Part shown: positions 1-64,000 of the stretch, piece by piece | How positions within the stretch are numbered: the first letter of the stretch is position 1 | Layout: each line of letters opens with the position of its first letter | Source: Pseudodesulfovibrio indicus | Lineage (GTDB): Bacteria > Desulfobacterota > Desulfovibrionia > Desulfovibrionales > Desulfovibrionaceae | DNA length: 64,000 bases | Assembly: GCF_001563225.1 (NCBI RefSeq) | Contig: NZ_CP014206.1 | Span: 186,001-250,000, forward strand | Direction of reading: 5' to 3' | Position numbers and translations under genes: made by a program | The notes under the pieces: model-generated | What the model was told of the DNA's origin: nothing | The model's input: the letters and a program-made list of their open reading frames with translations, nothing else | The model's database searches: none

Positions 1-1
1 G

Positions 2-418
2 CGCCAGGTGGCCGAGGAGCCGCACCTGCGCGCCGCCCAGAAGCGGCTGGCCGAAGAGGTCACCGCCATGATCCACGGCAAGCACGAGCTGGAGCGCGTC
101 CTGGCCGCCACCGAGGCCCTGTTCGGCAAGGGCGACATCAAGGCCATCGACCCGGCCACCCTGCGCTCCGCGTTCGAGTCCGCGCCCGCCGTGCGCTACG
201 CCCCCGGCGATCTCCCGGACCTGCCCCAGATGCTCATGGACCTCGGCCTGGTGAAATCCAAGGGCCAGGCCCGCAAGGACATCCAGGGCGGCGGCATCTA
301 CGTCAACGGCGAGCGCGTGGAGGACGGCCAGGACATCCTCGACGCCCACTTCATCGGCGGCGAGCTGCTGATCATCCGCAAGGGCAAGAAAAACTACGGC
401 CTGGTCACCAAGGGCTAG
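2..418 (+). CDS. tyrS: Tyrosyl-tRNA synthetase, C-terminal part (5' end outside window)
   Basis: Only the last ~138 codons are present; the frame is open to the left edge, so the start and the catalytic Rossmann domain lie upstream. The visible part matches the C-terminus of bacterial TyrRS: a helical linker, then an S4-type RNA-binding domain over the last ~65 residues (LVKSKGQARKDI, then GGIYVNGERVED). The S4 domain contacts the tRNA anticodon arm; the enzyme charges tRNA-Tyr in the cytoplasm. A strong terminator begins 24 bp after the stop, so this is the end of its transcript. Identification rests on the S4 domain plus the GGIYVNGERV pattern; an isolated S4 protein is less likely because of the TyrRS-like linker. 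Confidence 0.85.
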   Translation, partial: RQVAEEPHLRAAQKRLAEEVTAMIHGKHELERVLAATEALFGKGDIKAIDPATLRSAFESAPAVRYAPGDLPDLPQMLMDLGLVKSKGQARKDIQGGGIYVNGERVEDGQDILDAHFIGGELLIIRKGKKNYGLVTKG

Positions 419-441
419 CCGCAACCCGCACGAATCAACGA

Positions 442-476
442 GAAAAGGGCCGGTCTGACCGGCCCTTTTCCTTTTC
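442..476 (+). terminator. Rho-independent terminator after tyrS
   Basis: Perfect 13-bp stem GAAAAGGGCCGGT / ACCGGCCCTTTTC with a 3-nt loop, followed by a T-rich tail. It ends the tyrS transcript. Confidence 0.9.
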
Positions 477-539
477 CGCTCCCCCGGCGCGGCCACCCCG
501 GACTTGACGCGGGGCCGAAATGGGGGCAAGTCACCCTCC

Positions 540-1232
540 ATGAACGAGACGCTTTGGATTGTATTCGCATTGGTGGACCTGAGCATGGTCCTGGTGGTGT
601 ACCGGCTGTTCGGCCGGGTGGGGCTGTTCGGCCTGATGGTCTTCAACCTGCTCCTGTGCAACGTCCAGGTCCTCAAGACCGTGGAGCTGTTCGGGCTGAC
701 CACCACGCTGGGGAACATCCTGTACGCCAGCGTGTTCCTGGCCACGGACCTTTTAAGCGAGTTCTACGGCAAGAAGGAGGCCCGCAAGGGCGTGCTGCTC
801 GGCTTCGTCACCCTGCTGATGATGGTCGGGTACATGCAGATCGCGCTCTATTTCCAGCCCGCGGAGTCCGACTTCGCCCAGCCGCATCTGCAGGCCCTGT
901 TCGGGTTCCTGCCGCGCGTGGCCTTCGCCAGCATGGCCGCCTACCTGGTCTCCCAGCTGCACGACGTCTGGGCGTTCCACGCCATCCGGGCGCGCACGGG
1001 CGAGCGGCTGCTGTGGCTGCGCAACAACGCCTCGACCATGATCAGCCAGCTGCTGGACTCCGCGATCTTCTGCGTCATCGCCTTCTGGGGCGTGTTCCCC
1101 ATGGAGGTGTTCCTGGAGATCCTGCTGTCCACCTACCTCATCAAGGTGGCGGTGGCCGCGCTGGACACCCCGTTCATCTACCTGGCCAAGCGGCTGTTCA
1201 ACCGAGATGAGGCCGTCCACGGCCAGGCTTAG
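540..1232 (+). CDS. yhhQ: Queuosine precursor transporter (YhhQ/VUT family)
   Basis: A 230-residue integral membrane protein with about six hydrophobic segments. The motif run around residues 50-85 (TLGNILYASVFLATDLLSEFYG) and the later NNASTMISQLLDS stretch are typical of the DUF165/YhhQ family, which imports queuosine precursors (preQ0/preQ1) for tRNA modification. I start at ATG 540; an in-frame TTG at 504 would add an uncharged, unlikely leader. The ribosome site is weak, a G-run about 13 nt upstream that lies in a foldable leader (see findings). The gene stands alone between two terminators. Family assignment is firm; the actual substrate is inferred. Confidence 0.88.
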   Translation: MNETLWIVFALVDLSMVLVVYRLFGRVGLFGLMVFNLLLCNVQVLKTVELFGLTTTLGNILYASVFLATDLLSEFYGKKEARKGVLLGFVTLLMMVGYMQIALYFQPAESDFAQPHLQALFGFLPRVAFASMAAYLVSQLHDVWAFHAIRARTGERLLWLRNNASTMISQLLDSAIFCVIAFWGVFPMEVFLEILLSTYLIKVAVAALDTPFIYLAKRLFNRDEAVHGQA

Positions 1233-1259
1233 GCCGCTCCCGGTCCACGCAAGAGGAAG

Positions 1260-1293
1260 AAAGGCCCCCGCGCGCTGCGGAGGCCTTTTTTTT
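1260..1293 (+). terminator. Terminator after yhhQ
   Basis: Stem AAAGGCCCCCGC / GCGGAGGCCTTT with one C-A mismatch, a short GC loop and a run of eight T. It is placed 27 bp after the transporter stop. Confidence 0.85.
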
Positions 1294-1339
1294 GTTTGCA
1301 CTTGGCCGGTCGGACCGCGCCGGGGTGACGCGCGAGCGG

Positions 1340-2131
1340 TCAGGACTTGTTGCCGCCCAAGTGTTCGCGGACCAGGTCCGCAAACCGGCGCGGGTCCTCC
1401 ACGGGCAGCATGTGGGTGGCGCGGGGTATGGGCACGGCGCGGCAGCCCGGCACGGTGCGGGCGACCGCCTGGGACACGATCCGGAACAGGGGCCGGGACG
1501 CCTCGCCCCAGGCCACGGTCAGCGGAACCTCGACCTTGGACAGGTGCGCCTCGTCCAGGTCCGGGGTCTCCTGCTGGTGGAGCTGGCCGGGCAGGGTGTG
1601 CGCGTTGTCGAGCTGCACGGCGCGCACCGCATCGGGCTGGGACGCGAAATAACCGAGCCGGTTGCCCGAGCCGTTGACCAGGGCCTCCACCGCCCCGTGC
1701 AGGTCGCCGTCGTCGGCCAGGGTGAAGACGGGGCCGAACATGGCCCCGGCGTCCTTGCCGAAGTCGCGCATCTCCTCCTCGCCCAGGCAGCCGGGGTAAC
1801 CCGGCTCGTAGACCATGACCGAGGCGATCTTGCCGTGCAGGTGGGCCAGGGCATTGAGGACCACGTCCGCACCGTAGGACCAGCCCACCACATGGACCGG
1901 GCCGGAAATTCCAGGGTGGCCCACGACTTTCGCCAATCGTTCGGCATGGGTATTCATGCCGAACTCAATCGTTTCGGCATTCTCTTCAGGGCCGAATCCG
2001 GGCAACGTGACGGCCCGGATGTCACCCAAGTCCTTGAGCAGCTCCTGATGGTCGCGCCACATGCGCGCGTCCGACAGCGCACCGTGAACGAGGAACACGG
2101 TTCCGTATTGTCCGGGGTATGCGTCGGTCAT
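1340..2131 (-). CDS. Alpha/beta-hydrolase fold esterase or lipase-like protein
   Basis: 263 residues with the classical alpha/beta-hydrolase layout: an HG oxyanion motif near residue 16 (LVHGALSD), the nucleophile elbow G-W-S-Y-G with Ser85, and the catalytic His240 in ATHMLP near the C-terminus. The acid is probably in the VAWGEASR segment. No signal peptide, so cytoplasmic. A good ribosome site (GGAGAG) precedes ATG 2131. It is monocistronic; the argS-SPOR transcript ends just upstream at a terminator. Family members include esterases, haloalkane dehalogenases and C-C hydrolases. The sequence does not decide the substrate. Confidence 0.85.
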   Translation of the reverse strand: MTDAYPGQYGTVFLVHGALSDARMWRDHQELLKDLGDIRAVTLPGFGPEENAETIEFGMNTHAERLAKVVGHPGISGPVHVVGWSYGADVVLNALAHLHGKIASVMVYEPGYPGCLGEEEMRDFGKDAGAMFGPVFTLADDGDLHGAVEALVNGSGNRLGYFASQPDAVRAVQLDNAHTLPGQLHQQETPDLDEAHLSKVEVPLTVAWGEASRPLFRIVSQAVARTVPGCRAVPIPRATHMLPVEDPRRFADLVREHLGGNKS

Positions 2132-2156
2132 GTCTTTCTCTCCTTCCTGTTTGCCG

Positions 2157-2188
2157 AAAAAAAGGCTGCGCGGTGATCCGGGCAGCCT
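2157..2188 (-). terminator. Terminator of the argS-SPOR transcript
   Basis: Read on the minus strand, AGGCTGC and GCAGCCT form a stem around a GC-rich loop, followed by a run of T. It lies 25 bp after the SPOR gene stop. Confidence 0.8.
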
Positions 2189-2212
2189 CTTCTCGTTCGT
2201 TGAGCGGGGTCC

Positions 2213-2923
2213 TTATTGGACCGCCGTCTTCTTTTTGAGCAGCGGCTTCTGGATGCCGAATTTGGCCAGCACGGCCTTCATGTCCCCCGTGGAAGCGGGG
2301 GTGCCGCGGTGCAGCACCTGGACTCGGTGCCAGGTGGATCCCTTGGCCTCCCCGGACTCGATGCGGGTGGACAGCCCGGCTGCGGTCAGCTGGTCGTTCA
2401 GGCTCCGGGCCATCTCCTCCTTGCGGAAGGAGGCCACCTGATAGACGTAGTCGAAGACCGTTTCGCCGGGCGCGGCCGGTGCGGGCTTGGCCGCCTGCTC
2501 GGGAGCGGCGGGTTCGGCCTTGGCGGCGGGCGCTGGCTCGGGCTTGGGTTCCGGCTTGGCTTCCGGCTTGGGTTCGGGCTTGGCCGCCGGGACCGGGGTG
2601 TCGAGCATCTGCTGCGGCGGGACCTGGAGCCGTTCCTGATAGTCCAGCTCCTCGGAGGTCAGGACCTTGGGCGGCTCGTTCGCCTGGGCCAGCTCGCCGT
2701 GCTCGGCGCCCGGCATGATCTGCCCCAGCGGCGGCACGTCGGACTCGGGGCGGTAGCCCCTGCCGATGAGAATGCCCATGACGAAGAAGAAGGTCAGCGC
2801 AAGCACCCCCACGCCCGTGGCCGTGATGAACCCGGGCAGGGACATGGAGAATTCGATCTTCCGCTTGTCCGCGTTGAGCTTGGGCACTTTGACCTTGTAT
2901 TTCGGTTCCATATTGTCGGGCAT
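2213..2923 (-). CDS. Membrane-anchored SPOR-domain protein
   Basis: 236 residues: a charged N-terminal cytoplasmic tail, one membrane segment at about residues 30-52, a Pro/Lys/Glu/Ala linker at about 110-155 rich in KPEP repeats, and a C-terminal SPOR domain (about 158-228, beginning YVYQVASFRKEE). SPOR domains bind denuded glycan strands of peptidoglycan, and proteins of this FtsN-like build act at the division septum. It lies 30 bp downstream of argS on the same strand, and the two are probably cotranscribed. A true FtsN cannot be distinguished from other SPOR proteins here. Confidence 0.85.
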   Translation of the reverse strand: MPDNMEPKYKVKVPKLNADKRKIEFSMSLPGFITATGVGVLALTFFFVMGILIGRGYRPESDVPPLGQIMPGAEHGELAQANEPPKVLTSEELDYQERLQVPPQQMLDTPVPAAKPEPKPEAKPEPKPEPAPAAKAEPAAPEQAAKPAPAAPGETVFDYVYQVASFRKEEMARSLNDQLTAAGLSTRIESGEAKGSTWHRVQVLHRGTPASTGDMKAVLAKFGIQKPLLKKKTAVQ

Positions 2924-2953
2924 TCTTCCGTTCCGCCTTGGGGTTGTTCTCGC

Positions 2954-4597
2954 CTACATGGAGTCCGGGGCGTTCACGCCCAGCAGGCCGAGGCCGTTTC
3001 TGAGCACGCCCGCCACGCAGTTGAGGAGCATGAGCCGGGCTTCGGCCACGTCCCTCTCGGCGCTGAGCACATGGCAGTTGGTATAATATCTGTGGAGCGT
3101 CGAGGCAAGTTCCTGCAAATACATGGAGATCAGATGCGGACTCTGGGTGCGCGCGGCGGACTCCACATAGTCCGGGTACTGGTCCAGCAGCCGCAGCATC
3201 TCCATGTCGTGCTCGGTGTCGAGCAGGGCCAGGGAGGCCGGGGATACGGCGGCCGGGGCCACGCCGGTCTCCTCCGCCTTTCTGCCCAGGGAGCGGATGC
3301 GCGCATAGGCGTACTGCACGTAGTAGACCGGGTTGTCCATGGACTTCTGCTTGACCAGCTCCAGGTCGAAGTCGAGCTTGGAGTCGGACTTGCGGGACAG
3401 GAACATGAACCGGGCGGCGTCGCTCCCGACCTCGTCCACCACGTCCTTCAGGGTCTCGAACTGGCCCGCGCGGGTACTCATGGCGATGGGCTGGCCGTCG
3501 CGCAACAGGTTCACCAGGTTGACCAGGATCACGGACAGGCCGCCCGGCTTGCCGAGCGCCTCGCAGGCGGCCATCATGCGCGGCACGTAGCCGTGATGGT
3601 CCGCGCCCCAGATGTCCACCACGAGGTCGAAGCCGCGCTTGAACTTGTTGTCGTGGTAGGCGATGTCCGAGGCGAAATAGGTGGTGTCCCCGTTGGACTT
3701 GCGCAGCACGCGGTCCTTGTCGTCGCCGAGCTGGGTGGAGCGGAACCAGTACGCACCGTCCGCCTCGTATCCCATGCCGGACGCGGTCAGGTCGGCGAAG
3801 GTCTCGTCCACCTTGCCGTCGGTGACCAGGGACTTCTCCGAGAACCAGACGTCGTGGCGCACGCCGAAGGCGGCCAGGTCGGCCTTGATCCCTTCCAGGA
3901 TGTCGTCCTTGCCGTAGACCTTGCAGACCTCCACGGCTTCCTCTTCGGGCAGCGTGAGCAGGTCCGGGCGCTGCTTCATGAGCTCGGCCGCGATCTCGGT
4001 GATGTACTCGCCCTTGTAGTAGTCCTCGGGCTCGGCCGGGTTCTGGCCGCCCAGCTGCCGGGCGCGGTACAGGATGGACCCGCCCAGGATGAGCATCTGG
4101 CGGCCCGCGTCGTTGATGTAGTACTCGGCCTCCACGTCGAACCCGGCCTTCTCCAGGATGCGGGTCAGGGAGTCGCCCAGCGCCGCGCCCCGGCCGTGGC
4201 CGATGTGCAGCGGCCCGGTGGGGTTGGCCGAGACGTACTCGACCTGCACCTTGGTGCCGTTGCCCATGGTGGACGTGCCGTACCCCTCGCCCGCTCCGGC
4301 GATGACCGAGACGGTCTCGCGCCAGAAGGACGGGGAGAAGGTGAAATTCAGGAATCCGGGACCGGCGATGTCGATCTTCTCGATGTTCGGGTCGCCGGAC
4401 AGGGCCGCCTGGATGTCCTCGGCGATGGCGCGGGGGGCCTTCTTGGCCTCCTTGGCCAGCAGCATGGCCACGTTGGCGGACATGTCGCCGAACTGCTTGT
4501 CCCTGGGCGGCTCGATGACCGCCTTCTCCGGCCATTCCCAGCCGAAGTTGTCCAGCGCTCCCTTGAGCGCCGCTTCCAAATGTATTTTCGCTCTCAT
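2954..4597 (-). CDS. argS: Arginyl-tRNA synthetase
   Basis: 547 residues, normal length for bacterial ArgRS. The N-terminal additional domain (about 1-110) is followed by the class I catalytic core with the HIGH signature exactly at residues 131-134 ([14 protein letters not shown]). The MSTRAG segment replaces KMSKS, as is usual in ArgRS, and a helical DALR anticodon-binding domain closes the protein, ending with [12 protein letters not shown]. The enzyme attaches arginine to tRNA-Arg. The start ATG 4597 has AAGGAG upstream. It is the first gene of the argS-SPOR pair. Confidence 0.97.
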
Positions 4598-4701
4598 GGT
4601 CGAGTATTCTCCTTAAACAAAGCTCGTGCGGCACGGTCTAGCACGAAAGCCCACGCAATCCAAGTATAGAAGAGGCCCCTCCGGCGGGCCCCCCACGGGA
4701 A

Positions 4702-4735
4702 ACGGCGCGCCCCCTCCCGTGAGGAAACGCGCCGT
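4702..4735 (-). terminator. Possible hairpin terminator after the GntR remnant
   Basis: ACGGCGCG and CGCGCCGT form an 8-bp stem with an 18-nt loop and only a short T/C tail on the minus strand. It lies just past the regulator remnant; a weak candidate. Confidence 0.4.
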
Positions 4736-4763
4736 CGCCGCCCGCCCCGTTCCGGGACCGGAA

Positions 4764-5331
4764 CTAAAGCTCGTAGGTCCGCATCAGGGCGCGGCCGAGA
4801 CTGATGTCGACGTTTCTGAGGCCTTCCGCAATATTGGCCTTCAGCCGCCCGACCGCCTCCTCCCTGTCGCCCGCCGACAGGGCGTCGACGATGCCCATAT
4901 GGTTGTCGGCCACCTCTTCGATGGCTTTGCTGTTCAGGGTCTCGTCGAAATCCATCACCCGGAAGCGGAAGAGCCGCTCGTTGATGCTGCCGAAATAGAA
5001 GTCGAGCATGCTGTTGTCCATGAGGCCCACCAGCCCGGCGTGGAACTCCTGGTCGATGAGGGCGAGGTCTTCGCCCGTCAGCCGCCCGGCTTCCCGGGCC
5101 CGCTCCCACGGCTCCCGCAACGCGGCCAACCGCTCGCCCAGCCCCGGGTTCTCCAGGACGAACTCGGCGGCGGCCAGCTCCAGGATGCTTCGCAGTGGAG
5201 AGTTCGGTGATCTCCCGCTTGGGGATGCGGAAAATGGAGTTCCCCGCCTCCAGCATATACAGCGCCTTGCGCACCGGGCTGCGGCTGGACGCCATCGGCC
5301 ACACCTCGGGCTGGGACACCTTCAGCGGCAT
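4764..5331 (-). pseudogene. GntR/FadR-family regulator, frameshifted and 5'-truncated
   Basis: The 3' part (about 5200 to 4764) encodes a typical FCD ligand-binding domain: EFHAGLVGLM, then a metal-binding type helix with NHMGIVDAL and a final EEAVGRLKANI helix. The 5' part, in another frame, encodes the end of a GntR winged helix (SSRSPVRKALYMLEAG, then PKREITELS). The frames join at about 5194, where ITELS should continue into LRSILELAAAEF; one extra base is present. The segment before SSRSPVR lacks the usual N-terminal helix. I read this as a decaying regulator, possibly once of the adjacent EamA exporter; a sequencing error would explain only the frameshift. Confidence 0.7.
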
Positions 5332-5444
5332 GCTCCACACGCTGTCCGCCTTTTCGCGGACGGACCGGCCCACCCGGGCCGCAGCGCCGGGGGACCGGCC
5401 TCGCGACGGCGCGCGCCCCGAGACGCTCCCCGCACGCGACCGAT

Positions 5445-6320
5445 CTAACGGGAGATGAGCACGATGGAGCCGAGCACGCAGCCGCAGCCCGCGAGCTGCT
5501 GCCAGCCGATGGGCTCGTTCAGGACCAGGGCGGACAGGATGAGCGCGGACACGGGCATGACGGCGGTGAACACGCCCGCGGTGGACGGCGCCACCCTGGT
5601 GATGCCCGCGAACCAGAAGAGGTAGGCAAGAACGGTGACGAACGCGCCGTAGTAGCCGACCACCAGCCAGCCGGTGGCGGAGATGGCCGAAAGATCGGTG
5701 CTCGCCGCCTCGACCACGCCGCCGGGCAGGAACCAGAGCAGGCCGAACCCGGAGATGACCGTGGACGCGGCCAGGGGCGACAGGGGTTCGGGCACGGTCT
5801 TGCGGATGAGCAGGAACAGGGACTCGAAGACCACGGCAGCCAGGACCAGAAGATTGCCGAAGACCGGGTTCGCGCCGCCCGGACCGTCGGTTCCGGCCAG
5901 GTTGAGGACCAGCACGCCCGCCACGGACAGGAGGATGCCGAGGACGGCCCGGCGGTGCGGACGGTCCTTGAGGAAAACCCAGGCGATGAGCCCCATGCAG
6001 GCCGGGGTGGTGGAGGTGATCACCCCCGCCGAGGCCGGACCGGTCAGGGTCAGGCCGTGGAGCAGGAACACGGTGAACAGGAACGAGCCGCACAGGGACT
6101 GCGTCGCGAGCTTGAGCCAGGTCCGGCGGGACAGGCGCGGCAGCCCGCCCTCCCGGACCAGGACCAGGGGCGCGAGGATGGCCAGGGCCAGGGCGAAACG
6201 CAGGGCCGAAGCCAGGTGGACGGGCAGCTCTTCGACCATGATCTTGCCGGCCACCACCGAGCTGCCGACCAGGACCATGGCCAGGGAGAGATTGACGCAG
6301 GCGAGGTATTGTTTGGGCAT
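5445..6320 (-). CDS. EamA/DMT-family transporter
   Basis: 291 residues with ten predicted membrane helices arranged as two five-helix EamA repeats. The ends of the repeats carry the expected pattern, for example PACMGLIAWVFLKDR in the first half and VMPVSALILSALVLNEP in the second. Family members export amino acids, purines or other metabolites; the substrate is unknown. The GntR remnant follows on the same strand and an AraC regulator precedes it, so regulation by one of these is plausible. The start MPKQYLACVNLSLAM gives a complete first helix. Confidence 0.85.
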   Translation of the reverse strand: MPKQYLACVNLSLAMVLVGSSVVAGKIMVEELPVHLASALRFALALAILAPLVLVREGGLPRLSRRTWLKLATQSLCGSFLFTVFLLHGLTLTGPASAGVITSTTPACMGLIAWVFLKDRPHRRAVLGILLSVAGVLVLNLAGTDGPGGANPVFGNLLVLAAVVFESLFLLIRKTVPEPLSPLAASTVISGFGLLWFLPGGVVEAASTDLSAISATGWLVVGYYGAFVTVLAYLFWFAGITRVAPSTAGVFTAVMPVSALILSALVLNEPIGWQQLAGCGCVLGSIVLISR

Positions 6321-6344
6321 GGGGACACCATGCCCCTGCCCGGC

Positions 6345-7196
6345 CTAGGAGTTTTGAAGAATCTTGCGGTATTTGCCGGGGGTCACCCCGGTCTGGCGCT
6401 TGAACAGCCGGGTCAGGTGGGCCTGGTCCGCGAACCCGCAGTCCATGGCGATGTCCGCCAGACGGTCCTGCCCGGCCAACCGGCGGCGGGCGCGCTCGAT
6501 CCGGGTCTGGGTCAGATAGGCGTGGGGCGTGACCCCGAGCTGGAGCTCGAACACGCGCACCAGGTGGAACGGGGACAGCCCGGCCAGGCGGGCCAGCTCA
6601 AACAGGGGGAGGTCCTCGGCGTAGCGCGCCTCGATGACCTCGCGGGCGAGATTGACGGCGCGGTGCTCCCGTCCCGCCCGGACCCCGCCCGCGCGGTCGT
6701 CCGCGTGGCGTCTGATCCAGCCGGTGAGCAGGTCGAGCAGCAGGCACTCCTTCTCCATGAGCGGCGCGCCCGGGTCTTCCAGCCGCCGGTGGGTTTGCCG
6801 GATGCGGGCGGCCAGGGCCGGATCGTCGATCACCCCCGCCCGGAAATGGGGCAGCCCCCGCCCGGCTGCGCGGTTCCGGGCCGCGAGTTCGCCTGCGGCG
6901 GCGGCCAGAGCCTCGGGCTTGAGGTAGAACATGCGGTAGGCCCACCCGTCGCGGTCCGCGCCGTGGCCGTCGTGCGGCTCGCCCGGCACCACCAGGTTGA
7001 CCTGGCCGCGCGCGGCCACCAGGGACTCGCCGCGATAGCGGAAGCGCATGGCCCCGGACTCGATGCAGCCCACGGCGAACCCCTCGTGGAAGTGTTTGGA
7101 AAAGGACTGGGTGACGAACCGCGCGCGCAGCAAATCCACCCCGCCCCACAGGGGCAGGGTCGCGACGTGGCTGGTCTCGCGGGGTGCGCCGTTCAT
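6345..7196 (-). CDS. AraC-family transcriptional regulator
   Basis: 283 residues. The N-terminal half is a cupin-like effector domain (HFHEGFAVGCIESG, then VNLVVPGEPHDG). The C-terminal ~100 residues hold the two AraC helix-turn-helices: LFELARLAGLSPFHLVRVF, then LADIAMDCGFADQAHLTRLF and the closing GVTPGKYRK. It lies 24 bp upstream of the EamA exporter on the same strand, so it may be cotranscribed with it and control it. The ribosome site is weak. AraC regulators with this N-terminal type often sit beside amino-acid exporters, which supports that pairing but does not prove it. Confidence 0.88.
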   Translation of the reverse strand: MNGAPRETSHVATLPLWGGVDLLRARFVTQSFSKHFHEGFAVGCIESGAMRFRYRGESLVAARGQVNLVVPGEPHDGHGADRDGWAYRMFYLKPEALAAAAGELAARNRAAGRGLPHFRAGVIDDPALAARIRQTHRRLEDPGAPLMEKECLLLDLLTGWIRRHADDRAGGVRAGREHRAVNLAREVIEARYAEDLPLFELARLAGLSPFHLVRVFELQLGVTPHAYLTQTRIERARRRLAGQDRLADIAMDCGFADQAHLTRLFKRQTGVTPGKYRKILQNS

Positions 7197-7237
7197 GGCG
7201 TGATCTTCGCCCAGGGCGCGGAGAAAGGCAACAACCG

Positions 7238-8709
7238 CTATATCTCCAGGTTGGTGAACGGCTTGCGCTTTTTCTTCTTCTTTTCTTCTTCTTGGACGGC
7301 GCGACCAGCTCCTCCAGGTTGAAGACGGTGTCGCCCGCCGGCTCCGGTTCTTGGCCGCGTCTCGGCCTGGGGTCGGTCCGGGCCAGGTGTTCGGCCTTGG
7401 CGAGCTTGGCCCTGGCCAGTTCGTTCTCCGGGTCCAGCGAGAGGACGTGCTCGAAGAAAGGGAGGGCCTCGTCCGCGTAGTGCAGGTCGAGGTAGAGGGA
7501 GCCGATGTTCAGGGCCGCGCCCACGCTCCCGGCGTAGAAATTCGGGTCGATGCCAAGCCCCTTCTCGAAGCAGTCCAGGGCCTTCATGCGCTCGTGGCCT
7601 TCCCAGTGCGCCAGCCCCATGTTGTAATGAAGGACCGGGTCCTCCGGGGCCAGGGCCACGGCCTTGGCGTAGACGTCCACGGCCTCGGCCCAGCGCCCTT
7701 CGCCGCGCAGGATGATGCCCAGCCGGTTGAAGTGCACGAGGTCGTCGCGGCCCAGCACGCGCTTGGTGTCGATGACCCGGCTCAGGTATTTGACCGCCAG
7801 GTCCGGGGCCACGGGCGAAACCGCGTCCACGATGCGCTCGGTCAGGTCGCCGACCATGGACCGGGTCTCGCGCTCGGCGGCGCGCATGGACTGGTCCAGG
7901 TACTGCTCGGCCTGCTCGTGTTGGCCCTGGCGCAGGTGCTGCTCTGCGATGTCGATCTTGCGCTCCGGGTTGAGCGGGGAGATGGCGTCCAGCTCCTTGA
8001 GGTAGGCCAGGGCGCGCTCGTCCTCCATGTCGCGGAACGCCTCGGCGAGCTTGATGAGCGGGGCCATGAAGATGGGGTTGGCCTCGTGGGCCGCCATGTA
8101 GGCCTGGACCGCCTGGTCCACCCGGCCCAGCCCCATGAGGGCGTCGCCGCGCATGGCCAGTGCGCGGGCGCTGTCCGGCCGGACGACGAGGATGCGGTCC
8201 GAGCTCTTTAGCGCGGCTTCGTAGTCGCGGGCGGCGAGCAGCTCGCGGCAGCGCTCGATCTGCTGTTTGAGTTCCATGGGCGGGGAGATGGTCCCGGCCA
8301 GCTCCTCCACGACCTTGTTGGCCGAGGCGGGCTTGACCAGCACCCGGCTGACGCCCAGCTCGAAGAAGTAGGCCACGGTCTCCTGGGTGGCCTCCCAGGT
8401 GAGGACGATCATCCTCGCGTCCGGGAATTCCCGCTTGATGCGGATGATGGAATCCGTGGACGGCCGGTTGTCCAGCATGCGCTCGATGAAAACCACGAAG
8501 GGGATGTCCTGGTCGCGCAGCTCGGCGCACTTGTCCATGGCCGCATTCACCGAGGAGAAGGACTGGAGGACCTCGCCGCGCAGGCCGATGACCCGCGAGA
8601 CCACGTTGCGCAGGGCGCGCGTGAAACCGTAGTCGTCGGAGATGTAGACGAGGATACCGCCTTCCTTCTCGAAGAAGTCGCGGACGACGCTTTCAGCGGA
8701 CTCTGCCAT
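7238..8709 (-). CDS. Pseudo-receiver/TPR protein with a 3' frameshift in a lysine run
   Basis: About 490 residues when the shift is corrected. Residues 1-125 have a response-regulator fold, but the phospho-acceptor position is Glu (FVVFIERML) while the conserved Thr and Lys (IVLTWEA, VLVKPAS) remain. TPR units follow from about residue 135 (for example PVLHYNMGLAHWEGHERMKALDCFEKGL). The start ATG 8709 has GGAGAGG upstream. The 3' end is odd: the reading frame runs on over the AraC gene, whereas a one-base shift in the A-rich lysine run at 7269-7284 gives KRKPFTNLEI and a stop at 7238. The next gene is a paralog. The role is unknown; a protein-interaction adaptor is inferred. Confidence 0.75.
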
Positions 8710-8798
8710 GGGACTCACCTCTCCGCCCCAGGGGCGCAGGTTTTGGTTTCCATGCTGCCACAGTAGAGAAGTGGGGGGAACCGGTCAACCCGGCGGGA

Positions 8799-10133
8799 TC
8801 AACCCACGGCTTCCTTGAGGGCCGCGACCTTGCGCCGGGCCTGGCCGTTTTTCGGATTCAGCTTGAGGGCGCTCTCGAAGCACGGCAGGGCGCGCTCGTA
8901 GTCGCGGACCTCGGCGTAGAGGGTGCCGAGGTTCATGGAGACCGCCTCGCTGACCTTGTAGAAGTCGGGATTGATGCGCAGGGCGTCGTCGAAGCACTTG
9001 ACGGCCATGCGCTTGTCCCCGCCGTCGTAGTACGCCATGCCCATGTTGTAGAACAGCCCCTCGTCCTCCGGGGAGATGCGCAGGGCGTTGGCGTAGTTCT
9101 CGATGGCTTCCTTCCACTTGCCCTGTCCGCGCAGGGCGATGCCGAGCTTGTTGAAGAGAGCGATGTCATCCTTGCCCAGGGTCTTGCCCTTGGCCTCCAG
9201 GACCTTGACCAGATACTTCTCGGCCATGCCCGGATTGGCGTCCACGGCTTCGGAAATGGACTCGGCCACGGAGCTGATCATGCCCATGGCCTCCTTGGTC
9301 ACGGTTTCGATGGCCTGGTCGAAATAGGACTCGGCCAGCTCCATCTCGTCCCGCTTGACGTGGATCTTGCCTATCTCCGTCTTGCGGTAGGCATTGAGCG
9401 GACTGAGACGGTCGAGCTTCTTCATGTACTTGAGCATCTCGTTCTCGTCCACGCCCCGGTAGGCGTCCACCAGCTTCTTGATGGGCTCCAGGTATATCTT
9501 GGAGCTTTCGTGCGCCTGGTGGTAGCAGTTTAGCGCCTTTTCCAGCTCGTTCTGGGCTATGTGGATGTCGCCCTGGAGCATGAGTCCGGCCGGGCTTTCG
9601 GGCTTGAGCTGGAGAACCTTCTTGGCGACCTGCATGGCCTCCATGTATTTGCCCGCGGCCAGGCAGCGCTTGCCGATGGACATGAGCTCGCTGAGCTTGC
9701 CCTGGGGCTTCACGGTGAAGGCCATCTTCTCGATGATGTTGTTCATGGAGGCGGGCTTGGAGATGACGTTGCTGACGCCGATCTCGTAGAAGAAGGCGAT
9801 GTTCTCGCGCTTGGTCTCGCCCACCAGAACGATGATCTTGAGATCGGGCAGCAGCCGCTTGAGGGTCAGAAGGGTGTCGGTGCTGGTGACCCCGCCGACC
9901 ATGCGCTCGATGAACACGATGCATTCCATGGACCGTTTCGTCAGGTCCTGGATCTTTTTCAACCCCGCCTGCAGGGTCTCCACCGCGAACAGGCAGTCGC
10001 GCTTGGTCCCGATGATCTTGAAGATGGTCGAGGAAAGCATCTTCTTGAACAGCGGGTCTTCGCTGATGAGCACGATGGTTCCCTGCGCCTTCTCGAAATA
10101 TTCATAGACGATGGCGTCGTATTTCCCGGACAT
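8799..10133 (-). CDS. Pseudo-receiver/TPR protein (paralog of the next downstream gene)
   Basis: 444 residues from ATG 10133, which has GGGGAGA just upstream. The N-terminal ~130 residues form a receiver-like domain with Glu at the phosphorylation site (CIVFIERMV) and the invariant Lys kept (VISKPAS). From about residue 145 there are TPR repeats, including EGLFYNMGMAYYDGGDKRMAVKCFDDAL and a final ERALPCFESALKLNPKNGQA. Domain order matches the downstream gene 90 bp away, so this is a tandem duplication. Loss of the Asp suggests phosphorylation-independent signalling. Similar receiver-TPR proteins are common in Desulfovibrio, with no established function I can name. Confidence 0.85.
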   Translation of the reverse strand: MSGKYDAIVYEYFEKAQGTIVLISEDPLFKKMLSSTIFKIIGTKRDCLFAVETLQAGLKKIQDLTKRSMECIVFIERMVGGVTSTDTLLTLKRLLPDLKIIVLVGETKRENIAFFYEIGVSNVISKPASMNNIIEKMAFTVKPQGKLSELMSIGKRCLAAGKYMEAMQVAKKVLQLKPESPAGLMLQGDIHIAQNELEKALNCYHQAHESSKIYLEPIKKLVDAYRGVDENEMLKYMKKLDRLSPLNAYRKTEIGKIHVKRDEMELAESYFDQAIETVTKEAMGMISSVAESISEAVDANPGMAEKYLVKVLEAKGKTLGKDDIALFNKLGIALRGQGKWKEAIENYANALRISPEDEGLFYNMGMAYYDGGDKRMAVKCFDDALRINPDFYKVSEAVSMNLGTLYAEVRDYERALPCFESALKLNPKNGQARRKVAALKEAVG

Positions 10134-10255
10134 TTTCTCCCCTGGAGTGGCTGGTAGTGGCTGTTTCGCGCATGGGTACACCGCCACACGCGCGAGCAGA
10201 GAATGGCACGGGCCAATATGAAAGGAAATGATAAATACACCCCTCGGGGGAGGGG

Positions 10256-11008
10256 TCAGAACTCGTAGACGTCGCCCGGTTCGGGCACGAAGGCGTTGAC
10301 TTCCGGCACGGTCTGGATGGCCATCTTGATCATGTCCATCATGGTGTGGCGGATGGTCCGTTTCATGTGCACCAGGGCGCACGCCTTGGCCCCGGACTTG
10401 CGGGCCATTTCCAGGGAGGTGCCCACGTCGCCGTGGCCCAGGGTGATCTCGTCCAGGGTGAACGCCTCGTGGACCACCAGGTCGCAGTCCTCGGCCAGGT
10501 CCACGGTGGCGTCCGTGGGCTTGCCGTCGCCGGAGTAGTACAGCGACTTGCCCCCGGCATCCAGGCGGATGGCCAGGCAGGGCATGGAATGGTCGTTGAG
10601 CGCGAAGCGGAACCGGAAGCCGCTGTGCTTGAAGTCCTCGCCCGGCACGCACTCGATGAAGAAGATCTCGAACTTGGCCTTGGTCATGGCGTTGGAATAG
10701 GCCAGCTCCATGAGCCGGTTGAACCGCGACTCGATGCCGTTGGGGCCGAGGATGGTCAGCCGCTTGGTGCGCCCCTCCTCGATGGAGCGGACGACCAGGG
10801 CCGGAAGGCCGAAGTAGTGGTCGGCGTGGAAATGGGAGACGAACACCGCGTCGAGATCCAGCGGACGGGTGGCCAGGCTCCAGAACCGGCAGGTAGCGGT
10901 GAACCCGCAATCCAGGAGGATGGAGGAGTCTCCGGACTCCACGAGCAGTGAGGTGTTGGGGAGCAGTTCGTCAAAGGCCTCGCCCACCCCGGCAAAGGTC
11001 ACGCGCAT
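10256..11008 (-). CDS. MBL-fold metallo-hydrolase (RNase Z-like)
   Basis: 250 residues with the metallo-beta-lactamase signature HxHxDH at 59-64 (SHFHADHYFGLP). Further metal ligands are probably His (LNDHSMP), Asp (YYSGDG) and His (LVHMKR). The overall order, including GDGKPTD and the HEAFTLDE segment, resembles the RNase Z/ElaC group and related phosphodiesterases. Without the exosite arm that tRNase Z uses, its substrate is uncertain. No signal peptide, so cytoplasmic. It ends 122 bp before the pseudo-receiver/TPR gene start on the same strand. Confidence 0.85.
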   Translation of the reverse strand: MRVTFAGVGEAFDELLPNTSLLVESGDSSILLDCGFTATCRFWSLATRPLDLDAVFVSHFHADHYFGLPALVVRSIEEGRTKRLTILGPNGIESRFNRLMELAYSNAMTKAKFEIFFIECVPGEDFKHSGFRFRFALNDHSMPCLAIRLDAGGKSLYYSGDGKPTDATVDLAEDCDLVVHEAFTLDEITLGHGDVGTSLEMARKSGAKACALVHMKRTIRHTMMDMIKMAIQTVPEVNAFVPEPGDVYEF

Positions 11009-11086
11009 GTGCTTCTCCTGCGTCTCAGACTTCGCATAGGGCCGCAGTATTTACCAAATATCCGATTAGGGCAAGGGGGATTTCAA

Positions 11087-11338
11087 TTAATCGTCATCGC
11101 GATTCCGAACATCCTCCCGCCAGGAGTTGAGCGGGGCGTAACACCCCTGCCCGGCGTGCTGGGACCGCTTGACCTGCTCCGCGGTCTCCGGGTCCAGCAT
11201 CAGCCCGCACATGTACCGGCCCGCCTCCCCGTCCCAGAACAGGTCGGGGCAGCGGCGCATGTAGCCGTATCTCCTGTGGGATTCCATACAGGGGTCCTGA
11301 AGGCAGCACCACCCGCAGCCGACGCACGGTTTGGACAT
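11087..11338 (-). CDS. Small cysteine-rich protein (possible metal-cluster binder)
   Basis: 83 residues from ATG 11338, chosen because AAGGAG lies 8-9 nt upstream; an upstream in-frame start would lack a site. It has nine cysteines, including a dense N-terminal group CVGCGWCCLQDPC and later RRCPDLF, YMCGLM and GCYAP. The CxxCxxCC-like spacing recalls the YkgJ-type zinc/iron-cluster family and suggests metal or Fe-S binding. It is divergently transcribed from the STAS-like gene with 130 bp between starts. No function is known to me. Confidence 0.75.
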   Translation of the reverse strand: MSKPCVGCGWCCLQDPCMESHRRYGYMRRCPDLFWDGEAGRYMCGLMLDPETAEQVKRSQHAGQGCYAPLNSWREDVRNRDDD

Positions 11339-11468
11339 GAGCAATTTCTCCTTGATCCGGTTGGCCGAACCGATACCGCCCCCGCCCGCGAATTGCAAGA
11401 ATACACCGCTTGACAGACCTCTCAATCACATCCATAAACAATCTCTATTGGTAGCCAAAAGAGACATA

Positions 11469-11840
11469 ATGTCATACACCGCCTGCATACAAGCCATGGA
11501 CTCCTACCTCATAGTGACGGTCTCCGGCTCCATTGAATCCAGCGAGGAACTCGCCGACCTGGCCGGACTGCTGGTGAGCATGGGCCGGGAATACGGATTG
11601 ACCAGGGCGCTGCTCAAGGAATACCGGCTGACAAAGAACGTCGACGCCCTGGACATCTACAGCGTGGGCGAGTCCCAGGTATCCGTGGAGGCCGCCGCCA
11701 TGGGCGCCCGGGTGGCCTGCCTGCCCAATCCCGACGAAATACAGCTGGCGCACACGCTGGAGACCGTGCTCTGCAACCGCTCGGTCAACTACCGCATCTT
11801 CGAGGACGAAGAGACGGCCGTGGCCTGGCTGACCAGCTGA
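11469..11840 (+). CDS. STAS-like (SpoIIAA-like) small protein
   Basis: 123 residues from ATG 11469. Alternating beta/alpha pattern: YLIVTVSGSIESSEELADLAG, then ALLKEYRL, then a long helix and a final YRIFEDEETAVAWL. This resembles STAS-like proteins related to lipid-binding SpoIIAA-fold domains, which are often found alone in Desulfobacterota. No signal peptide or membrane segment. It lies 78 bp before dapF on the same strand, so it may share a transcript. The family call is by pattern and moderately secure; the role is unknown. Confidence 0.65.
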   Translation: MSYTACIQAMDSYLIVTVSGSIESSEELADLAGLLVSMGREYGLTRALLKEYRLTKNVDALDIYSVGESQVSVEAAAMGARVACLPNPDEIQLAHTLETVLCNRSVNYRIFEDEETAVAWLTS

Positions 11841-11918
11841 CGCCATCCATACGCAAAAAGAATTGGACCATACCCCCCGCCTCCGGCTACCCGTCGGGGA
11901 ACATACGGAGATACCCAC

Positions 11919-12770
11919 ATGGACATATTCACCCGCTCCGTGCCCTTCTACAAGATGCAGGGGTGCGGCAACGATTTCGTGGTCATCGACAACCGGGAGC
12001 TCGGGGTCCCGCAATCCGCCATGGCCGACTGGGCCAAGGCGGTCTGCGCCCGCGCCTTCGGGGTCTGCGCCGACGGCCTGTTCTTTCTCGAAAACAGCGA
12101 CGACCCGGCGCTGGCCTACCGCTGGCACTTCTACAACTCGGACGGCTCCCGCGCCGAGATGTGCGGCAACGCCTCGCGCTGCGCGGGCAAGCTGGCCCAC
12201 GCCATCGGCCTGGCCCCCGCCGAGCACGTCTTCGGCACCGACGCCGGCCCCATCAAGGCCAAGGTCCTGCTCGACGGCCCGGACCAGGGCCGCGTCAAGG
12301 TCCAGCTGACCCCGCCCAAGGGGACCGAGACCGGCATCGTCCTGGACGTGGACGGCACGCCCCTGACCGTGCACTTCGCCGACACCGGCGTGCCTCACGC
12401 GGTCGTGTTCGTGGACGACGTGGCCGCCGTGGACATCATGGACCTCGGCCCCAAGATCCGCTACCACGCGCACTTCGCGCCCGCCGGGACCAACGTCAAC
12501 TTCGCCCAGGTGGTGGACGACGCCACCATGCTGCTGCGCACCTACGAGCGCGGCGTGGAGGCCGAGACCTACGCCTGCGGCACCGGGGCCTCCGCCACCC
12601 AGCTCCTGGCCAACCAGCTCGGCCTGACCGGGTCCCGCGCCGACCTGACCACCACCGGCAACGAAGTCCTCACCGTGTTCCTCGAAGACGGCAACGTCTT
12701 CCTCCAGGGCGCGGCCGAACTGACCTTCCGGGGCGAACTCTACCTCGCTCCCATGGGCCTCAGCCTCTAA
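11919..12770 (+). CDS. dapF: Diaminopimelate epimerase
   Basis: 283 residues, usual length. Converts LL- to meso-diaminopimelate for lysine and peptidoglycan synthesis. Both catalytic cysteines are in their signatures: Cys82 in EMCGNASRC and Cys220 in YACGTGAS. The N-terminal FYKMQGCGNDFVVID is also diagnostic. Start ATG 11919 follows CGGAGATACCCAC. A strong terminator follows the stop, so it ends its transcript. Cytoplasmic enzyme; no unusual features. Confidence 0.97.
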   Translation: MDIFTRSVPFYKMQGCGNDFVVIDNRELGVPQSAMADWAKAVCARAFGVCADGLFFLENSDDPALAYRWHFYNSDGSRAEMCGNASRCAGKLAHAIGLAPAEHVFGTDAGPIKAKVLLDGPDQGRVKVQLTPPKGTETGIVLDVDGTPLTVHFADTGVPHAVVFVDDVAAVDIMDLGPKIRYHAHFAPAGTNVNFAQVVDDATMLLRTYERGVEAETYACGTGASATQLLANQLGLTGSRADLTTTGNEVLTVFLEDGNVFLQGAAELTFRGELYLAPMGLSL

Positions 12771-12791
12771 CCGGGCTCCCTGAACAAAACG

Positions 12792-12825
12792 AAAGGGAAC
12801 GTTCCTCGCGGGGCGTTCCCTTTTT
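12792..12825 (+). terminator. Terminator after dapF
   Basis: 10-bp perfect stem AAAGGGAACG / CGTTCCCTTT with T-run. It may also serve the converging thioesterase gene, whose stop is 41 bp away. Confidence 0.85.
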
Positions 12826-12865
12826 GCTTTCCCGGCCCCATTTAATCCGGGGGTCCCGGTCCCGG

Positions 12866-13315
12866 TCAGGGCCGGGCCGCCAGGACGGTCTCGTACCGCT
12901 CGCGGGGGATGATCCGGTACTCGCCCCGCACCGAGGTGCAGACCTTGCCCTCGGCGTTGCGGATGCTTCCCCTGAGCCGGAGGGCGTTCCCCTCGCGCGA
13001 GACCAGGGCGCAGGCCGCCCGTATGGGGGAGCCGATGTATACCGGCCGCAGGAACCGGAAACTCGCGCTGGCCGTGACCGCCTCCATGATCCCCGTGGCC
13101 TCGTACCCGGCCCACCACATGGCCTCGTCCAGCAGCCCCATCTGCAGGCCGCCGTGGAAGATATCGCCCTGGCCGCAGTAGATGGACTCCGGCGTGTAGT
13201 CCGCATACACCCCGCCCTCCCCGTCGCGGTGGAAGGTCAGCTTCAGCCCGGACGGGTTGTTCGGGCCGCAGAAGAAACAGGTGCCGTCCGGAAAGGGGTT
13301 GGTCATCTCGCTCAT
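12866..13315 (-). CDS. PaaI/hotdog-fold thioesterase-like protein
   Basis: 149 residues from ATG 13315, chosen because GGAGG lies 5 nt upstream. It has the hotdog central pattern: GDIFHGGLQMGLLDEAMWWAG (the HGG-x-x-x-x-LLDEA motif of PaaI-type thioesterases), then SASFRFLRPVYIGSPIRA. An N-terminal CFFCGPNNPSGLKL segment with two Cys is seen in a subgroup of these proteins. It likely hydrolyses an acyl-CoA thioester; the substrate is not apparent. It is divergent from the TetR gene, whose palindromic promoter is 80-110 bp away, so it may belong to that regulon. Confidence 0.82.
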   Translation of the reverse strand: MSEMTNPFPDGTCFFCGPNNPSGLKLTFHRDGEGGVYADYTPESIYCGQGDIFHGGLQMGLLDEAMWWAGYEATGIMEAVTASASFRFLRPVYIGSPIRAACALVSREGNALRLRGSIRNAEGKVCTSVRGEYRIIPRERYETVLAARP

Positions 13316-13395
13316 CGGATCCTCCGGGGTTTCGCCCCTGATTACACTACCCCGCCCCCGGCGCAAAGCCCTCCGGCCTTCAGGAATCCAGGCTG

Positions 13396-13431
13396 TTGAC
13401 ACGGTTCAAAAATGAACATACTGTTCATTTT
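13396..13431 (+). promoter_or_regulatory. Sigma70 promoter with palindromic TetR-type operator
   Basis: TTGACA at 13396-13401, 17-nt spacer, TACTGT at 13419-13424. A perfect inverted repeat, AAAATGAACA (13409-13418) and TGTTCATTTT (13422-13431) around TAC, covers the -10 box. It lies 50 bp upstream of the TetR gene ATG, so autorepression is the simple reading. Confidence 0.8.
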
Positions 13432-13480
13432 AACAATAACGAACGCCTCATTCATTATTAACCGACAAGGAGCGGGACCC

Positions 13481-14110
13481 ATGGCGCAGGTACTCAAGGA
13501 TAGCATCCGGAAACGCATTGCGGACGCGGCGGAATCGAGGTTCGCCGAACAGGGGTTCGAGAGCGCGACCATAGACATGATCGCCCGGGAGGCGGGCGTG
13601 GCCGCAGGCACGGTATACAAGTATTTCCCCAACAAGCAGGCGTTGTTCCGATCGATCGTCACGCCCGGGTTCGTGGACGAACTGTCCCGCCTGACCCGGG
13701 GTCGGATCGCCGCCTTTGCCCGGCCCGGGGGCATGGAGCCAACTCAGGACACGGCCGCGGGCGCGTCCGGGGAGTTGCTCGGCTTCCTGGCCCGAAACCG
13801 GTTGAAGGCCGTCATCCTCCTCGGCTGGAGCCGGGGAACGGAATACGGCGACTTCGTCCCGGCATACCTCCAGGACATGGAGACCAGGACCCTGGCCCAG
13901 GCGCGCGAGCAGTTCCCGCAGCTGGAGCAGACCCGGACATTCCGCTTCATGGTCCGCCGCATCCTGGAGGAGTCCGTCCGGGGAACCGTGGCCATCCTCA
14001 CGGAATTCAAGGAGGAGGCCGACATCCGCAGGGCGTTCGCAGCGGCGCTGCGCTGCCGGATAGCGGGCATCGAAAGCCTGGTCGCCTGGGCGCTGGCCGG
14101 GGAGGAGTAG
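13481..14110 (+). CDS. TetR-family transcriptional regulator
   Basis: 209 residues from ATG 13481 with AAGGAG upstream. The N-terminal DNA-binding domain is typical: RIADAAESRFAEQGFESATIDMIAREAGVAAGTVYKYFPNKQAL split across residues ~10-55. The C-terminal ligand domain is unlike any group I can name. A perfect palindrome overlaps its own promoter, implying autoregulation. The downstream small gene follows after 2 nt and is probably cotranscribed; the divergent thioesterase may also be a target. TetR proteins of this acyl-responsive look often control fatty-acid or efflux genes, which is only a suggestion here. Confidence 0.9.
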   Translation: MAQVLKDSIRKRIADAAESRFAEQGFESATIDMIAREAGVAAGTVYKYFPNKQALFRSIVTPGFVDELSRLTRGRIAAFARPGGMEPTQDTAAGASGELLGFLARNRLKAVILLGWSRGTEYGDFVPAYLQDMETRTLAQAREQFPQLEQTRTFRFMVRRILEESVRGTVAILTEFKEEADIRRAFAAALRCRIAGIESLVAWALAGEE

Positions 14111-14112
14111 CC

Positions 14113-14436
14113 GTGCATGGGTTCGACCTCCTGGCCGAGGCCAAGATGCGCCAATGGGAAAAGGAGAGGAAGGAAGGCGGGGCCAAGGCTGCTGCGAACA
14201 GGCCCACCGTCACCGTGGAGTCCGGCGACTCCCTGGAGAAGCAGCTCTTCGCGGACATCAAACGTCTCATCCTGCGGTCCCGGGAGGAACCTCCGCAGAC
14301 CGGGCGGACGACGCTGAAGGAGGCGGAGAAGGTGCAGGTGCAGCTGTCCGCCAGGCTCGAAAAGGCCGGGGCCTGCCACCTCAGCCGATATGTCGCCGAA
14401 AGGATCCGGGCCATGCGGGAAGGGAGGGACGAATAA
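14113..14436 (+). CDS. Small hypothetical protein downstream of TetR
   Basis: 107 residues starting at GTG 14113, 2 nt after the tetR stop, so translational coupling is likely. The protein is charged and helical: an N-terminal FDLLAEAKMRQWEKERKEGG helix, an ESGDSLEKQLFADIKRLI helix in the middle and a C-terminal RYVAERIRAMREG helix. No signal peptide or membrane segment. The first helix faintly recalls the start of DUF1992/DnaJ-C28-like proteins, but the diagnostic NLPG motif is absent. Function unknown. Confidence 0.6.
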   Translation: MHGFDLLAEAKMRQWEKERKEGGAKAAANRPTVTVESGDSLEKQLFADIKRLILRSREEPPQTGRTTLKEAEKVQVQLSARLEKAGACHLSRYVAERIRAMREGRDE

Positions 14437-14499
14437 CCCTTTCCTCCCCCCTCCTTCGAAAACGCCCGCCCCGCCGGGTCCGCAAACCCCCGAGCGAAG

Positions 14500-14577
14500 C
14501 GAGCGCCGAAAAGTTTTGAAGAGGAGTCCAGAGGGGGAACTTTTTCAAGAGTTCCCCCTCTGGCCACCGGAGGTATC
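14500..14577 (-). repeat. 3'-end hairpin repeat, family 1, copy 1 (after katA)
   Basis: On the minus strand, right after the katA stop: CCTCCGGTGGC, then a stem CCAGAGGGGGAACT / AGTTCCCCCTCTGG (14528-14541 with 14550-14563), then CAAAACTTTT and a GAGCGAAGCGAGC mini-hairpin. Same layout as the copies near 39 kb and 61.4 kb. It probably ends katA transcription. Confidence 0.75.
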
Positions 14578-14578
14578 C

Positions 14579-16090
14579 CTACTTGACGGGCGTGGCGGCC
14601 ACCCGTTCTTCCTGGGTCATGGCGGCGAGCCGCTCGACCTCATCCATGTCCAGTCCGAGGCCCTCGGCCACGCGGGTGCCGTACTCCTTGTGGGTCAGGT
14701 AGAACAGGGCGCATTGGCGCAGCTGGATGGGTTGCGGCACGCTTTTCATGGAGCCGAGGATGTTGTTCACGAGGTTGGTGCGGTCCTGGTCGGTCATGAC
14801 CACGGAGTACAGGGTCCCCGGCTGGACGAAGTCGTCGTTGGGGTGGGTGTACTCATGGCGCGCGCCCACGCCGTCGAGCGGGATTTCCGGCTCGTTGGAG
14901 ACGCCGTCCGGGACCGGGCCGTGGAAGGAATTGGGCCAGTAGTTGGGGCCGCCCCCGCCATTGTTGTCCACGCGCATGTTGCCGTCGCGCTGGTAGTTGT
15001 TTTCCGGCGCGAGCTTGGGCTGGTTGACCGGGATGAGGTGGTAGTTGGGTCCCAGCCGGTGCAGATGGGTGTCGTGATAGGAGAAGAGGCGTCCCTGGAG
15101 CATCTTGTCCGGCGAAACGCCGATGCCGGGCACGAGATTGCTCGGGTTGAAGGCGGCCTGCTCCACCTCGGCGAAGTAGTTCTCCGGGTTGCGGTCGAGC
15201 ACGAGCTTGCCCACGGTGATGGGCGGAACCTCCTTGTGCGGCCAGACCTTGGTGATGTCGAAGATGTCCCAGCCGAAGTCCTTGGCCTGTTCGGGCGAGA
15301 GAATCTGCATCTCCAGGGTCCAGGACGGGTAGTCCCCGGCCTCGATGGCGTCGTACAGGTCGCGGGTGGCGTGATCCGGGTCCTTGCCGCACATCTCCGC
15401 GGCCTCGGGGCCGGTCAGGTTTTTGATCCCCTGGTCGGTCTTGAAATGGTACTGGACCCAGTAGTATTCGCCCTTGTCGTTGTACCACTTGTAGGTGTGG
15501 CTGGAATAGCCGTTCATGTTCCGATAGGTGGCCGGGGTGCCGCGATCCGAAAACAGGATGGTCACCTGGTGCATGGATTCAGGGGTCAGGGACCAGAAAT
15601 CCCAGGCCATGGTCGGGCTCTTGAGGTTGGTGGCCGGGTCGCGTTTCTGGGTGTGGATGAAGTCGGGGAATTTGAGGGGATCGCGGATGAAGAAGACCGG
15701 GGTGTTGTTGCCGGTCATGTCGTAGTTTCCTTCCTCGGTATAGAACTTGAGGGCGAAACCGCGCGGGTCGCGTTCGGCGTCGGCGCTCCCCTTCTCCCCG
15801 CCCACCGTGGAGAAGCGGGCGAAGACGTCGGTCTTCTTGCCCACCTTGGAGAGAAAAGCGGCCTTGGTGTACTTGGTCACGTCGGCGGTGACCTCGAAAT
15901 ACCCGTATGCGCCCGCGCCCTTGGCATGGACCACGCGCTCAGGGATGCGCTCGCGGTCGAAATGGGCCAGCTTCTCAAGCAGGTGGACGTCCTGCATCAG
16001 GGTCGGGCCGCGTCCGCCGGCGGTCAGGGTGTTCAGGTCGTTGCCTACGGGGCTGCCAAAGGCGCTCGTCAATTTCTTGTCTTTCGTCAT
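14579..16090 (-). CDS. katA: Catalase (monofunctional, haem, small-subunit clade)
   Basis: 503 residues, the size of clade 3 catalases. Dismutates hydrogen peroxide. The distal His55 is in [15 protein letters not shown], Asn128 in [10 protein letters not shown], and the haem-ligating Tyr in [15 protein letters not shown]. It defends an anaerobe against oxygen exposure. The upstream region on the minus strand (about 16165-16200) is AT-rich with an imperfect inverted repeat around GATATCGATAATTG, a possible PerR/Fur-type site, not secure. Monocistronic: a repeat hairpin follows the stop and acs terminates upstream. Confidence 0.97.
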
Positions 16091-16275
16091 GGTCGGCTCC
16101 TCATCTTACGACGTGTTGTGGGGCGGCTTGCCCCTTGTTTTTCTCAGGTGACTGGGACCATAGCAGATAGTAACAATTATCGATATCATTTTCTTAAGAA
16201 CCCTCCGGGAAACATCCGATTCCGCGCCAATTCGCCAGGATTACGGGAAATGTGCTTTTGCCACTCTACATAGCA

Positions 16276-16308
16276 CAAAAAAAAGCCCCTGCAAAAGGCA
16301 GGGGCTTT
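16276..16308 (-). terminator. Terminator of acs
   Basis: GCCCCTGC / GCAGGGGC stem with a T-run on the minus strand, 23 bp after the acs stop. Confidence 0.85.
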
Positions 16309-16330
16309 GTAGTGTTTCGCGGACCGGGAG

Positions 16331-18316
<1,986 letters not shown>

Positions 18317-18515
18317 CGAGATGCTCCTGAGCTGTTCGTTATCACCACAACGCCCGCCGCTTACGGGCCGCAACCCTCTGAAATCTTGCGCCCATTGCCG
18401 CCATGGGCCCTGGACTACATACCATGTAATGAAAGGAAATGACAATCGCTCCCATTTTTAGGTGAACGGTCACAAACCGCCCGGTGAACGGTTAGGGGGT
18501 GGTCTTCGTAAGGGA

Positions 18516-18717
18516 GGCGGCTTCCGATAGCGGGCCATCTGCACATTTTCCGAGGGCCTGTTTGATCCTCACGTAGCTAGGCTACGCTGCGGTCAAACAG
18601 CCCCTCGAAAAATGCACATCTGACCCACTCTCGAAAGCCTTGTGCGAGCGCGGGAGGAGAGCCGCTGCTCGAGTGCCGTCGGCACTCGAAGGCACTCCAT
18701 TTAAAAGAAAAGAATAC
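18516..18717 (+). repeat. Structured repeat, family 2, copy A
   Basis: Conserved edges (CTTCCGATAGCGGGCCAT and CTGACCCACTCTCGAAAGCC) enclose TGCACATTTT / AAAAATGCAC and a variable stem CGAGGGCCTGTTTGA / TCAAACAGCCCCTCG (18551-18565 with 18593-18607, one mismatch). The conserved cap CTCACGTAG..GGCTACGCTGCGG lies inside. A further hairpin TCGAGTGCC / GGCACTCGA and an A-rich tail follow to about 18717. Unlike copies B and C it is not at a gene 3' end. Confidence 0.8.
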
Positions 18718-18738
18718 CGTTGCCCGCCGTCTTTTGGA

Positions 18739-19190
18739 GCGCCTTGGGGCGCAGCCCCAACAGCGGCTCTTCCACACCCAAGCCCCGCTCGAAGCTCCTC
18801 TTCTGGAATGCCTTTGAGGCGTAGCCTCAAACAATGGCTTTCATACCCCGCCAAGCCGTCCGAAGGCTCTCTTCTCTTCCTTCGCCGTACCGTAAAGCGG
18901 CACGCAGCGAGCCCTGTTCTGGACGCCTAGAAGCCGACCGCGAAGGGGCGGCGGCTCCGCTTCCGTGACCCGGAGGTATTCCATATAAGGGGCGCTCTCG
19001 TGGAGGCACGGACGATACTTTTCATCAGATGGAGCCGCCCCGAGCGGATCGGATTCTTGGCGGCCAAACTCGGGCGGGGCCGCCCCCCAAAGCATTTTTC
19101 TTTGGTTCTTTCTTTTTTGCTTTGGAAAAAGAAAGAACCCCGCCGGGAGGGCTCCAAAAAACATGGAGGAGCGCCAGCGACGGCTCTCCC
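18739..19190 (+). repeat. Duplicated intergenic block, copy 1 (matches 46820-47395)
   Basis: Two ~69-bp units with hairpins TTGGGGC-GCA-GCCCCAA (18744) and TTTGAGGC-GTA-GCCTCAAA (18813) are followed by a unique-looking stretch shared almost base for base with 47085-47395. That stretch includes CGCAGCGAGCCCTGTTCTGG, a GATGGAGCCGCCCCGAGCGG segment, the inverted repeat GGTTCTTTCTTTTT / AAAAAGAAAGAACC (19104-19139) and GAGGAGCGCCAGCGACGGCT. No credible gene in it. Confidence 0.75.
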
Positions 19191-19575
19191 ACAACCAGTT
19201 CGGCTCCCTGCGCCTGATTGTGGACATGCACGACAACGTGATAAAAGAGGTTCTGTACGACCCGTTCGGCGGGATTATCGAGGACACCAACCCGGTCTTC
19301 CGCATCCCCCTCGGCTTTGCGGGCGGCCTGCACGACCGGAACTTGGGCTTCGTCCGCTTCGGCTGGCGTGACAAATCCGCAGGACAGCGGATTTGGACGT
19401 TGTGGTCTTTCCGCAACGCCCCGAAGGGGTGAGGGCCATGGACGGCCCGAATCACTACGACGTCAAGACCGGCAGATGGACCGCTCCAGACCCCATCGGG
19501 GACCGGGGCGGCGACCCGGACTGGTATGGGTATTGTCTGGACGACCCGGTGAACGCGGTGAACCCGGCGGCACTC
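19163..19575 (+). pseudogene. Rhs/YD-repeat core fragment, interrupted and truncated
   Basis: The translation shows a classic RHS-repeat-associated core: QFGSLRLIVDMHDNVIKEV, YDPFGGIIEDTNPVF, then GFVRFGWRD; after an interruption it resumes as YDVKTGRWTAPDPIGDRGG and YGYCLDDPVNAVNP. The two parts are in different frames, separated by an 83-bp insertion (19373-19455) that starts with the inverted repeat AAATCCGC / GCGGATTT. The 5' part merges with the duplicated repeat block and the 3' end stops at the converging kinase gene, so no toxin tip remains. A relic of an Rhs element. Confidence 0.8.
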
Positions 19576-19584
19576 TTCCCTCCC

Positions 19585-20943
19585 CTACCCGGTGACAGCG
19601 CGGGCGAAGAAACGACAGGTGCGGTCCTGCCAGGAGACGAAGCCGAGCTCGGCGTCGGCGTACCAGGCGGCGGTGAACGCCTTGGCGTCGGCGGACCAGA
19701 GGCGGCTCTTGAGCGGGTCGAACGCGGGCTGGAGACAGAACTCGCCCGGCTCGGTGCGGCCGGTGAACAGCGTGGCCAGTTCGTCCACGGTGGGCAGCCG
19801 CCACCCGGTGCGGCCCGCGTAGCGGTTTTTGTCCAGACGGCGGGCGTGGGCCTCGGCGCGCTCCCAGGTCAGGGGATAGCGCGAGCCGAACTTCTCCCAG
19901 ATCAGGCCGGTGGCCCGGTCCGTGACCGTGCCGTCGCCGTTGTCCAGGAACGTGCCCGAAGCGTAAGCCTTTGGCCGCCACAGGTCGTCCAGGCCGAAGA
20001 CGGCGCGGGCCTCCTTGAGCCCGACCTTGAGCGGGGCCGAACGCAGGCGCTTTCCGGGGGCGGTCGGCGCGGGCTCGGCCAGCAGGTCCGGGGGAGCGCA
20101 CACCGCGTCCATGCGCTCGCGCCAACGGGCTTCGAGTTCGTCCAGCGCGTCGAGCATGGCCCGGCCGTCCCGGAACCGGTCCGAGGGATCGCGGGCCAGG
20201 GCCGTGGCGAAGAAGTCGTCCCAGCTCCGGTCCAGGTCCGCGTGCAGGACGCCCAAGGGTTGCGCGTCCTTGAGGTCCGGCAGCTGTCCGGTAAGCATCC
20301 GGTGGAGGGTCACGCCCACGGAATAGAGGTCCGAGCGCTCGTCCGCGCTTTCGGGGTCCGCCTCCTGTTCGGGCGCGGCGTAGTAGGGCGAGCCCACGAC
20401 CATGCCCTTGTGGGCTGTGGTCCGCTCGCCGCGCAGCTTGGACAGGCCGAAATCGATGAGCTTGACCGTGCCGAGGCCGCCCTGGTCGGCGGCGAGCATG
20501 ACGTTGAACGGCTTGACGTCGCGGTGGATGACGCCCTCGTAGTGCAGCCGGTCCAGCCCCCGGAGCATGCCCCGGGCCATGGCCAGGGAGGCTTCCACGC
20601 CGAGCCGCCGGGACTCGCGCTCCACCTCGTAGGTCTCGCCCATGAGCGAACCGAGGTTGCCGCAGAAATATTCCATGGTGAAGTGCGGGGGTACGGTCCC
20701 GCCGCCCCGGTCCACGTCGAGCACGGCGGCCACGTTGGGGTGATTGATGGCGGCCATGGTCGCGGCCTCCTGGAAGAACATCTCCGCGAGCCGGTCCGCG
20801 CCCACCAGGTCCTCCAGGATCTCGGTCGGGCGCAGCGCCTTGAGGGCCACGATGCGCCCGGTCACGGGCATGGCCGCCTTGTAGACCGCGCCCATGCCGC
20901 CCCGGCCCAGCAGGCCGCGTATCTCGTACCGTCCGATATGCAT
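19585..20943 (-). CDS. Ser/Thr protein kinase with C-terminal DUF1566 domain
   Basis: 452 residues from ATG 20943 ([16 protein letters not shown]); in-frame starts upstream exist but add nothing kinase-like. Hanks-type motifs are complete: Gly loop [15 protein letters not shown]-like Lys in [18 protein letters not shown] in LIDFGLSK, and APE in AAPEQEAD. No membrane segment follows, unlike PASTA kinases. The C-terminal ~110 residues form a DUF1566-type domain ([18 protein letters not shown], then [13 protein letters not shown]), more usual in secreted proteins. It is divergent from the K+ channel gene with 80 bp between. Confidence 0.88.
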
Positions 20944-21023
20944 GGGAACACGGTAGCCCAAGGGTGCGCCCGAGTCCATCGCGCGGTTTGACTCCGGGAC
21001 CATTGTTGGTCATAGAAGGTGCT

Positions 21024-22223
21024 ATGAAACCTGTGGAAACGCCACGCACCCTGGCCGCCCTGCGCGGCGCGGTCCAGGGACTGACCGGGAACCCGTTCGG
21101 CAAGCTGACCCTGCTCATCCTCCTGCTGATGCTGGTGGCCACGGGCGGCTTCTTTTTCTTCGAGCACTATCCCAAGGGCACGGTGCACGACGCCTTCGGC
21201 GCGCTCTGGTGGGCGGTGGTCACCCTGACCACCGTGGGCTACGGCGACGTGGTCCCGAACACCACGGGCGGCAAGATCATGGGCCTGGTGGTCATGGTCT
21301 GCGGCATCGGCCTGGTCTCCACATTGACGGGTAACCTGGCCTCCATGCTGGTGGAACACAAGGCCAAAAAGCGCAAGGGGCTGCTCAAGGTGAACCTGAC
21401 CAACCACGTCATCGTCATCGGCTGGAACGACTTCGGCACGGAACTCGTGAACTATCTCCGCGACAAGGGCGTGCTCCGCGCCCGCGAAGGCGGCCAGTCC
21501 GACCTGGTGTTGGTCAACGACCTGACCTCGGACCAGCGCGAGACCCTGGCCCTGCAGCTGGGGCTGGAGGAACGGATGCACTTCGTCTGGGGCAATGTCA
21601 CCCAGGAGTCGGTGCTGCTCAAGGCCCAGCCCGACCGGGCGCGGGTCATCTACCTGCTCTCCCAGCACCGGGGCCGCGAAGCCAAGGACGCGGACCAGGA
21701 CACCCTGTACTGCGCCCTGACCCTGCGCGAGATGGCCCCCAAGGTGCCCATCTACGGCGAGGTCGCCCTGCCCGAGAACCGCAAGCACCTGCTGCGCGCC
21801 GGGGTGAACGAGATCCTGGTCCACGGCCAGCTGACCTCCGTGGTCCTGGGGCTGATGGGCGTCAACCCGTCCATCTGGAGCCTGCTCCAGGAGATGCTCG
21901 GCATGCGCGGCGGCAACAACATGGACATCCGCCCCCTGACCGAGGAGGAGAAGCGGCTCACCTGGGGCGACCTGTTCCCCCGCTTCCGGGCCGACGGGCT
22001 GCTGCCCCTGGGACTGGCCCAGGCGGACCGCCAGCTCTCCCTGGAGGACGTCCTGGACCAGGGGTCCGCCCTTGACCAGTTCATCCTGGAGCTGTTCCAG
22101 TCTTCGGGCCAGGAGACGCGGCTCGGCAACGCGGGACCGCGCGTGCTGGCCAACCCGCCCGATTCCGAACCGCTGTCGGGGTTCGACGCGGTGCTGTACC
22201 TGAGGCAGGGAGAGAAGCGATGA
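21024..22223 (+). CDS. Potassium channel protein with RCK (TrkA-N) domain
   Basis: 399 residues from ATG 21024 with AGAAGGT just upstream. Two membrane helices (about 30-50 and 90-110) flank a pore loop with the K+ selectivity filter TVGYGDVVP. Then comes a Rossmann-type RCK domain ([18 protein letters not shown]) and a second TrkA-like half up to about residue 320. Such MthK/Kch-like channels gate K+ in response to ligands. The stop overlaps the next gene start by 4 nt (ATGA), which encodes a cyclic-nucleotide-binding protein, suggesting a functional pair. Confidence 0.92.
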
Positions 22224-22750
22224 CCACGGACCGAATCGACTGGGGTTCCATCCCCCTGTTTAAGGACCTCCCGGCCCCGGCCATGGACAAGGTCCGGCCG
22301 ATCTTCGACCTGCGCACCCTGGAGCCGGGCGAGAACCTGATCACCGAGGGAGAGGAAGGGGACGAGATGTTCATCCTGGTGGAGGGCCGGGTCCGGGTCA
22401 GCAAGTCCATGCTCATCAAGGGCATGGAGGTCCCGCTCCTGGAGATGGACAACCCGCGCAAGGTGCTGGCCACCCTGGAGGAGATCGACCATCCGGTATT
22501 CGGCGAGATCGCGCTCATGGACCGCGAGACCCGCTCGGCCACGGTCCAGGCCGTGGCCCCGTCCCGGTTCCTGGTGACCGACCGGCTCCGGTTCTTCGAC
22601 CTGCTGGACAAGGAGCCGGCCATCGGCGTGCGGCTGTTCAAGCGGCTGGCCCGGCGCATGGCCTCCACCATCCGCCGCAACAACGGCGAGATAGTCAAGC
22701 TGACCACGGCCCTGGCCCTGGCCCTCAGCCGGAACAAGACCACGCCCTGA
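22220..22750 (+). CDS. Cyclic-nucleotide-binding domain protein, partner of the K+ channel
   Basis: 176 residues. A single cNMP-binding domain covers about 15-145: [18 protein letters not shown], then the phosphate-binding cassette [16 protein letters not shown], and a closing helix LFDLLDKEP-like segment. There is no C-terminal helix-turn-helix, so it is not a CRP-type regulator. It overlaps the channel gene by 4 nt, implying translational coupling. I infer a separate-chain regulator that gates or modulates the channel, the reverse of channels with a fused cNMP domain. Confidence 0.85.
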
Positions 22751-22965
22751 GCCGGATAAGGGGCGGGAGCCGATCCCCCGCCCCGGAACCGGGATGGCGT
22801 CCGGGGACGATCCCCGGACTTCGCCGCCACCCTACACCCTGTTTTCGGAAAACCCGGCCTTGGGGCGGGAATGTCGCCTAAAAGCGGTCGAGAAGCATAA
22901 AAAATCAACTTGACGGGGTTGCGGAGCACGAGGCCGGAACCCGCAACCTTCCCCCGCCCTTCGGC

Positions 22966-22992
22966 TTGCCATCAACGGCTTTGGCGTATACT
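22966..22992 (+). promoter_or_regulatory. Possible promoter of the SPOR lipoprotein gene
   Basis: TTGCCA and TATACT with a 15-nt spacer, ~50 bp upstream of the start. The -10 is good, the spacing short; low confidence. Confidence 0.35.
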
Positions 22993-23043
22993 TTAGACAT
23001 ACTCTAGACGTTTACGTCACAAGGATCGAAGGGGGATCATCCC

Positions 23044-23724
23044 ATGAAAAGAATCGTGCTGACCCTGGCGGTGCTGGCCATTGCCGCGCTCATCACGGGC
23101 GGCTGCGCCCGCAAGCACATCGAATCCGCCCCGGCCACACAACGGCCGGTGGTCAAGGCCGAGCCCAAGCCCGAACCGGGCATCATCGAGGAGACCTACG
23201 TGGTGGGCGGGCCGGAAAAGCCCATGGGCGAACCGCTCGACGCCCCCATCGAGGAGGTCTACGAGGTGGATGCGGCCAAGGAGGCCGGGACCAGCCGGGC
23301 TGCCGTGGGCGAGACCGAGCTGGCCGAAGAGCCGCTGCCGGACGCCGACCAGCTGCGCCGCGAGGCCGACGCCGCCGCAGGCGTCCACCCCTCCGAAACC
23401 GGCGTCCGGGCCGAGGAGGCCGCCAGCCCGTCCTTGAGCCCTGAGGACGAGCAGGTCATGTCCCGGCCCATCGAAGGGACCGAGGTCGCGCCGGTCTCCG
23501 GCGGGTACTACGTGCAGGTGGGGGCGTTCTCGGATCTCGAAAACGCGAACAGAGCCTTGGCACGCCTCCTTGCGGACGGGTACAAAGGCTCTGTAATGAT
23601 CAGGACGGACGAAGGGTTGTTCCGCGTGCAGGCGGGCGCGTTCCCGGACGAGATTTCGGCCGGGGTGGCGCTCGACAAGCTCAGGACGGACTACCCCAAG
23701 GGATTCGTGCTGAAGAAGCCGTAG
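23044..23724 (+). CDS. SPOR-domain lipoprotein
   Basis: 226 residues. A lipoprotein signal peptide (MKRIVLTLAVLAIAALITGGC) gives a lipidated Cys21. A low-complexity acidic/proline linker runs to about residue 145, then a SPOR domain begins with GGYYVQVGAFSDLENANRAL and ends RTDYPKGFVLKKP. It probably anchors in the outer or inner membrane and binds septal peptidoglycan, like RlpA/DamX-type proteins. Start ATG 23044 follows GAAGGGGGA. Single gene with its own terminator. Confidence 0.88.
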   Translation: MKRIVLTLAVLAIAALITGGCARKHIESAPATQRPVVKAEPKPEPGIIEETYVVGGPEKPMGEPLDAPIEEVYEVDAAKEAGTSRAAVGETELAEEPLPDADQLRREADAAAGVHPSETGVRAEEAASPSLSPEDEQVMSRPIEGTEVAPVSGGYYVQVGAFSDLENANRALARLLADGYKGSVMIRTDEGLFRVQAGAFPDEISAGVALDKLRTDYPKGFVLKKP

Positions 23725-23746
23725 ACCGTATCGTTGTCGAACTTCG

Positions 23747-23777
23747 GGGCCGGGTGTTGTCGCTCGGCCCTTTTTTT
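23747..23777 (+). terminator. Terminator after the SPOR lipoprotein gene
   Basis: GGGCCG / CGGCCC stem with a 12-nt loop and seven T, 23 bp after the stop. Confidence 0.75.
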
Positions 23778-23787
23778 CGTCCCCGGC

Positions 23788-24072
23788 CTAGGGATTCAGT
23801 TCAGCGCGGAACTTGCGGGACAACCTGAAGACGACCACCTTGCGCGGCGGCAGGGTGATGGTCTGGGTGGTCTGGGGATTGCGCCCCTTGCGCGCCCGCT
23901 TGTCGTACGCTTCGAACTTGCCGAAACCGGAAATCAGGAGGGCGTGATCTTTCTTCACGGCCGTCTTCATGATCTCGAGGATGACCTCGACCAGGTCCTT
24001 GATCTCGGCGCGGTTCTTGTCGGTGCGTTCGTAGATGTAATCCACGATTCCGGCTTTGGTGAGGGTGCTCAT
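23788..24072 (-). CDS. HU/IHF-family DNA-binding protein
   Basis: 94 residues, the family size. N-terminal helices LTKAGIVDYIYERTDKNRAEIKDLVE, then the beta-arm region ALLISGFGKFEAYDKRARKGRNPQT with the conserved GRNPQT. It bends DNA and organises the nucleoid. The IHF-alpha-like central residues (RKGRNPQT, PPRKVVVFR) make an IhfA-type role likely, but HU cannot be excluded. It lies 30 bp downstream of the HIT gene on the same strand; the two form an operon. Confidence 0.9.
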   Translation of the reverse strand: MSTLTKAGIVDYIYERTDKNRAEIKDLVEVILEIMKTAVKKDHALLISGFGKFEAYDKRARKGRNPQTTQTITLPPRKVVVFRLSRKFRAELNP

Positions 24073-24102
24073 CGATTGCCTCCAAAAAGGTTTTTCAAAG
24101 AC

Positions 24103-24549
24103 TTACTTCAGCAATCCCGCGATGGTGGCCGCGAGTTTTCGCATTTGTTCAGGGTCGTCGTAGGGGGCCTGGGGCCACAGCCGCAACCCGTCGTCCGCAA
24201 ATCTGGGCACAAGGTGGAAATGCGCGTGGTGGACCAGCTGTCCGGCGGCCTCATGATTGTTCTGCATGAGGTTCAGCCCGTCGGCTCCGGTCGCCTCCAT
24301 GACCGCTCCGCCCACCGCCTTGAGGGCCGCCAGCAGGTCGGCTCCCAACCCGGTCGGCAGGTCCATGAGGGTCGGGTGGTGGTCCTTGGGCAGCACCAGG
24401 GCGTGGCCCGCGTTCACGGGCGCGATGTCCAGAAACGCCAGGACCGTTTCCGATTCGAAGACCTTGGCGCAGGGTATGTCCCCGGCCACGATCTTGCAGA
24501 AAATGCAATCGGAATCCGTTATCGTCATGCGCGTTTTTTCCTCCGTCAT
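24103..24549 (-). CDS. HIT-family nucleotide hydrolase/transferase
   Basis: 148 residues. The histidine triad HxHxHxx is present as HHAHFHLVP near residue 108, and the N-terminal CIFCKIVAGDIP gives the usual zinc-site start. HIT proteins of the HINT branch hydrolyse AMP-lysine or AMP-NH2 type substrates. Two starts are possible, ATG 24549 (GGAG 7 nt upstream) and ATG 24528 (GGAGG inside the coding region of the longer form); the shorter gives the more typical N-terminus. First gene of the HIT-HU operon. Confidence 0.88.
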   Translation of the reverse strand: MTEEKTRMTITDSDCIFCKIVAGDIPCAKVFESETVLAFLDIAPVNAGHALVLPKDHHPTLMDLPTGLGADLLAALKAVGGAVMEATGADGLNLMQNNHEAAGQLVHHAHFHLVPRFADDGLRLWPQAPYDDPEQMRKLAATIAGLLK

Positions 24550-24895
24550 TCCCGAACTCCAAACGTTTCAACCGCATGGAATCCACGGCCACCGGTTGTC
24601 ATTTTTTGACCGTTAGCTGTATTCATACAAGGAAAATCCAGTCAAATCAAGTCTGTTGGCGCAAATACCTGAAAAGCCCCGCGCCACAAGGGTTGCGGAG
24701 AAGTCTAGATATTGTCTGAAAAATCGGACAGTTGGTCGGCGCTAAGTGGCCGGAATCCATGTTCGATTTATTTATTCAATAAATACAGCTGGTTGATGGT
24801 CTGACGAAAGAAAAGTCCGGTTTTTGCGGGCGGATGCCGCTTTTCAAGGGAAAATCAGGTCATGAGCCGTGCATCCGCACGGCAAGAGGGCCAGC
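24550..24895. other. Intergenic region upstream of HIT-HU, with AT-rich palindrome
   Basis: 346 bp with no gene. It contains a perfect inverted repeat TATTTATT-C-AATAAATA at 24769-24785 and the hairpin at 24866-24883. It must hold the promoter of the HIT-HU operon, which I could not place with confidence. Confidence 0.6.
24866..24883 (-). terminator. Possible terminator of the methyltransferase gene
   Basis: GCCGTGC-GGAT-GCACGGC on the minus strand, 13 bp after the stop, without an immediate T-run. Confidence 0.4.
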
Positions 24896-25723
24896 CTACG
24901 ATTTCCGGGAAAAAGCGAAGAACTTGAGCGGGGAGTAGTCGCCGACCGCAGGGGCCAGGGCCGCGCTGAAGAATTTGACGAACTCGGAATTGCGCTTGAA
25001 GTCCTTGCCCTTGGTCAGCATGGCATGAAGGACGCGCGCCGTGAAATAGTAGGTGGACAGCAGATTGCTGGGCAGATCGAAGGTCTCGGACGCATAGGGC
25101 CTAAGGCCCGGATGGTCGAAATAATCGTCCGCCAGATACTGGTTGTGGTGGGCCGGGGCAATGGGGTCCAGGTCGAACTCGGAGCGCGCCTCGTTCAGGT
25201 TGGCCAGGGAGGAGTTGAACGACTCGATGAAGAGGGCATGGCCGCCCTGCCCGCCTTCGGGCTTGCGCAGCCCGTTGACCAGGTTGTTCAGGGCCTTTTG
25301 CTGGTCCCCGGCGTCGAGAAGGTTGATGAGCACCCGCTGGCAGAGGAGAATGTCGATGCCGCCCTCGGGCACGTCCGCTTCGTTGCGGATGTCGCCGCTG
25401 ACCACGCGCACATTGTCTGCGCCCTCAAACCGCTTCCGGGCGATGGCAAACAGCTCGGGGGTTTTTTCCAGTCCCAGGAATATCTGTCCGGGGAACGCCT
25501 TGCTCAGGACCTCCAGAGTGTAGCCGTTGCCGCAACCCACGTCGGCTATGACCAGCTTGCGGTCGGCCCTGGACAGGATGTCGGCCACGAAACCGCAGAT
25601 GGCCTCGGTCTCCATTCGCCGGATGCTCTGATCCGCCATGGTGCTGCACGGGGAATCGCCCTGTTCTTCGGCCACCTTCCTGTAGTGCTCGGCGATGACG
25701 TTCTCGTAGCTCTCTCTGGTCAT
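24896..25723 (-). CDS. Class I SAM-dependent methyltransferase
   Basis: 275 residues from ATG 25723 with GGAAGGG upstream. Motif I is clear (LVIADVGCGNGYTLEVL), followed by LGLEKTPELFAIAR (motif II acidic end), a GDIRNEAD segment and GIDILLCQRVLINL at motif IV. A long C-terminal extension (about 190-275) with an HHNQYLADDYFDHPGL segment may define the acceptor. The target molecule cannot be inferred; neighbours do not help. Confidence 0.85.
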   Translation of the reverse strand: MTRESYENVIAEHYRKVAEEQGDSPCSTMADQSIRRMETEAICGFVADILSRADRKLVIADVGCGNGYTLEVLSKAFPGQIFLGLEKTPELFAIARKRFEGADNVRVVSGDIRNEADVPEGGIDILLCQRVLINLLDAGDQQKALNNLVNGLRKPEGGQGGHALFIESFNSSLANLNEARSEFDLDPIAPAHHNQYLADDYFDHPGLRPYASETFDLPSNLLSTYYFTARVLHAMLTKGKDFKRNSEFVKFFSAALAPAVGDYSPLKFFAFSRKS

Positions 25724-25979
25724 GAAACCCTTCCGTCGATTATGTTTTGCGGCGTTGTCCGCCCCGCCGTCGGCGGGCCGCACGAAGCCGCAACCCCTAT
25801 AGTACAGCATCCGCGAGGAGTCCATCACAAATAACCGGGCCGCTCCGCTGCCCGCACGGGCTTGACGCGCGCTTTCCCTCCACGCTATTCCCATACCCGC
25901 CAAGACAAGACGCCCCCGGATGGGCCGGTCATGACCGGCATCATGACGCACCCGCCCGATACCATTCAAGGAGATACAC

Positions 25980-26903
25980 ATGACCAAGACCGGCATTCTC
26001 TTCCCCGGACAGGGGTCCCAGGAGAAAGGCATGGGCCGCGACGTGGCCGAGGCGGATTCCGCCGCCCTGGACCTCTGGAAGCTGGCCGAGCGCGAGTCCG
26101 GCCTGCCCCTGCGCGAGATATACTGGGACGGCGAGGAGTCCGACATGGCCGACACCCGCGCCCTGCAGCCCGCCCTGACCGTGGTCAACCTGACCCTGTG
26201 GATGGCCGTGCGCGACAAGCTCGCCCCGGCGGCCACCGCGGGCCATTCCCTGGGCGAGTTCGCCTCCCTGGGCGCGGCCGGGGTCCTCGACGTGGAGGAC
26301 TGCGTGCGCGCCGTCATCCTGCGCGGCCGGTTGATGGCCGAGTCCGGCGGCGCGGGCCACGGCATGGCCGCCGTGGTCAAGCTCCCGCAGGACAAGGTCG
26401 AGGAGATCGTGGCCGAGGCCGTGAAGCTGTCCGGCGCGGAGCTGCGCATCGCCAACTACAACACCCCGGCGCAGTTCGTCATTTCCGGCGAGAAGGAAGC
26501 CCTGGACGCCGCCGAACCGCTGGTCAAGGAGGCCAGGGGCCGCGCCATCCGGCTGGCCGTGTCCGGCGCGTTCCACTCCCCGCTCATCAAGGAGGCCGCC
26601 GACGAGTTCGCCGCCTTCCTGGAGGGGTTGGCCTGGCGGGAACCCGCCTTCCCGGTCTTCCACAACGCCACGGCCCTGCCCGAACCCGACCCGGACGCGA
26701 TCCTGACCGTCATGCAGCGCCAGATGACCTCGTCCGTGCTCTGGGTCCAGACCGTGCAGGCCATGCGCGCCCTGGGCGTCAACGACTTTGTGGAGGTCGG
26801 CCCCAAGGGCGTGCTGACCAAGATGCTCAAGCCGAACCTGGCACCGGACGAGGATTGGACCGCCCGCGCCGTGGGCAGCCTGGCCCAGGCCGGGGAGCTG
26901 TAG
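25980..26903 (+). CDS. fabD: Malonyl-CoA:ACP transacylase
   Basis: 307 residues. It transfers the malonyl group to acyl carrier protein in fatty-acid synthesis. The N-terminal GILFPGQGSQ, nucleophile Ser90 in AGHSLGEFAS and His199 in SGAFHSPL mark the catalytic dyad, with Arg in ILRGRLM binding the malonate carboxylate. Start ATG 25980 follows AAGGAGATACAC. It is the first gene of a three-gene run with aroE (3-nt gap) and a secreted peptidyl-prolyl isomerase. Confidence 0.96.
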   Translation: MTKTGILFPGQGSQEKGMGRDVAEADSAALDLWKLAERESGLPLREIYWDGEESDMADTRALQPALTVVNLTLWMAVRDKLAPAATAGHSLGEFASLGAAGVLDVEDCVRAVILRGRLMAESGGAGHGMAAVVKLPQDKVEEIVAEAVKLSGAELRIANYNTPAQFVISGEKEALDAAEPLVKEARGRAIRLAVSGAFHSPLIKEAADEFAAFLEGLAWREPAFPVFHNATALPEPDPDAILTVMQRQMTSSVLWVQTVQAMRALGVNDFVEVGPKGVLTKMLKPNLAPDEDWTARAVGSLAQAGEL

Positions 26904-26906
26904 GCC

Positions 26907-27713
26907 ATGACCCGCGCCTTCGGCATCATCGGCTGGCCGCTCGGTCACACCATGAGCCCGGCCCTGCACAACTGGGGATTCGCGGAACTCGGCCTGGACG
27001 CGCGCTACGAGGCGTGGCCGCTCAGGCCGGACGACCTGCCCGCGTTCATGGCGCGCGTGCGCGAGACCCCCATCCACGGGCTGTCCGTGACCATCCCGCA
27101 CAAGCGGGCGGTCATGCCGTTCCTGGACCGCATCTCGGACCGGGCGCAGGCCATCGGTGCGGTGAACACCCTGTACTGGGACAACGGGCTGCTCTGCGGC
27201 GAAAACACCGACGTCGTCGGCGTGGTCGCCCCCCTGCGGACCCTGGACCCCATGCCCCGCTCGGCCCTGGTGCTCGGCGCGGGCGGCGCGGCGCGGGCCG
27301 CCGTGGCCGGGTTCCTGGAGCTGGGCCTCGAAGTGGCCGTGTCCAACCGGACGCGGGCCAAGGGCGAGTCCCTGGCCGCCGACTTCGCCGTGCCCTGCGT
27401 GGACTGGGACGAGCGCATGGACAACGGCTGGGGGCTGGTCTGCAACACCACCCCGCTCGGCATGTCCGGCGACCTGGCCGACAGGACGCCCTTCGACCCC
27501 GCCCGGCTGGGACCGGACGGCGTGGCCTACGACATCGTGTACAATCCCCTGAAGACCCGGTTCCTGGCCGAGGCCGAAGCCGCCGGGCGCAGGACGATCT
27601 CCGGACTGGAGATGTTCCTGCATCAGGGGCTGGCCCAGTTCCGGCTGTGGACCGGACGGGACATGGACGAGGACGGCGCGCGCACCCTGCTGCTCGCCGC
27701 CCTCGCCGGATAA
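26907..27713 (+). CDS. aroE: Shikimate dehydrogenase
   Basis: 268 residues. It reduces 3-dehydroshikimate with NADPH in aromatic amino-acid synthesis. The substrate-binding domain has GWPLGHTMSPALHN and the catalytic Lys66 in VTIPHKRAVM with its partner Asp in ENTDVVG. The NADP domain has LVLGAGGAARA and SNRTRAK. It starts 3 nt after fabD, so it is translationally coupled. No terminator before the following gene. Confidence 0.96.
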   Translation: MTRAFGIIGWPLGHTMSPALHNWGFAELGLDARYEAWPLRPDDLPAFMARVRETPIHGLSVTIPHKRAVMPFLDRISDRAQAIGAVNTLYWDNGLLCGENTDVVGVVAPLRTLDPMPRSALVLGAGGAARAAVAGFLELGLEVAVSNRTRAKGESLAADFAVPCVDWDERMDNGWGLVCNTTPLGMSGDLADRTPFDPARLGPDGVAYDIVYNPLKTRFLAEAEAAGRRTISGLEMFLHQGLAQFRLWTGRDMDEDGARTLLLAALAG

Positions 27714-27735
27714 CCAAACATTGGAGGGAGCTCCC

Positions 27736-28389
27736 TTGAAACGTCTTTCCCTGGCTCTTTCGGCACTGGTTCTGGCCCTCGGGCTCTTCCTGACCCTCGC
27801 CCCCACGGCCCAGGCCGGGCCGAACCCGGTGGTGGTCATGGAGACCTCCATGGGCCGCATCATGATCATGCTCTATCCCGCCGACGCGCCCAAGACCGTG
27901 GCCAATTTCCTGAAATACGTGGAGGCGGGCTTCTACGACAACACCATCTTCCACCGCGTGATCCGCCAGCGCAAGCGGGGCGGCGAGGACGACACGGCCA
28001 TGAACATCGTCCAGGGCGGCGGCTACACCTTCCCGGCCAAACGCAAGAGCCCGCTCTATCCGCCCATCCCCAACGAGGCCTCCACCGGACTGATGAACAC
28101 CAAGGGGACCATCTCCATGGCCCGGACCGATGTCCCGGATTCAGCCACCAGCGAATTCTTCTTCAACGTGGAGGACAACCCTCCCTTCGACTACCGCCAG
28201 TCCGCCGCCGTCGTGGGCGCGGGCACCTTCTCCAGCAGCGTCTCCGCCGGGTACTGCGCCTTCGGCAAGGTCATCCGGGGCATGGACGTGATCGAGAAGA
28301 TCAGCGAGGTGCGCACCGCGCGATCGGGCCTCATGCAAGACGTGCCCGTGGACCCGGTGTTCATCAAGAAGGCCTACAAGGCCAATTAG
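27736..28389 (+). CDS. Periplasmic peptidyl-prolyl cis-trans isomerase (cyclophilin)
   Basis: 217 residues. I use the TTG at 27736 because GGAGGG lies 7 nt upstream and it starts exactly at the signal peptide (KRLSLALSALVLALGLF...AQAG). The mature part is a cyclophilin: METSMGRIMIMLYP, FYDNTIFHRVI, VQGGG, TSEFFFNVEDN. The catalytic Arg in FHRVI is present. It helps fold exported proteins. An unusual insertion, RQRKRGGEDDTAMN, sits before the VQGGG motif. Last gene of the fabD-aroE run, ended by a very strong hairpin. Confidence 0.92.
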   Translation: MKRLSLALSALVLALGLFLTLAPTAQAGPNPVVVMETSMGRIMIMLYPADAPKTVANFLKYVEAGFYDNTIFHRVIRQRKRGGEDDTAMNIVQGGGYTFPAKRKSPLYPPIPNEASTGLMNTKGTISMARTDVPDSATSEFFFNVEDNPPFDYRQSAAVVGAGTFSSSVSAGYCAFGKVIRGMDVIEKISEVRTARSGLMQDVPVDPVFIKKAYKAN

Positions 28390-28426
28390 CCGCGCTGCGG
28401 ACGGCGCGCCCCAAGACTCGAAAACA

Positions 28427-28466
28427 CGACCCCCCGCCTGCGGTGCGCAGGCGGGGGGTCGCATTT
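28427..28466 (+). terminator. Strong bidirectional terminator
   Basis: 16-bp perfect stem CGACCCCCCGCCTGCG / CGCAGGCGGGGGGTCG with a 3-nt loop and ATTTT. Its minus-strand reading (TGTTTTC) can also stop the converging HDOD transcript. Confidence 0.9.
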
Positions 28467-28503
28467 TCCGAGACAGCCGCCCGGAAGCGGTTGGCGGGCG
28501 GGC

Positions 28504-29373
28504 CTACAGGTTGCAGGAATCCCCGGCGCACTCCAGGAACAGATCCCAGAGGGAATTGAGCTCAACCACCACGTTGGCCGAAGCCGTGTCCAGCACCGCC
28601 GAGGTGATGCCCAGCCGCTTGACCACGTTGTTGGAGACCTCGTAGTTCAGGCCGTCCGCGCCCAGCCCCACGCCGATCATCTTGGCCAGCACGTTGCCCA
28701 CGTGGACCAGGTCCAGGACCAGGTCCTCGCCCTCGAACGCGTCGGGGCGCAGGTGATGGCGGACCACCCGGGTGATGGGCTCGGGCAACCCCCAGCGGGA
28801 GAGCAGCAACCCGCCCACCTCGGCGTGGCTGATGCCCAGCACGGCCTCCTCGGCCCGGTCGAAGGGCAACCCCTCGTCGAACACCATCCGCAGGATCTCG
28901 CGCAGGTCCACCTGGACGAACGCGCCCAGCAGGAGCTTGCCGATGCCGGACAGCAGCCCGGCGGTATAGACGTGCTCCGGCGCGTCGAGCCCCAGCGCAC
29001 GGGCCAGCTCGCGCGAGGCGATGGCCACGGTGGTGGAGTGCTGCAGGAACATGGACGGGGCCTGGTCGTACCCCGCGATGACGTTGACGTAATAGGGGGC
29101 CACGCCGGTGGAGACGAAGAACCGCAGGACATCCGGGGAATGCAGTGCGGCCATGGCCCGGCGGGCGGTCAGCACGGGCTCGCCCCCGGTCAGGGTCGAG
29201 GCGTTGACCACCTTGAGCAGATTCGCGGTCAGGCCCGGGTCGTGCTCGATGATCCGTTCCAGGTGGCGGAAGTCCACCTCCTGGTCCTCCATGAGCGCCC
29301 CGGCCTTGCGCACGCAGGTCGGCATGGCCACCACCTTGTTGCAGGCGGCCAGGATTTCGTCGCGTCGGGTCAT
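28504..29373 (-). CDS. HDOD-domain signalling protein
   Basis: 289 residues from ATG 29373. An HDOD domain spans about 10-210 (TCVRKAGALMEDQEVDFRHLERIIEHDPGLTANLLK split over residues 19-54, then GLLSGIGKLLLG and ISHAEVGGLLLSRWGLPEPI). HDOD is a non-catalytic HD-like fold used in bacterial signalling. It follows cheD with a 4-nt ATGA overlap, tying it to chemotaxis or motility signalling. The C-terminal 70 residues are family-specific. Confidence 0.9.
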   Translation of the reverse strand: MTRRDEILAACNKVVAMPTCVRKAGALMEDQEVDFRHLERIIEHDPGLTANLLKVVNASTLTGGEPVLTARRAMAALHSPDVLRFFVSTGVAPYYVNVIAGYDQAPSMFLQHSTTVAIASRELARALGLDAPEHVYTAGLLSGIGKLLLGAFVQVDLREILRMVFDEGLPFDRAEEAVLGISHAEVGGLLLSRWGLPEPITRVVRHHLRPDAFEGEDLVLDLVHVGNVLAKMIGVGLGADGLNYEVSNNVVKRLGITSAVLDTASANVVVELNSLWDLFLECAGDSCNL

Positions 29374-29849
29374 AGGTCTTTCTCCTTCCCCATTGACCTC
29401 ACTACCACACGACCGGTGTCGAGGTACAGAAAGAGTGTGCGGGGAATGGTGCCGCCTACGTCCACGGCGTCGAGCTTCCGGTTGTTGCGCTCCATGAGGG
29501 TCTGCAACGCGTTGAAATTTCTCAGCCCGGTGTCGAACAACCGGTCCTTGCGCATGTTCGCGCCGCCCGCGACCTTGAAGACCAGCCGCTCCTTTCTCGC
29601 GCCCAGGTCCACCAGCCGCCGTACGGTCATGGCCACGCCCGTGGTCACGAACATGAACGGGTTCTGGCGCGCCTTCTCCCTGGCCGCCGCCGCCGAAGGC
29701 AGCAGGCAATGGACCATGCCGCCGATCCGCTCCTTGGGGTCATAGATCGCCACGCCGAGACAGGAGCCGAGCGAGTAGGTCACGATGACGTCCCCGGGAT
29801 TCCGGGAGAGTTTCATGTCGGAAATGCCGACGACGAGCGTGTTGTTCAT
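29370..29849 (-). CDS. cheD: Chemoreceptor glutamine deamidase CheD
   Basis: 159 residues. It deamidates Gln residues of chemoreceptors and interacts with CheC-type phosphatases. The catalytic Cys is in TYSLGSCLGVAIYD and the His in GGMVHCLLP; the Thr of the triad is probably in FKVAGGANM. The stop overlaps the HDOD gene start by 4 nt. No other che genes are in the window, so this is an outlying chemotaxis pair. Confidence 0.94.
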   Translation of the reverse strand: MNNTLVVGISDMKLSRNPGDVIVTYSLGSCLGVAIYDPKERIGGMVHCLLPSAAAAREKARQNPFMFVTTGVAMTVRRLVDLGARKERLVFKVAGGANMRKDRLFDTGLRNFNALQTLMERNNRKLDAVDVGGTIPRTLFLYLDTGRVVVRSMGKEKDL

Positions 29850-29937
29850 GTTGAGGCTCTCTTATATTGGGCATGCGCAAGAGTAAAGCTCATCCTCTGC
29901 CCTTGCATTCACCCCGTCCTTGGCCGATACTTCGGAC

Positions 29938-30669
29938 ATGAGCGACAGCAATCACTGGGCCGTGCTGGCCGACATCCATGGAAACTCGCTGGCCCTTGCC
30001 GCCGTGCTGGACCATGCCCGCAAGCGCGGGCTGACGCGGTTCGTCAACCTCGGCGACACCTTTTACGGCCCCCTGGACCCCGCCGGTACATGGGCCATAC
30101 TCCGCGACCTGGACATGCCCGCCGTGCTCGGCAACCAGGACCGCATCCTGTTGGAGGCGACCCCGCAGACCGCGTCCGTGCGCGCGGCGATCGGCCCTGA
30201 CGGGCTGGCCTGGCTGGCCGGGTTGCCCGGGACCCTGCGCCCGGAGGAGGACGTCCTGCTCTGCCACGGCACCCCCCGCGACGACGCGACCTACCTGCTG
30301 GAAGACGTGACCACCGGACTGCCCGCGCCGCGCGCCGAAGCGGCCATCCTGGACGACCTGCTGCCCGAGGCGGCGAACTGCTCCCTGGTCCTGGCCGGAC
30401 ACAGCCACCACGCAGGACTGGCAATGGCCGGCGGGATCACCGTGGTCAACCCCGGCAGTGTGGGGCTGCCCGCCTACGATGACGACAATCCGCCCCACAT
30501 CATGGCCTCGGGTTCGCCCAGAGCGGCCTACGCCGTGCTGACACGGGCGCCCGGCGGGTGGGAAGCGGACTTCATAGAGGTTGAATATGATTGGGAATCC
30601 GTTGCCAACCTGGCCAGGCGGAACGGACGCGAGGATTGGGCGCGCTGGCTGGCCACCGGCATGGCCTGA
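29938..30669 (+). CDS. Metallophosphoesterase (calcineurin-like)
   Basis: 243 residues from ATG 29938; a TTG at 29920 is less likely. Motifs in order: LADIHGN, NLGDTFYGP, VLGNQD, CHGTPRD and AGHSHHAG, the full metallophosphoesterase set for a two-metal site. YfcE-like layout; probably a phosphodiesterase or nucleotidase of unknown substrate. Divergent from cheD. It resembles the phosphoesterase at 60556-61281 in fold but not closely in sequence. Confidence 0.88.
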   Translation: MSDSNHWAVLADIHGNSLALAAVLDHARKRGLTRFVNLGDTFYGPLDPAGTWAILRDLDMPAVLGNQDRILLEATPQTASVRAAIGPDGLAWLAGLPGTLRPEEDVLLCHGTPRDDATYLLEDVTTGLPAPRAEAAILDDLLPEAANCSLVLAGHSHHAGLAMAGGITVVNPGSVGLPAYDDDNPPHIMASGSPRAAYAVLTRAPGGWEADFIEVEYDWESVANLARRNGREDWARWLATGMA

Positions 30670-30683
30670 TGCGCCGCACCGGC

Positions 30684-30710
30684 CCGGCAACCGGGTTGCG
30701 CCCTTTTTTT
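30684..30710 (+). terminator. Terminator after the phosphoesterase gene
   Basis: GCAAC-CGG-GTTGC stem, or the overlapping CCCGG-CAA-CCGGG, followed by GCCC and seven T. Confidence 0.6.
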
Positions 30711-30823
30711 CTGGACTTTTTTTAGATTCTTCTGGAAAATACGGACCTACTGTCCGTTCCATCACCGTGTCCCGAGAACGGCGTCAGCGGGCCTGGACCA
30801 GCCCCAAAACGGTCGAACGAGCC

Positions 30824-32626
30824 ATGAAGCAGCCCAACGCCGCGCACACCAACATCCTGTTCGCCCTGGCGCTCTGCGCCCTGGCGGTGCTGCTTCTGTA
30901 CCCCTCTCCCGCCCCTGCGGCTTCGGCCCAATCCTATTTCACCGAAGGCCACGCCGCGTTCCACGCCCTGCTCAAGAACAGCCGCAAGGCCAAGTACCGC
31001 TCCAACTGGGAAAAGGTCGAAAAGGACTTCACGCGCTGCCTCAAGGCGTCGCCCAACGGCCCGTACGCGCCCAAGGCCCTGTACTACATCGGCCGGGTAT
31101 ATGAGGAACTGGGCGCGCGCAGCGGGCTGAAATCCGATTTCCGGCGCGCCGTGGACTACTACGGCCGGGTATTGGCGCGCTACGAGCGCCACGGCTGGGC
31201 CGACGACTGCCTGTACCGGCGGGCCGACATCTACGCCCGGCGGCTCAACGAGACAGACCCCGCCCGGCTCGACCTGGCGTCCATCATCGTCGAATACCCG
31301 CGCTCGGACATGCGGGCCAAGGCCGAGGCCATGCTCAAGCGGCTCGGCAAATACGACTGGGCCATCGCCCAGGTTTCGGGCTCGGCCCAGGCCAGCGGCC
31401 CGGCTGCGGCCCCGGCCGCCAAGCCCGTGCGCCAGCAGCCCCTGGCCTCCAAGGCGTCCGATCCGTCCGGCATGGCCCATCTGGACGTGGTCCGGTTCAC
31501 CTCCAGCGACGAGTACACCCGCGTGGTCCTGGAACTGGACGCCCAGGTCAAGTACCGCTACCAGGTGCTCGGTCCCAACACGGACGTGAACCGCCCGCAC
31601 CGGCTCTACATCGACATCCAGGACGCGCGGCTCGGCCACGACGTGACCGCATCCACCACGGTGGCGGACGGCATCCTGCGCTCCATCCGCACCGGCCAGT
31701 ATTCCAAGGACACCACCCGCGTGGTCCTCGATTTCCTGGACATGCAGGACTACAAGATCTTTCCGCTCCAGAACCCCTACCGCATCGTCGTCGACGTGTA
31801 CGCGCCCGACGGCTCCGCCCCGGCCACAACCCGGGCGTCCCTTGGGCCCAGGGTGGAAGAGCCGCACCACACCACGGCGGACTCCACCTACCGCCCGCCC
31901 AGCGGGAGCAAGCAGATGGCCGGGAGCCTGCTGGAGCAGCTCGGCCTGACGGTCAAGACGATCATGATCGACGCCGGACACGGCGGCAAGGACCCCGGCG
32001 CGGTGGCCAACGGCATGCGCGAGAAGGACATCAACCTGAAGTTCGCCAAGCTGCTGGGCAAGAAGTTCGAGGCGCAGGGATTCCATGTTCTCTACACCCG
32101 GACCACGGACGTCTTCATCCCCCTGGAGAAGCGCACGGCCATGGCCAACGTGCAGAAGGCGGACCTGTTCCTGTCCATCCACTGCAACGCCAACCGCAGC
32201 CGCAAGATCAACGGGCTGGAGACCTACAGCCTGAACCTGGCCAAGTCCGACGCCGCCGTGCGCATCGCGGCCCGCGAAAACGCCGTGGACCCGCGCGCCA
32301 TTTCGGACCTCCAGTTCATCCTCACGGACCTGATGGTCAACTCCAAGATCAAGGAGTCCCGCGACCTGGCCTCGGACGTGCAGTCCAACACCATCAACCG
32401 CATCCGTAAGAAGTACACGGTCAAGAACCAGGGCACCCGCGAAGCCCCCTTCTACGTCCTCATGGGCGCCAAGATGCCCTCGGTCCTGGTGGAAATCGGC
32501 TACATCACCAACAAGACCGAAGCCTCCCGCCTGTCCAGCGACTCCTACCTCGACCACCTCTCCAACGGCATTGTCGAAGGCGTTCTCGCCTACAAAGGCA
32601 AAATCGAGAGATATGCGATGAACTAG
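30824..32626 (+). CDS. N-acetylmuramoyl-L-alanine amidase with TPR and AMIN domains
   Basis: 600 residues from ATG 30824. A signal peptide (about 1-34, ...PAPAASA) is followed by a TPR-like helical region (about 45-165), an AMIN domain (about 215-315) that targets the septum or envelope, and a C-terminal Amidase_3 zinc hydrolase (about 385-595). Zinc ligands and catalytic Glu are seen in IMIDAGHGGKDPG, SIHCNAN and LVEIGYITN. It splits peptide from glycan in peptidoglycan during cell separation, as AmiC does. The extra N-terminal TPR region is longer than in AmiC. The ribosome site is weak. Confidence 0.92.
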   Translation: MKQPNAAHTNILFALALCALAVLLLYPSPAPAASAQSYFTEGHAAFHALLKNSRKAKYRSNWEKVEKDFTRCLKASPNGPYAPKALYYIGRVYEELGARSGLKSDFRRAVDYYGRVLARYERHGWADDCLYRRADIYARRLNETDPARLDLASIIVEYPRSDMRAKAEAMLKRLGKYDWAIAQVSGSAQASGPAAAPAAKPVRQQPLASKASDPSGMAHLDVVRFTSSDEYTRVVLELDAQVKYRYQVLGPNTDVNRPHRLYIDIQDARLGHDVTASTTVADGILRSIRTGQYSKDTTRVVLDFLDMQDYKIFPLQNPYRIVVDVYAPDGSAPATTRASLGPRVEEPHHTTADSTYRPPSGSKQMAGSLLEQLGLTVKTIMIDAGHGGKDPGAVANGMREKDINLKFAKLLGKKFEAQGFHVLYTRTTDVFIPLEKRTAMANVQKADLFLSIHCNANRSRKINGLETYSLNLAKSDAAVRIAARENAVDPRAISDLQFILTDLMVNSKIKESRDLASDVQSNTINRIRKKYTVKNQGTREAPFYVLMGAKMPSVLVEIGYITNKTEASRLSSDSYLDHLSNGIVEGVLAYKGKIERYAMN

Positions 32627-32627
32627 G

Positions 32628-32817
32628 GGCGGCTTCCGATAGCCGCGCATCCGCACATTTTCCGGCTCCCCCGTTTGGTCCTCACGTAGAAGGCTACGCT
32701 GCGGTCAAACGGGGGCCGAAAAATGCACGGCTGCACCACTCTCGAAAGCCTATTCCGGGTACAAAGAGCCGCTGTCGGGCGCTGACGCACCCGAATCGCT
32801 CCAGTTAATAGAATAAG
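32628..32817 (+). repeat. Structured repeat, family 2, copy B (starts 2 bp after the amidase stop)
   Basis: Same conserved edges and cap as copy A. The variable stem here is CCGGCTCCCCCGTTTGG / TCAAACGGGGGCCG. An AGAGCCGCTG segment, a further small hairpin and an A-rich tail to about 32817 follow, as in copy A. Confidence 0.8.
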
Positions 32818-32819
32818 AC

Positions 32820-32857
32820 AAGCCCCGCTCGCACGACCGAGCGGGGCTTCATCTTTT
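32820..32857 (+). terminator. Terminator downstream of the amidase gene
   Basis: 12-bp perfect stem AAGCCCCGCTCG / CGAGCGGGGCTT with a 6-nt loop, then CATCTTTTT. Confidence 0.85.
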
Positions 32858-32964
32858 TCACACCCAAAAGAGCGTCTTCGGGGCACAGACCCGAACAGCG
32901 GGTCAACCCTCCGCCCCTCCGACCGAAGGCCCCCTGTTTCTGCCAAGCCCTCCGCCCTCGAAAT

Positions 32965-33084
32965 AGGCTTGTGAGAGTGGGTCAGGCGTGCATTTTTGCC
33001 AGGGGGCTTTCACCGCAGCGTAGCCGTCTACGTGAGGATGAAAGCCCCCTGGCAAAAATGTGCGAATGGCCCGCTATCGCAAGC
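32965..33084 (-). repeat. Structured repeat, family 2, copy C (overlaps the Sel1 gene stop)
   Basis: Inverted copy. The variable stem is a perfect 15-bp GCCAGGGGGCTTTCA / TGAAAGCCCCCTGGC (32998-33012 with 33039-33053), unlike A and B in sequence but the same in position. The Sel1 gene stop codon is the TAG inside the conserved CGATAGCGGG edge. Confidence 0.8.
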
Positions 33085-33856
33085 CGCGCGCCGCCAACCA
33101 AGCCTCAGCCAAAGCGGCGGCTTCGTCCATCTGGGCTACCGTCATGTGTTCGACAATCTGCGAAAGATACTCGCGGCCCTTGGGATGGCCCCGGGTGGCG
33201 GCTATGGCGAACCACTTGCACGCCTCGACCACGTCGGGGTCGCGGTCGATGCCCTGGACCAGGTACTCGCCCAGGGCGATCTGGGCCTGGGTATAGCCCT
33301 GTTCGGCGGACAGGACCAGCCAGTCGTGGGCCGTTGCCGGGTCCACCGGCACCAGGGTGCCGGTCAGGTGCAGCACGGCCAGGTTGTACTGGCTCTGGGC
33401 GTCGCCGTTGGCCGCGGCCAGCCGGGTCCAGTAGAGGAACTGGGTGGGGTCGCGCGGCACGCCCATGCCCTGGCCGAAGACCTGGGCCAGGTAGGCCTGG
33501 GCCTGGGCCTGGCCCTTGTCGGCGGCCTTGCGCAACAGCGCGATCCCGGCCGCCGCGTCCTGTTCCACGCCCACGCCGTTGACGTAGAATCGGCCCAGGA
33601 TGTGCTCGGCGTCCGTGTTGCCCTGGTCGGCGGCCTGTTGCAGCCAATGGGCGGCCCGGGCCATGTCCGGCATGCCGAACACGCCCTCGTAATAGGCGCG
33701 GGCCAGCTCCAGCTGGGCCGAGGCGTCGCCGGACCGGGCGGCGGCCTTGAGTTCGTATCCGAGTTCGGGCAGGGCGCCGCAATAGACGCCGGACAGGAAG
33801 AGACCGACCAGGAGCAGGCCGGAGAAGAGGAGGAAAAGCGGGCTGTTCTTCACCAT
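33074..33856 (-). CDS. Sel1-like repeat protein, membrane-anchored
   Basis: 260 residues. One N-terminal hydrophobic segment (FLLFSGLLLVGLFLSGVYC) acts as signal or anchor. The rest is about five Sel1 (TPR-like) repeats, for example AHWLQQAADQGNTDAEHILGRF and WLVLSAEQGYTQAQIALGEY. Sel1 proteins are interaction scaffolds, often in envelope signalling. It is the last gene before repeat copy C, whose conserved edge supplies its stop codon. Partner unknown. Confidence 0.88.
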   Translation of the reverse strand: MVKNSPLFLLFSGLLLVGLFLSGVYCGALPELGYELKAAARSGDASAQLELARAYYEGVFGMPDMARAAHWLQQAADQGNTDAEHILGRFYVNGVGVEQDAAAGIALLRKAADKGQAQAQAYLAQVFGQGMGVPRDPTQFLYWTRLAAANGDAQSQYNLAVLHLTGTLVPVDPATAHDWLVLSAEQGYTQAQIALGEYLVQGIDRDPDVVEACKWFAIAATRGHPKGREYLSQIVEHMTVAQMDEAAALAEAWLAARGLR

Positions 33857-33953
33857 GGTTCACCACCATCTGTTCGCGAGGGTAAACGTATCCAGCAAAG
33901 CCCGTTATACGCTGCCCGACGCAATGTCAAAGGGAGTATATCGGTAAAACCGA

Positions 33954-35216
33954 TCAGGAACCCATGGCGCGGCCCGCCTCCGCGGGCTTTTTCAGCAAGG
34001 CCGCGAGTCCGGCCGCGCAGGCCGTGAGGGCCGCGCAGAGCAGGAAGGGACCGTTGAAGTCGCCGGTGGCCTCGGCCAGCCACCCGGCCACGGCCGGGCC
34101 CACTATCTGGCCTGCGCCGAAAAACAGGGTGATGAACCCGAAGGCGCGCACAGCCTGCTCCGGCCCCATGTAGTCGCCAACGGCGGCGGACATGATGGTC
34201 GGGATGCTCCAGACCACGATGCCGAAGAGGGCGATGGAGCCGTACAGGAACCCCGTGCCGCTCAGGGCGGCGAAAACGTAGGCCACGGTGAACAGCAGGA
34301 AGACCGCGATCATGCCGAGCCTGCGCCCGAGCCGGTCCGACAGCCAGCCGAACAATGGGCCGGAGAAAACGGACAGCCCGCCCACCACGGCCCAGAACCG
34401 CCCGGCCACATCCTCGCCGAAGTGGTGCGCGTCCACCATGGAAGTGACGATGAAGGTCGCGTAGACCACGTAGGTGGCGCCGAAGAGCAGGTAGATGACG
34501 CCCAGATGGACCACGTCCCGGCGCGCCACTCCGGCGCGTTTGCCGGCCCCCGGCACGGACGCGGGCGGCCCCCCTCCGGTCCCCAGCGGCTCCAGCCCCT
34601 TTTCGCGCGGATGGTTGCGCAGCAGGATCGCGGCCAGCATGGTCACGGCCAGGGAGATCCCTCCCAGGACCAGCCAGCCCGTGCGCCAGCCCTCGCCCCC
34701 GGACCCCTGATTGACCCAGGGGATGAACAGGCCGCAGAAGATGATCGCCAACCCGTTGCCCGAGACCATGAACCCGGCGGCGCGGCCACGGGTGTCCCTG
34801 AGGAACCAGTGGGACACCAGCCCCATGAGCGGCACGTTGGCCAGGCCGGACCCGACGCCGGTGGCGAAATACAGGACCAGAACCGGAACAAAGGACGTGC
34901 AGCGGGCGATGAGGATCATGGACCCGCCAACCAGGGCCAGCCCCAGGGCGATGGCCCGGCGCGCGCCCAGGGATTGGGTCGCGGTCCCGGCCACCAGGAC
35001 CGCGCTCATGTACCCGGCGAAATTGCCGGTGCTGATCAACCCCATGCGGGCGTAGTCGAGGTGCAGGGATGCGCCCATGGAGGGCAGAAGCATGCCCAAG
35101 GAGAACCGGCCCAGCCCCAGGCAGGCGAAGAGCACGGCGCAGCCGGTCAGGCAGATGACCCAGCCGTAGTGGACGGGGCGGCCCGCGCTCACAAGGATTC
35201 GCACCGATGCGGACAC
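33954..35216 (-). CDS. Major facilitator superfamily transporter
   Basis: 420 residues with twelve membrane helices and a central loop (about 205-230, ending PGAGKRAGVARRD). The cytoplasmic loop motif between helices 8 and 9 is GWLSDRLGRRLGM; the helix 1 region has GRFSLGMLLPSM, typical of the YbfB/YjiJ-like and oxalate-formate antiporter-like groups. Substrate unknown. The Sel1 gene follows 97 bp downstream. It is divergent from the DJ-1 gene. Confidence 0.88.
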   Translation of the reverse strand: MSASVRILVSAGRPVHYGWVICLTGCAVLFACLGLGRFSLGMLLPSMGASLHLDYARMGLISTGNFAGYMSAVLVAGTATQSLGARRAIALGLALVGGSMILIARCTSFVPVLVLYFATGVGSGLANVPLMGLVSHWFLRDTRGRAAGFMVSGNGLAIIFCGLFIPWVNQGSGGEGWRTGWLVLGGISLAVTMLAAILLRNHPREKGLEPLGTGGGPPASVPGAGKRAGVARRDVVHLGVIYLLFGATYVVYATFIVTSMVDAHHFGEDVAGRFWAVVGGLSVFSGPLFGWLSDRLGRRLGMIAVFLLFTVAYVFAALSGTGFLYGSIALFGIVVWSIPTIMSAAVGDYMGPEQAVRAFGFITLFFGAGQIVGPAVAGWLAEATGDFNGPFLLCAALTACAAGLAALLKKPAEAGRAMGS

Positions 35217-35288
35217 GGGATACGCTTTGCCATGGAATTCCCCCTGTTGCGTAATGCGGACAACACCATGTCAAGCCAGTTATACAGC

Positions 35289-35317
35289 TTGTCCGTAGTT
35301 GTCAAACGGGATATATC
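35289..35317 (+). promoter_or_regulatory. Probable promoter of the DJ-1/PfpI gene
   Basis: TTGTCC, 17-nt spacer, TATATC, about 50 bp upstream of the ATG. Confidence 0.55.
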
Positions 35318-35367
35318 CGCCGATCTGTCACGCCGCCGAACGCGGCACCAACCATCGGAGGTATACC

Positions 35368-35967
35368 ATGCGCGACTTCGTTTCCCGGCTTCTCGTCCTT
35401 GCCGTTTTGCTCCTGCTGCTCCCGTGTTTCTCCTCCCCGGCCCTGGCCGACGCCCAGGGCGGAAAAGTCCTGCTGATCGTCGCCCCCAGCGACTTCGAGG
35501 CCACCGAGTACACCAACACCCGCAAGGTTCTGGAGGCGGCGGGCGCGACCTGCACCGTGGCCTCCACCAAGGTCGGCTCCCTCAAGAGCAACAAGAACCT
35601 GCGCGTCCAGTCCGACCTGGCTCTGGAGGACGTGCGGACGGCCGACTATGACGCCGTGGTCGTCATCGGCGGCAACGGCATAAAGAGACTCTGGCATAAC
35701 GCCCAGGCCCACCGCGTGGTGCGCGAGGCCGCCGAGCAGGGCAAGGTGGTGGCCGCCATCTGCGCCGCCCCCGGCGTCCTGGCCAATGCCGGGGTCATGA
35801 AGGGCCGCAAGGGCACCGCCAACGCCAAGAGCGGCGCGGGCGGCGAGCTGGAGGGCAACGGCTGCGAATACACCCGGACCAACGTCGAGGTGGACGGCAA
35901 GTTCGTGACCGCCAACGGCCCCAAGGCCGCGACGGCCTTCGGCGAAGCCATCGCCGCCGCTCTGTAG
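35368..35967 (+). CDS. Exported DJ-1/PfpI-family protein
   Basis: 199 residues from ATG 35368 with CGGAGG upstream. A signal peptide (RLLVLAVLLLLLPCFSSPALA) precedes a DJ-1/PfpI domain: KVLLIVAPSDFEATEY, DAVVVIGGNGIKRLW and the nucleophile elbow with Cys in VVAAICAAPGVLA. Members include glyoxalase-like enzymes, chaperones and proteases; here the exported location is unusual. Single gene with its own promoter and a strong terminator. Confidence 0.88.
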   Translation: MRDFVSRLLVLAVLLLLLPCFSSPALADAQGGKVLLIVAPSDFEATEYTNTRKVLEAAGATCTVASTKVGSLKSNKNLRVQSDLALEDVRTADYDAVVVIGGNGIKRLWHNAQAHRVVREAAEQGKVVAAICAAPGVLANAGVMKGRKGTANAKSGAGGELEGNGCEYTRTNVEVDGKFVTANGPKAATAFGEAIAAAL

Positions 35968-35979
35968 TTCACGACACGC

Positions 35980-36017
35980 AAAAGGGTCCGGACCATGCAG
36001 GTCCGGACCCTTTTTTT
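35980..36017 (+). terminator. Terminator after the DJ-1 gene (bidirectional)
   Basis: 14-bp stem AAAAGGGTCCGGAC / GTCCGGACCCTTTT with a T-run. A-run on the other side could serve the converging helicase gene. Confidence 0.9.
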
Positions 36018-36036
36018 GCGCGCAGCCGGGGTCGGG

Positions 36037-38934
36037 CTACCAGTCCACCGGCAGCTTGACCTTTTGCCCGGCCTTGTTGGTGAAGAAGATGTGGCCGTGC
36101 TCGCGGCCGAACAGATAGACGTCGCGGGTCACGGCCACGTCCTGACGGCAATACTCGGTGATCAGGTCGAGCCGCCCTTCCTTCCACCACTTCAGCGCCA
36201 TGAGCCCGTCGGCGGACTTGCCCACGCCCAGCGTGGCCCCGGCCACGTTGTCGAGCTTCACCCGGTAGCCGAGCCGGTCGTTTATCTCCACCAGCAGGTC
36301 GAGGTTCGGCAGGGACCGGAACCGGAACGGGTGCAGCCCGCCGAGCACGGCATAGTCGAATTTCACGTGGTTGAAGCCGATGACCAGGTCGAACGCCTTG
36401 AGGTGCGTGACCAGCTCGTCCATTTGGTCCTGCTCGTAATCGTACATGGCCTCCTCGCCGGAATCCCAGAGGCAGGCCACGGACACGCCCATGCGGTCGG
36501 CGCGGCCCCAGCCGCCCACCTCGTCGGCGGAGTAGCGGGTCTCTATGTCGAGCACGCCGAACCGCTTCGGCGCGGGCTTCTTCAGGTCGATGCCGGGCAG
36601 GGTGTTCACGTCGATCTCCTTTACGGTCACGGAGTTGGGGTCGCCCGACCGGATGGCCTCCAGCACGAACCGGGCGGCGCGCTTGTCGATGGGCCGGTTG
36701 CCCGACCCGCACTTGGGGGAATGGACGCAGGACGGGCAGCCCAGCTCGCACGGGCAGTCCGAAATGGTCTTGAGCGTGGTCCCCACCAGCTCGTCGGCGC
36801 GCTCGAACGCCTGGCGCACCAGCCCGGCCCCGCCGGGCATGCCGTCGTAGATGAAGACCGCCGGGCCTTCCACCTGGGGATGCATGGGGGTGGAGATGCC
36901 GCCCAGGTCGTTGCGGTCGGCCATGACCAGCAGCGGCAGCATGCCGATGGCCGCGTGCTCGAAGGCGTGGATACCGCCCATGAAATGCAGATACTCGTCC
37001 TCGCACCGCCGGCGGATGTCGTGGCCGATGTCGAACCAGATGGCCTCGGTCTCGAAGACCTGGTCCGGCAGATCCAGGGGGATGATGCCCAGCAGCTTGC
37101 CGCCGCGCACGGACCGCTTCTCGTATCCGGTGATCTGTTCCGTGACCCGCACCCGCCCGAAATGCACGGGGATGCCGAAGCACGGCTTGCTGCCCAGGAC
37201 CTCCAGGATCTCCGTGTCCTTGGCCCCCCTGGGACGGGTGTAGTAGCCGACCCGCTCGGGCGCGGCCAGCACCGCCCCGCTCCCGAAATCGATGTCCCGG
37301 ATGACGTAGGTCCGGCCCCGGTGCAGGTAGACCGCGCCCGGATGGGTCTCGCGGTAGGCGCGGTGGGCGTCGATGGTCCCGATGATCTCCTTGCGCCCGG
37401 CCCCGCCAGAGACGTCCTCGATGTGCAATTGGCTGCCCGCGCCCCGCAGGTCCACGTCCCGGTGAGGCCGCTTCAGATGACTGACGATCTCGGCGGCGTG
37501 GCCGGGCAGGTCCGGCTCCACTTCGAACAGCCGCCCCAGCTCGACCAGCTCGTCCACGCGGCTCCCCACTTCCTCCTCGCGCAGGAACTCCTCGCCCCGG
37601 CGCAGGGTCAGTTCGGCGGCGGCGCAGACCAGGTGGCGGTCCATGATCACCGGGTTGTACGGGTTGAGCATGGCCGACTCCGGCGGGCGCGAGAAGAAAT
37701 CGTCCGGGTTGCGCATGAAATACTGGTCCAGGGCGTCCTCCTGGGCGATGAGCGCCACCGCGGAATCCCGCTGGCTGCGGCCCACGCGCCCGCCCCGCTG
37801 CAAGGTGGCCATGATCGAGCCGGGGTAGCCGACCATGATGCACACGTCCAACCCGCCGATGTCGATGCCCAGCTCGAGCGCCGAGGTGGAGATCACCGCC
37901 AGCAGCTCGCCGTCCGACATCTTGGCCTCGATCTCGCGCCGCTCCTCTGGCAGGAACCCGGCCCGGTAGGCGGAAATCCGCCCCTTGAACTCCCCGCTGC
38001 GCTCCGCCGCCCAAAGCGAGATCAACTCGGTCATCTTGCGCGACTGGCAGTAGACGATGGTCCGCAACCCCCGCGCCAGGGCCGCCCGAAGCAGTTGTAT
38101 CGCCGCCTGCGACGGGCTGGCGTCCGGGTTCAGGAAGACCATGTGCCGCCCGCCGCGCGCCGCGCCCGACTCCAAAATCGGGTGCACGTCCAGCCCGGTC
38201 AGCATGCGGCACAGCTGGGCCGGGTTGCCGATCGTCGCGGAGCAGAACACGAAGGTCGGGTTCGCGCCGTAGTATCGGCACAGCCGCATGAGCCGCCGGA
38301 AGACCATGGCCATGTGCCCGCCCATGACGCCCCGGTAGGTGTGCACCTCGTCCACCACGATGTGCGTCAGCCCGGCCAGGAACTCGGCCCAGCCCGCGTG
38401 GTGCGGCAGCATGGACAGATGGACCATCTCCGGGTTCGACAAGATCACGTTGGGCGGCGAATTCCTGATCTTCTTGCGGAAATGCGGCGTGGTGTCGCCG
38501 TCGTAGATGGCCGCCGTGGGCCTGCGCTCCTCCTGGCCGTCCAAGGGCAGCAGCGCGGCCAATTCATTGAACCCCTTCAATTGGTCCTGGGCCAATGCCT
38601 TGAGCGGAAACAGATACAGCGCCTTGGCCTCGGGATCGGCCAGAATGCGCTCCATGACCGGCAGGTTGTAGGTCAGGGTCTTGCCGCTGGCCGTGGGCGT
38701 GGCCACCACCACGTGGCGTCCGGCGCGAACGCGGTCGCACGCCTCGGCCTGATGGTCGTACAACCGGTCGATGCCGAGCAGCGAAAGCGCACCGCGCAGG
38801 GGCGCGGGCCACGGGCGACGCACCTCGCCGAAACGGGCATCGCCGCCCTCGATGATCCGATAATGGGCGATCTGATGGGCCATGCGCTCGGAATCGAGCA
38901 TGGCCGATACGTATTCGGTGACGGGATTCTCCAC
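36037..38934 (-). CDS. DEAD-box helicase fused to DEDDy exonuclease (MrfA-MrfB-like fusion)
   Basis: 965 residues. Residues 1-~440 are a superfamily 2 helicase core: Lys85 in TPTASGKTLTY, DEVH at 195-198, FCSATI and QRGGRVGRSQRD. A middle MrfA/YprA-type region follows, with a cysteine cluster at about 727-742 (CPCELGCPSCVHSPKC) as in the zinc-binding DUF1998 end of MrfA. Residues ~790-960 form a DnaQ-fold exonuclease: D796/E798 in VLDIET, FNHVKFD, and Y928-x3-D932 in YCRQD, the DEDDy type, like YprB/MrfB. In Bacillus these are two genes acting in mitomycin C repair; here they are one chain. The role in DNA crosslink repair is inferred. Confidence 0.9.
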   Translation of the reverse strand: MENPVTEYVSAMLDSERMAHQIAHYRIIEGGDARFGEVRRPWPAPLRGALSLLGIDRLYDHQAEACDRVRAGRHVVVATPTASGKTLTYNLPVMERILADPEAKALYLFPLKALAQDQLKGFNELAALLPLDGQEERRPTAAIYDGDTTPHFRKKIRNSPPNVILSNPEMVHLSMLPHHAGWAEFLAGLTHIVVDEVHTYRGVMGGHMAMVFRRLMRLCRYYGANPTFVFCSATIGNPAQLCRMLTGLDVHPILESGAARGGRHMVFLNPDASPSQAAIQLLRAALARGLRTIVYCQSRKMTELISLWAAERSGEFKGRISAYRAGFLPEERREIEAKMSDGELLAVISTSALELGIDIGGLDVCIMVGYPGSIMATLQRGGRVGRSQRDSAVALIAQEDALDQYFMRNPDDFFSRPPESAMLNPYNPVIMDRHLVCAAAELTLRRGEEFLREEEVGSRVDELVELGRLFEVEPDLPGHAAEIVSHLKRPHRDVDLRGAGSQLHIEDVSGGAGRKEIIGTIDAHRAYRETHPGAVYLHRGRTYVIRDIDFGSGAVLAAPERVGYYTRPRGAKDTEILEVLGSKPCFGIPVHFGRVRVTEQITGYEKRSVRGGKLLGIIPLDLPDQVFETEAIWFDIGHDIRRRCEDEYLHFMGGIHAFEHAAIGMLPLLVMADRNDLGGISTPMHPQVEGPAVFIYDGMPGGAGLVRQAFERADELVGTTLKTISDCPCELGCPSCVHSPKCGSGNRPIDKRAARFVLEAIRSGDPNSVTVKEIDVNTLPGIDLKKPAPKRFGVLDIETRYSADEVGGWGRADRMGVSVACLWDSGEEAMYDYEQDQMDELVTHLKAFDLVIGFNHVKFDYAVLGGLHPFRFRSLPNLDLLVEINDRLGYRVKLDNVAGATLGVGKSADGLMALKWWKEGRLDLITEYCRQDVAVTRDVYLFGREHGHIFFTNKAGQKVKLPVDW

Positions 38935-38982
38935 GCCCGAACCCTACTGCGCCCACCCGCCCGAAGCAAGCCGGGAAATGAC

Positions 38983-39117
38983 AGGTGGAAGACGTCTCCG
39001 GCGGCCAGGGGGGAAGGGGAAGAGGGGCACCCTTTGGAAAAGGGCTCCCCCTCTTCCCCTTCCCCCCTGGACCCCCCAACCCCATCTCCCCTCCTAAACT
39101 TTTTGGGTCGCTTCGCG
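38983..39117 (+). repeat. 3'-end-type hairpin repeat, family 1, copy 2
   Basis: TCTCCGGCGGC, then a long stem CCAGGGGGGAAGGGG... (39005-39027) with its complement at 39048-39070, then CTAAACTTTTTGGGTCGC and a TTCG mini-hairpin. Plus orientation, although no plus-strand gene ends here. Forms an inverted pair with copy 3. Confidence 0.75.
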
Positions 39118-39174
39118 AGGTGGGGCTGACAAGGGGAAACGGCGCCCTGCCCCTCAGACACAAAACGCAAAACC

Positions 39175-39313
39175 ACCCCGCCCCGGCACGGACACGAGCG
39201 AAGCGAGCGACACAAAGTTTTGGAAAAGGGAGGGATGGGGGTCTGGGGGAAGGGAGGGAAAACCCTTTCTCAAAAGGTTTTTCCCTCCCTTCCCCCAGCC
39301 GCCGGAGGCATGC
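39175..39313 (-). repeat. 3'-end hairpin repeat, family 1, copy 3 (after the ATP-grasp gene)
   Basis: Immediately after the ATP-grasp stop: CCTCCGGCGGC, a ~26-bp stem with one mismatch (39243-39268 with 39273-39298, CTGGGGGAAGGGAGGG...), then CCAAAACTTTGTG and a CGAGCGAAGCGAGCG mini-hairpin. The stem sequence differs from copies 1, 2 and 4 but stays paired. Confidence 0.75.
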
Positions 39314-40477
39314 TTATTTCATTTTGACGAAGCGGCAGAAGTCTTCGGCCAGGGCGAGCTTGAGCCGGGCGAGTTCGGGCTCGTCCATGCGCGCGAAGGC
39401 AAAGGCGAAGACCGGGTAGGCTTTGTAATCAATTTTTCGTAATTCCAAAGTGTTGGAAAACATCGATTGGAATCCCTGGTAGTCGATGGAACCGATGGAC
39501 TCGCGGTCGGTGCCGGGCGGCAGGTCGCCGATGACCATGACCACGGCCTGGCCCTTGTTGGCTTCGAGGATGGCGTCCCAATCCGGGCGCAGCTCCTTGA
39601 AATAGCACTCGTAGGGATTGAAGTCCCAGGCCAGGTTGGTGATATCGGCCACGCACCAGCCCGCGAACCGCAGGGGGTTGGCCTCGATGGGCAGGATGTC
39701 GCCCTCGGGGGTGACGCGGACCTCGATATGGGTGACGAAGTTGTTGAACCCGCACTCGCGGCCCACGTCGCGGACGTACTCGGTGAAGGGCAGGAGCCAG
39801 GTCTCGATGATCCGGGCCGAGGTGTAGTAGAGACGGTCCGAGACGTCGGCGGCGGACAGGAAGTGGTGGTGCAGGATGTTGGTGATCACCGGGTTGCCCT
39901 CGGCGTCGTAGTAGACGTCGATGGCGTATTCCTCGCCGTCGATGACCTGCTCAAGGATGAACTCGGCCCCGCTGACCACGGCCTCGGGGTATTCGGCGTT
40001 GAGGGCCGCGCGTTCGGTTTCGATGGCTTCGAGGGTGGCGGGCCAGTCCGCGAGGTCGTTGACCACGTGCACGCCGAGGCTGAAGAATCCGCGTGCGGGC
40101 TTGATCACGAAGGGGACGGGGAAATCCGAGAGGTCGAGGCCGGAGAGACCGGCGTGGGACACGCGCAGGAATCTGTAGTCCGGGTGCAGGTTGGCCACGG
40201 TCTCGCGGAACAGCGCCTTGTCCTTGCAGATGTCCACCTGTCGGGCGAGGTCCTCGTTGCACCGGCAGCGCAGGACGTGTTCCAGCCCGTTCTCGGAGTT
40301 GGTGTAGACCTTGCCGCCCAGGGCGAGCCGGGCGGAAAACTCGATCTCGTCGATGTAGTCGAGCGGAACGCCGCCCGCCAGCTCTCGCACCTGCGGGGTG
40401 TCGAGCACGGGCAGGCCCAGGTCGCGGACGGATTCGACCAGAAACTTGGAAACGTAGGGGTAGTCGAGGACGATCAT
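39314..40477 (-). CDS. ATP-grasp domain protein
   Basis: 387 residues. ATP-grasp fold elements: VDICKDKALFRETV, the nucleotide-binding FVIKPARGFFSLGVHVV, EFILEQVIDGEEYAIDVYYD and the metal-binding VRVTPEGDILPIEANPLRF. Such enzymes ligate a carboxylate to an amine or thiol with ATP. It follows the NtrC-type regulator with no gap (its ATG directly abuts that stop), so the two are one operon. The substrate is unknown; it is unlike the common carboxylase and ligase subfamilies I recognise. Confidence 0.8.
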   Translation of the reverse strand: MIVLDYPYVSKFLVESVRDLGLPVLDTPQVRELAGGVPLDYIDEIEFSARLALGGKVYTNSENGLEHVLRCRCNEDLARQVDICKDKALFRETVANLHPDYRFLRVSHAGLSGLDLSDFPVPFVIKPARGFFSLGVHVVNDLADWPATLEAIETERAALNAEYPEAVVSGAEFILEQVIDGEEYAIDVYYDAEGNPVITNILHHHFLSAADVSDRLYYTSARIIETWLLPFTEYVRDVGRECGFNNFVTHIEVRVTPEGDILPIEANPLRFAGWCVADITNLAWDFNPYECYFKELRPDWDAILEANKGQAVVMVIGDLPPGTDRESIGSIDYQGFQSMFSNTLELRKIDYKAYPVFAFAFARMDEPELARLKLALAEDFCRFVKMK

Positions 40478-41857
40478 CTATTTCGCCTTGCCCGTGAGGC
40501 CGTATTTTTTCAGTTTATACTGAAGGTTGGACTTGGACAGGCCGAGCATCTCGGCGGCCTTTACCTGGACGAAGTCGGTGCGCACCAGGGCGCGCTTGAC
40601 CAGGGCTCCCTCGATCTTGTCCATGGTGTCCGCGAGGTTGAGGCGGGTGGGCAGGAGGTCCACGGCGGACTTGAACTGGGAATCCTCGTCCTTGATCTCG
40701 GGCGGCAGGTCGTCGGCGTCGATGACGTCGCCGCGCGCCAGGACCGTGCACCGCTCGACCACGTTTTCGAGCTGGCGGACGTTGCCCGGCCATTCGAAGG
40801 CGGACATGTAATCCATGGCCGCCGAGGTGAACCCGGTGATGGCCGACTGGTTTTCCTTGTTGTATTTTTCGAGGAAGTGCGCGGCCAGCAGCGGGATGTC
40901 CTCGCGCCGCTCGCGCAGGGGCGGCATGAAGATGGAGACCACGTTGAGGCGGTAGAAGAGGTCCTCGCGGAACTCGCCCCGGGCCACGGAGTCCTGGAGA
41001 TTCTTGTTGGTGGCGGCCACGATGCGGATATCCACGTCCAGGGTCTCGGCGCCGCCCACGCGCTCGATCTGGTGCTCCTGGAGCACGCGCAAGAGCTTGA
41101 CCTGGAGCTCCGGGGTCAGCTCGCCGATCTCGTCCAGGAAGAGCGTGCCCTTGTTGGCCTGTTCGAACCGCCCCTTGCGCATGGCCGTGGCCCCGGTGAA
41201 GGAGCCCTTTTCGTGGCCGAAGAGTTCGGATTCCAGCACGCCGGGGTTGAGCGCCATGCAGTTGACCGTGACGAACGGGGCCTCGCGCCGGGGCGACGAG
41301 GTGTGGATGGCGCGGGCGATGAGCTCCTTGCCGGTGCCGGATTCGCCCAGGATGAGCACCGTGGACTTGCTTGGCGCGGCGCGATCCACCATGTCCAGGA
41401 CCTGGTGCATGCCCTTGCCGCGCGCGATGATGTTGTCCTTGGAGTAGCGGTCGCGGATCTCGCGTTTGAGGCGGATGTTCTCCTGCTGAGTGGCGGCGTA
41501 CTGCACGGCCTTGGAGATGGACAGCAGCAGCTCCTCGTTGGCGAACGGCTTGGTGATGTAGTCGAAGGCCCCGATGCGCATGGCCTCCACAGCGGCCTCG
41601 ATGGACCCGAAGGCGGTCATGATCAGCACCGGGATGTGCGGATAATTCTTCTTGCAGTGCTCCAGCACGTCCTGGCCGGTGAGGCCCGGCATCTTCATGT
41701 CGGTCAGGACCACGTCCACCTCGGAATCCTCCAGATAGGCCAGCCCCATCTCCGGGTCGGACAGGGTGGTCACGCTGTACCCCTCGTCCTCCAGGATGGA
41801 TTCCAGGATGAGCAGATAGTTTTTCTCGTCGTCAAGTATCAGTATATTGGCGGCCAT
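40478..41857 (-). CDS. NtrC-family sigma54-dependent response regulator
   Basis: 459 residues from ATG 41857 with GGGAG upstream. Receiver domain 1-120 with phospho-acceptor Asp53 (VVLTDMKMPG) and Lys103; AAA+ domain with Walker A GESGTGKE at 171-178, the sigma54-contact loop as GSFTGA (218-223, Ser for the usual Ala) and LFLDEIGEL; and a C-terminal Fis-type helix-turn-helix (VQVKAAEMLGLSKSNLQYKL). It activates sigma54 promoters on phosphorylation. No cognate kinase adjoins it; the ATP-grasp gene follows directly. Confidence 0.93.
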   Translation of the reverse strand: MAANILILDDEKNYLLILESILEDEGYSVTTLSDPEMGLAYLEDSEVDVVLTDMKMPGLTGQDVLEHCKKNYPHIPVLIMTAFGSIEAAVEAMRIGAFDYITKPFANEELLLSISKAVQYAATQQENIRLKREIRDRYSKDNIIARGKGMHQVLDMVDRAAPSKSTVLILGESGTGKELIARAIHTSSPRREAPFVTVNCMALNPGVLESELFGHEKGSFTGATAMRKGRFEQANKGTLFLDEIGELTPELQVKLLRVLQEHQIERVGGAETLDVDIRIVAATNKNLQDSVARGEFREDLFYRLNVVSIFMPPLRERREDIPLLAAHFLEKYNKENQSAITGFTSAAMDYMSAFEWPGNVRQLENVVERCTVLARGDVIDADDLPPEIKDEDSQFKSAVDLLPTRLNLADTMDKIEGALVKRALVRTDFVQVKAAEMLGLSKSNLQYKLKKYGLTGKAK

Positions 41858-42000
41858 TCGGTCTCCCGCAGGTATAGTTCGCAAATCAACAATCGGGACG
41901 ATAGACCAAGACGGGCCGAAATCCAAGGGCCATCGCGGCTTCACCGGGAATTCACCGTTCCGTGCTGGATTGTCGCTCCGTGCCGTGATATTGTCCCGCC

Positions 42001-42582
42001 ATGGCTGAAAAGGAAAAAATCGAACTGCGCAAGCGGCTCATGGCCCGCCGCGCCGCGCTTTCCGCCGAGGAGATCGCCGAGGCGTCGAGCCGCGTGGTGC
42101 AGTTGGTGCGGACCCTGTTCGAATGGAAGAACGCCAACGAGGCGCTGATCTACTGGCCCATCAAGGGCGAGGTGGACCTGCGCCCGCTGGTGGCCGAGCT
42201 GTGGCAGCGCGGCTGCCGCGTGCTCCTGCCCCGCTGCCGACCGGACACGCCGGGAGAGATGGACCTGGCCTGCGCCGCCTGCGAGGACGAACTGGTCCCC
42301 GGCCCGTTCTCCCTGATGGAGCCGGACGCGGTGAAATGCCCGCCCGTGCAGGAATGTTGCCCGGAGATCGCGCTCATCCCCGGCATCGGCTTCGACCGCA
42401 AGGGCAACCGACTGGGGTTCGGCGGCGGCTACTACGACCGCCTGCTGGCCACCGAGCAGATGCGCGACACCCTGGTGGTCGGCGTGGCCTACGAGTTCCA
42501 GCTCATCGACGACATCCCTACCCAGCCCTGGGACAAGCCCGTGGACGTGGTCTGCACCGAAGAGGAACTATGGCGGCCATAG
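42001..42582 (+). CDS. 5-formyltetrahydrofolate cyclo-ligase family protein
   Basis: 193 residues. Signatures: RKRLMARRAALSAEEI at the N-terminus, ALIYWPIKGEVDLRPL, and the nucleotide/folate loop PGIGFDRKGNRLGFGGGYYDR. It converts 5-formyl-THF to 5,10-methenyl-THF with ATP, salvaging folate. Its 3' end overlaps the pgeF start by 13 nt, so the two are translationally coupled. Divergent from the NtrC-type regulator. Confidence 0.93.
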   Translation: MAEKEKIELRKRLMARRAALSAEEIAEASSRVVQLVRTLFEWKNANEALIYWPIKGEVDLRPLVAELWQRGCRVLLPRCRPDTPGEMDLACAACEDELVPGPFSLMEPDAVKCPPVQECCPEIALIPGIGFDRKGNRLGFGGGYYDRLLATEQMRDTLVVGVAYEFQLIDDIPTQPWDKPVDVVCTEEELWRP

Positions 42583-43334
42583 CGTTCTTCCCCTTCGAGT
42601 TCGTGGACATCCCGCAGGTCGGCTGCGCCTTCACCTCCCGCCGGGGCGGGGTCTCCGAACCGCCGCACGACTCGGCCAACATCTCCTTCGACGTGGGCGA
42701 CGACCCGCAGGCCGCGGCCGCCAACCGGCGCGCGGTCTTCGAGCGCATGGGGCTGACCGGCTGGTGCGAGCTGAACCAGGTGCACGGCGACGTCATCCAC
42801 TTCGACCCCGCGCCCCACGCGCCCGAGGAGCACGCGCGGCTTGACGGCGACGGCATGACCACGGCGGCACCGGGCCACGGCCTGGTGATCAAGACCGCCG
42901 ACTGCCAGCCCATCCTCCTGGCCCACCGCTCGGGCAGGTATGTGGCCGGGCTGCACGCGGGCTGGCGCGGCAACAAGATCGACTTCCCCGGCTCCGGCGT
43001 GCGCCGCTTCTGCGATCGATACGACCTGAAGCCCAGGGACATCTTCGCCGTGCGCGGCCCGTCCCTCGGGCCCGCGGCCGCCGAGTTCGTCAACTTCGAG
43101 ACCGACTTCGGCCCATCGTTCCGCCCCTGGTTCGACCCGGCCGCCAAAACCGTGGACCTCTGGCGGCTGACCCGCGATCAGCTGATGAACGCGGGCGTGC
43201 CCGAGAAGCAGATATTCGGCATGGACCTGTGCACCCTGACCATGGAGGAGACCTTCTTCTCCTACCGCAAGGCGTGCGCCTCCCCGGTCCGCGAAACCGG
43301 GCGGCAGTGCGGGATCATCTGGATCAGGGCGTAG
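42570..43334 (+). CDS. pgeF: Purine nucleoside phosphorylase / cell-wall-precursor editing protein (PgeF/YfiH family)
   Basis: 254 residues from ATG 42570 with AGAGGA upstream. The zinc-site motifs of the DUF152/YfiH family are present: NQVHGD, IKTADCQP and LHAGWRG, giving two His and one Cys. Family members phosphorolyse purine nucleosides, and E. coli YfiH also corrects miscoded muropeptides. The older laccase label (polyphenol oxidase) is probably not physiological. Overlaps the cyclo-ligase gene. Confidence 0.92.
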   Translation: MAAIAFFPFEFVDIPQVGCAFTSRRGGVSEPPHDSANISFDVGDDPQAAAANRRAVFERMGLTGWCELNQVHGDVIHFDPAPHAPEEHARLDGDGMTTAAPGHGLVIKTADCQPILLAHRSGRYVAGLHAGWRGNKIDFPGSGVRRFCDRYDLKPRDIFAVRGPSLGPAAAEFVNFETDFGPSFRPWFDPAAKTVDLWRLTRDQLMNAGVPEKQIFGMDLCTLTMEETFFSYRKACASPVRETGRQCGIIWIRA

Positions 43335-43392
43335 CGCGCCGCCCGGCCACCCCGGGCAAGACTTTTACACCGACTTGCTGTACACCCTCCCC

Positions 43393-43569
43393 ATGGGCAC
43401 GCTCGTCAAGCTTATCGTCATCCTCGGCCTGATCTTCCTGATCGTCGGCCAGTTCACCCGGTCCAAGGCCGAGCGGGTGCAGCGCCGCGACAAGTGGACC
43501 AACGTCCTGCTGATCATCGTCATCGCCATGCTCGGCCTGTCCATCCTGTCCAACTTCCTGACCCGGTAG
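43393..43569 (+). CDS. Small two-helix membrane protein
   Basis: 58 residues from ATG 43393; an in-frame TTG at 43375 is possible but has no better site. Two membrane segments (LVKLIVILGLIFLIVG and VLLIIVIAMLGLSILSNF) are joined by a basic loop TRSKAERVQRRDKW. It lies between pgeF (58 bp) and the radical SAM gene (5 bp gap to its ATG), so it is probably part of the same operon. No known family. Confidence 0.65.
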   Translation: MGTLVKLIVILGLIFLIVGQFTRSKAERVQRRDKWTNVLLIIVIAMLGLSILSNFLTR

Positions 43570-43574
43570 CGCCC

Positions 43575-44963
43575 ATGGGACGGCCCGCGTTCCCGCACAT
43601 CCCCTGGCACGGGCCGGACTCCGGCGCCTGCTCCCCGCGCGTGCTCGGCATCAATCCCTGGATCACCGATTTCGCGGCCTTCAACGTCTGGTCGCGCCCC
43701 GCCGGGCTGCTCGCCTGCCTCGACATGCTGCGCCGTTCCGGAGCGACCGTGGCCCTGCTCGACTGTCTGGACCCCACCTGGGAGACCCGCCCGGACCTCG
43801 GCCTGAAGTGGCCCGCGCCCGGCAAGTACGGCACCGGCCACTATCCCAAGGAGGAGATCGAGCCGCCCGCCCCGCTCGCCTTCATGGACCGCCGCTACTC
43901 CCGCTACGGGTTGCCGCGCGAGCAGGTGAAGGAGGCGCTGGCCGCACTCGATCCGATCCCGGACGCGGTGCTGGTCACGACCATCATGACCTATTGGTAT
44001 CCCGGCGCACTGGACGTCCTCGATATCTGCGCCGAGCTGTGGCCCGACGTACCCCGGTTCCTGGGCGGGACCTACGCGACCCTGTGCGGGGAACACGCGG
44101 CCCGTCACGCCGACGCCCACCTCCAGCAAGGGCCGCTCGAAGCCCCGGCCAACTGGGCGGCCTTTTGGCAACTGATTGATTTCGATGCCCCGCAACCGCC
44201 AGCAAACGCAGGGCTTTCATTGGCGCTCGACCTTTACGCCGATCCCGTTTATTCCCTCGTTCTCGGCTCGCGAGGCTGCCCGTTTTCCTGCGAATACTGC
44301 GCCAGCCACGCCCTGTATCCGCGCTTTGATCAGGGTACGCCCAATGCGGTCATGGAGACCATACAATCCGAGTACGAACGGGGGGTGCGCGACTTCGCGT
44401 TCTATGACGACGCCCTGCTGGTCAACCCTGACCGCTGGCTGTGGCCGGTCCTCGACGCGCTGCCCGAAACCTGTCCCGGCATCCGGCTGCACACGCCCAA
44501 CGCCATGCACGTCCGGCACCTGACGCCCGAGGTCTGCACGCGGCTCAAAGCGGCGGGGCTGGTCACGGTGCGACTCGGCCTGGAGACCACGGACTTCGAT
44601 CATCGCCACGACGTCAAATTGACCCGCGACCAGTGGGAGGCCGGGGCGCGCAACCTCCTGGACGCGGGTTTCGACCTCGACGACGTGGGTGTCTACATCC
44701 TCTTCGGCCTGCCCGGCCAGGACCTCTCCAACGTGGAGCAGGCCGTGCGCCACGTTCGTTCCTACGGTTTCCGCCCCCATCTCGCCCACTACACCCCCAT
44801 CCCCGGCTCGCCCATGTTCGAGACGGCCTGTCAGGCCAGCCCGTACCCGCTGGCCGACGAGCCGCTCTGCCAGAACAATTCCATTTGGCCCTGCGTGCCG
44901 GGTGGATTCAACTGGGACGAGGCCAAACGGTGGAAGCTGCTGTTGCAGGGAATCGGGGAGTAG
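43575..44963 (+). CDS. B12-binding-type radical SAM protein
   Basis: 462 residues from ATG 43575. The N-terminal ~190 residues look like a cobalamin-binding-type domain (SGATVALLDCLDP, PDAVLVTTIMTYWYPG, RFLGGTYATL). The radical SAM core has the cluster motif C-x3-C-x2-C in GSRGCPFSCEYCAS and later VRLGLET. The layout matches the COG1032 group, which does methylations and difficult carbon chemistry; the substrate is unknown. It lies 5 bp after the small membrane protein. No terminator; the repeat array starts about 60 bp on. Confidence 0.88.
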   Translation: MGRPAFPHIPWHGPDSGACSPRVLGINPWITDFAAFNVWSRPAGLLACLDMLRRSGATVALLDCLDPTWETRPDLGLKWPAPGKYGTGHYPKEEIEPPAPLAFMDRRYSRYGLPREQVKEALAALDPIPDAVLVTTIMTYWYPGALDVLDICAELWPDVPRFLGGTYATLCGEHAARHADAHLQQGPLEAPANWAAFWQLIDFDAPQPPANAGLSLALDLYADPVYSLVLGSRGCPFSCEYCASHALYPRFDQGTPNAVMETIQSEYERGVRDFAFYDDALLVNPDRWLWPVLDALPETCPGIRLHTPNAMHVRHLTPEVCTRLKAAGLVTVRLGLETTDFDHRHDVKLTRDQWEAGARNLLDAGFDLDDVGVYILFGLPGQDLSNVEQAVRHVRSYGFRPHLAHYTPIPGSPMFETACQASPYPLADEPLCQNNSIWPCVPGGFNWDEAKRWKLLLQGIGE

Positions 44964-45019
44964 CCTTCGCTTCTTGTTCCTTTGAAGAGGAAGGAGCGCG
45001 GGAGAGTCGTCCGCGCGTC

Positions 45020-46745
45020 CGCGTCTGGTGTTCCCCTGTCGCGATGCGTCGTTTTGCGCTTTTACAGCGCCTTACTTTTTGGCTTGCGCCCCAAAAAGTA
45101 AGCAAAAAGTGCGCTCACGGTGCGGCGGCGCGAAAACAGTGGCCAAGAGCCTGTAAGCGCCTCCCGCTGCCCTGACGGCATGTCTGCCGAGGCAGACTCA
45201 GTCGGGCTCCGCTTCGGCGCTTGAAACAGGCTCTAGGCCCCGGTTTCCGAATGACCGCTCTTCGGGCCGGGACCGTCCGAGCGTGGGAGGGTGTGGGGAA
45301 GAGGATGGTCGCGGGGAGGTTGTGGGTTTGGTGGGAGTGAGTGCGGATTCCTTTTTGTGGATGAGAGGAAGAGGGAGGAGCGCGGTGGGTTTGGGCCGCG
45401 CGTCCGCGACTGGGGTTTTGCCTGTCGCGAAAGACCGTTTTGCGCTCTTACAGCGCCTTACTTTTTGGCTGGCGCCCCAAAAAGTAAGCAAAAAGTGCGC
45501 TGCGGTGCGGCGGAGCGAAAACAGTGGCCAAGAGCCTGTAAGCGCCTTCCGCTGCCCTGACGGCATGTCTGCCGGGGCAGACTCAGTCGGGCTGCGCTTC
45601 GGCGCTTGAGACAGGCTCTAGGCCCCGGTTTCCGAATGACCGCTCTTCGGGCCGGAACTGTCCGAGCGTGGGAGGGTGTGGGGAAGAGGATGGTCGCGGG
45701 GAGGTTGTGGGTTTGGTGGGAGTGAGTGCGGATTCCTTTTTGTGGATGAGAGGAAGAGGGAGGAGCGCGGTGGGTTTGGGCCGCGCGTCCGCGACTGGGG
45801 TTTTGCCTGTCGCGAAAGACCGTTTTGCGCTCTTACAGCGCCTTACTTTTTGGCTGGCGCCCCAAAAAGTAAGCAAAAAGTGCGCTGCGGTGCGGCGGAG
45901 CGAAAACAGTGGCCAAGAGCCTGTAAGCGCCTTCCGCTGCCCTGACGGCATGTCTGCCGGGGCAGACTCAGTCGGGCTGCGCTTCGGCGCTTGAGACAGG
46001 CTCTAGGCCCCGGTTTCCGAATGACCGCTCTTCGGGCCGGAACTGTCCGAGCGTGGGAGGGTGTGGGGAAGAGGATGGTCGCGGGGAGGTTGGGGATTTG
46101 GCGGGAGAGTATACGGATTTCTTTTTATGGATGAGAGGAAGAGGGAGGAGCGCGGTGGGTTTGGGCCGCGCGTCCGCGTCTGGGGTTTTTCCTGTTGTGG
46201 GAGACCGTTTTGCGCTTTTACAGCGCCTTACTTTTTGGCTTGCGCCCCAAAAAGTAAGCAAAAAGTGCGCTTGCGGTGCGGCGGCGCGAAAACAGTGGCC
46301 AAGAGCCTGTAAGCGCCTTTCGCTGCCCTGACGGCATGTCTGCCGAGGCAGACTCAGTCGGGCTGCGCTTCGGCGCTTGAAACAGGCTCTAGGCCCCGGT
46401 TTCCGGATGACCGCTCTTCGGGCGAGGGATTGTCCGAGCGTGGGTGGTAAGGCACAAAAGGGAGGAGCGCGGTAAAGACGTCCGCGCGTCCGCGTCTGGT
46501 GTACCCTTGTCGCGAGAAGCCGTTTTGCGCTTTTACAGCGCCTTACTTTTTGGCTTGCGCCCCAAAAAGTAAGCAAAAAGCGCGCTGCGGTGCGGCGGCG
46601 CGAAAACAGTGGCCAAGAGCCTGTAAGCGCCTTTCGCTGCCCTGACGGCATGTCTGCCGGGGCAGACTCAGTCGGGCTCCACTTCGGCGCTTGAAACAGG
46701 CTCTAGGCCCCGGTTTCCGAATGACCGCTCTTCGGACGAAGGCCG
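45020..46745. repeat. Array of five non-coding units, mostly ~385-bp period
   Basis: The anchor CAGCGCCTTACTTTTTGGC occurs at 45065, 45451, 45836, 46221 and 46536 (steps 386, 385, 385, 315). Units 2 and 3 are almost identical. Each has a perfect inverted repeat TTACTTTTTGG / CCAAAAAGTAA, the AACAGTGGCCAAGAGCCTGT block and CCTGACGGCATGTCTGCC, ending at CCGGTTTCCGAATGACCGC. Open frames of ~90-122 codons occur on both strands in every unit, keep no known domain and lack ribosome sites, so I treat them as non-coding. Function unknown. Confidence 0.85.
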
Positions 46746-46819
46746 TCCGAGCGTGAGAGGGATGGCAAAAGAGGTCAAATGCGGAAGGACAAATCAACTC
46801 CAAACCATCCCCTCTCGCG

Positions 46820-47395
46820 CCTTTGAGGCGCAGCCTCAAACAGCCGTCACCTCCACAGCCCCGTCCATCGCACCCCGGAGCGACTTGGGGCGCAGCCCCA
46901 ACAGCGGCTCTCATCACCCAAGCCCCGCCCAACGGACCTCCCCTGGAGCGCCTTGGGGCGCAGCCCCAACAGCGGCTTTCATACCCCGCCAAGTCTTACG
47001 AAGGCCCTCCCATGGAACACCTTTGAGGCGCAGCCTCAAAGAGTGGCTCTCCTACCCCGAAGTCCCGTCCGAAGGCCCCTCTTCCTTCGCCCTTCGTACC
47101 GTCAAGCAGCACGCAGCGAGCCCTGTTCTGGACGCCTAGAAGCCGACCGCGAAGGGGCGGCGGCTCCGTTCTCGTGGCCCCTCGGTATCCCTTAAAAGGG
47201 GCGTTCCCGTGGAGGCTCGGACTCTACTTTTGATCAGATGGAGCCGCCCCGAGCGGATCGGATTCTCAGCGGCCAAACTCCGGGCGGGGATGCCCCCCCG
47301 GCGTTTCTTTGGTTCTTTCTTTTCGCCCGGAAAAGAAAGAACCCCGCCGGGAGGGCTCCAAAAAAACACGGAGGAGCGCCAGCGACGGCTCTCCT
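46820..47395. repeat. Hairpin-unit block, copy 2 (matches 18739-19190)
   Basis: Four units at steps of 63-69 bp carry TTTGAGGC-GCA-GCCTCAAA (46822, 47022) or TTGGGGC-GCA-GCCCCAA (46885, 46953): the two stems differ by paired changes. The block then continues through the stretch shared with copy 1, including the inverted repeat GGTTCTTTCTTTT / AAAAGAAAGAACC (47311-47343). No gene is supported from 44964 to 47517. Confidence 0.75.
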
Positions 47396-47517
47396 CTTTC
47401 TTCTTCCCTTTTTTCTCTTCTTCCCTCCATTCTTCTTTTCCTCAAAAAATGACCCCCTTCCTCCCCACCCTTAATACACCCTTTGACTCCCCCCACGGAG
47501 TGTGGGAAATAACCCCC

Positions 47518-47940
47518 ATGTTCAACGTGACGGCTCTCATCGCCGAAGAACATATCCGCAAAGCCCAGGAAGAAGGCAAATTCGACGACCTCGAAGGGAG
47601 GGGGCTCCCCCTCCGGCCCGACGAGGCGGCGAACCTGCCCCCGGAACTGCGCATGGCTTACCGGATACTCAGGAGTTCGGGCTACCTGCCCCCGGAGATC
47701 ACCGAGGAAAAGGAGATTTCCCAGGCCATCGACCTCCTGGAACACCTTGAGGACGAGCAGGAACGGTACCGCCAGATGCAGAAGCTCAACGTGATGATCA
47801 TGCAGATGAACGAGCGACGCGGGCGGCCGGTGACCCTGGACAATTCGGGCGACTATTACCGCCGCATCGTGGAAAAGGTCCGCGTGGCGGAAAACAAATT
47901 TGGAAAGACCGGCGTGAAAAACAACGGCAACAAAGAGTAA
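47518..47940 (+). CDS. DUF1992/DnaJ-C28-like domain protein
   Basis: 140 residues from ATG 47518. The N-terminal ALIAEEHIRKAQEEGKFDDLEGRGLPL is the DUF1992 signature (a variant of the usual NLPGxGKPL), followed by LPPELRMAYRILRSSGYLPPEI. A helical C-terminal half (QAIDLLEHLEDEQERYRQMQ) may form a coiled coil. Function in bacteria is unknown. It lies 3 bp before era on the same strand. The 5' region abuts the repeat block and the ribosome site is weak. Confidence 0.85.
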   Translation: MFNVTALIAEEHIRKAQEEGKFDDLEGRGLPLRPDEAANLPPELRMAYRILRSSGYLPPEITEEKEISQAIDLLEHLEDEQERYRQMQKLNVMIMQMNERRGRPVTLDNSGDYYRRIVEKVRVAENKFGKTGVKNNGNKE

Positions 47941-47943
47941 TTT

Positions 47944-48852
<909 letters not shown>

Positions 48853-48911
48853 TTATCACCCGCACATTATAAAGGGGTTGCGCAGAAATTTGTATCGGGC
48901 ATTGTGCCCTA

Positions 48912-51404
<2,493 letters not shown>

Positions 51405-51410
51405 CCCCGA

Positions 51411-51451
51411 AAAAGCGAAGGCCGCCGTCCCCCGGTTGGGGGACAGCGGCC
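51411..51451 (-). terminator. Terminator between the kinase and EF-hand genes
   Basis: GGCCGC-x-GTCCCCC / GGGGGAC-x-GCGGCC stem; on the minus strand it is followed by TTCGCTTTTT. It ends the EF-hand transcript. Confidence 0.75.
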
Positions 51452-51473
51452 GTTCAGCCGGGTCGTTCGGAGC

Positions 51474-51731
51474 CTACTCGTGCTCTTCGAACCCCTGGGC
51501 CTGCTTGTACGCTTCCCACTCCTCGTGGGTCACCACGCCGTCCCTGTCCGCGTCGGCCCGGTCGAAGACCGAGGTATCGCCCTCGGAAAAGGCGACCAGG
51601 AATTCGCCCTTGGACATGGAGCCGTCGGCGTCCGCGTCCAACGAATTGAAGCAGACGTTGTAGTTGGTGCGCGCAGCCACGGGCTGGCAGAGGAGCAGCG
51701 CGAACGCCGCCGCCAGGATCAGTTTCTTCAT
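51474..51731 (-). CDS. Exported EF-hand calcium-binding protein
   Basis: 85 residues. Signal peptide (MKKLILAAAFALLLCQPVAA), then two EF-hand loops with intact acidic positions: DADADGSMSKGEF and DADRDGVVTHEEW. It would bind Ca2+ in the periplasm. It lies 19 bp downstream of the CsoR-like regulator on the same strand and is probably cotranscribed with it. One Cys (NVCFNSLD) remains in the mature protein. Confidence 0.85.
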   Translation of the reverse strand: MKKLILAAAFALLLCQPVAARTNYNVCFNSLDADADGSMSKGEFLVAFSEGDTSVFDRADADRDGVVTHEEWEAYKQAQGFEEHE

Positions 51732-51750
51732 CCTGTTCTCCAGGTTGTTG

Positions 51751-52044
51751 TTAGCCTTCGATGAACCCCGTCACGACGCCGATGAACTTCTCGAGCGCGT
51801 CCTTGGGGTCCGCTCCGTTTTCCATGGATTCCGCATAGCATTTGATCAGATACCGCTTCAGAATGAGCTTGTTGGCGGACTGGAGCGCGGAACGGACGGC
51901 CCGCATCTGGACCAGAATATCCTGGCATTCCTTGCCGGACTCGATCATGCCCTGGATGCCCCGGACCTGACCTTCGATGCGCTTCATGCGGGAGAGTACG
52001 TTCTTCTTGATCGCCTGCTCTTCCGCGGTCATGGCTTCATCCAT
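51751..52044 (-). CDS. CsoR/DUF156-family regulator with Cys-Tyr-Cys site (CstR-like)
   Basis: 97 residues from ATG 52044, chosen for AAGGAG 7 nt upstream. All-helical DUF156 repressor: VLSRMKRIEGQVRGIQGMI, then KECQDILVQMRAV. The metal/thiol triad positions are Cys40, Tyr65 and Cys69, with the same 25+4 spacing as Cys36-His61-Cys65 of mycobacterial CsoR. Loss of the His with both Cys kept is the pattern of CstR, which senses persulfides. The neighbours, two rhodanese genes and a thiosulfate/polysulfide-type reductase, support that reading. Divergent from the TorD-like gene; operator-like palindromes lie in the gap and at 59256. Confidence 0.85.
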   Translation of the reverse strand: MDEAMTAEEQAIKKNVLSRMKRIEGQVRGIQGMIESGKECQDILVQMRAVRSALQSANKLILKRYLIKCYAESMENGADPKDALEKFIGVVTGFIEG

Positions 52045-52094
52045 TTCAGTCTCCTTTGTCTCGGTCCACGTTCCCGTTGCCCTGCCATGCTCTT

Positions 52095-52114
52095 TACCGT
52101 ACTGTCGTAGGGTA
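52095..52114. promoter_or_regulatory. Possible operator between the CstR-like regulator and TorD-like gene
   Basis: TACCGTAC-TGTC-GTAGGGTA, 8-bp arms with one mismatch, 50 bp from the regulator ATG and 30 bp from the torD start. On the minus strand it reads ATACCC, as does the site at 59256-59274. Confidence 0.5.
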
Positions 52115-52144
52115 TTTTCCAATGCAAATGCGGGGGTTGCCTTC

Positions 52145-52762
52145 ATGCCGATATCCCAGTCGAAAATAGTGCTTCTCAATCTAATGGAGTTGTGCGTCGC
52201 CGTGTTTCGGGGACCGGGCCGGGAAGACTGGTCCCGGCTGGCAGACACTGCCTTGCCTCAACTCCTCGACCATGTCCAGGCTTTTCCCGGATTCCCTTCC
52301 GGACCGCTCCGGGACATGGCCCACGCCCTCGCGCCGCTGGCGGAATCCGGCGACTTCTCCGACCTGGAGACCGAGTACGTCCGCCTGTTCATCGCCGGTC
52401 CCGGCGGCATCCCGGCTCCGCTCTACGAATCCTGCCACCTGGGCAACGAGCGCCGGACCATGGGCCGGAGCGCCCTGGACATGCGCGACCGCCTGGCGGC
52501 CGCCGGGCTTTCGGTCGCCCTGGACTCCAACGAGCCGCCCGACCACCTGACCCTGGAGCTGGAGTATCTCTACCACCTCTGCGCCGAGGGCTGGGCCAGT
52601 GATCCAGCCCTGGCCGAACAGGCCGAAGCCTTCGCCGCCCAGGTCATGCTCCCGTGGGTCCGCCGCTTCCGCGACGCCCTGGCCGGGGCCGACCCGCATC
52701 CCGTCTACCTGGGCGCGGCGGACATCGTCGTGGCCGTACTCGAGAGGGTCCCGGACGCCTAG
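52145..52762 (+). CDS. TorD-family molybdoenzyme maturation chaperone
   Basis: 205 residues from ATG 52145 (GGGGG 8 nt upstream); ATG 52184 is a possible shorter start. Helical TorD/DmsD-type protein: LMELCVAVFRGP, LAESGDFSDLETEYVRLFIAGPGG, then the family pattern PLYESCHLGNERRTMG and a late LTLELEYLYHL. Such chaperones bind the Tat signal of a molybdoenzyme and help cofactor loading; the client is surely the Tat-tagged catalytic subunit at 56455-58650. Its TAG stop overlaps the TAG of the converging selenoprotein gene. Confidence 0.88.
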   Translation: MPISQSKIVLLNLMELCVAVFRGPGREDWSRLADTALPQLLDHVQAFPGFPSGPLRDMAHALAPLAESGDFSDLETEYVRLFIAGPGGIPAPLYESCHLGNERRTMGRSALDMRDRLAAAGLSVALDSNEPPDHLTLELEYLYHLCAEGWASDPALAEQAEAFAAQVMLPWVRRFRDALAGADPHPVYLGAADIVVAVLERVPDA

Positions 52763-53769
52763 TCCGCGCCCTCGGCCCGGACCACCGCCGACCGCAGCAC
52801 GCTCAGGAACTGCTCGTCCGGCTCGAAATAACCGCGCTTGATCAGCTCGATGTTCCAGGTCCCGTCTCCCTTGGCCCGGACCAGGTAGGCCAGCGGCAAC
52901 TCGGCCTGGCCGAGGCATTCGAATATCTGCCCGCTCTTGTCCGAGAACAGCGGATAGGCCACGTCGTAGTGCTTGCGGAACCGGACCACCTGCTGGTTCG
53001 AGTCGTAGATGCCCAGGCCGATGATCTTGAGCTGCCCGTGCAGCACCGGGTCCGCCTCCACGAGCTTGAAGAACCGCGTCAGCTTCTTGGTCTCGGCCAC
53101 GCAGTCGTTGCACAGGGTGTTGTAGAGCTGGATGAGCACGAACCGCGCCTTGAGCTCGGACAACTCCAGGAACCGCGCGCCCTCGGGCAGCTCCAGGTAT
53201 TCCCGGTCCTCGTCGCCGTTGAGCACCGCCACCCGGCAGGTGGGGAAGTCGTCGCCCACGGCCAGGACGTGCTTCTCCTCGGTCTTGCCTTCCACCAGGG
53301 TCGGATGCTTCTCCTTCCAGCCGTGAAAGCCGCCTGGGTACCGGTAGACGTTGGTATAACCGAGACGCGCTGCCCAGCGCGCCGCAATGGAGCTGCGCAG
53401 TCACCTGAAGCTCCGGCAGTAGACGACCAGCATCCGGTCCTTGTCCGGGCCGAGCAGGTCCTGCAGGGCCTGGCGCTTGGCCTGCGGCAGCTCGATGTCG
53501 TCGCCCAGGTCGAACTCCAGGTTCGCCGCCCCGGGGAGATGCCCGGCCGCGAACTCGTAGTCCGCGCGGGCGTCCAACAGGACCATGTCCGCCTTTTCGT
53601 CCACGAGCTTCCTGAGCCCGTCGTCGTCCAGCAGCAGGTAACCGTCGCGGTCCGCCTCGGCCTGGGCAGAAGCCCACCATATCTCGGTCTCGTCGGCCAG
53701 CGCGGGCCGGACGGGCAGAAAACACAAGGCGAGGAGCAGCCATGCAACACAGGTGATCGGTCTTTGCAT
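52759..53769 (-). CDS. Selenoprotein candidate: rhodanese domain with in-frame UGA, fused to a CxxC redoxin
   Basis: 336 residues if UGA at 53401-53403 is read as Sec123. A signal peptide (about 1-25, ...RPALA) leads into a rhodanese domain whose active loop is YCRSFR-U-LRSS, then ARLGYTNVYRYPGG. In the adjacent triple-rhodanese protein the loops are YCGGFDCPLS and YCGGYACALS; Sec123 aligns exactly with the second, catalytic Cys (C-x4-C). After the rhodanese comes a redoxin/TlpA-like domain (about 170-336) with C220-N-D-C223. The frame is open on both sides of the UGA, and a hairpin follows it directly. The usual machine call would be two genes, 53401-53769 and 52759-53295. Confidence 0.8.
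53370..53400 (-). promoter_or_regulatory. Candidate bacterial SECIS hairpin
   Basis: Immediately 3' of the UGA, CTGCGCAGC pairs with GCTGGGCAG (one G-G mismatch) around a 13-nt loop. Position and size fit a bacterial SECIS; the loop bases have not been tested against SelB rules. Confidence 0.5.
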
Positions 53770-53833
53770 CTTTGCTCCCCGCCTTTTTTATTCTCGGCGT
53801 GCCGGGGATGTTCCCGGCCGTGTCGGTCGATCC

Positions 53834-54934
53834 CTACTTGTTGGGATGGACCTCATAGCTGTTGTCGCTGCCGAAGGAGTTGGTGGCTTCCAGGTAGAAG
53901 ACCTTCTCCACCTCGGGGCGCAGGTCCTTGAACAGGTAGAACGCCTCGCCCGCCCGAGCGCCGGAGGCGCAGGAGAAGACGATGGGCTTGTCGGTCGGGA
54001 TCTCGGCGGCCTGCTTCTCGATCATGTCCACGGTCATGTTCACGGCGGACGGGAAGTGACCGGCGGCGTACTCTTCGGGATCACGCACGTCGATCAGCAG
54101 GATGGAATCGGGATTGCTCTTGATGGTCGCCAGGAACCACTCGGTGTCCACGGCGCCTTCGGCCTCGCCGGCCATGACGGCGCCGGTGTCGGCCGCGCCG
54201 AACATCTCCTTCCAGCCGGGGTAGCCGGCCTCGGCCACGAGCACGTTCTTGTAGCCCAGGTAACGGGCCTTGACCGCGGACTTGTGGGACAGGGCGCAGG
54301 CATAGCCGCCGCAGTAGTAGATCAGGGTCACGTTGGCCTTGTCCACGGGCAGCATGCCGCGCTTGGCCGCGAAGTCCTTCTCGGGGATACCGACGGCGGA
54401 GGGGATGGCCCCTTCCAGGAACTTCTTGTACGGGCGGGCGTCGATGACCAGCTGCTGGTCACCGGCGGCGATGCGCTCGCTCAGGTTCTCCAGGCCGATG
54501 GAATAGTACGGCGCGTTCTTCTTCCAGTCCGGGAAACCGGCGGCGTAGACCTTGATGTTGGTGTAGCCCAGGGCCTCGGCCGCATAGGCGGACTTGTGGG
54601 ACAGCGGGCAGTCGAATCCGCCGCAGTAGAAGATCAGCAGCGCGCCCTTGTTCGCGGGCAGCTTGTCCGTCATCTTGTCGAACTGGCTGGCCGGGATGGA
54701 CACGGCGGTGGGGATGTACCCCTCGACGTACTTGGGCTTGTAGGGACGCGAATCGATGACCATCACGTCCTTGGGCTGGGGCATCTTCGCGTACTTGGCC
54801 ACGAAGGCGTAGTCCACGATGGCGGTATACTGCTTGAACGCGGGCTTCTTCCCGTCCTGAGCCGCTGCGGGCCCGGCCATAGCCGCCACCATGAACGCCA
54901 GCACGACGGCCACGGCAATCAACTTCTTGTGCAT
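53834..54934 (-). CDS. Periplasmic protein with three rhodanese domains
   Basis: 366 residues with signal peptide (about 1-25). Domain 1 (about 40-140) has the loop C104-GGFD-C109-PLS; domain 2 (about 145-245) has C208-GGYA-C213-ALS; domain 3 (about 262-360) has the classical loop C322-ASGAR. All three keep a catalytic Cys, so it can carry or transfer sulfane sulfur in series. It lies 64 bp upstream of the selenoprotein gene and 59 bp after the cytochrome b gene, in the same operon. Confidence 0.92.
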   Translation of the reverse strand: MHKKLIAVAVVLAFMVAAMAGPAAAQDGKKPAFKQYTAIVDYAFVAKYAKMPQPKDVMVIDSRPYKPKYVEGYIPTAVSIPASQFDKMTDKLPANKGALLIFYCGGFDCPLSHKSAYAAEALGYTNIKVYAAGFPDWKKNAPYYSIGLENLSERIAAGDQQLVIDARPYKKFLEGAIPSAVGIPEKDFAAKRGMLPVDKANVTLIYYCGGYACALSHKSAVKARYLGYKNVLVAEAGYPGWKEMFGAADTGAVMAGEAEGAVDTEWFLATIKSNPDSILLIDVRDPEEYAAGHFPSAVNMTVDMIEKQAAEIPTDKPIVFSCASGARAGEAFYLFKDLRPEVEKVFYLEATNSFGSDNSYEVHPNK

Positions 54935-54993
54935 GACACACTCCCTTCCTAAAGGATTGTTTTTTCCCGCCTGCGCGGGACCCTCTTTCTATG

Positions 54994-55722
54994 CTACTCC
55001 GAGCCCTCGGACCCGGATCTGACCTTTTCCCACCACAGCCGGTGATGGTGCTTGGCGTAGTCGCCCGGCACCACGCCGGTGAACATGGACTTGAAACCGG
55101 GCCGCTCCTCCGGGGAGATGGCGGCCATGTAGACGTGGACCAGGAGACCGGCGAAGACCAGCCCCACACCGATGAAGTGCAGGGTCACGGCCCAGCCGAC
55201 CATGCCCGTGGACTCGGCCCCGAAGGTCCGGTCGGAGAGGTACATGATCACGCCGGTGACGGCGATGACGATGCCGCCCACCACCGAGGCCTGGGCAAAC
55301 GCCTTCTGGCCCATGTTGTAGTATCCCTGGTCGGGCAGGTCGGGGCTCGCGCCCACGGCCTTGAGCGCCTTGGGACCCAGGGTCATGAGGATCATCTTCT
55401 TGAACATCCAGGCCATGTCGCGGGCCGGGCTGACCGCGAAAACCTCGGCCAGGAAGAACTTCGCGCCCCGGAAATTGACCAGCAGGTAGAGCAGGAAGCC
55501 CGCGATCCAGACCAGGCCGATGAACTCGTGGATGGCCAGCAGGTTTCCGCCGCCGCCCACCAGGGAACGCAGCGCCTCGGGATAGCCGGAACCGAACGGG
55601 TCGATGTCCGGGTTCTGGATCAGCCCCACGCCGGTGAGCAGGAGCAGCAGCCAACAGGCCGCGTTGAACCAGTGGATGAAGATGTCGGACCTGTCGTGTC
55701 GCTTGTAGGTCTTGCTAGGCAT
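54994..55722 (-). CDS. Cytochrome b membrane subunit (PhsC/FdnI-like)
   Basis: 242 residues from ATG 55722, which has AGGAGGA just upstream and overlaps the ferredoxin-subunit stop by 8 nt. About four to five membrane helices with paired His suited to b-haems: RHDRSDIFIHWFNAACW, LLAIHEFIGLVWIAG, AVTLHFIGVGLVFAGLLVHVYM. It links the periplasmic enzyme to the quinone pool. FdnI-like cytochrome b, rather than NrfD, is what PhsABC thiosulfate reductase uses. Confidence 0.9.
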   Translation of the reverse strand: MPSKTYKRHDRSDIFIHWFNAACWLLLLLTGVGLIQNPDIDPFGSGYPEALRSLVGGGGNLLAIHEFIGLVWIAGFLLYLLVNFRGAKFFLAEVFAVSPARDMAWMFKKMILMTLGPKALKAVGASPDLPDQGYYNMGQKAFAQASVVGGIVIAVTGVIMYLSDRTFGAESTGMVGWAVTLHFIGVGLVFAGLLVHVYMAAISPEERPGFKSMFTGVVPGDYAKHHHRLWWEKVRSGSEGSE

Positions 55723-56455
55723 CGCCGTCCTCCTTGTGGTCGGTGCCGGAACCGGCAAACAGCTGCCGTCCGAGCATGGCCAGGACGCCGAGGCCGGACA
55801 GGGCCACGACTCCCTTGATCAGCGGGGCGGTCTGCTTCATGGCCACCATGGACGCGGGGATCACGGCCTCGCGGCCCCACTCGCCCGGACCGGGATCGCC
55901 CAGGTAGTACATGTTCGGCTTGGTGTCGGTCTTGGCCGCCACGCGGGTCAGCCGCTCCTTGTTCTTGTTGTAGAGGATGCCCGCCGCGCTGGCCGGGTCG
56001 TTGATGTCGCCGAAGACCCGCGCCTTGGTCGGGCAGGTGTCCACGCACGCGGGGGGCAGCCCTGCGGCGCGTCGCTCCGGGCAGTAGTTGCACTTGTCCG
56101 CCTTGCGCTTGACCTCGTTGCGGAAACGGGCGTCGTACGGGCAGGCCGGGATGCAGTTGCCGCAGCCGATGCACAGGGCGTCGTCGATGACCACCTCGCC
56201 GGTGACCGTGTCCTTGTAGGTCGCGCCCGTGGGACAGGCCGACACGCAGGTGGGGTTTTCGCAGTGCATGCACGCGCCGGGCTGGAAGCGCGGCTTGCCG
56301 TCGCCCCTGCCCGGGACCGCCGGTGCGCCGGTGGTCTTGATCCAGTTGCGGAACTGCCCTTCGGGGACCTCGTTGGCCACCTTGCAGGCCGCCACGCACG
56401 CCTTGCAGTCGATGCACTTGGCCGCATCGATGACCATGGCGAGTTGCTGTGCCAT
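55715..56455 (-). CDS. Four-cluster ferredoxin electron-transfer subunit (PhsB/NrfC-like)
   Basis: 246 residues. Four [4Fe-4S] cysteine groups: C14-IDC-KAC-VAAC, C-MHC-ENPTCVSACP, CIGCGNCIPACP and CNYCPER...CVDTCP. A C-terminal membrane anchor (LIKGVVALSGLGVLAMLGRQLF, about 215-236) attaches it to the membrane. It carries electrons between the catalytic subunit and the cytochrome b. Its ATG shares one base with the catalytic subunit stop (TAATG), so synthesis is coupled. Confidence 0.93.
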   Translation of the reverse strand: MAQQLAMVIDAAKCIDCKACVAACKVANEVPEGQFRNWIKTTGAPAVPGRGDGKPRFQPGACMHCENPTCVSACPTGATYKDTVTGEVVIDDALCIGCGNCIPACPYDARFRNEVKRKADKCNYCPERRAAGLPPACVDTCPTKARVFGDINDPASAAGILYNKNKERLTRVAAKTDTKPNMYYLGDPGPGEWGREAVIPASMVAMKQTAPLIKGVVALSGLGVLAMLGRQLFAGSGTDHKEDGDA

Positions 56456-58650
56456 TACGCCACCTTCCTTGTTACGGAGACAAACGTGGTGTGCATGGAC
56501 GCGTTGCCGGTGATGGCGTCGTAATCGTCGTCCAGCAGTTCGTTGATGGATGCGCCGTTGTTGTGGGACAGGTGCTGCATGGTGGACAGGGTGTTGAACC
56601 CCGAGAGCATGAACACGGTGTCCGGGCGAATCCTGTCCGTGACCTCGGCCTTGAGCTCCTGGCGGCCCACGGGGCTGGAGACCTCGACAAGGTCACCGTC
56701 GCCGATGCCCAGGTTCCCGGCCGCCTCGGTATTCAGCCACAGGGTGTTGGTGGGCATGAACTCGTGGAGCAGGGCGTTGTTGGTGGTCGAGGTCTGGGTG
56801 ATCATGGCGTTGCGGCCGATGACCATGCGGAACTGGTTCTCGGGCGGGGAGTCGGGCTCCTTGTACACGGGCAGCGGGTCGATGCCCATCTGCTCGTACC
56901 GCTGGTTGTACAGCTCCACCTTCTTGGAAAGGGTCTTGTAGATGCGGCCGTCGTAGATGCCGTAGACCTTGGACGGGTTGTAGTACACGCCGTCGCGGTC
57001 CATGACCCCCAGGGCCTCCGGGATGTCGCGGGTCTGCATCTCGCGGTACTCCTCGATGGTGAAGTCGAAGTACTCGCCCAGCTCCATCCTGCCCGCGATA
57101 CCCTTCATGATGTCGAACAGGGGCCTGGACTCGTAGAGCGGCTCGATGACCGGGTCGCGCTTGACCACGCAGGCGCAGGCCACGGACCCTTGCAGGCCGG
57201 AGCACGGGTCGGTGCGCTCCAGGTAGCTCTGGGAGGGCAGGACCAGGTCGGCCATCCAGGCGGTGTCGGACATGGCGATGTCCACCACGGTGACGAAGTC
57301 CATCTTGTTCATCATCTCGATGGTCTTCTTGCGGTTGGGGGCCGTGCCCATGGGGTTGGTCTTGTAGATGAACCAGCCGCGGATGGGGTACGGATCGTCG
57401 GCCAGGACCGCGTCGCGGGTGACCAGGAAGGACCCCTCGTGCTCGAACATCATCGGCACCTTGTGGGCGTCGATGCGGTCCTCCTGGTTCTCGTCGTACC
57501 AGGGGGCGTCGTAGGGCACGCCCTTGAGGCCCACCTGGCGCGCGGCCAGCAGCCCGCCGGGCTTGTCCCAGTTGCCGAGCAGCCCATTGACGATGGCGAA
57601 GCTGCGGCGGATCTGGGTGGAATCCTCATAATCCGAGGTGCGGCGGCCGGGATAGACCATGGAGGCCGGGGCCGCCGCTGCCAGCTCGCGGGCCATGCGG
57701 GTGATGTCCTCGGCCGGGATGCCGCACTGCTCGCTGGCGAAGCCGGGGGTATACGGCTGCACGTGGGCCGTGAGCTGCTCGATGCCGTAGGTCTTCTCCT
57801 CAATCCACTGGGGATCGTAGAGCTTCTCGTTGATGATCACGTGGGCCAGGGCGAGCATGAAGGCCATGTCCGTGCCGGGCCTGACCGGATACCACTCGTG
57901 GGACAGGGCCGCGGTCTTGGTGTAGCGCGGGTCCAGGGTGACCAGCTTGCAGCCGTTTTCGCGGATGGCGGTCATCAGGTCGATGGAGTCCGGGGTGACC
58001 AGCGCCTCGAAGCGGTTGGCCCCGACCATCATCACGTACTTGGAATTGAGGACGTCGGCGAAGGGGACCTCGCCGAAGGTGTCGAGGAAGGCGCGGCTGC
58101 CCGAGACCAGGCACAGGGATTCGTGCGAGGTCACGTTGAAGGAGCCGTAGACTTCGGCGAACCGGCCCACGAACTGCGAGTGCAGGTCGGTGCCCGCCGT
58201 GAACAGCTGCCCGCAGGGGGTATACTTGTCACGGACCTCGGCCATCTTCTGGGCGGCCATGTCCAGGGCCTCGTCCCAGGGGATGCGCTGCCACTTGCCC
58301 TCGCCGCGTTCGCCCTTGCGAAGCAGCGGGTGCTTGAGGCGGTCCGGGTCGTAGACCTGGGCCAACCCCGCGTTGCCGCGCGCGCACAGCATGCCCCTGG
58401 ACTTGAGAAACTTGGGATTGGGGTCGAGCTTCTTGACGACCCCGTCTTCAACCCGGGCGATGAGCCCGCACTTGTTGAAACAAATGTCGCAGGCCGAGAA
58501 TTTGGATTCCCAGGCGGGCTTGGGCGCCGCTGCCGCGTGCGACTTGGTCAGGCCGCCGAGCAGCGCAGGGCCGCCCACCGCCCCTGCCGCGACCAGGCCG
58601 GTGGCCCTGAAAAAATCGCGACGGGACATAGTCTGCTTGGAATTGGGCAC
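56455..58650 (-). CDS. Molybdopterin oxidoreductase catalytic subunit (thiosulfate/polysulfide reductase type)
   Basis: 731 residues. A Tat signal (SRRDFF at 9-14, then an Ala-rich stretch) exports it. The N-terminal [4Fe-4S] site is C54-x2-C57-x3-C61...C89; the Mo ligand is probably Cys180 in TSHESLCLVSG, as in PhsA/PsrA enzymes. The C-terminal domain binds the second pterin (about 600-725; NTLWLNTEAAGNLGIGDGDLVEV split over it). It probably reduces thiosulfate, polysulfide or tetrathionate; the exact substrate is inferred from neighbouring rhodaneses. It needs the TorD-like chaperone at 52145. Confidence 0.9.
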   Translation of the reverse strand: MPNSKQTMSRRDFFRATGLVAAGAVGGPALLGGLTKSHAAAAPKPAWESKFSACDICFNKCGLIARVEDGVVKKLDPNPKFLKSRGMLCARGNAGLAQVYDPDRLKHPLLRKGERGEGKWQRIPWDEALDMAAQKMAEVRDKYTPCGQLFTAGTDLHSQFVGRFAEVYGSFNVTSHESLCLVSGSRAFLDTFGEVPFADVLNSKYVMMVGANRFEALVTPDSIDLMTAIRENGCKLVTLDPRYTKTAALSHEWYPVRPGTDMAFMLALAHVIINEKLYDPQWIEEKTYGIEQLTAHVQPYTPGFASEQCGIPAEDITRMARELAAAAPASMVYPGRRTSDYEDSTQIRRSFAIVNGLLGNWDKPGGLLAARQVGLKGVPYDAPWYDENQEDRIDAHKVPMMFEHEGSFLVTRDAVLADDPYPIRGWFIYKTNPMGTAPNRKKTIEMMNKMDFVTVVDIAMSDTAWMADLVLPSQSYLERTDPCSGLQGSVACACVVKRDPVIEPLYESRPLFDIMKGIAGRMELGEYFDFTIEEYREMQTRDIPEALGVMDRDGVYYNPSKVYGIYDGRIYKTLSKKVELYNQRYEQMGIDPLPVYKEPDSPPENQFRMVIGRNAMITQTSTTNNALLHEFMPTNTLWLNTEAAGNLGIGDGDLVEVSSPVGRQELKAEVTDRIRPDTVFMLSGFNTLSTMQHLSHNNGASINELLDDDYDAITGNASMHTTFVSVTRKVA

Positions 58651-58773
58651 TGAGTACCTCCGAACGTCCGCTTGTGTTGCATGTTCACGGCTCCCGACCG
58701 GCCGGTTGTTCCGGCTCGCGGCCGGGGGAGCCGCCGTATGGCGCGGCCCGGCTCCTCCACCGGTCCGCGCGGA

Positions 58774-58801
58774 CGCCGCGCCGGGATTGCCCGGCGCGGC
58801 G
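58774..58801 (-). other. Strong GC hairpin between the cytochrome c and catalytic-subunit genes
   Basis: 12-bp arms CGCCGCGCCGGG / CCCGGCGCGGCG with a short loop and no T-run. It lies in the 162-bp gap just after the cytochrome c stop and could stabilise or attenuate the mRNA, making cytochrome more abundant than the enzyme. Confidence 0.6.
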
Positions 58802-58812
58802 CCGTCAGGGCG

Positions 58813-59133
58813 CTAGCTGCACTTGGCCGGGGACGGGGAGTCCTTGGCGTAGTCGTGCAGATAGGAGAAGATGTCGTTCAAATCCTTCTCGTTCACGGTC
58901 CAGTCCGGGCTGCACTTGATCTTGGACGTATCCGAGAACATGGCGGTCCACTCGGCCTGGGTCTTGGATGCCGGGCTGAGGTCGCTGGCGGTCTGGCCGT
59001 GACAGGAACGGCAGTTCTTGCGGTACAGGAACTTGCCCTTGCGGGCGTTGCCGCCACCCATGGCAAAGGCCATGGATACGGCGAAAACGGTGATCAGGGC
59101 GGTTGCGGTGGCCAGGATGAGCTTGCTTTTCAT
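58813..59133 (-). CDS. Small monohaem cytochrome c
   Basis: 106 residues from ATG 59133 with TGGAGG upstream. Signal peptide (MKSKLILATATALITVFAVSMAFA), one haem-binding motif CRSCH at 41-45, then KTQAEWTAMFSD and a class I-type C-terminal helix (NEKDLNDIFSYLHDYAKD), as in cytochrome c553-like proteins. Two further Cys (KIKCSPD, PAKCS) may form a disulfide. It is first in the operon and probably donates electrons to, or takes them from, the reductase complex. Confidence 0.88.
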   Translation of the reverse strand: MKSKLILATATALITVFAVSMAFAMGGGNARKGKFLYRKNCRSCHGQTASDLSPASKTQAEWTAMFSDTSKIKCSPDWTVNEKDLNDIFSYLHDYAKDSPSPAKCS

Positions 59134-59253
59134 GGTGCCTCCAAAGTTGACTGTTGCTCTCTGCAAAGGGTTTTTCCCACTCTCGCCGACCCTAAGGCCC
59201 GGCGCTATGTCCCAACAATTATAACCTGTACCCGGTATGGGCGTTTCGATTCC

Positions 59254-59282
59254 CATATACCCATACCGGGTATAGGTGTCAA
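59254..59282 (-). promoter_or_regulatory. Promoter with embedded TATACCC/GGGTATA operator for the reductase-rhodanese operon
   Basis: On the minus strand: TTGACA (59282-59277), exactly 17 nt, TATATG (59259-59254). The spacer holds a perfect inverted repeat TATACCC-GGTAT-GGGTATA (59256-59274) reaching into the -10. A second, matching arm CCTGTACCCGGTATGGG at 59225-59241 gives a larger 17-bp inverted repeat with one mismatch, next to a TATAAT at 59223-59218. It is ~120-150 bp upstream of the cytochrome c ATG. C/G-run palindromes with TA edges are the kind of site DUF156 repressors use. Confidence 0.8.
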
Positions 59283-59342
59283 GGGGGTCGGATAGAGAAA
59301 ATAAATGCCTCACAAAAAAAGCGGACACCTCGCCAATAGGCT

Positions 59343-59371
59343 TTACCGACAAACCGAATTATTGGTATAGC
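59343..59371 (+). promoter_or_regulatory. Possible promoter of the FecR-OmpA gene pair
   Basis: TTACCG, 17-nt spacer, TATAGC, ~30 bp upstream of the FecR ATG. Confidence 0.4.
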
Positions 59372-59403
59372 AGGCGAAATAGCTATTCCGACAAGGAGGC
59401 CCC

Positions 59404-59901
59404 ATGTTCCGTTTCTTGGCAAAAACGATCAGAGCGGTCGCGCCTACGGGTTCGCGGAGCGCATCGCTCATCGTCCTTCTGATGCTGTTCCTGCTCGCCG
59501 CCACCCCGGCCTTGGCCATGGACCGCGCCCAGACGGTCGGGTCCATCAAGACCCTCACCGGCGAGGTCTTCATCGAGCGCAACGGGGAGAAACTGGTGGC
59601 CGAGGTGGGCGGCTATCTGCTTGAGGGCGATACGCTGGTCACCGGAGAGAACTCCTCGATCGGCGTCATCTTCCGCGACGACACCATCCTTTCCCTGGGG
59701 TCCCGGTCCACGGTCCGCATCGACCGCTTCGTCTTCGACCCGGCGGCGGAAAACATGAGTTTCCTGACCAACGTCAGAAAGGGCACCGTCCAGTTCATCT
59801 CCGGTCAGATGACCAGGCTCCAGCCCGGCAGCATGGTCGTCGAAACCCCGTTGTCCACCATCGGCATCCGGGGCACCCGTTTCCTCATCAAGGTGGACTA
59901 G
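59404..59901 (+). CDS. Exported FecR-domain protein
   Basis: 165 residues. A signal peptide (about 10-38, ending ATPALAM) is followed by one FecR domain: GSIKTLTGEVFIERNGEKL, LLEGDTLVTGENSSIGVIF, RGTVQFISG-like and STIGIRGTRF. This is the stand-alone periplasmic type, not the TonB anti-sigma regulator. Start ATG 59404 has AAGGAGG upstream. It lies 9 bp before the OmpA-like gene and the two form an operon, probably concerned with the envelope. Confidence 0.88.
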   Translation: MFRFLAKTIRAVAPTGSRSASLIVLLMLFLLAATPALAMDRAQTVGSIKTLTGEVFIERNGEKLVAEVGGYLLEGDTLVTGENSSIGVIFRDDTILSLGSRSTVRIDRFVFDPAAENMSFLTNVRKGTVQFISGQMTRLQPGSMVVETPLSTIGIRGTRFLIKVD

Positions 59902-59910
59902 GAGCGCGCC

Positions 59911-60486
59911 ATGAAAAGACTCGCATTCATCTTCATCTGTTGTCTGATGCTGGCGGGCTGCGGCGGCCAGACCGTGGTCCTGCTGCCCGACCTCAACGGC
60001 CATGTGGGCGAACTGACCGTCAACGACAAGGAGGGCGAAGCCGTGACCCTGACCGAGGCCAACCAGTCCGTCAGCGGCTCCGGCAAGGTCACCACCCTGT
60101 CCGACGAACAGGTCCAGGCCACCTTCGGCGAAGCCCTGGCGGCCCAGCCCCTTCCCACGGCCCGGTTCCTGCTCTACTTCGCCAGCGATTCGGCCAAACT
60201 CAAGCCGGAATCCGAATCCGAAATCCCGGCCATCATAAAGGCCTGGAAGGACCGCGCCTCCACGGACGTGTCCGTCGTCGGCCACACCGACGCCCTGGGC
60301 GAAAAGCAGTACAACTACGACCTGTCGGTCCGGCGGGCGAAGAAGGTCCGCGACCTGCTGGTCAAGGAAGGCCTGCCCGAGGACATCATCGAGCTCACCT
60401 CCCACGGCGAGGAGAACCCGCTCATCCCCACGCCCGACGGCAAATCCGAACCGAGAAACCGGCGGGTCGAAGTCCTCGTCCGCTGA
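59911..60486 (+). CDS. OmpA-family lipoprotein (Pal-like)
   Basis: 191 residues. Lipoprotein signal with lipidated Cys17 (FICCLMLAGC). The C-terminal ~115 residues are an OmpA peptidoglycan-binding domain: LLYFASDSAKLKPES, VSVVGHTDALGEKQYNYDLSVRRAKKV split across it, and RNRRVEVLVR at the end. It anchors the outer membrane to peptidoglycan. Start follows TAGGAG. Ends at a strong terminator. Confidence 0.92.
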   Translation: MKRLAFIFICCLMLAGCGGQTVVLLPDLNGHVGELTVNDKEGEAVTLTEANQSVSGSGKVTTLSDEQVQATFGEALAAQPLPTARFLLYFASDSAKLKPESESEIPAIIKAWKDRASTDVSVVGHTDALGEKQYNYDLSVRRAKKVRDLLVKEGLPEDIIELTSHGEENPLIPTPDGKSEPRNRRVEVLVR

Positions 60487-60500
60487 TCCCCATCCCCAAC

Positions 60501-60540
60501 AAAAAAAGCCCCCGCGCACCATCGTGCGCGGGGGCTTTTC
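60501..60540 (+). terminator. Bidirectional terminator
   Basis: 13-bp perfect stem AGCCCCCGCGCAC / GTGCGCGGGGGCT with A-run before and TTT after; between converging genes. Confidence 0.9.
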
Positions 60541-60555
60541 ACTGCCGCGTCCCCG

Positions 60556-61281
60556 TTAGCGAAGCCGGTCCGCAAACCCGCGATGGAACCCGTGGGCCAG
60601 GATCAGCGCGGCGGTCCGCTCCACGTCGTAGGGCACGAGACGCAGGGTCAGCGCCTGCGCCTCCAGGTCGAACAGCACGTACTTGGCCCGGTTGTCTCCG
60701 TCGCGCGGCTGGCCCACGGACCCCACGTTGACCAGGTGGCGCGCCCCGCCCTCCAGCACAGTCTCCCCCTGGGGCAGGGGATGCCGAACCGGCCTGCCCC
60801 GCGAACAGGTCCAGCGCATCAGGTCGTGGGTGTGGCCCACGAAGCAGACATCCTCGCCGTACCCGGCAAAGACCCGGTCCATGTCGTCCTTGTGCTTCCA
60901 GAGATATTCGGTCACCGAGTCCGGCGGCAGCCCGTGCACCAGCCGGCAGCCGTGCGCCACCAACGACTTGGGCCGCGAGACCAGCCACTGGTACGTGTCC
61001 TCGGAAATCATCTCCCGGGTCCGGCGCAACACGTCCGCCGCAGGCTGGTTGAAACCGCGCAGATAATGGATGTTGATCAGCCCCTGCTCATGGTTGCCCA
61101 TGGTGCACTCCACCCCGCGCTCGCGCAGCAGGTCCACGCACTCCTGGGGCTGCGGCCCGTACCCGATCATGTCGCCCAGACAATACGCCGCGTCTGGCGA
61201 ATGCGCGTCCAAATCGGACAGGACCACCTTCAGGGCCTCGAAATTCCCGTGCACGTCGGACATGATGGCGATGCGAGTCAT
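60556..61281 (-). CDS. Metallophosphoesterase (calcineurin-like)
   Basis: 241 residues. Metal-site motifs in order: IMSDVHGN, CLGDMIGYGP, TMGNHEQ, LVHGLPPD, VGHTHDL. The GDMIGYGP and NVGSVGQPRDGD strings are typical of the YfcE/diadenosine-phosphatase-like group (COG0639). The substrate is uncertain; possibly a dinucleotide polyphosphate or cyclic nucleotide. Monocistronic. Confidence 0.88.
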   Translation of the reverse strand: MTRIAIMSDVHGNFEALKVVLSDLDAHSPDAAYCLGDMIGYGPQPQECVDLLRERGVECTMGNHEQGLINIHYLRGFNQPAADVLRRTREMISEDTYQWLVSRPKSLVAHGCRLVHGLPPDSVTEYLWKHKDDMDRVFAGYGEDVCFVGHTHDLMRWTCSRGRPVRHPLPQGETVLEGGARHLVNVGSVGQPRDGDNRAKYVLFDLEAQALTLRLVPYDVERTAALILAHGFHRGFADRLR

Positions 61282-61339
61282 GGAGGCAACCTACCCTCTC
61301 CCCCCACCCCGCGCAAGAGCGCGGGGTGGGGGGAGATAT

Positions 61340-61425
61340 GCCTCCGGCGGCCAGAGGGGGAAACTTTCGAGAAAGTTTCCCCCTCTGGACTCCCCCTTCA
61401 AAGCTTTTTGGGTGCCTTCGGCAGG
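61340..61425 (+). repeat. 3'-end-type hairpin repeat, family 1, copy 4
   Basis: CCTCCGGCGG, 17-bp perfect stem CCAGAGGGGGAAACTTT / AAAGTTTCCCCCTCTGG (61351-61367 with 61372-61388), then CAAAGCTTTTTGGGTGCC and a TTCG mini-hairpin. Plus orientation, no plus-strand gene ends here; pairs in inverse with copy 5. Confidence 0.8.
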
Positions 61426-61514
61426 TATGTGCGGGGGCGGTTGGATGGAGTTTATCCTTGGAGAAATTCAAGCAAACGGGAAACATCTGCTCAAGCGGAA
61501 TAGAAATGTGACCC

Positions 61515-61631
61515 GCCCCGCGAAGCGGCACTATAAAGTTTTGGAAAAGAGGGGGATGGGGGTCTGGGGGAAGGGGGAGAAAAACCTTTCTCAAAAGGTT
61601 TTTCTCCCCCTTCCCCCAGCCGCCGGAGGCG
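61515..61631 (-). repeat. 3'-end hairpin repeat, family 1, copy 5 (after the second acs)
   Basis: After the acs stop: CCTCCGGCGG, then a perfect 26-bp stem (61564-61589 with 61594-61619, CTGGGGGAAGGGGGAG...), CCAAAACTTTATAG and a CCGCTTCGCGG mini-hairpin. It probably terminates acs. Confidence 0.8.
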
Positions 61632-63548
61632 CTAATCCTCGTCCAAACCGGTCAGGTCGGCGATCTCAAAGCCGGACTCTTCGGCCTTGAGCACGCGGCG
61701 CATGAGTTTGCCGGAGCGGGTCTTGGGCAGCTTGTCGCGGAATTCGATGGATTTGATGACGGCCACGGGGCCGAGTTCGTTGCGGATGGTCTTCTTGAGT
61801 TCCTTGATCATCTCGTCGCCCGGCCCGAAGCCGTCGTTGAGCAGGACGAACGCCTTGGCGGCCTCGCCCTTGATCTGGTCGGGCACGCCGATGACGGCGC
61901 ATTCGCAGACCGCCGGGTGCATGCCGAAGGCGGCTTCGAGCTCGGCTGAGCCGATGCGGTGTCCGGCAATATTGATGACGTCGTCGGCGCGGCCCTGGAT
62001 CCAAATGTACCCGTCCTCGTCGCGGCGGGCCACGTCGCCCGCGTAGTACACGCCGGGGATCTGGGTCCAGTATTCCTTGTACCGGTCGTCGTCGTTCCAC
62101 AGCCCGGTCATCATGGACGGCCAGGGCTGGGTGACCACGAGCAGCCCGCCCTTGCCGGTGGGCACGGGCTTGCCGTCCTTGTCCACCACGTCCACGGACA
62201 CGCCGGGCAGGGCCTTGGTCACGGAGCCGGGCTTGAGCACGGAGATGGGCATGGGCGAGATCATGAACATGCCGGTCTCGGTCTGCCACCAGGTGTCGAG
62301 CACCGGGCATTCGGACCGGCCGATGTTCTTGTACAGCCAGATCCACGCCTCGGGCGAGATGGGCTCGCCCACGGTGCCGAGCAGCCGCAGGGAGGACAGG
62401 TCGTGCTGCTTGGGATACTGGGTGCCGAAGCGCATGAGCATGCGGATCATGGTCGGCGCGGTGTAGAAGATGGTCACGCCGTACTTGGCGACCACGGACC
62501 ACAGGCGGTCGGCCTGGGGATAGTTGGGGTGTCCCTCGTACATGACCGAGGTGGTTCCGGCCATGAGCGGGCCGTAGATGCCCGCCGAGTGGCCGGTGAC
62601 CCAGCCGGGATCGGCGGTGCACCAGAATATGTCGGTGGGCTTGATGTCGAAGACCGTGGTCAGGGTGCGGTGCACGCCGACCATGTAGCCCGCGTGGGAG
62701 TGGACCACGCCCTTGGGCGTGCCGGTGGTCCCGGAGGTATAGAGCAGGAACAGCGGGTCGTCCGCGTCCATGACCTCGGTGGGGGCCTCGTTGCGCTCCT
62801 GGCGCACCAGGTCGTCGTAGTGGAAGTCGCGGCCGTCCACCATGTCCACGCCGATGTTGCAGCGCCGGACCACGACCATGGTCTCCACGCAGTCGGCGCA
62901 GGCCCCGACCAACGCCTCGTCCGCGGTCTCCTTCAGGCTGATGATCCGGCCGTTGCGGTAGAAGCCGTCGGCGGTGATGAGCAGCTTGGCCTGCGCGTCG
63001 TTGATCCGCTTGCGCAGCGCCTTGGCCGAGAACCCGGCGAAGACCACGGAGTGGACCGCGCCGATCTTGGCGGCGGCGAGCATGCTGATGACGGTCTCGG
63101 GCAGCTGCGGCATGTAGATGACCACGCGGTCGCCCTTGCGCACGCCGAGGGAACGCAGGGCGTTGGCGAACCGGTTCACCTCGCGGTAGAGCTCGAAATA
63201 GGTGTATTTGCGCTGGTCGCCCGGCTCCCCTTCCCAGATGAGCGCGAGCTTGTTCTTGTTGGCGGTCTCGATGTGGCGGTCGAGCGCGTTGTAGACGATG
63301 TTGCAGCGCGCACCCGGGAACCAGCGGTAGAACGGGGCGTCCTTGTCGTCCAGCACCTGGTCCCACTTCTTGAACCAGTCCAGCTCGTCGGCGGCCTCCT
63401 CCCAGTAGCCCGTGGGGTCCATGGCCGCGAACCGGCGCGCCCCCTCCAGCTCCTGGGGGTTGACGTTGGCTTCGATGACCAACTGCGGAAGCGGGCGGAA
63501 CACCCGTTCTTCCTGAAGTAAACTGTCTATTGCGCCTGACTGGTCCAT
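61632..63548 (-). CDS. acs: Acetyl-CoA synthetase (AMP-forming), second copy
   Basis: 638 residues from ATG 63548 with GAGGAGG 5 nt upstream. Motifs: LYTSGTTGTPKGVVHS, the acetate-type TWWQTETG, and catalytic Lys in PKTRSGKLMRRVL. It differs widely from the copy at 16331 (for example an extended C-terminus AEESGFEIADLTGLDED), so the two are old paralogs that may serve different acids or conditions. The LytTR regulator gene ends 151 bp upstream on the same strand. Confidence 0.95.
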   Translation of the reverse strand: MDQSGAIDSLLQEERVFRPLPQLVIEANVNPQELEGARRFAAMDPTGYWEEAADELDWFKKWDQVLDDKDAPFYRWFPGARCNIVYNALDRHIETANKNKLALIWEGEPGDQRKYTYFELYREVNRFANALRSLGVRKGDRVVIYMPQLPETVISMLAAAKIGAVHSVVFAGFSAKALRKRINDAQAKLLITADGFYRNGRIISLKETADEALVGACADCVETMVVVRRCNIGVDMVDGRDFHYDDLVRQERNEAPTEVMDADDPLFLLYTSGTTGTPKGVVHSHAGYMVGVHRTLTTVFDIKPTDIFWCTADPGWVTGHSAGIYGPLMAGTTSVMYEGHPNYPQADRLWSVVAKYGVTIFYTAPTMIRMLMRFGTQYPKQHDLSSLRLLGTVGEPISPEAWIWLYKNIGRSECPVLDTWWQTETGMFMISPMPISVLKPGSVTKALPGVSVDVVDKDGKPVPTGKGGLLVVTQPWPSMMTGLWNDDDRYKEYWTQIPGVYYAGDVARRDEDGYIWIQGRADDVINIAGHRIGSAELEAAFGMHPAVCECAVIGVPDQIKGEAAKAFVLLNDGFGPGDEMIKELKKTIRNELGPVAVIKSIEFRDKLPKTRSGKLMRRVLKAEESGFEIADLTGLDED

Positions 63549-63699
63549 ATATCCTCCTCGCAGGGCCAACCGAAATCGGTTGTGCGAGTCTCCTTGATAA
63601 CAGTTTCGCCGCGCAACTCCCGCCATATTCGGTCAGCGGTCGCAGCAGCGAGTTGAACGGTACGCCGGATGAATACGGCCCGTTGTTTCAAACAGCCTT

Positions 63700-64000
63700 C
63701 TACAGCCCGATGATCTTCTTCAGCTCCGCGATGCGTCGGCGGCTGATGGGCAGCTCGATGCGCGTGCGGCCCGCGGTGCGGAGCATGAAGTTGGAGCCGG
63801 GCATGCTGGCGATCTCGGTGACCATGTCCAGGTTCACCAGGTATTTGCGGTGCACGCGGAAGAACCGGTGCGGTCCGAGCCTGTCCTCCAGGTTCTTGAG
63901 CCGGTAGGAGGAGAGAAATTTCTGATTGGCCGTGTGCACGTAGGAATAGTCCTCGAACGCCTCCACGAAGATGATCTGGTCGTAGGGGATGAGGATGGTG
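63700..64000 (-). CDS. LytTR-family response regulator, C-terminal part (5' end outside window)
   Basis: The frame is open to the right edge, so the receiver domain lies beyond it. The visible ~100 residues are a LytTR DNA-binding domain: ILIPYDQIIFVEAFEDYSYVH, then LEDRLGPHRFFRVHRKYLVNL (split) and the closing RIELPISRRRIAELKK. LytTR regulators usually follow a membrane kinase. It precedes acs on the same strand and may regulate it, as LytTR systems do for acetate or pyruvate responses in other bacteria; this is an inference. Confidence 0.88.
   Translation of the reverse strand, partial: TILIPYDQIIFVEAFEDYSYVHTANQKFLSSYRLKNLEDRLGPHRFFRVHRKYLVNLDMVTEIASMPGSNFMLRTAGRTRIELPISRRRIAELKKIIGL

Follow-up and report, generated by a model that had tools for sequence, protein, structure and literature searches.

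A C-x4-U rhodanese fused to a redoxin domain: a predicted selenoprotein encoded with a Phs-like molybdoenzyme operon in Pseudodesulfovibrio indicus and relatives

Described selenocysteine rhodaneses and sulfur-reducing systems

Rhodaneses are textbook one-cysteine sulfurtransferases, where the canonical nucleophile is residue 1 of the active-site loop. Among the described forms with selenocysteine (Sec), TsoB (NF045694; rhodanese form 5, UxxxxU), for which a 2026 inventory of selenoproteins cites Haft and Tolstoy 2025, gives the highest-scoring NCBIfam match for the rhodanese half of the protein considered here (105.8 bits, residues 8-156). The two are alike in that Sec stands at the same loop position and the rhodanese is fused to a thiol-reducing module. 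They differ, however, in that the loop of TsoB holds two Sec residues (U-x4-U vs. C-x4-U here) and in that TsoB has a DsbD-like membrane part and a thioredoxin-like C-terminus with a CxxC where the present protein has a redoxin domain, and no gene of the operon described below alongside it at the four loci examined (L079-L082). With a score far below the TsoB cut-off of 805 bits, a C-x4-U loop and a redoxin instead of DsbD, the protein falls outside this family.

The inventory comprises 119 selenoprotein families, including rhodanese forms with the motifs UxxS, UxxG, CxU, UxxG, and UxxxxU, and its Table 1 contains neither a C-x4-U rhodanese nor a rhodanese-redoxin fusion among the 119 (PMC13188914, Table 1). 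Forms 1-4 likewise carry Sec in a rhodanese domain, with motifs that differ from the present one as given in that table, except that U-L-R-S here fits UxxS by its letters; the C-x4-U site may therefore already be known as form 1 (WP_010941598.1), the comparison being one of motif letters alone (PMC13188914). In another report, the selenoproteins include a “sulfurtransferase homologous to a rhodanese-like protein,” which may cover the Sec-rhodanese family met here (PMC5029168), and a full-text literature search covering few subscription papers returned neither the rhodanese-redoxin fusion nor the operon. The gene family is a fresh variant of known Sec-rhodaneses and, where an earlier note on this DNA had spoken of a probable new selenoprotein, the novelty holds at the level of the variant but not of the site, TsoB with its U-x4-U loop and rhodanese-DsbD architecture already having Sec at the loop position.

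The accompanying genes and domains also have described counterparts. Unlike in the ResA/TlpA-type periplasmic thiol-disulfide reductases, the redoxin domain here sits behind a Sec-rhodanese. The operon resembles PhsABC of the Salmonella type in that Mo, FeS, and cytochrome b subunits occur together, but differs from it by an extra cytochrome c, a triple rhodanese and the Sec-rhodanese; its Mo subunit scores 528 bits with the PhsA model, whose cut-off is 694. The MOLY cluster, i.e., MolyABC, is presented as a sulfur-disproportionation marker of the Desulfobacterota, set apart from membrane-anchored Mo enzymes (PMC12998232); it shares with the present locus the A and B subunits of an exported Mo enzyme and a TorD-like chaperone, whereas the accessible part of its description mentions no Sec-rhodanese. 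The Mo-enzyme operon at 52759-59352 could overlap the MOLY or PhsA groups, both treated there as candidates for sulfur disproportionation (PMC12998232).

The gene and the reading of its in-frame TGA

The gene lies in the window, i.e., the whole stretch of 64,000 nucleotides of P. indicus DNA that was analysed, and comprises the following features:

52759..53769, minus strand: Sec-rhodanese/redoxin gene, 336 codons plus a TAG stop, translated with TGA as Sec
53692..53769, minus strand: N-terminal hydrophobic segment, likely a signal peptide of the Sec type with its end around ALA-D (judged visually; alignment of 29)
53308..53616, minus strand: rhodanese domain, residues 52-154 (PF00581, E 3.5e-19, 69.6 bits; AlphaFold model)
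53416..53418, minus strand: C118, canonical rhodanese catalytic Cys, active-site loop residue 1 (29/29 aligned; meets Cys of 6mxv and 6bev)
53401..53403, minus strand: TGA decoded as Sec123, the latter of the two redox positions in the C-x4-U loop (TGA or TGC/TGT in 88/88 labelled rows)
53359..53400, minus strand: putative SECIS region (synonymous constraint; three hairpins, weak or no covariation)
52867..53259, minus strand: ResA/AhpC-TSA-like redoxin domain, about residues 171-301 (PF00578; PF08534 under cut-off; ResA matches)
53101..53112, minus strand: CNDC motif (C220-x-x-C223) of the redoxin (26/29 aligned; 31/32 full-length loci)

The in-frame UGA, claimed earlier at 53401 within a 336-codon frame, is indeed codon 123 (53403-53401) on the minus strand, which the earlier note had left unstated, and the translation identifies it as the sole internal TGA of the frame running from 53769 down to 52759. 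Under genetic code table 11, the gene is cut into a 122-aa ORF (53769-53401) and a 178-aa ORF starting from GTG at codon 159 (53295), with codons 124-158 falling in neither. The rhodanese homology said to resume past the UGA is found there, LGYTNVYRYPGG coming after the TGA and the PF00581 match (residues 52-154) spanning it. The fusion of a rhodanese and a CxxC redoxin in one chain is supported as well, namely by a PF00581 domain with a Cys opening its active-site loop (C118), as in the rhodanese superfamily, and by an AhpC-TSA match (PF00578, residues 201-289, 27.2 bits for a cut-off of 26) with the CNDC motif, the predicted thioredoxin-type fold and the CxxC at a helix start being those of an AhpC-TSA/ResA-like redoxin. 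In the AlphaFold model (pTM 0.57, relative domain orientation uncertain), the segment linking strand 113-117 to helix 125-135 contains both C118 and position 123, and helix 221-239 begins right after C220. The proposed periplasmic location finds support in the signal peptide, judged by eye, with which the protein is likely exported.

In 297 genomes of the order, searched with the read-through protein as query and matches listed best first, full-length homologs were found among the matches listed in 42 genomes, the own genome included; 38 of them carry TGA at codon 123 and the remaining four TGC. Cys or UGA at this position in homologs is the outcome that the earlier note had named as confirmation. 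Within the genus, 27 of the 33 listed genomes have a full-length homolog among the matches listed (23 TGA, 4 Cys), whereas for the other six none is listed at full length. Named genomes, whose loci partly repeat the same genomes as the order search, were scanned as well and gave 43 loci, i.e., 32 full-length (23 TGA, 9 TGC), six with the rhodanese only (TGA), and five distant matches (L148-L152), where position 123 belongs to a C-x4-C loop in two, is Gly in two and a gap in one. After removal of one duplicate protein, 16 loci of already-included genomes and the five distant matches, 88 tree rows were labelled for both loop positions, namely 71 Cys/Sec, 13 Cys/Cys, and 4 Sec/Sec; leaving out these distant matches, position 123 is thus Cys or Sec and nothing else in 88/88 rows, which argues against other readings of the UGA. 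The tree of these 88 rows is poorly resolved and, under parsimony, requires eight switches into or out of the Cys/Cys state, at least two of them forced by well-supported branches. Among 395 genomes drawn from the phylum, the full-length fusion occurs in five besides the own genome (3 Cys, 2 TGA) and hence is uncommon outside the order.

Selection was examined in 22 of the 23 TGA-bearing members of the genus, one identical protein being omitted. Over codons 124-158, the median pN is 0.170 against a pS of 0.509, with pN < pS in 230 of 231 pairs; because this segment would be untranslated if the TGA were a stop, such purifying selection, like the TGA/TGC pattern among the 42 homologs, speaks against chance. 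Amino-acid-corrected synonymous conservation peaks in the 13-codon windows starting at codons -2 to +1 of the TGA, the one beginning one codon 5′ of it ranking top of 255 windows (observed/expected 1.42), and codons +1 to +13 (11 usable) reach 1.38, a value matched by a fraction of 5e-5 of 20,000 random column draws. With no amino-acid correction and laxer coverage, the TGA window comes eighth of 315, after N-terminal windows with few comparable pairs. The synonymous constraint at the TGA fits an overlapping RNA element. Regarding its fold, covariation was tested on 22 sequences, 16 of them distinct. Of the 9-bp hairpin reported to start right after the UGA, the pairing stands in that bases +1 to +9 pair with +23 to +31 at eight of nine positions, with one G-G mismatch, but it has no double changes in relatives, which makes it weak as evidence. 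A 13-pair SECIS fold likewise has no double changes among these sequences, while an 8-pair fold from +18 to +37 after the UGA has two pairs with double changes, a count equalled by 75 of 500 shuffles and a covariation score equalled by 14 of 500, and one slid control has three double-change pairs. The consensus fold after the UGA is weak (-8.0 kcal/mol) and an Rfam scan of the window gave no match. The SECIS fold is putative, none of the folds tested being convincing.

The Sec machinery, which the earlier note had also named as a check, is present in the own genome over curated cut-offs, namely SelA (617.8 bits), SelB (396.1), SelD (328.3), and tRNA-Sec (81.2 bits). The selD gene (C1:420357-421286, L108) itself contains one in-frame TGA. 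Presence of tRNA-Sec was considered as a test of the Cys against the Sec forms and is uninformative in the order, where 68 of 68 genomes are positive. Outside the order, where 15 of 17 loci were searched, tRNA-Sec exceeds 70 bits in six of nine TGA genomes and four of six Cys genomes, and selA occurs in 14 of the 15 genomes, including all nine with TGA forms, the exception (L125) being a Cys form. As judged from sequence comparison, the UGA at codon 123 is decoded as Sec and the gene is a selenoprotein gene.

The active-site loop and the surrounding operon

The position of Sec within the loop was assessed in an alignment of 29 of the 42 listed fusions, where C118 is present in 29/29, either Cys or Sec occupies position 123 in all 29 (26 TGA, 3 TGC) and the redoxin CxxC is found in 26/29. 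Alignments to 6mxv (both domains) and 6bev place C118 opposite a Cys, and the known structures are without two residues within 121-124, U123 lying in or beside this two-residue loop extension. In the C-x4-C loops of the neighbouring triple rhodanese (YCGGFDC, YCGGYAC), the counterpart of U123 is the second Cys. The canonical rhodanese Cys (C118) of the protein is intact and Sec occupies the second place of a C-x4-U loop. Where the UGA had been said to fall on the catalytic Cys of the neighbouring domains, the alignment was right, since these domains have C-x4-C at the same places, but the label was not, the catalytic residue being the first one, which is kept. For the same reason, i.e., the conservation of the nucleophile C118 in 29/29, the placement of Sec in the sulfur-transfer position is probably wrong, and a resolving role for Sec123 fits better.

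The loop varies among related proteins. TGA at both places (U-x4-U) is found in the TsoB-like L079-L082 and, elsewhere in the phylum, in L178-L182; these nine TsoB-like loci are spread over several families. A single-domain rhodanese paralog in the own genome (C1:1100801-1101301, L155) has the loop YCGFVKC with Cys at both places. The expectation that single-domain paralogs of the phylum would be form 1 with Sec was rejected, 25 of 25 loci (L153-L177) having Cys at both places. Across the fusions, the TsoB-like loci and the single-domain paralogs, the loop is seen to exist as C-x4-C, C-x4-U, and U-x4-U. The second domain varies as well. In one genus (g13), the aligned fusions L054-L056, and also L141, are without the redoxin CxxC while keeping the UGA, and the second domain may have turned structural there; the fusions of this genus (L054-L057, L059) keep the Sec-rhodanese loop. 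The rhodanese domain stands alone at 20 loci (L058, L060-L078; 18 TGA, 2 Cys), 19 of which are beside at least one other operon gene. Together with the CxxC loss in g13, these rhodanese-only loci imply that reduction in cis is not essential.

The neighbourhood was counted over 76 non-redundant loci encoding the protein. This set excludes L079-L084, i.e., the TsoB loci plus two further paralogs, where none of the operon genes occurs. In the window, the neighbouring genes, with the number of loci where each has a match (same-strand for the triple rhodanese), are as follows:

53834..54934, minus strand: triple-rhodanese protein, domains 1-2 with C-x4-C (PF00581 in three stretches; 66/76)
54994..55758, minus strand: cytochrome b membrane subunit, start uncertain (PF01292; TIGR01583 88.3 bits, below cut-off; 70/76)
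55715..56455, minus strand: 4Fe-4S electron-transfer subunit (PF13247; 69/76)
56455..58650, minus strand: molybdopterin catalytic subunit, PhsA-like (NF012032; 66/76)
58813..59352, minus strand: c-type cytochrome, operon gene 1, start uncertain (PF13442; 60/76)
51977..52762, plus strand: ORF with a TorD/DmsD-type chaperone, true start probably downstream (PF02613, 98 bits; 57/76)
51751..52044, minus strand: CsoR/RcnR-family repressor, C-Y-C at the Cu site, CstR-like (PF02583; C-Y-C in 48/49 matches)

The recurring order is cytochrome c, Mo subunit, FeS subunit, cytochrome b, triple rhodanese, and Sec-rhodanese, with TorD and often the CsoR-like gene (38 of 76 loci) alongside, and the records bearing it include Pseudodesulfovibrio, Salidesulfovibrio, Desulfarculaceae, Desulfocarbo, Desulfobacteraceae, and strain NaphS2. 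The Mo subunit is missing at ten loci, eight of which have less than 2.7 kb of upstream sequence, and only L078 and L118 have room for it. PhsA (NF012032) is its best model match, at 528.3 bits under the cut-off of 694. The assignment of the locus to a reductase operon is supported, as the Phs-like Mo enzyme, FeS, and cytochrome b genes recur at most of the 76 loci. A small exported-looking EF-hand protein is encoded beside the operon (51474-51731, minus strand).

Copper-sensing CsoR-type repressors have Cys, His, and Cys at the metal site, and CstR is a CsoR-family protein with the Cys pair but without the Cu-binding His. The neighbouring repressor has C40-Y65-C69, i.e., the Cys pair and no such His, and C-Y-C recurs in 48 of 49 matches at 98 loci around the gene family, where some genomes are counted twice. 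These residues suggest a CstR-like sulfane-sulfur sensor. Homologs of CstR are reported to respond to reactive sulfur, and rhodaneses encoded nearby are often among their targets of repression (PMC10318464).

Proposed function and competing explanations

The reading we favour, and hold to be somewhat probable, is that the exported C118-x4-U123 rhodanese with its CNDC redoxin is a periplasmic persulfide reductase working beside a quinol-driven sulfur/thiosulfate reductase, likely under the control of a sulfane-sulfur-sensing repressor. In such a cycle, C118 would take sulfane sulfur from thiosulfate, polysulfide or persulfides of the neighbouring triple rhodanese, the Sec123 selenolate would attack or trap the C118 persulfide, and sulfide would be released with a C118-Sec123 selenenylsulfide remaining; the redoxin domain would reduce this Se-S bond and could itself be recharged via CcdA/DsbD-type membrane thiol carriers. 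The DsbD-type reductase that TsoB bears on its Sec-rhodanese, and the presence in the own genome of two genes that exceed the DsbD_TM cut-off, support a thiol relay of this kind. More tentatively, the C-x4-U rhodanese might not be a sulfurtransferase but a one-loop Sec persulfide reductase, which closes a Cys-Sec bond, frees sulfide and has its own redoxin as donor, a proposal we regard as possible rather than probable.

Sud is the sulfur carrier for polysulfide reductase in Wolinella, and the same selenoprotein might, although we think it unlikely, be a sulfur carrier too, where C118, or a perselenide on Sec123, passes sulfane sulfur on to the Mo reductase and the redoxin serves solely to maintain the loop in its reduced state. 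Its fixed site in a Phs-like operon adjoining the triple rhodanese agrees with such a role, as does the presence among the PDB sequence matches of chain 1qxn (E 2.3e-5), named sulfide dehydrogenase, which we take to be Sud; a carrier, however, could do without the additional redox residue of the loop and without a fused CxxC domain, the triple rhodanese already supplies carrier domains, and TsoB joins its U-x4-U loop to a reducing module. Clearly less probable is a thiol/selenol oxidoreductase acting in the repair or oxidant defence of the operon proteins, or in the handling of selenite or tellurite, without being centrally involved in respiratory sulfur flow. The redoxin domain structurally matches peroxiredoxins too, uncharacterised selenoproteins are mostly thought to be redox proteins according to the inventory (PMC13188914), and the rhodanese-like extH of Geobacter shares a cluster with extI, which is implicated in selenite/tellurite reduction (PMC5877670), but the linkage to a Mo-reductase operon in several families and the C-Y-C repressor point to sulfane sulfur instead. 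Finally, that the TGA is a true stop, whether through pseudogenisation, an error in the sequence or a pair of adjacent genes as the two table 11 ORFs with a second start from GTG at codon 159 would have it, is scarcely credible given the TGA in 38 of the 42 listed full-length homologs with Cys in the remaining four, the pN < pS in 230/231 pairs over codons 124-158 outside both ORFs, the synonymous constraint at the TGA and the Sec machinery of the genome.

Should the one-loop Sec persulfide reductase be real, it would give a recurring sulfur-respiration operon of the Desulfobacterota an arm that releases sulfide and is driven by thiols, and C-x4-C, C-x4-U, and U-x4-U would form one series tuned by selenium. 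The annotation would also be mended, since the standard reading halves the gene, as the table 11 ORFs show here. More broadly, a conserved loop with a second redox residue, which is Sec in most members found, together with the fused reductase points to a part of the rhodanese superfamily that reduces sulfur, beyond moving it. For the sulfate reducers, this offers a gene with which the periplasmic steps of sulfur/thiosulfate reduction, so far poorly understood, can be tested, and suggests a dedicated route from bound sulfur to hydrogen sulfide outside the cell membrane.
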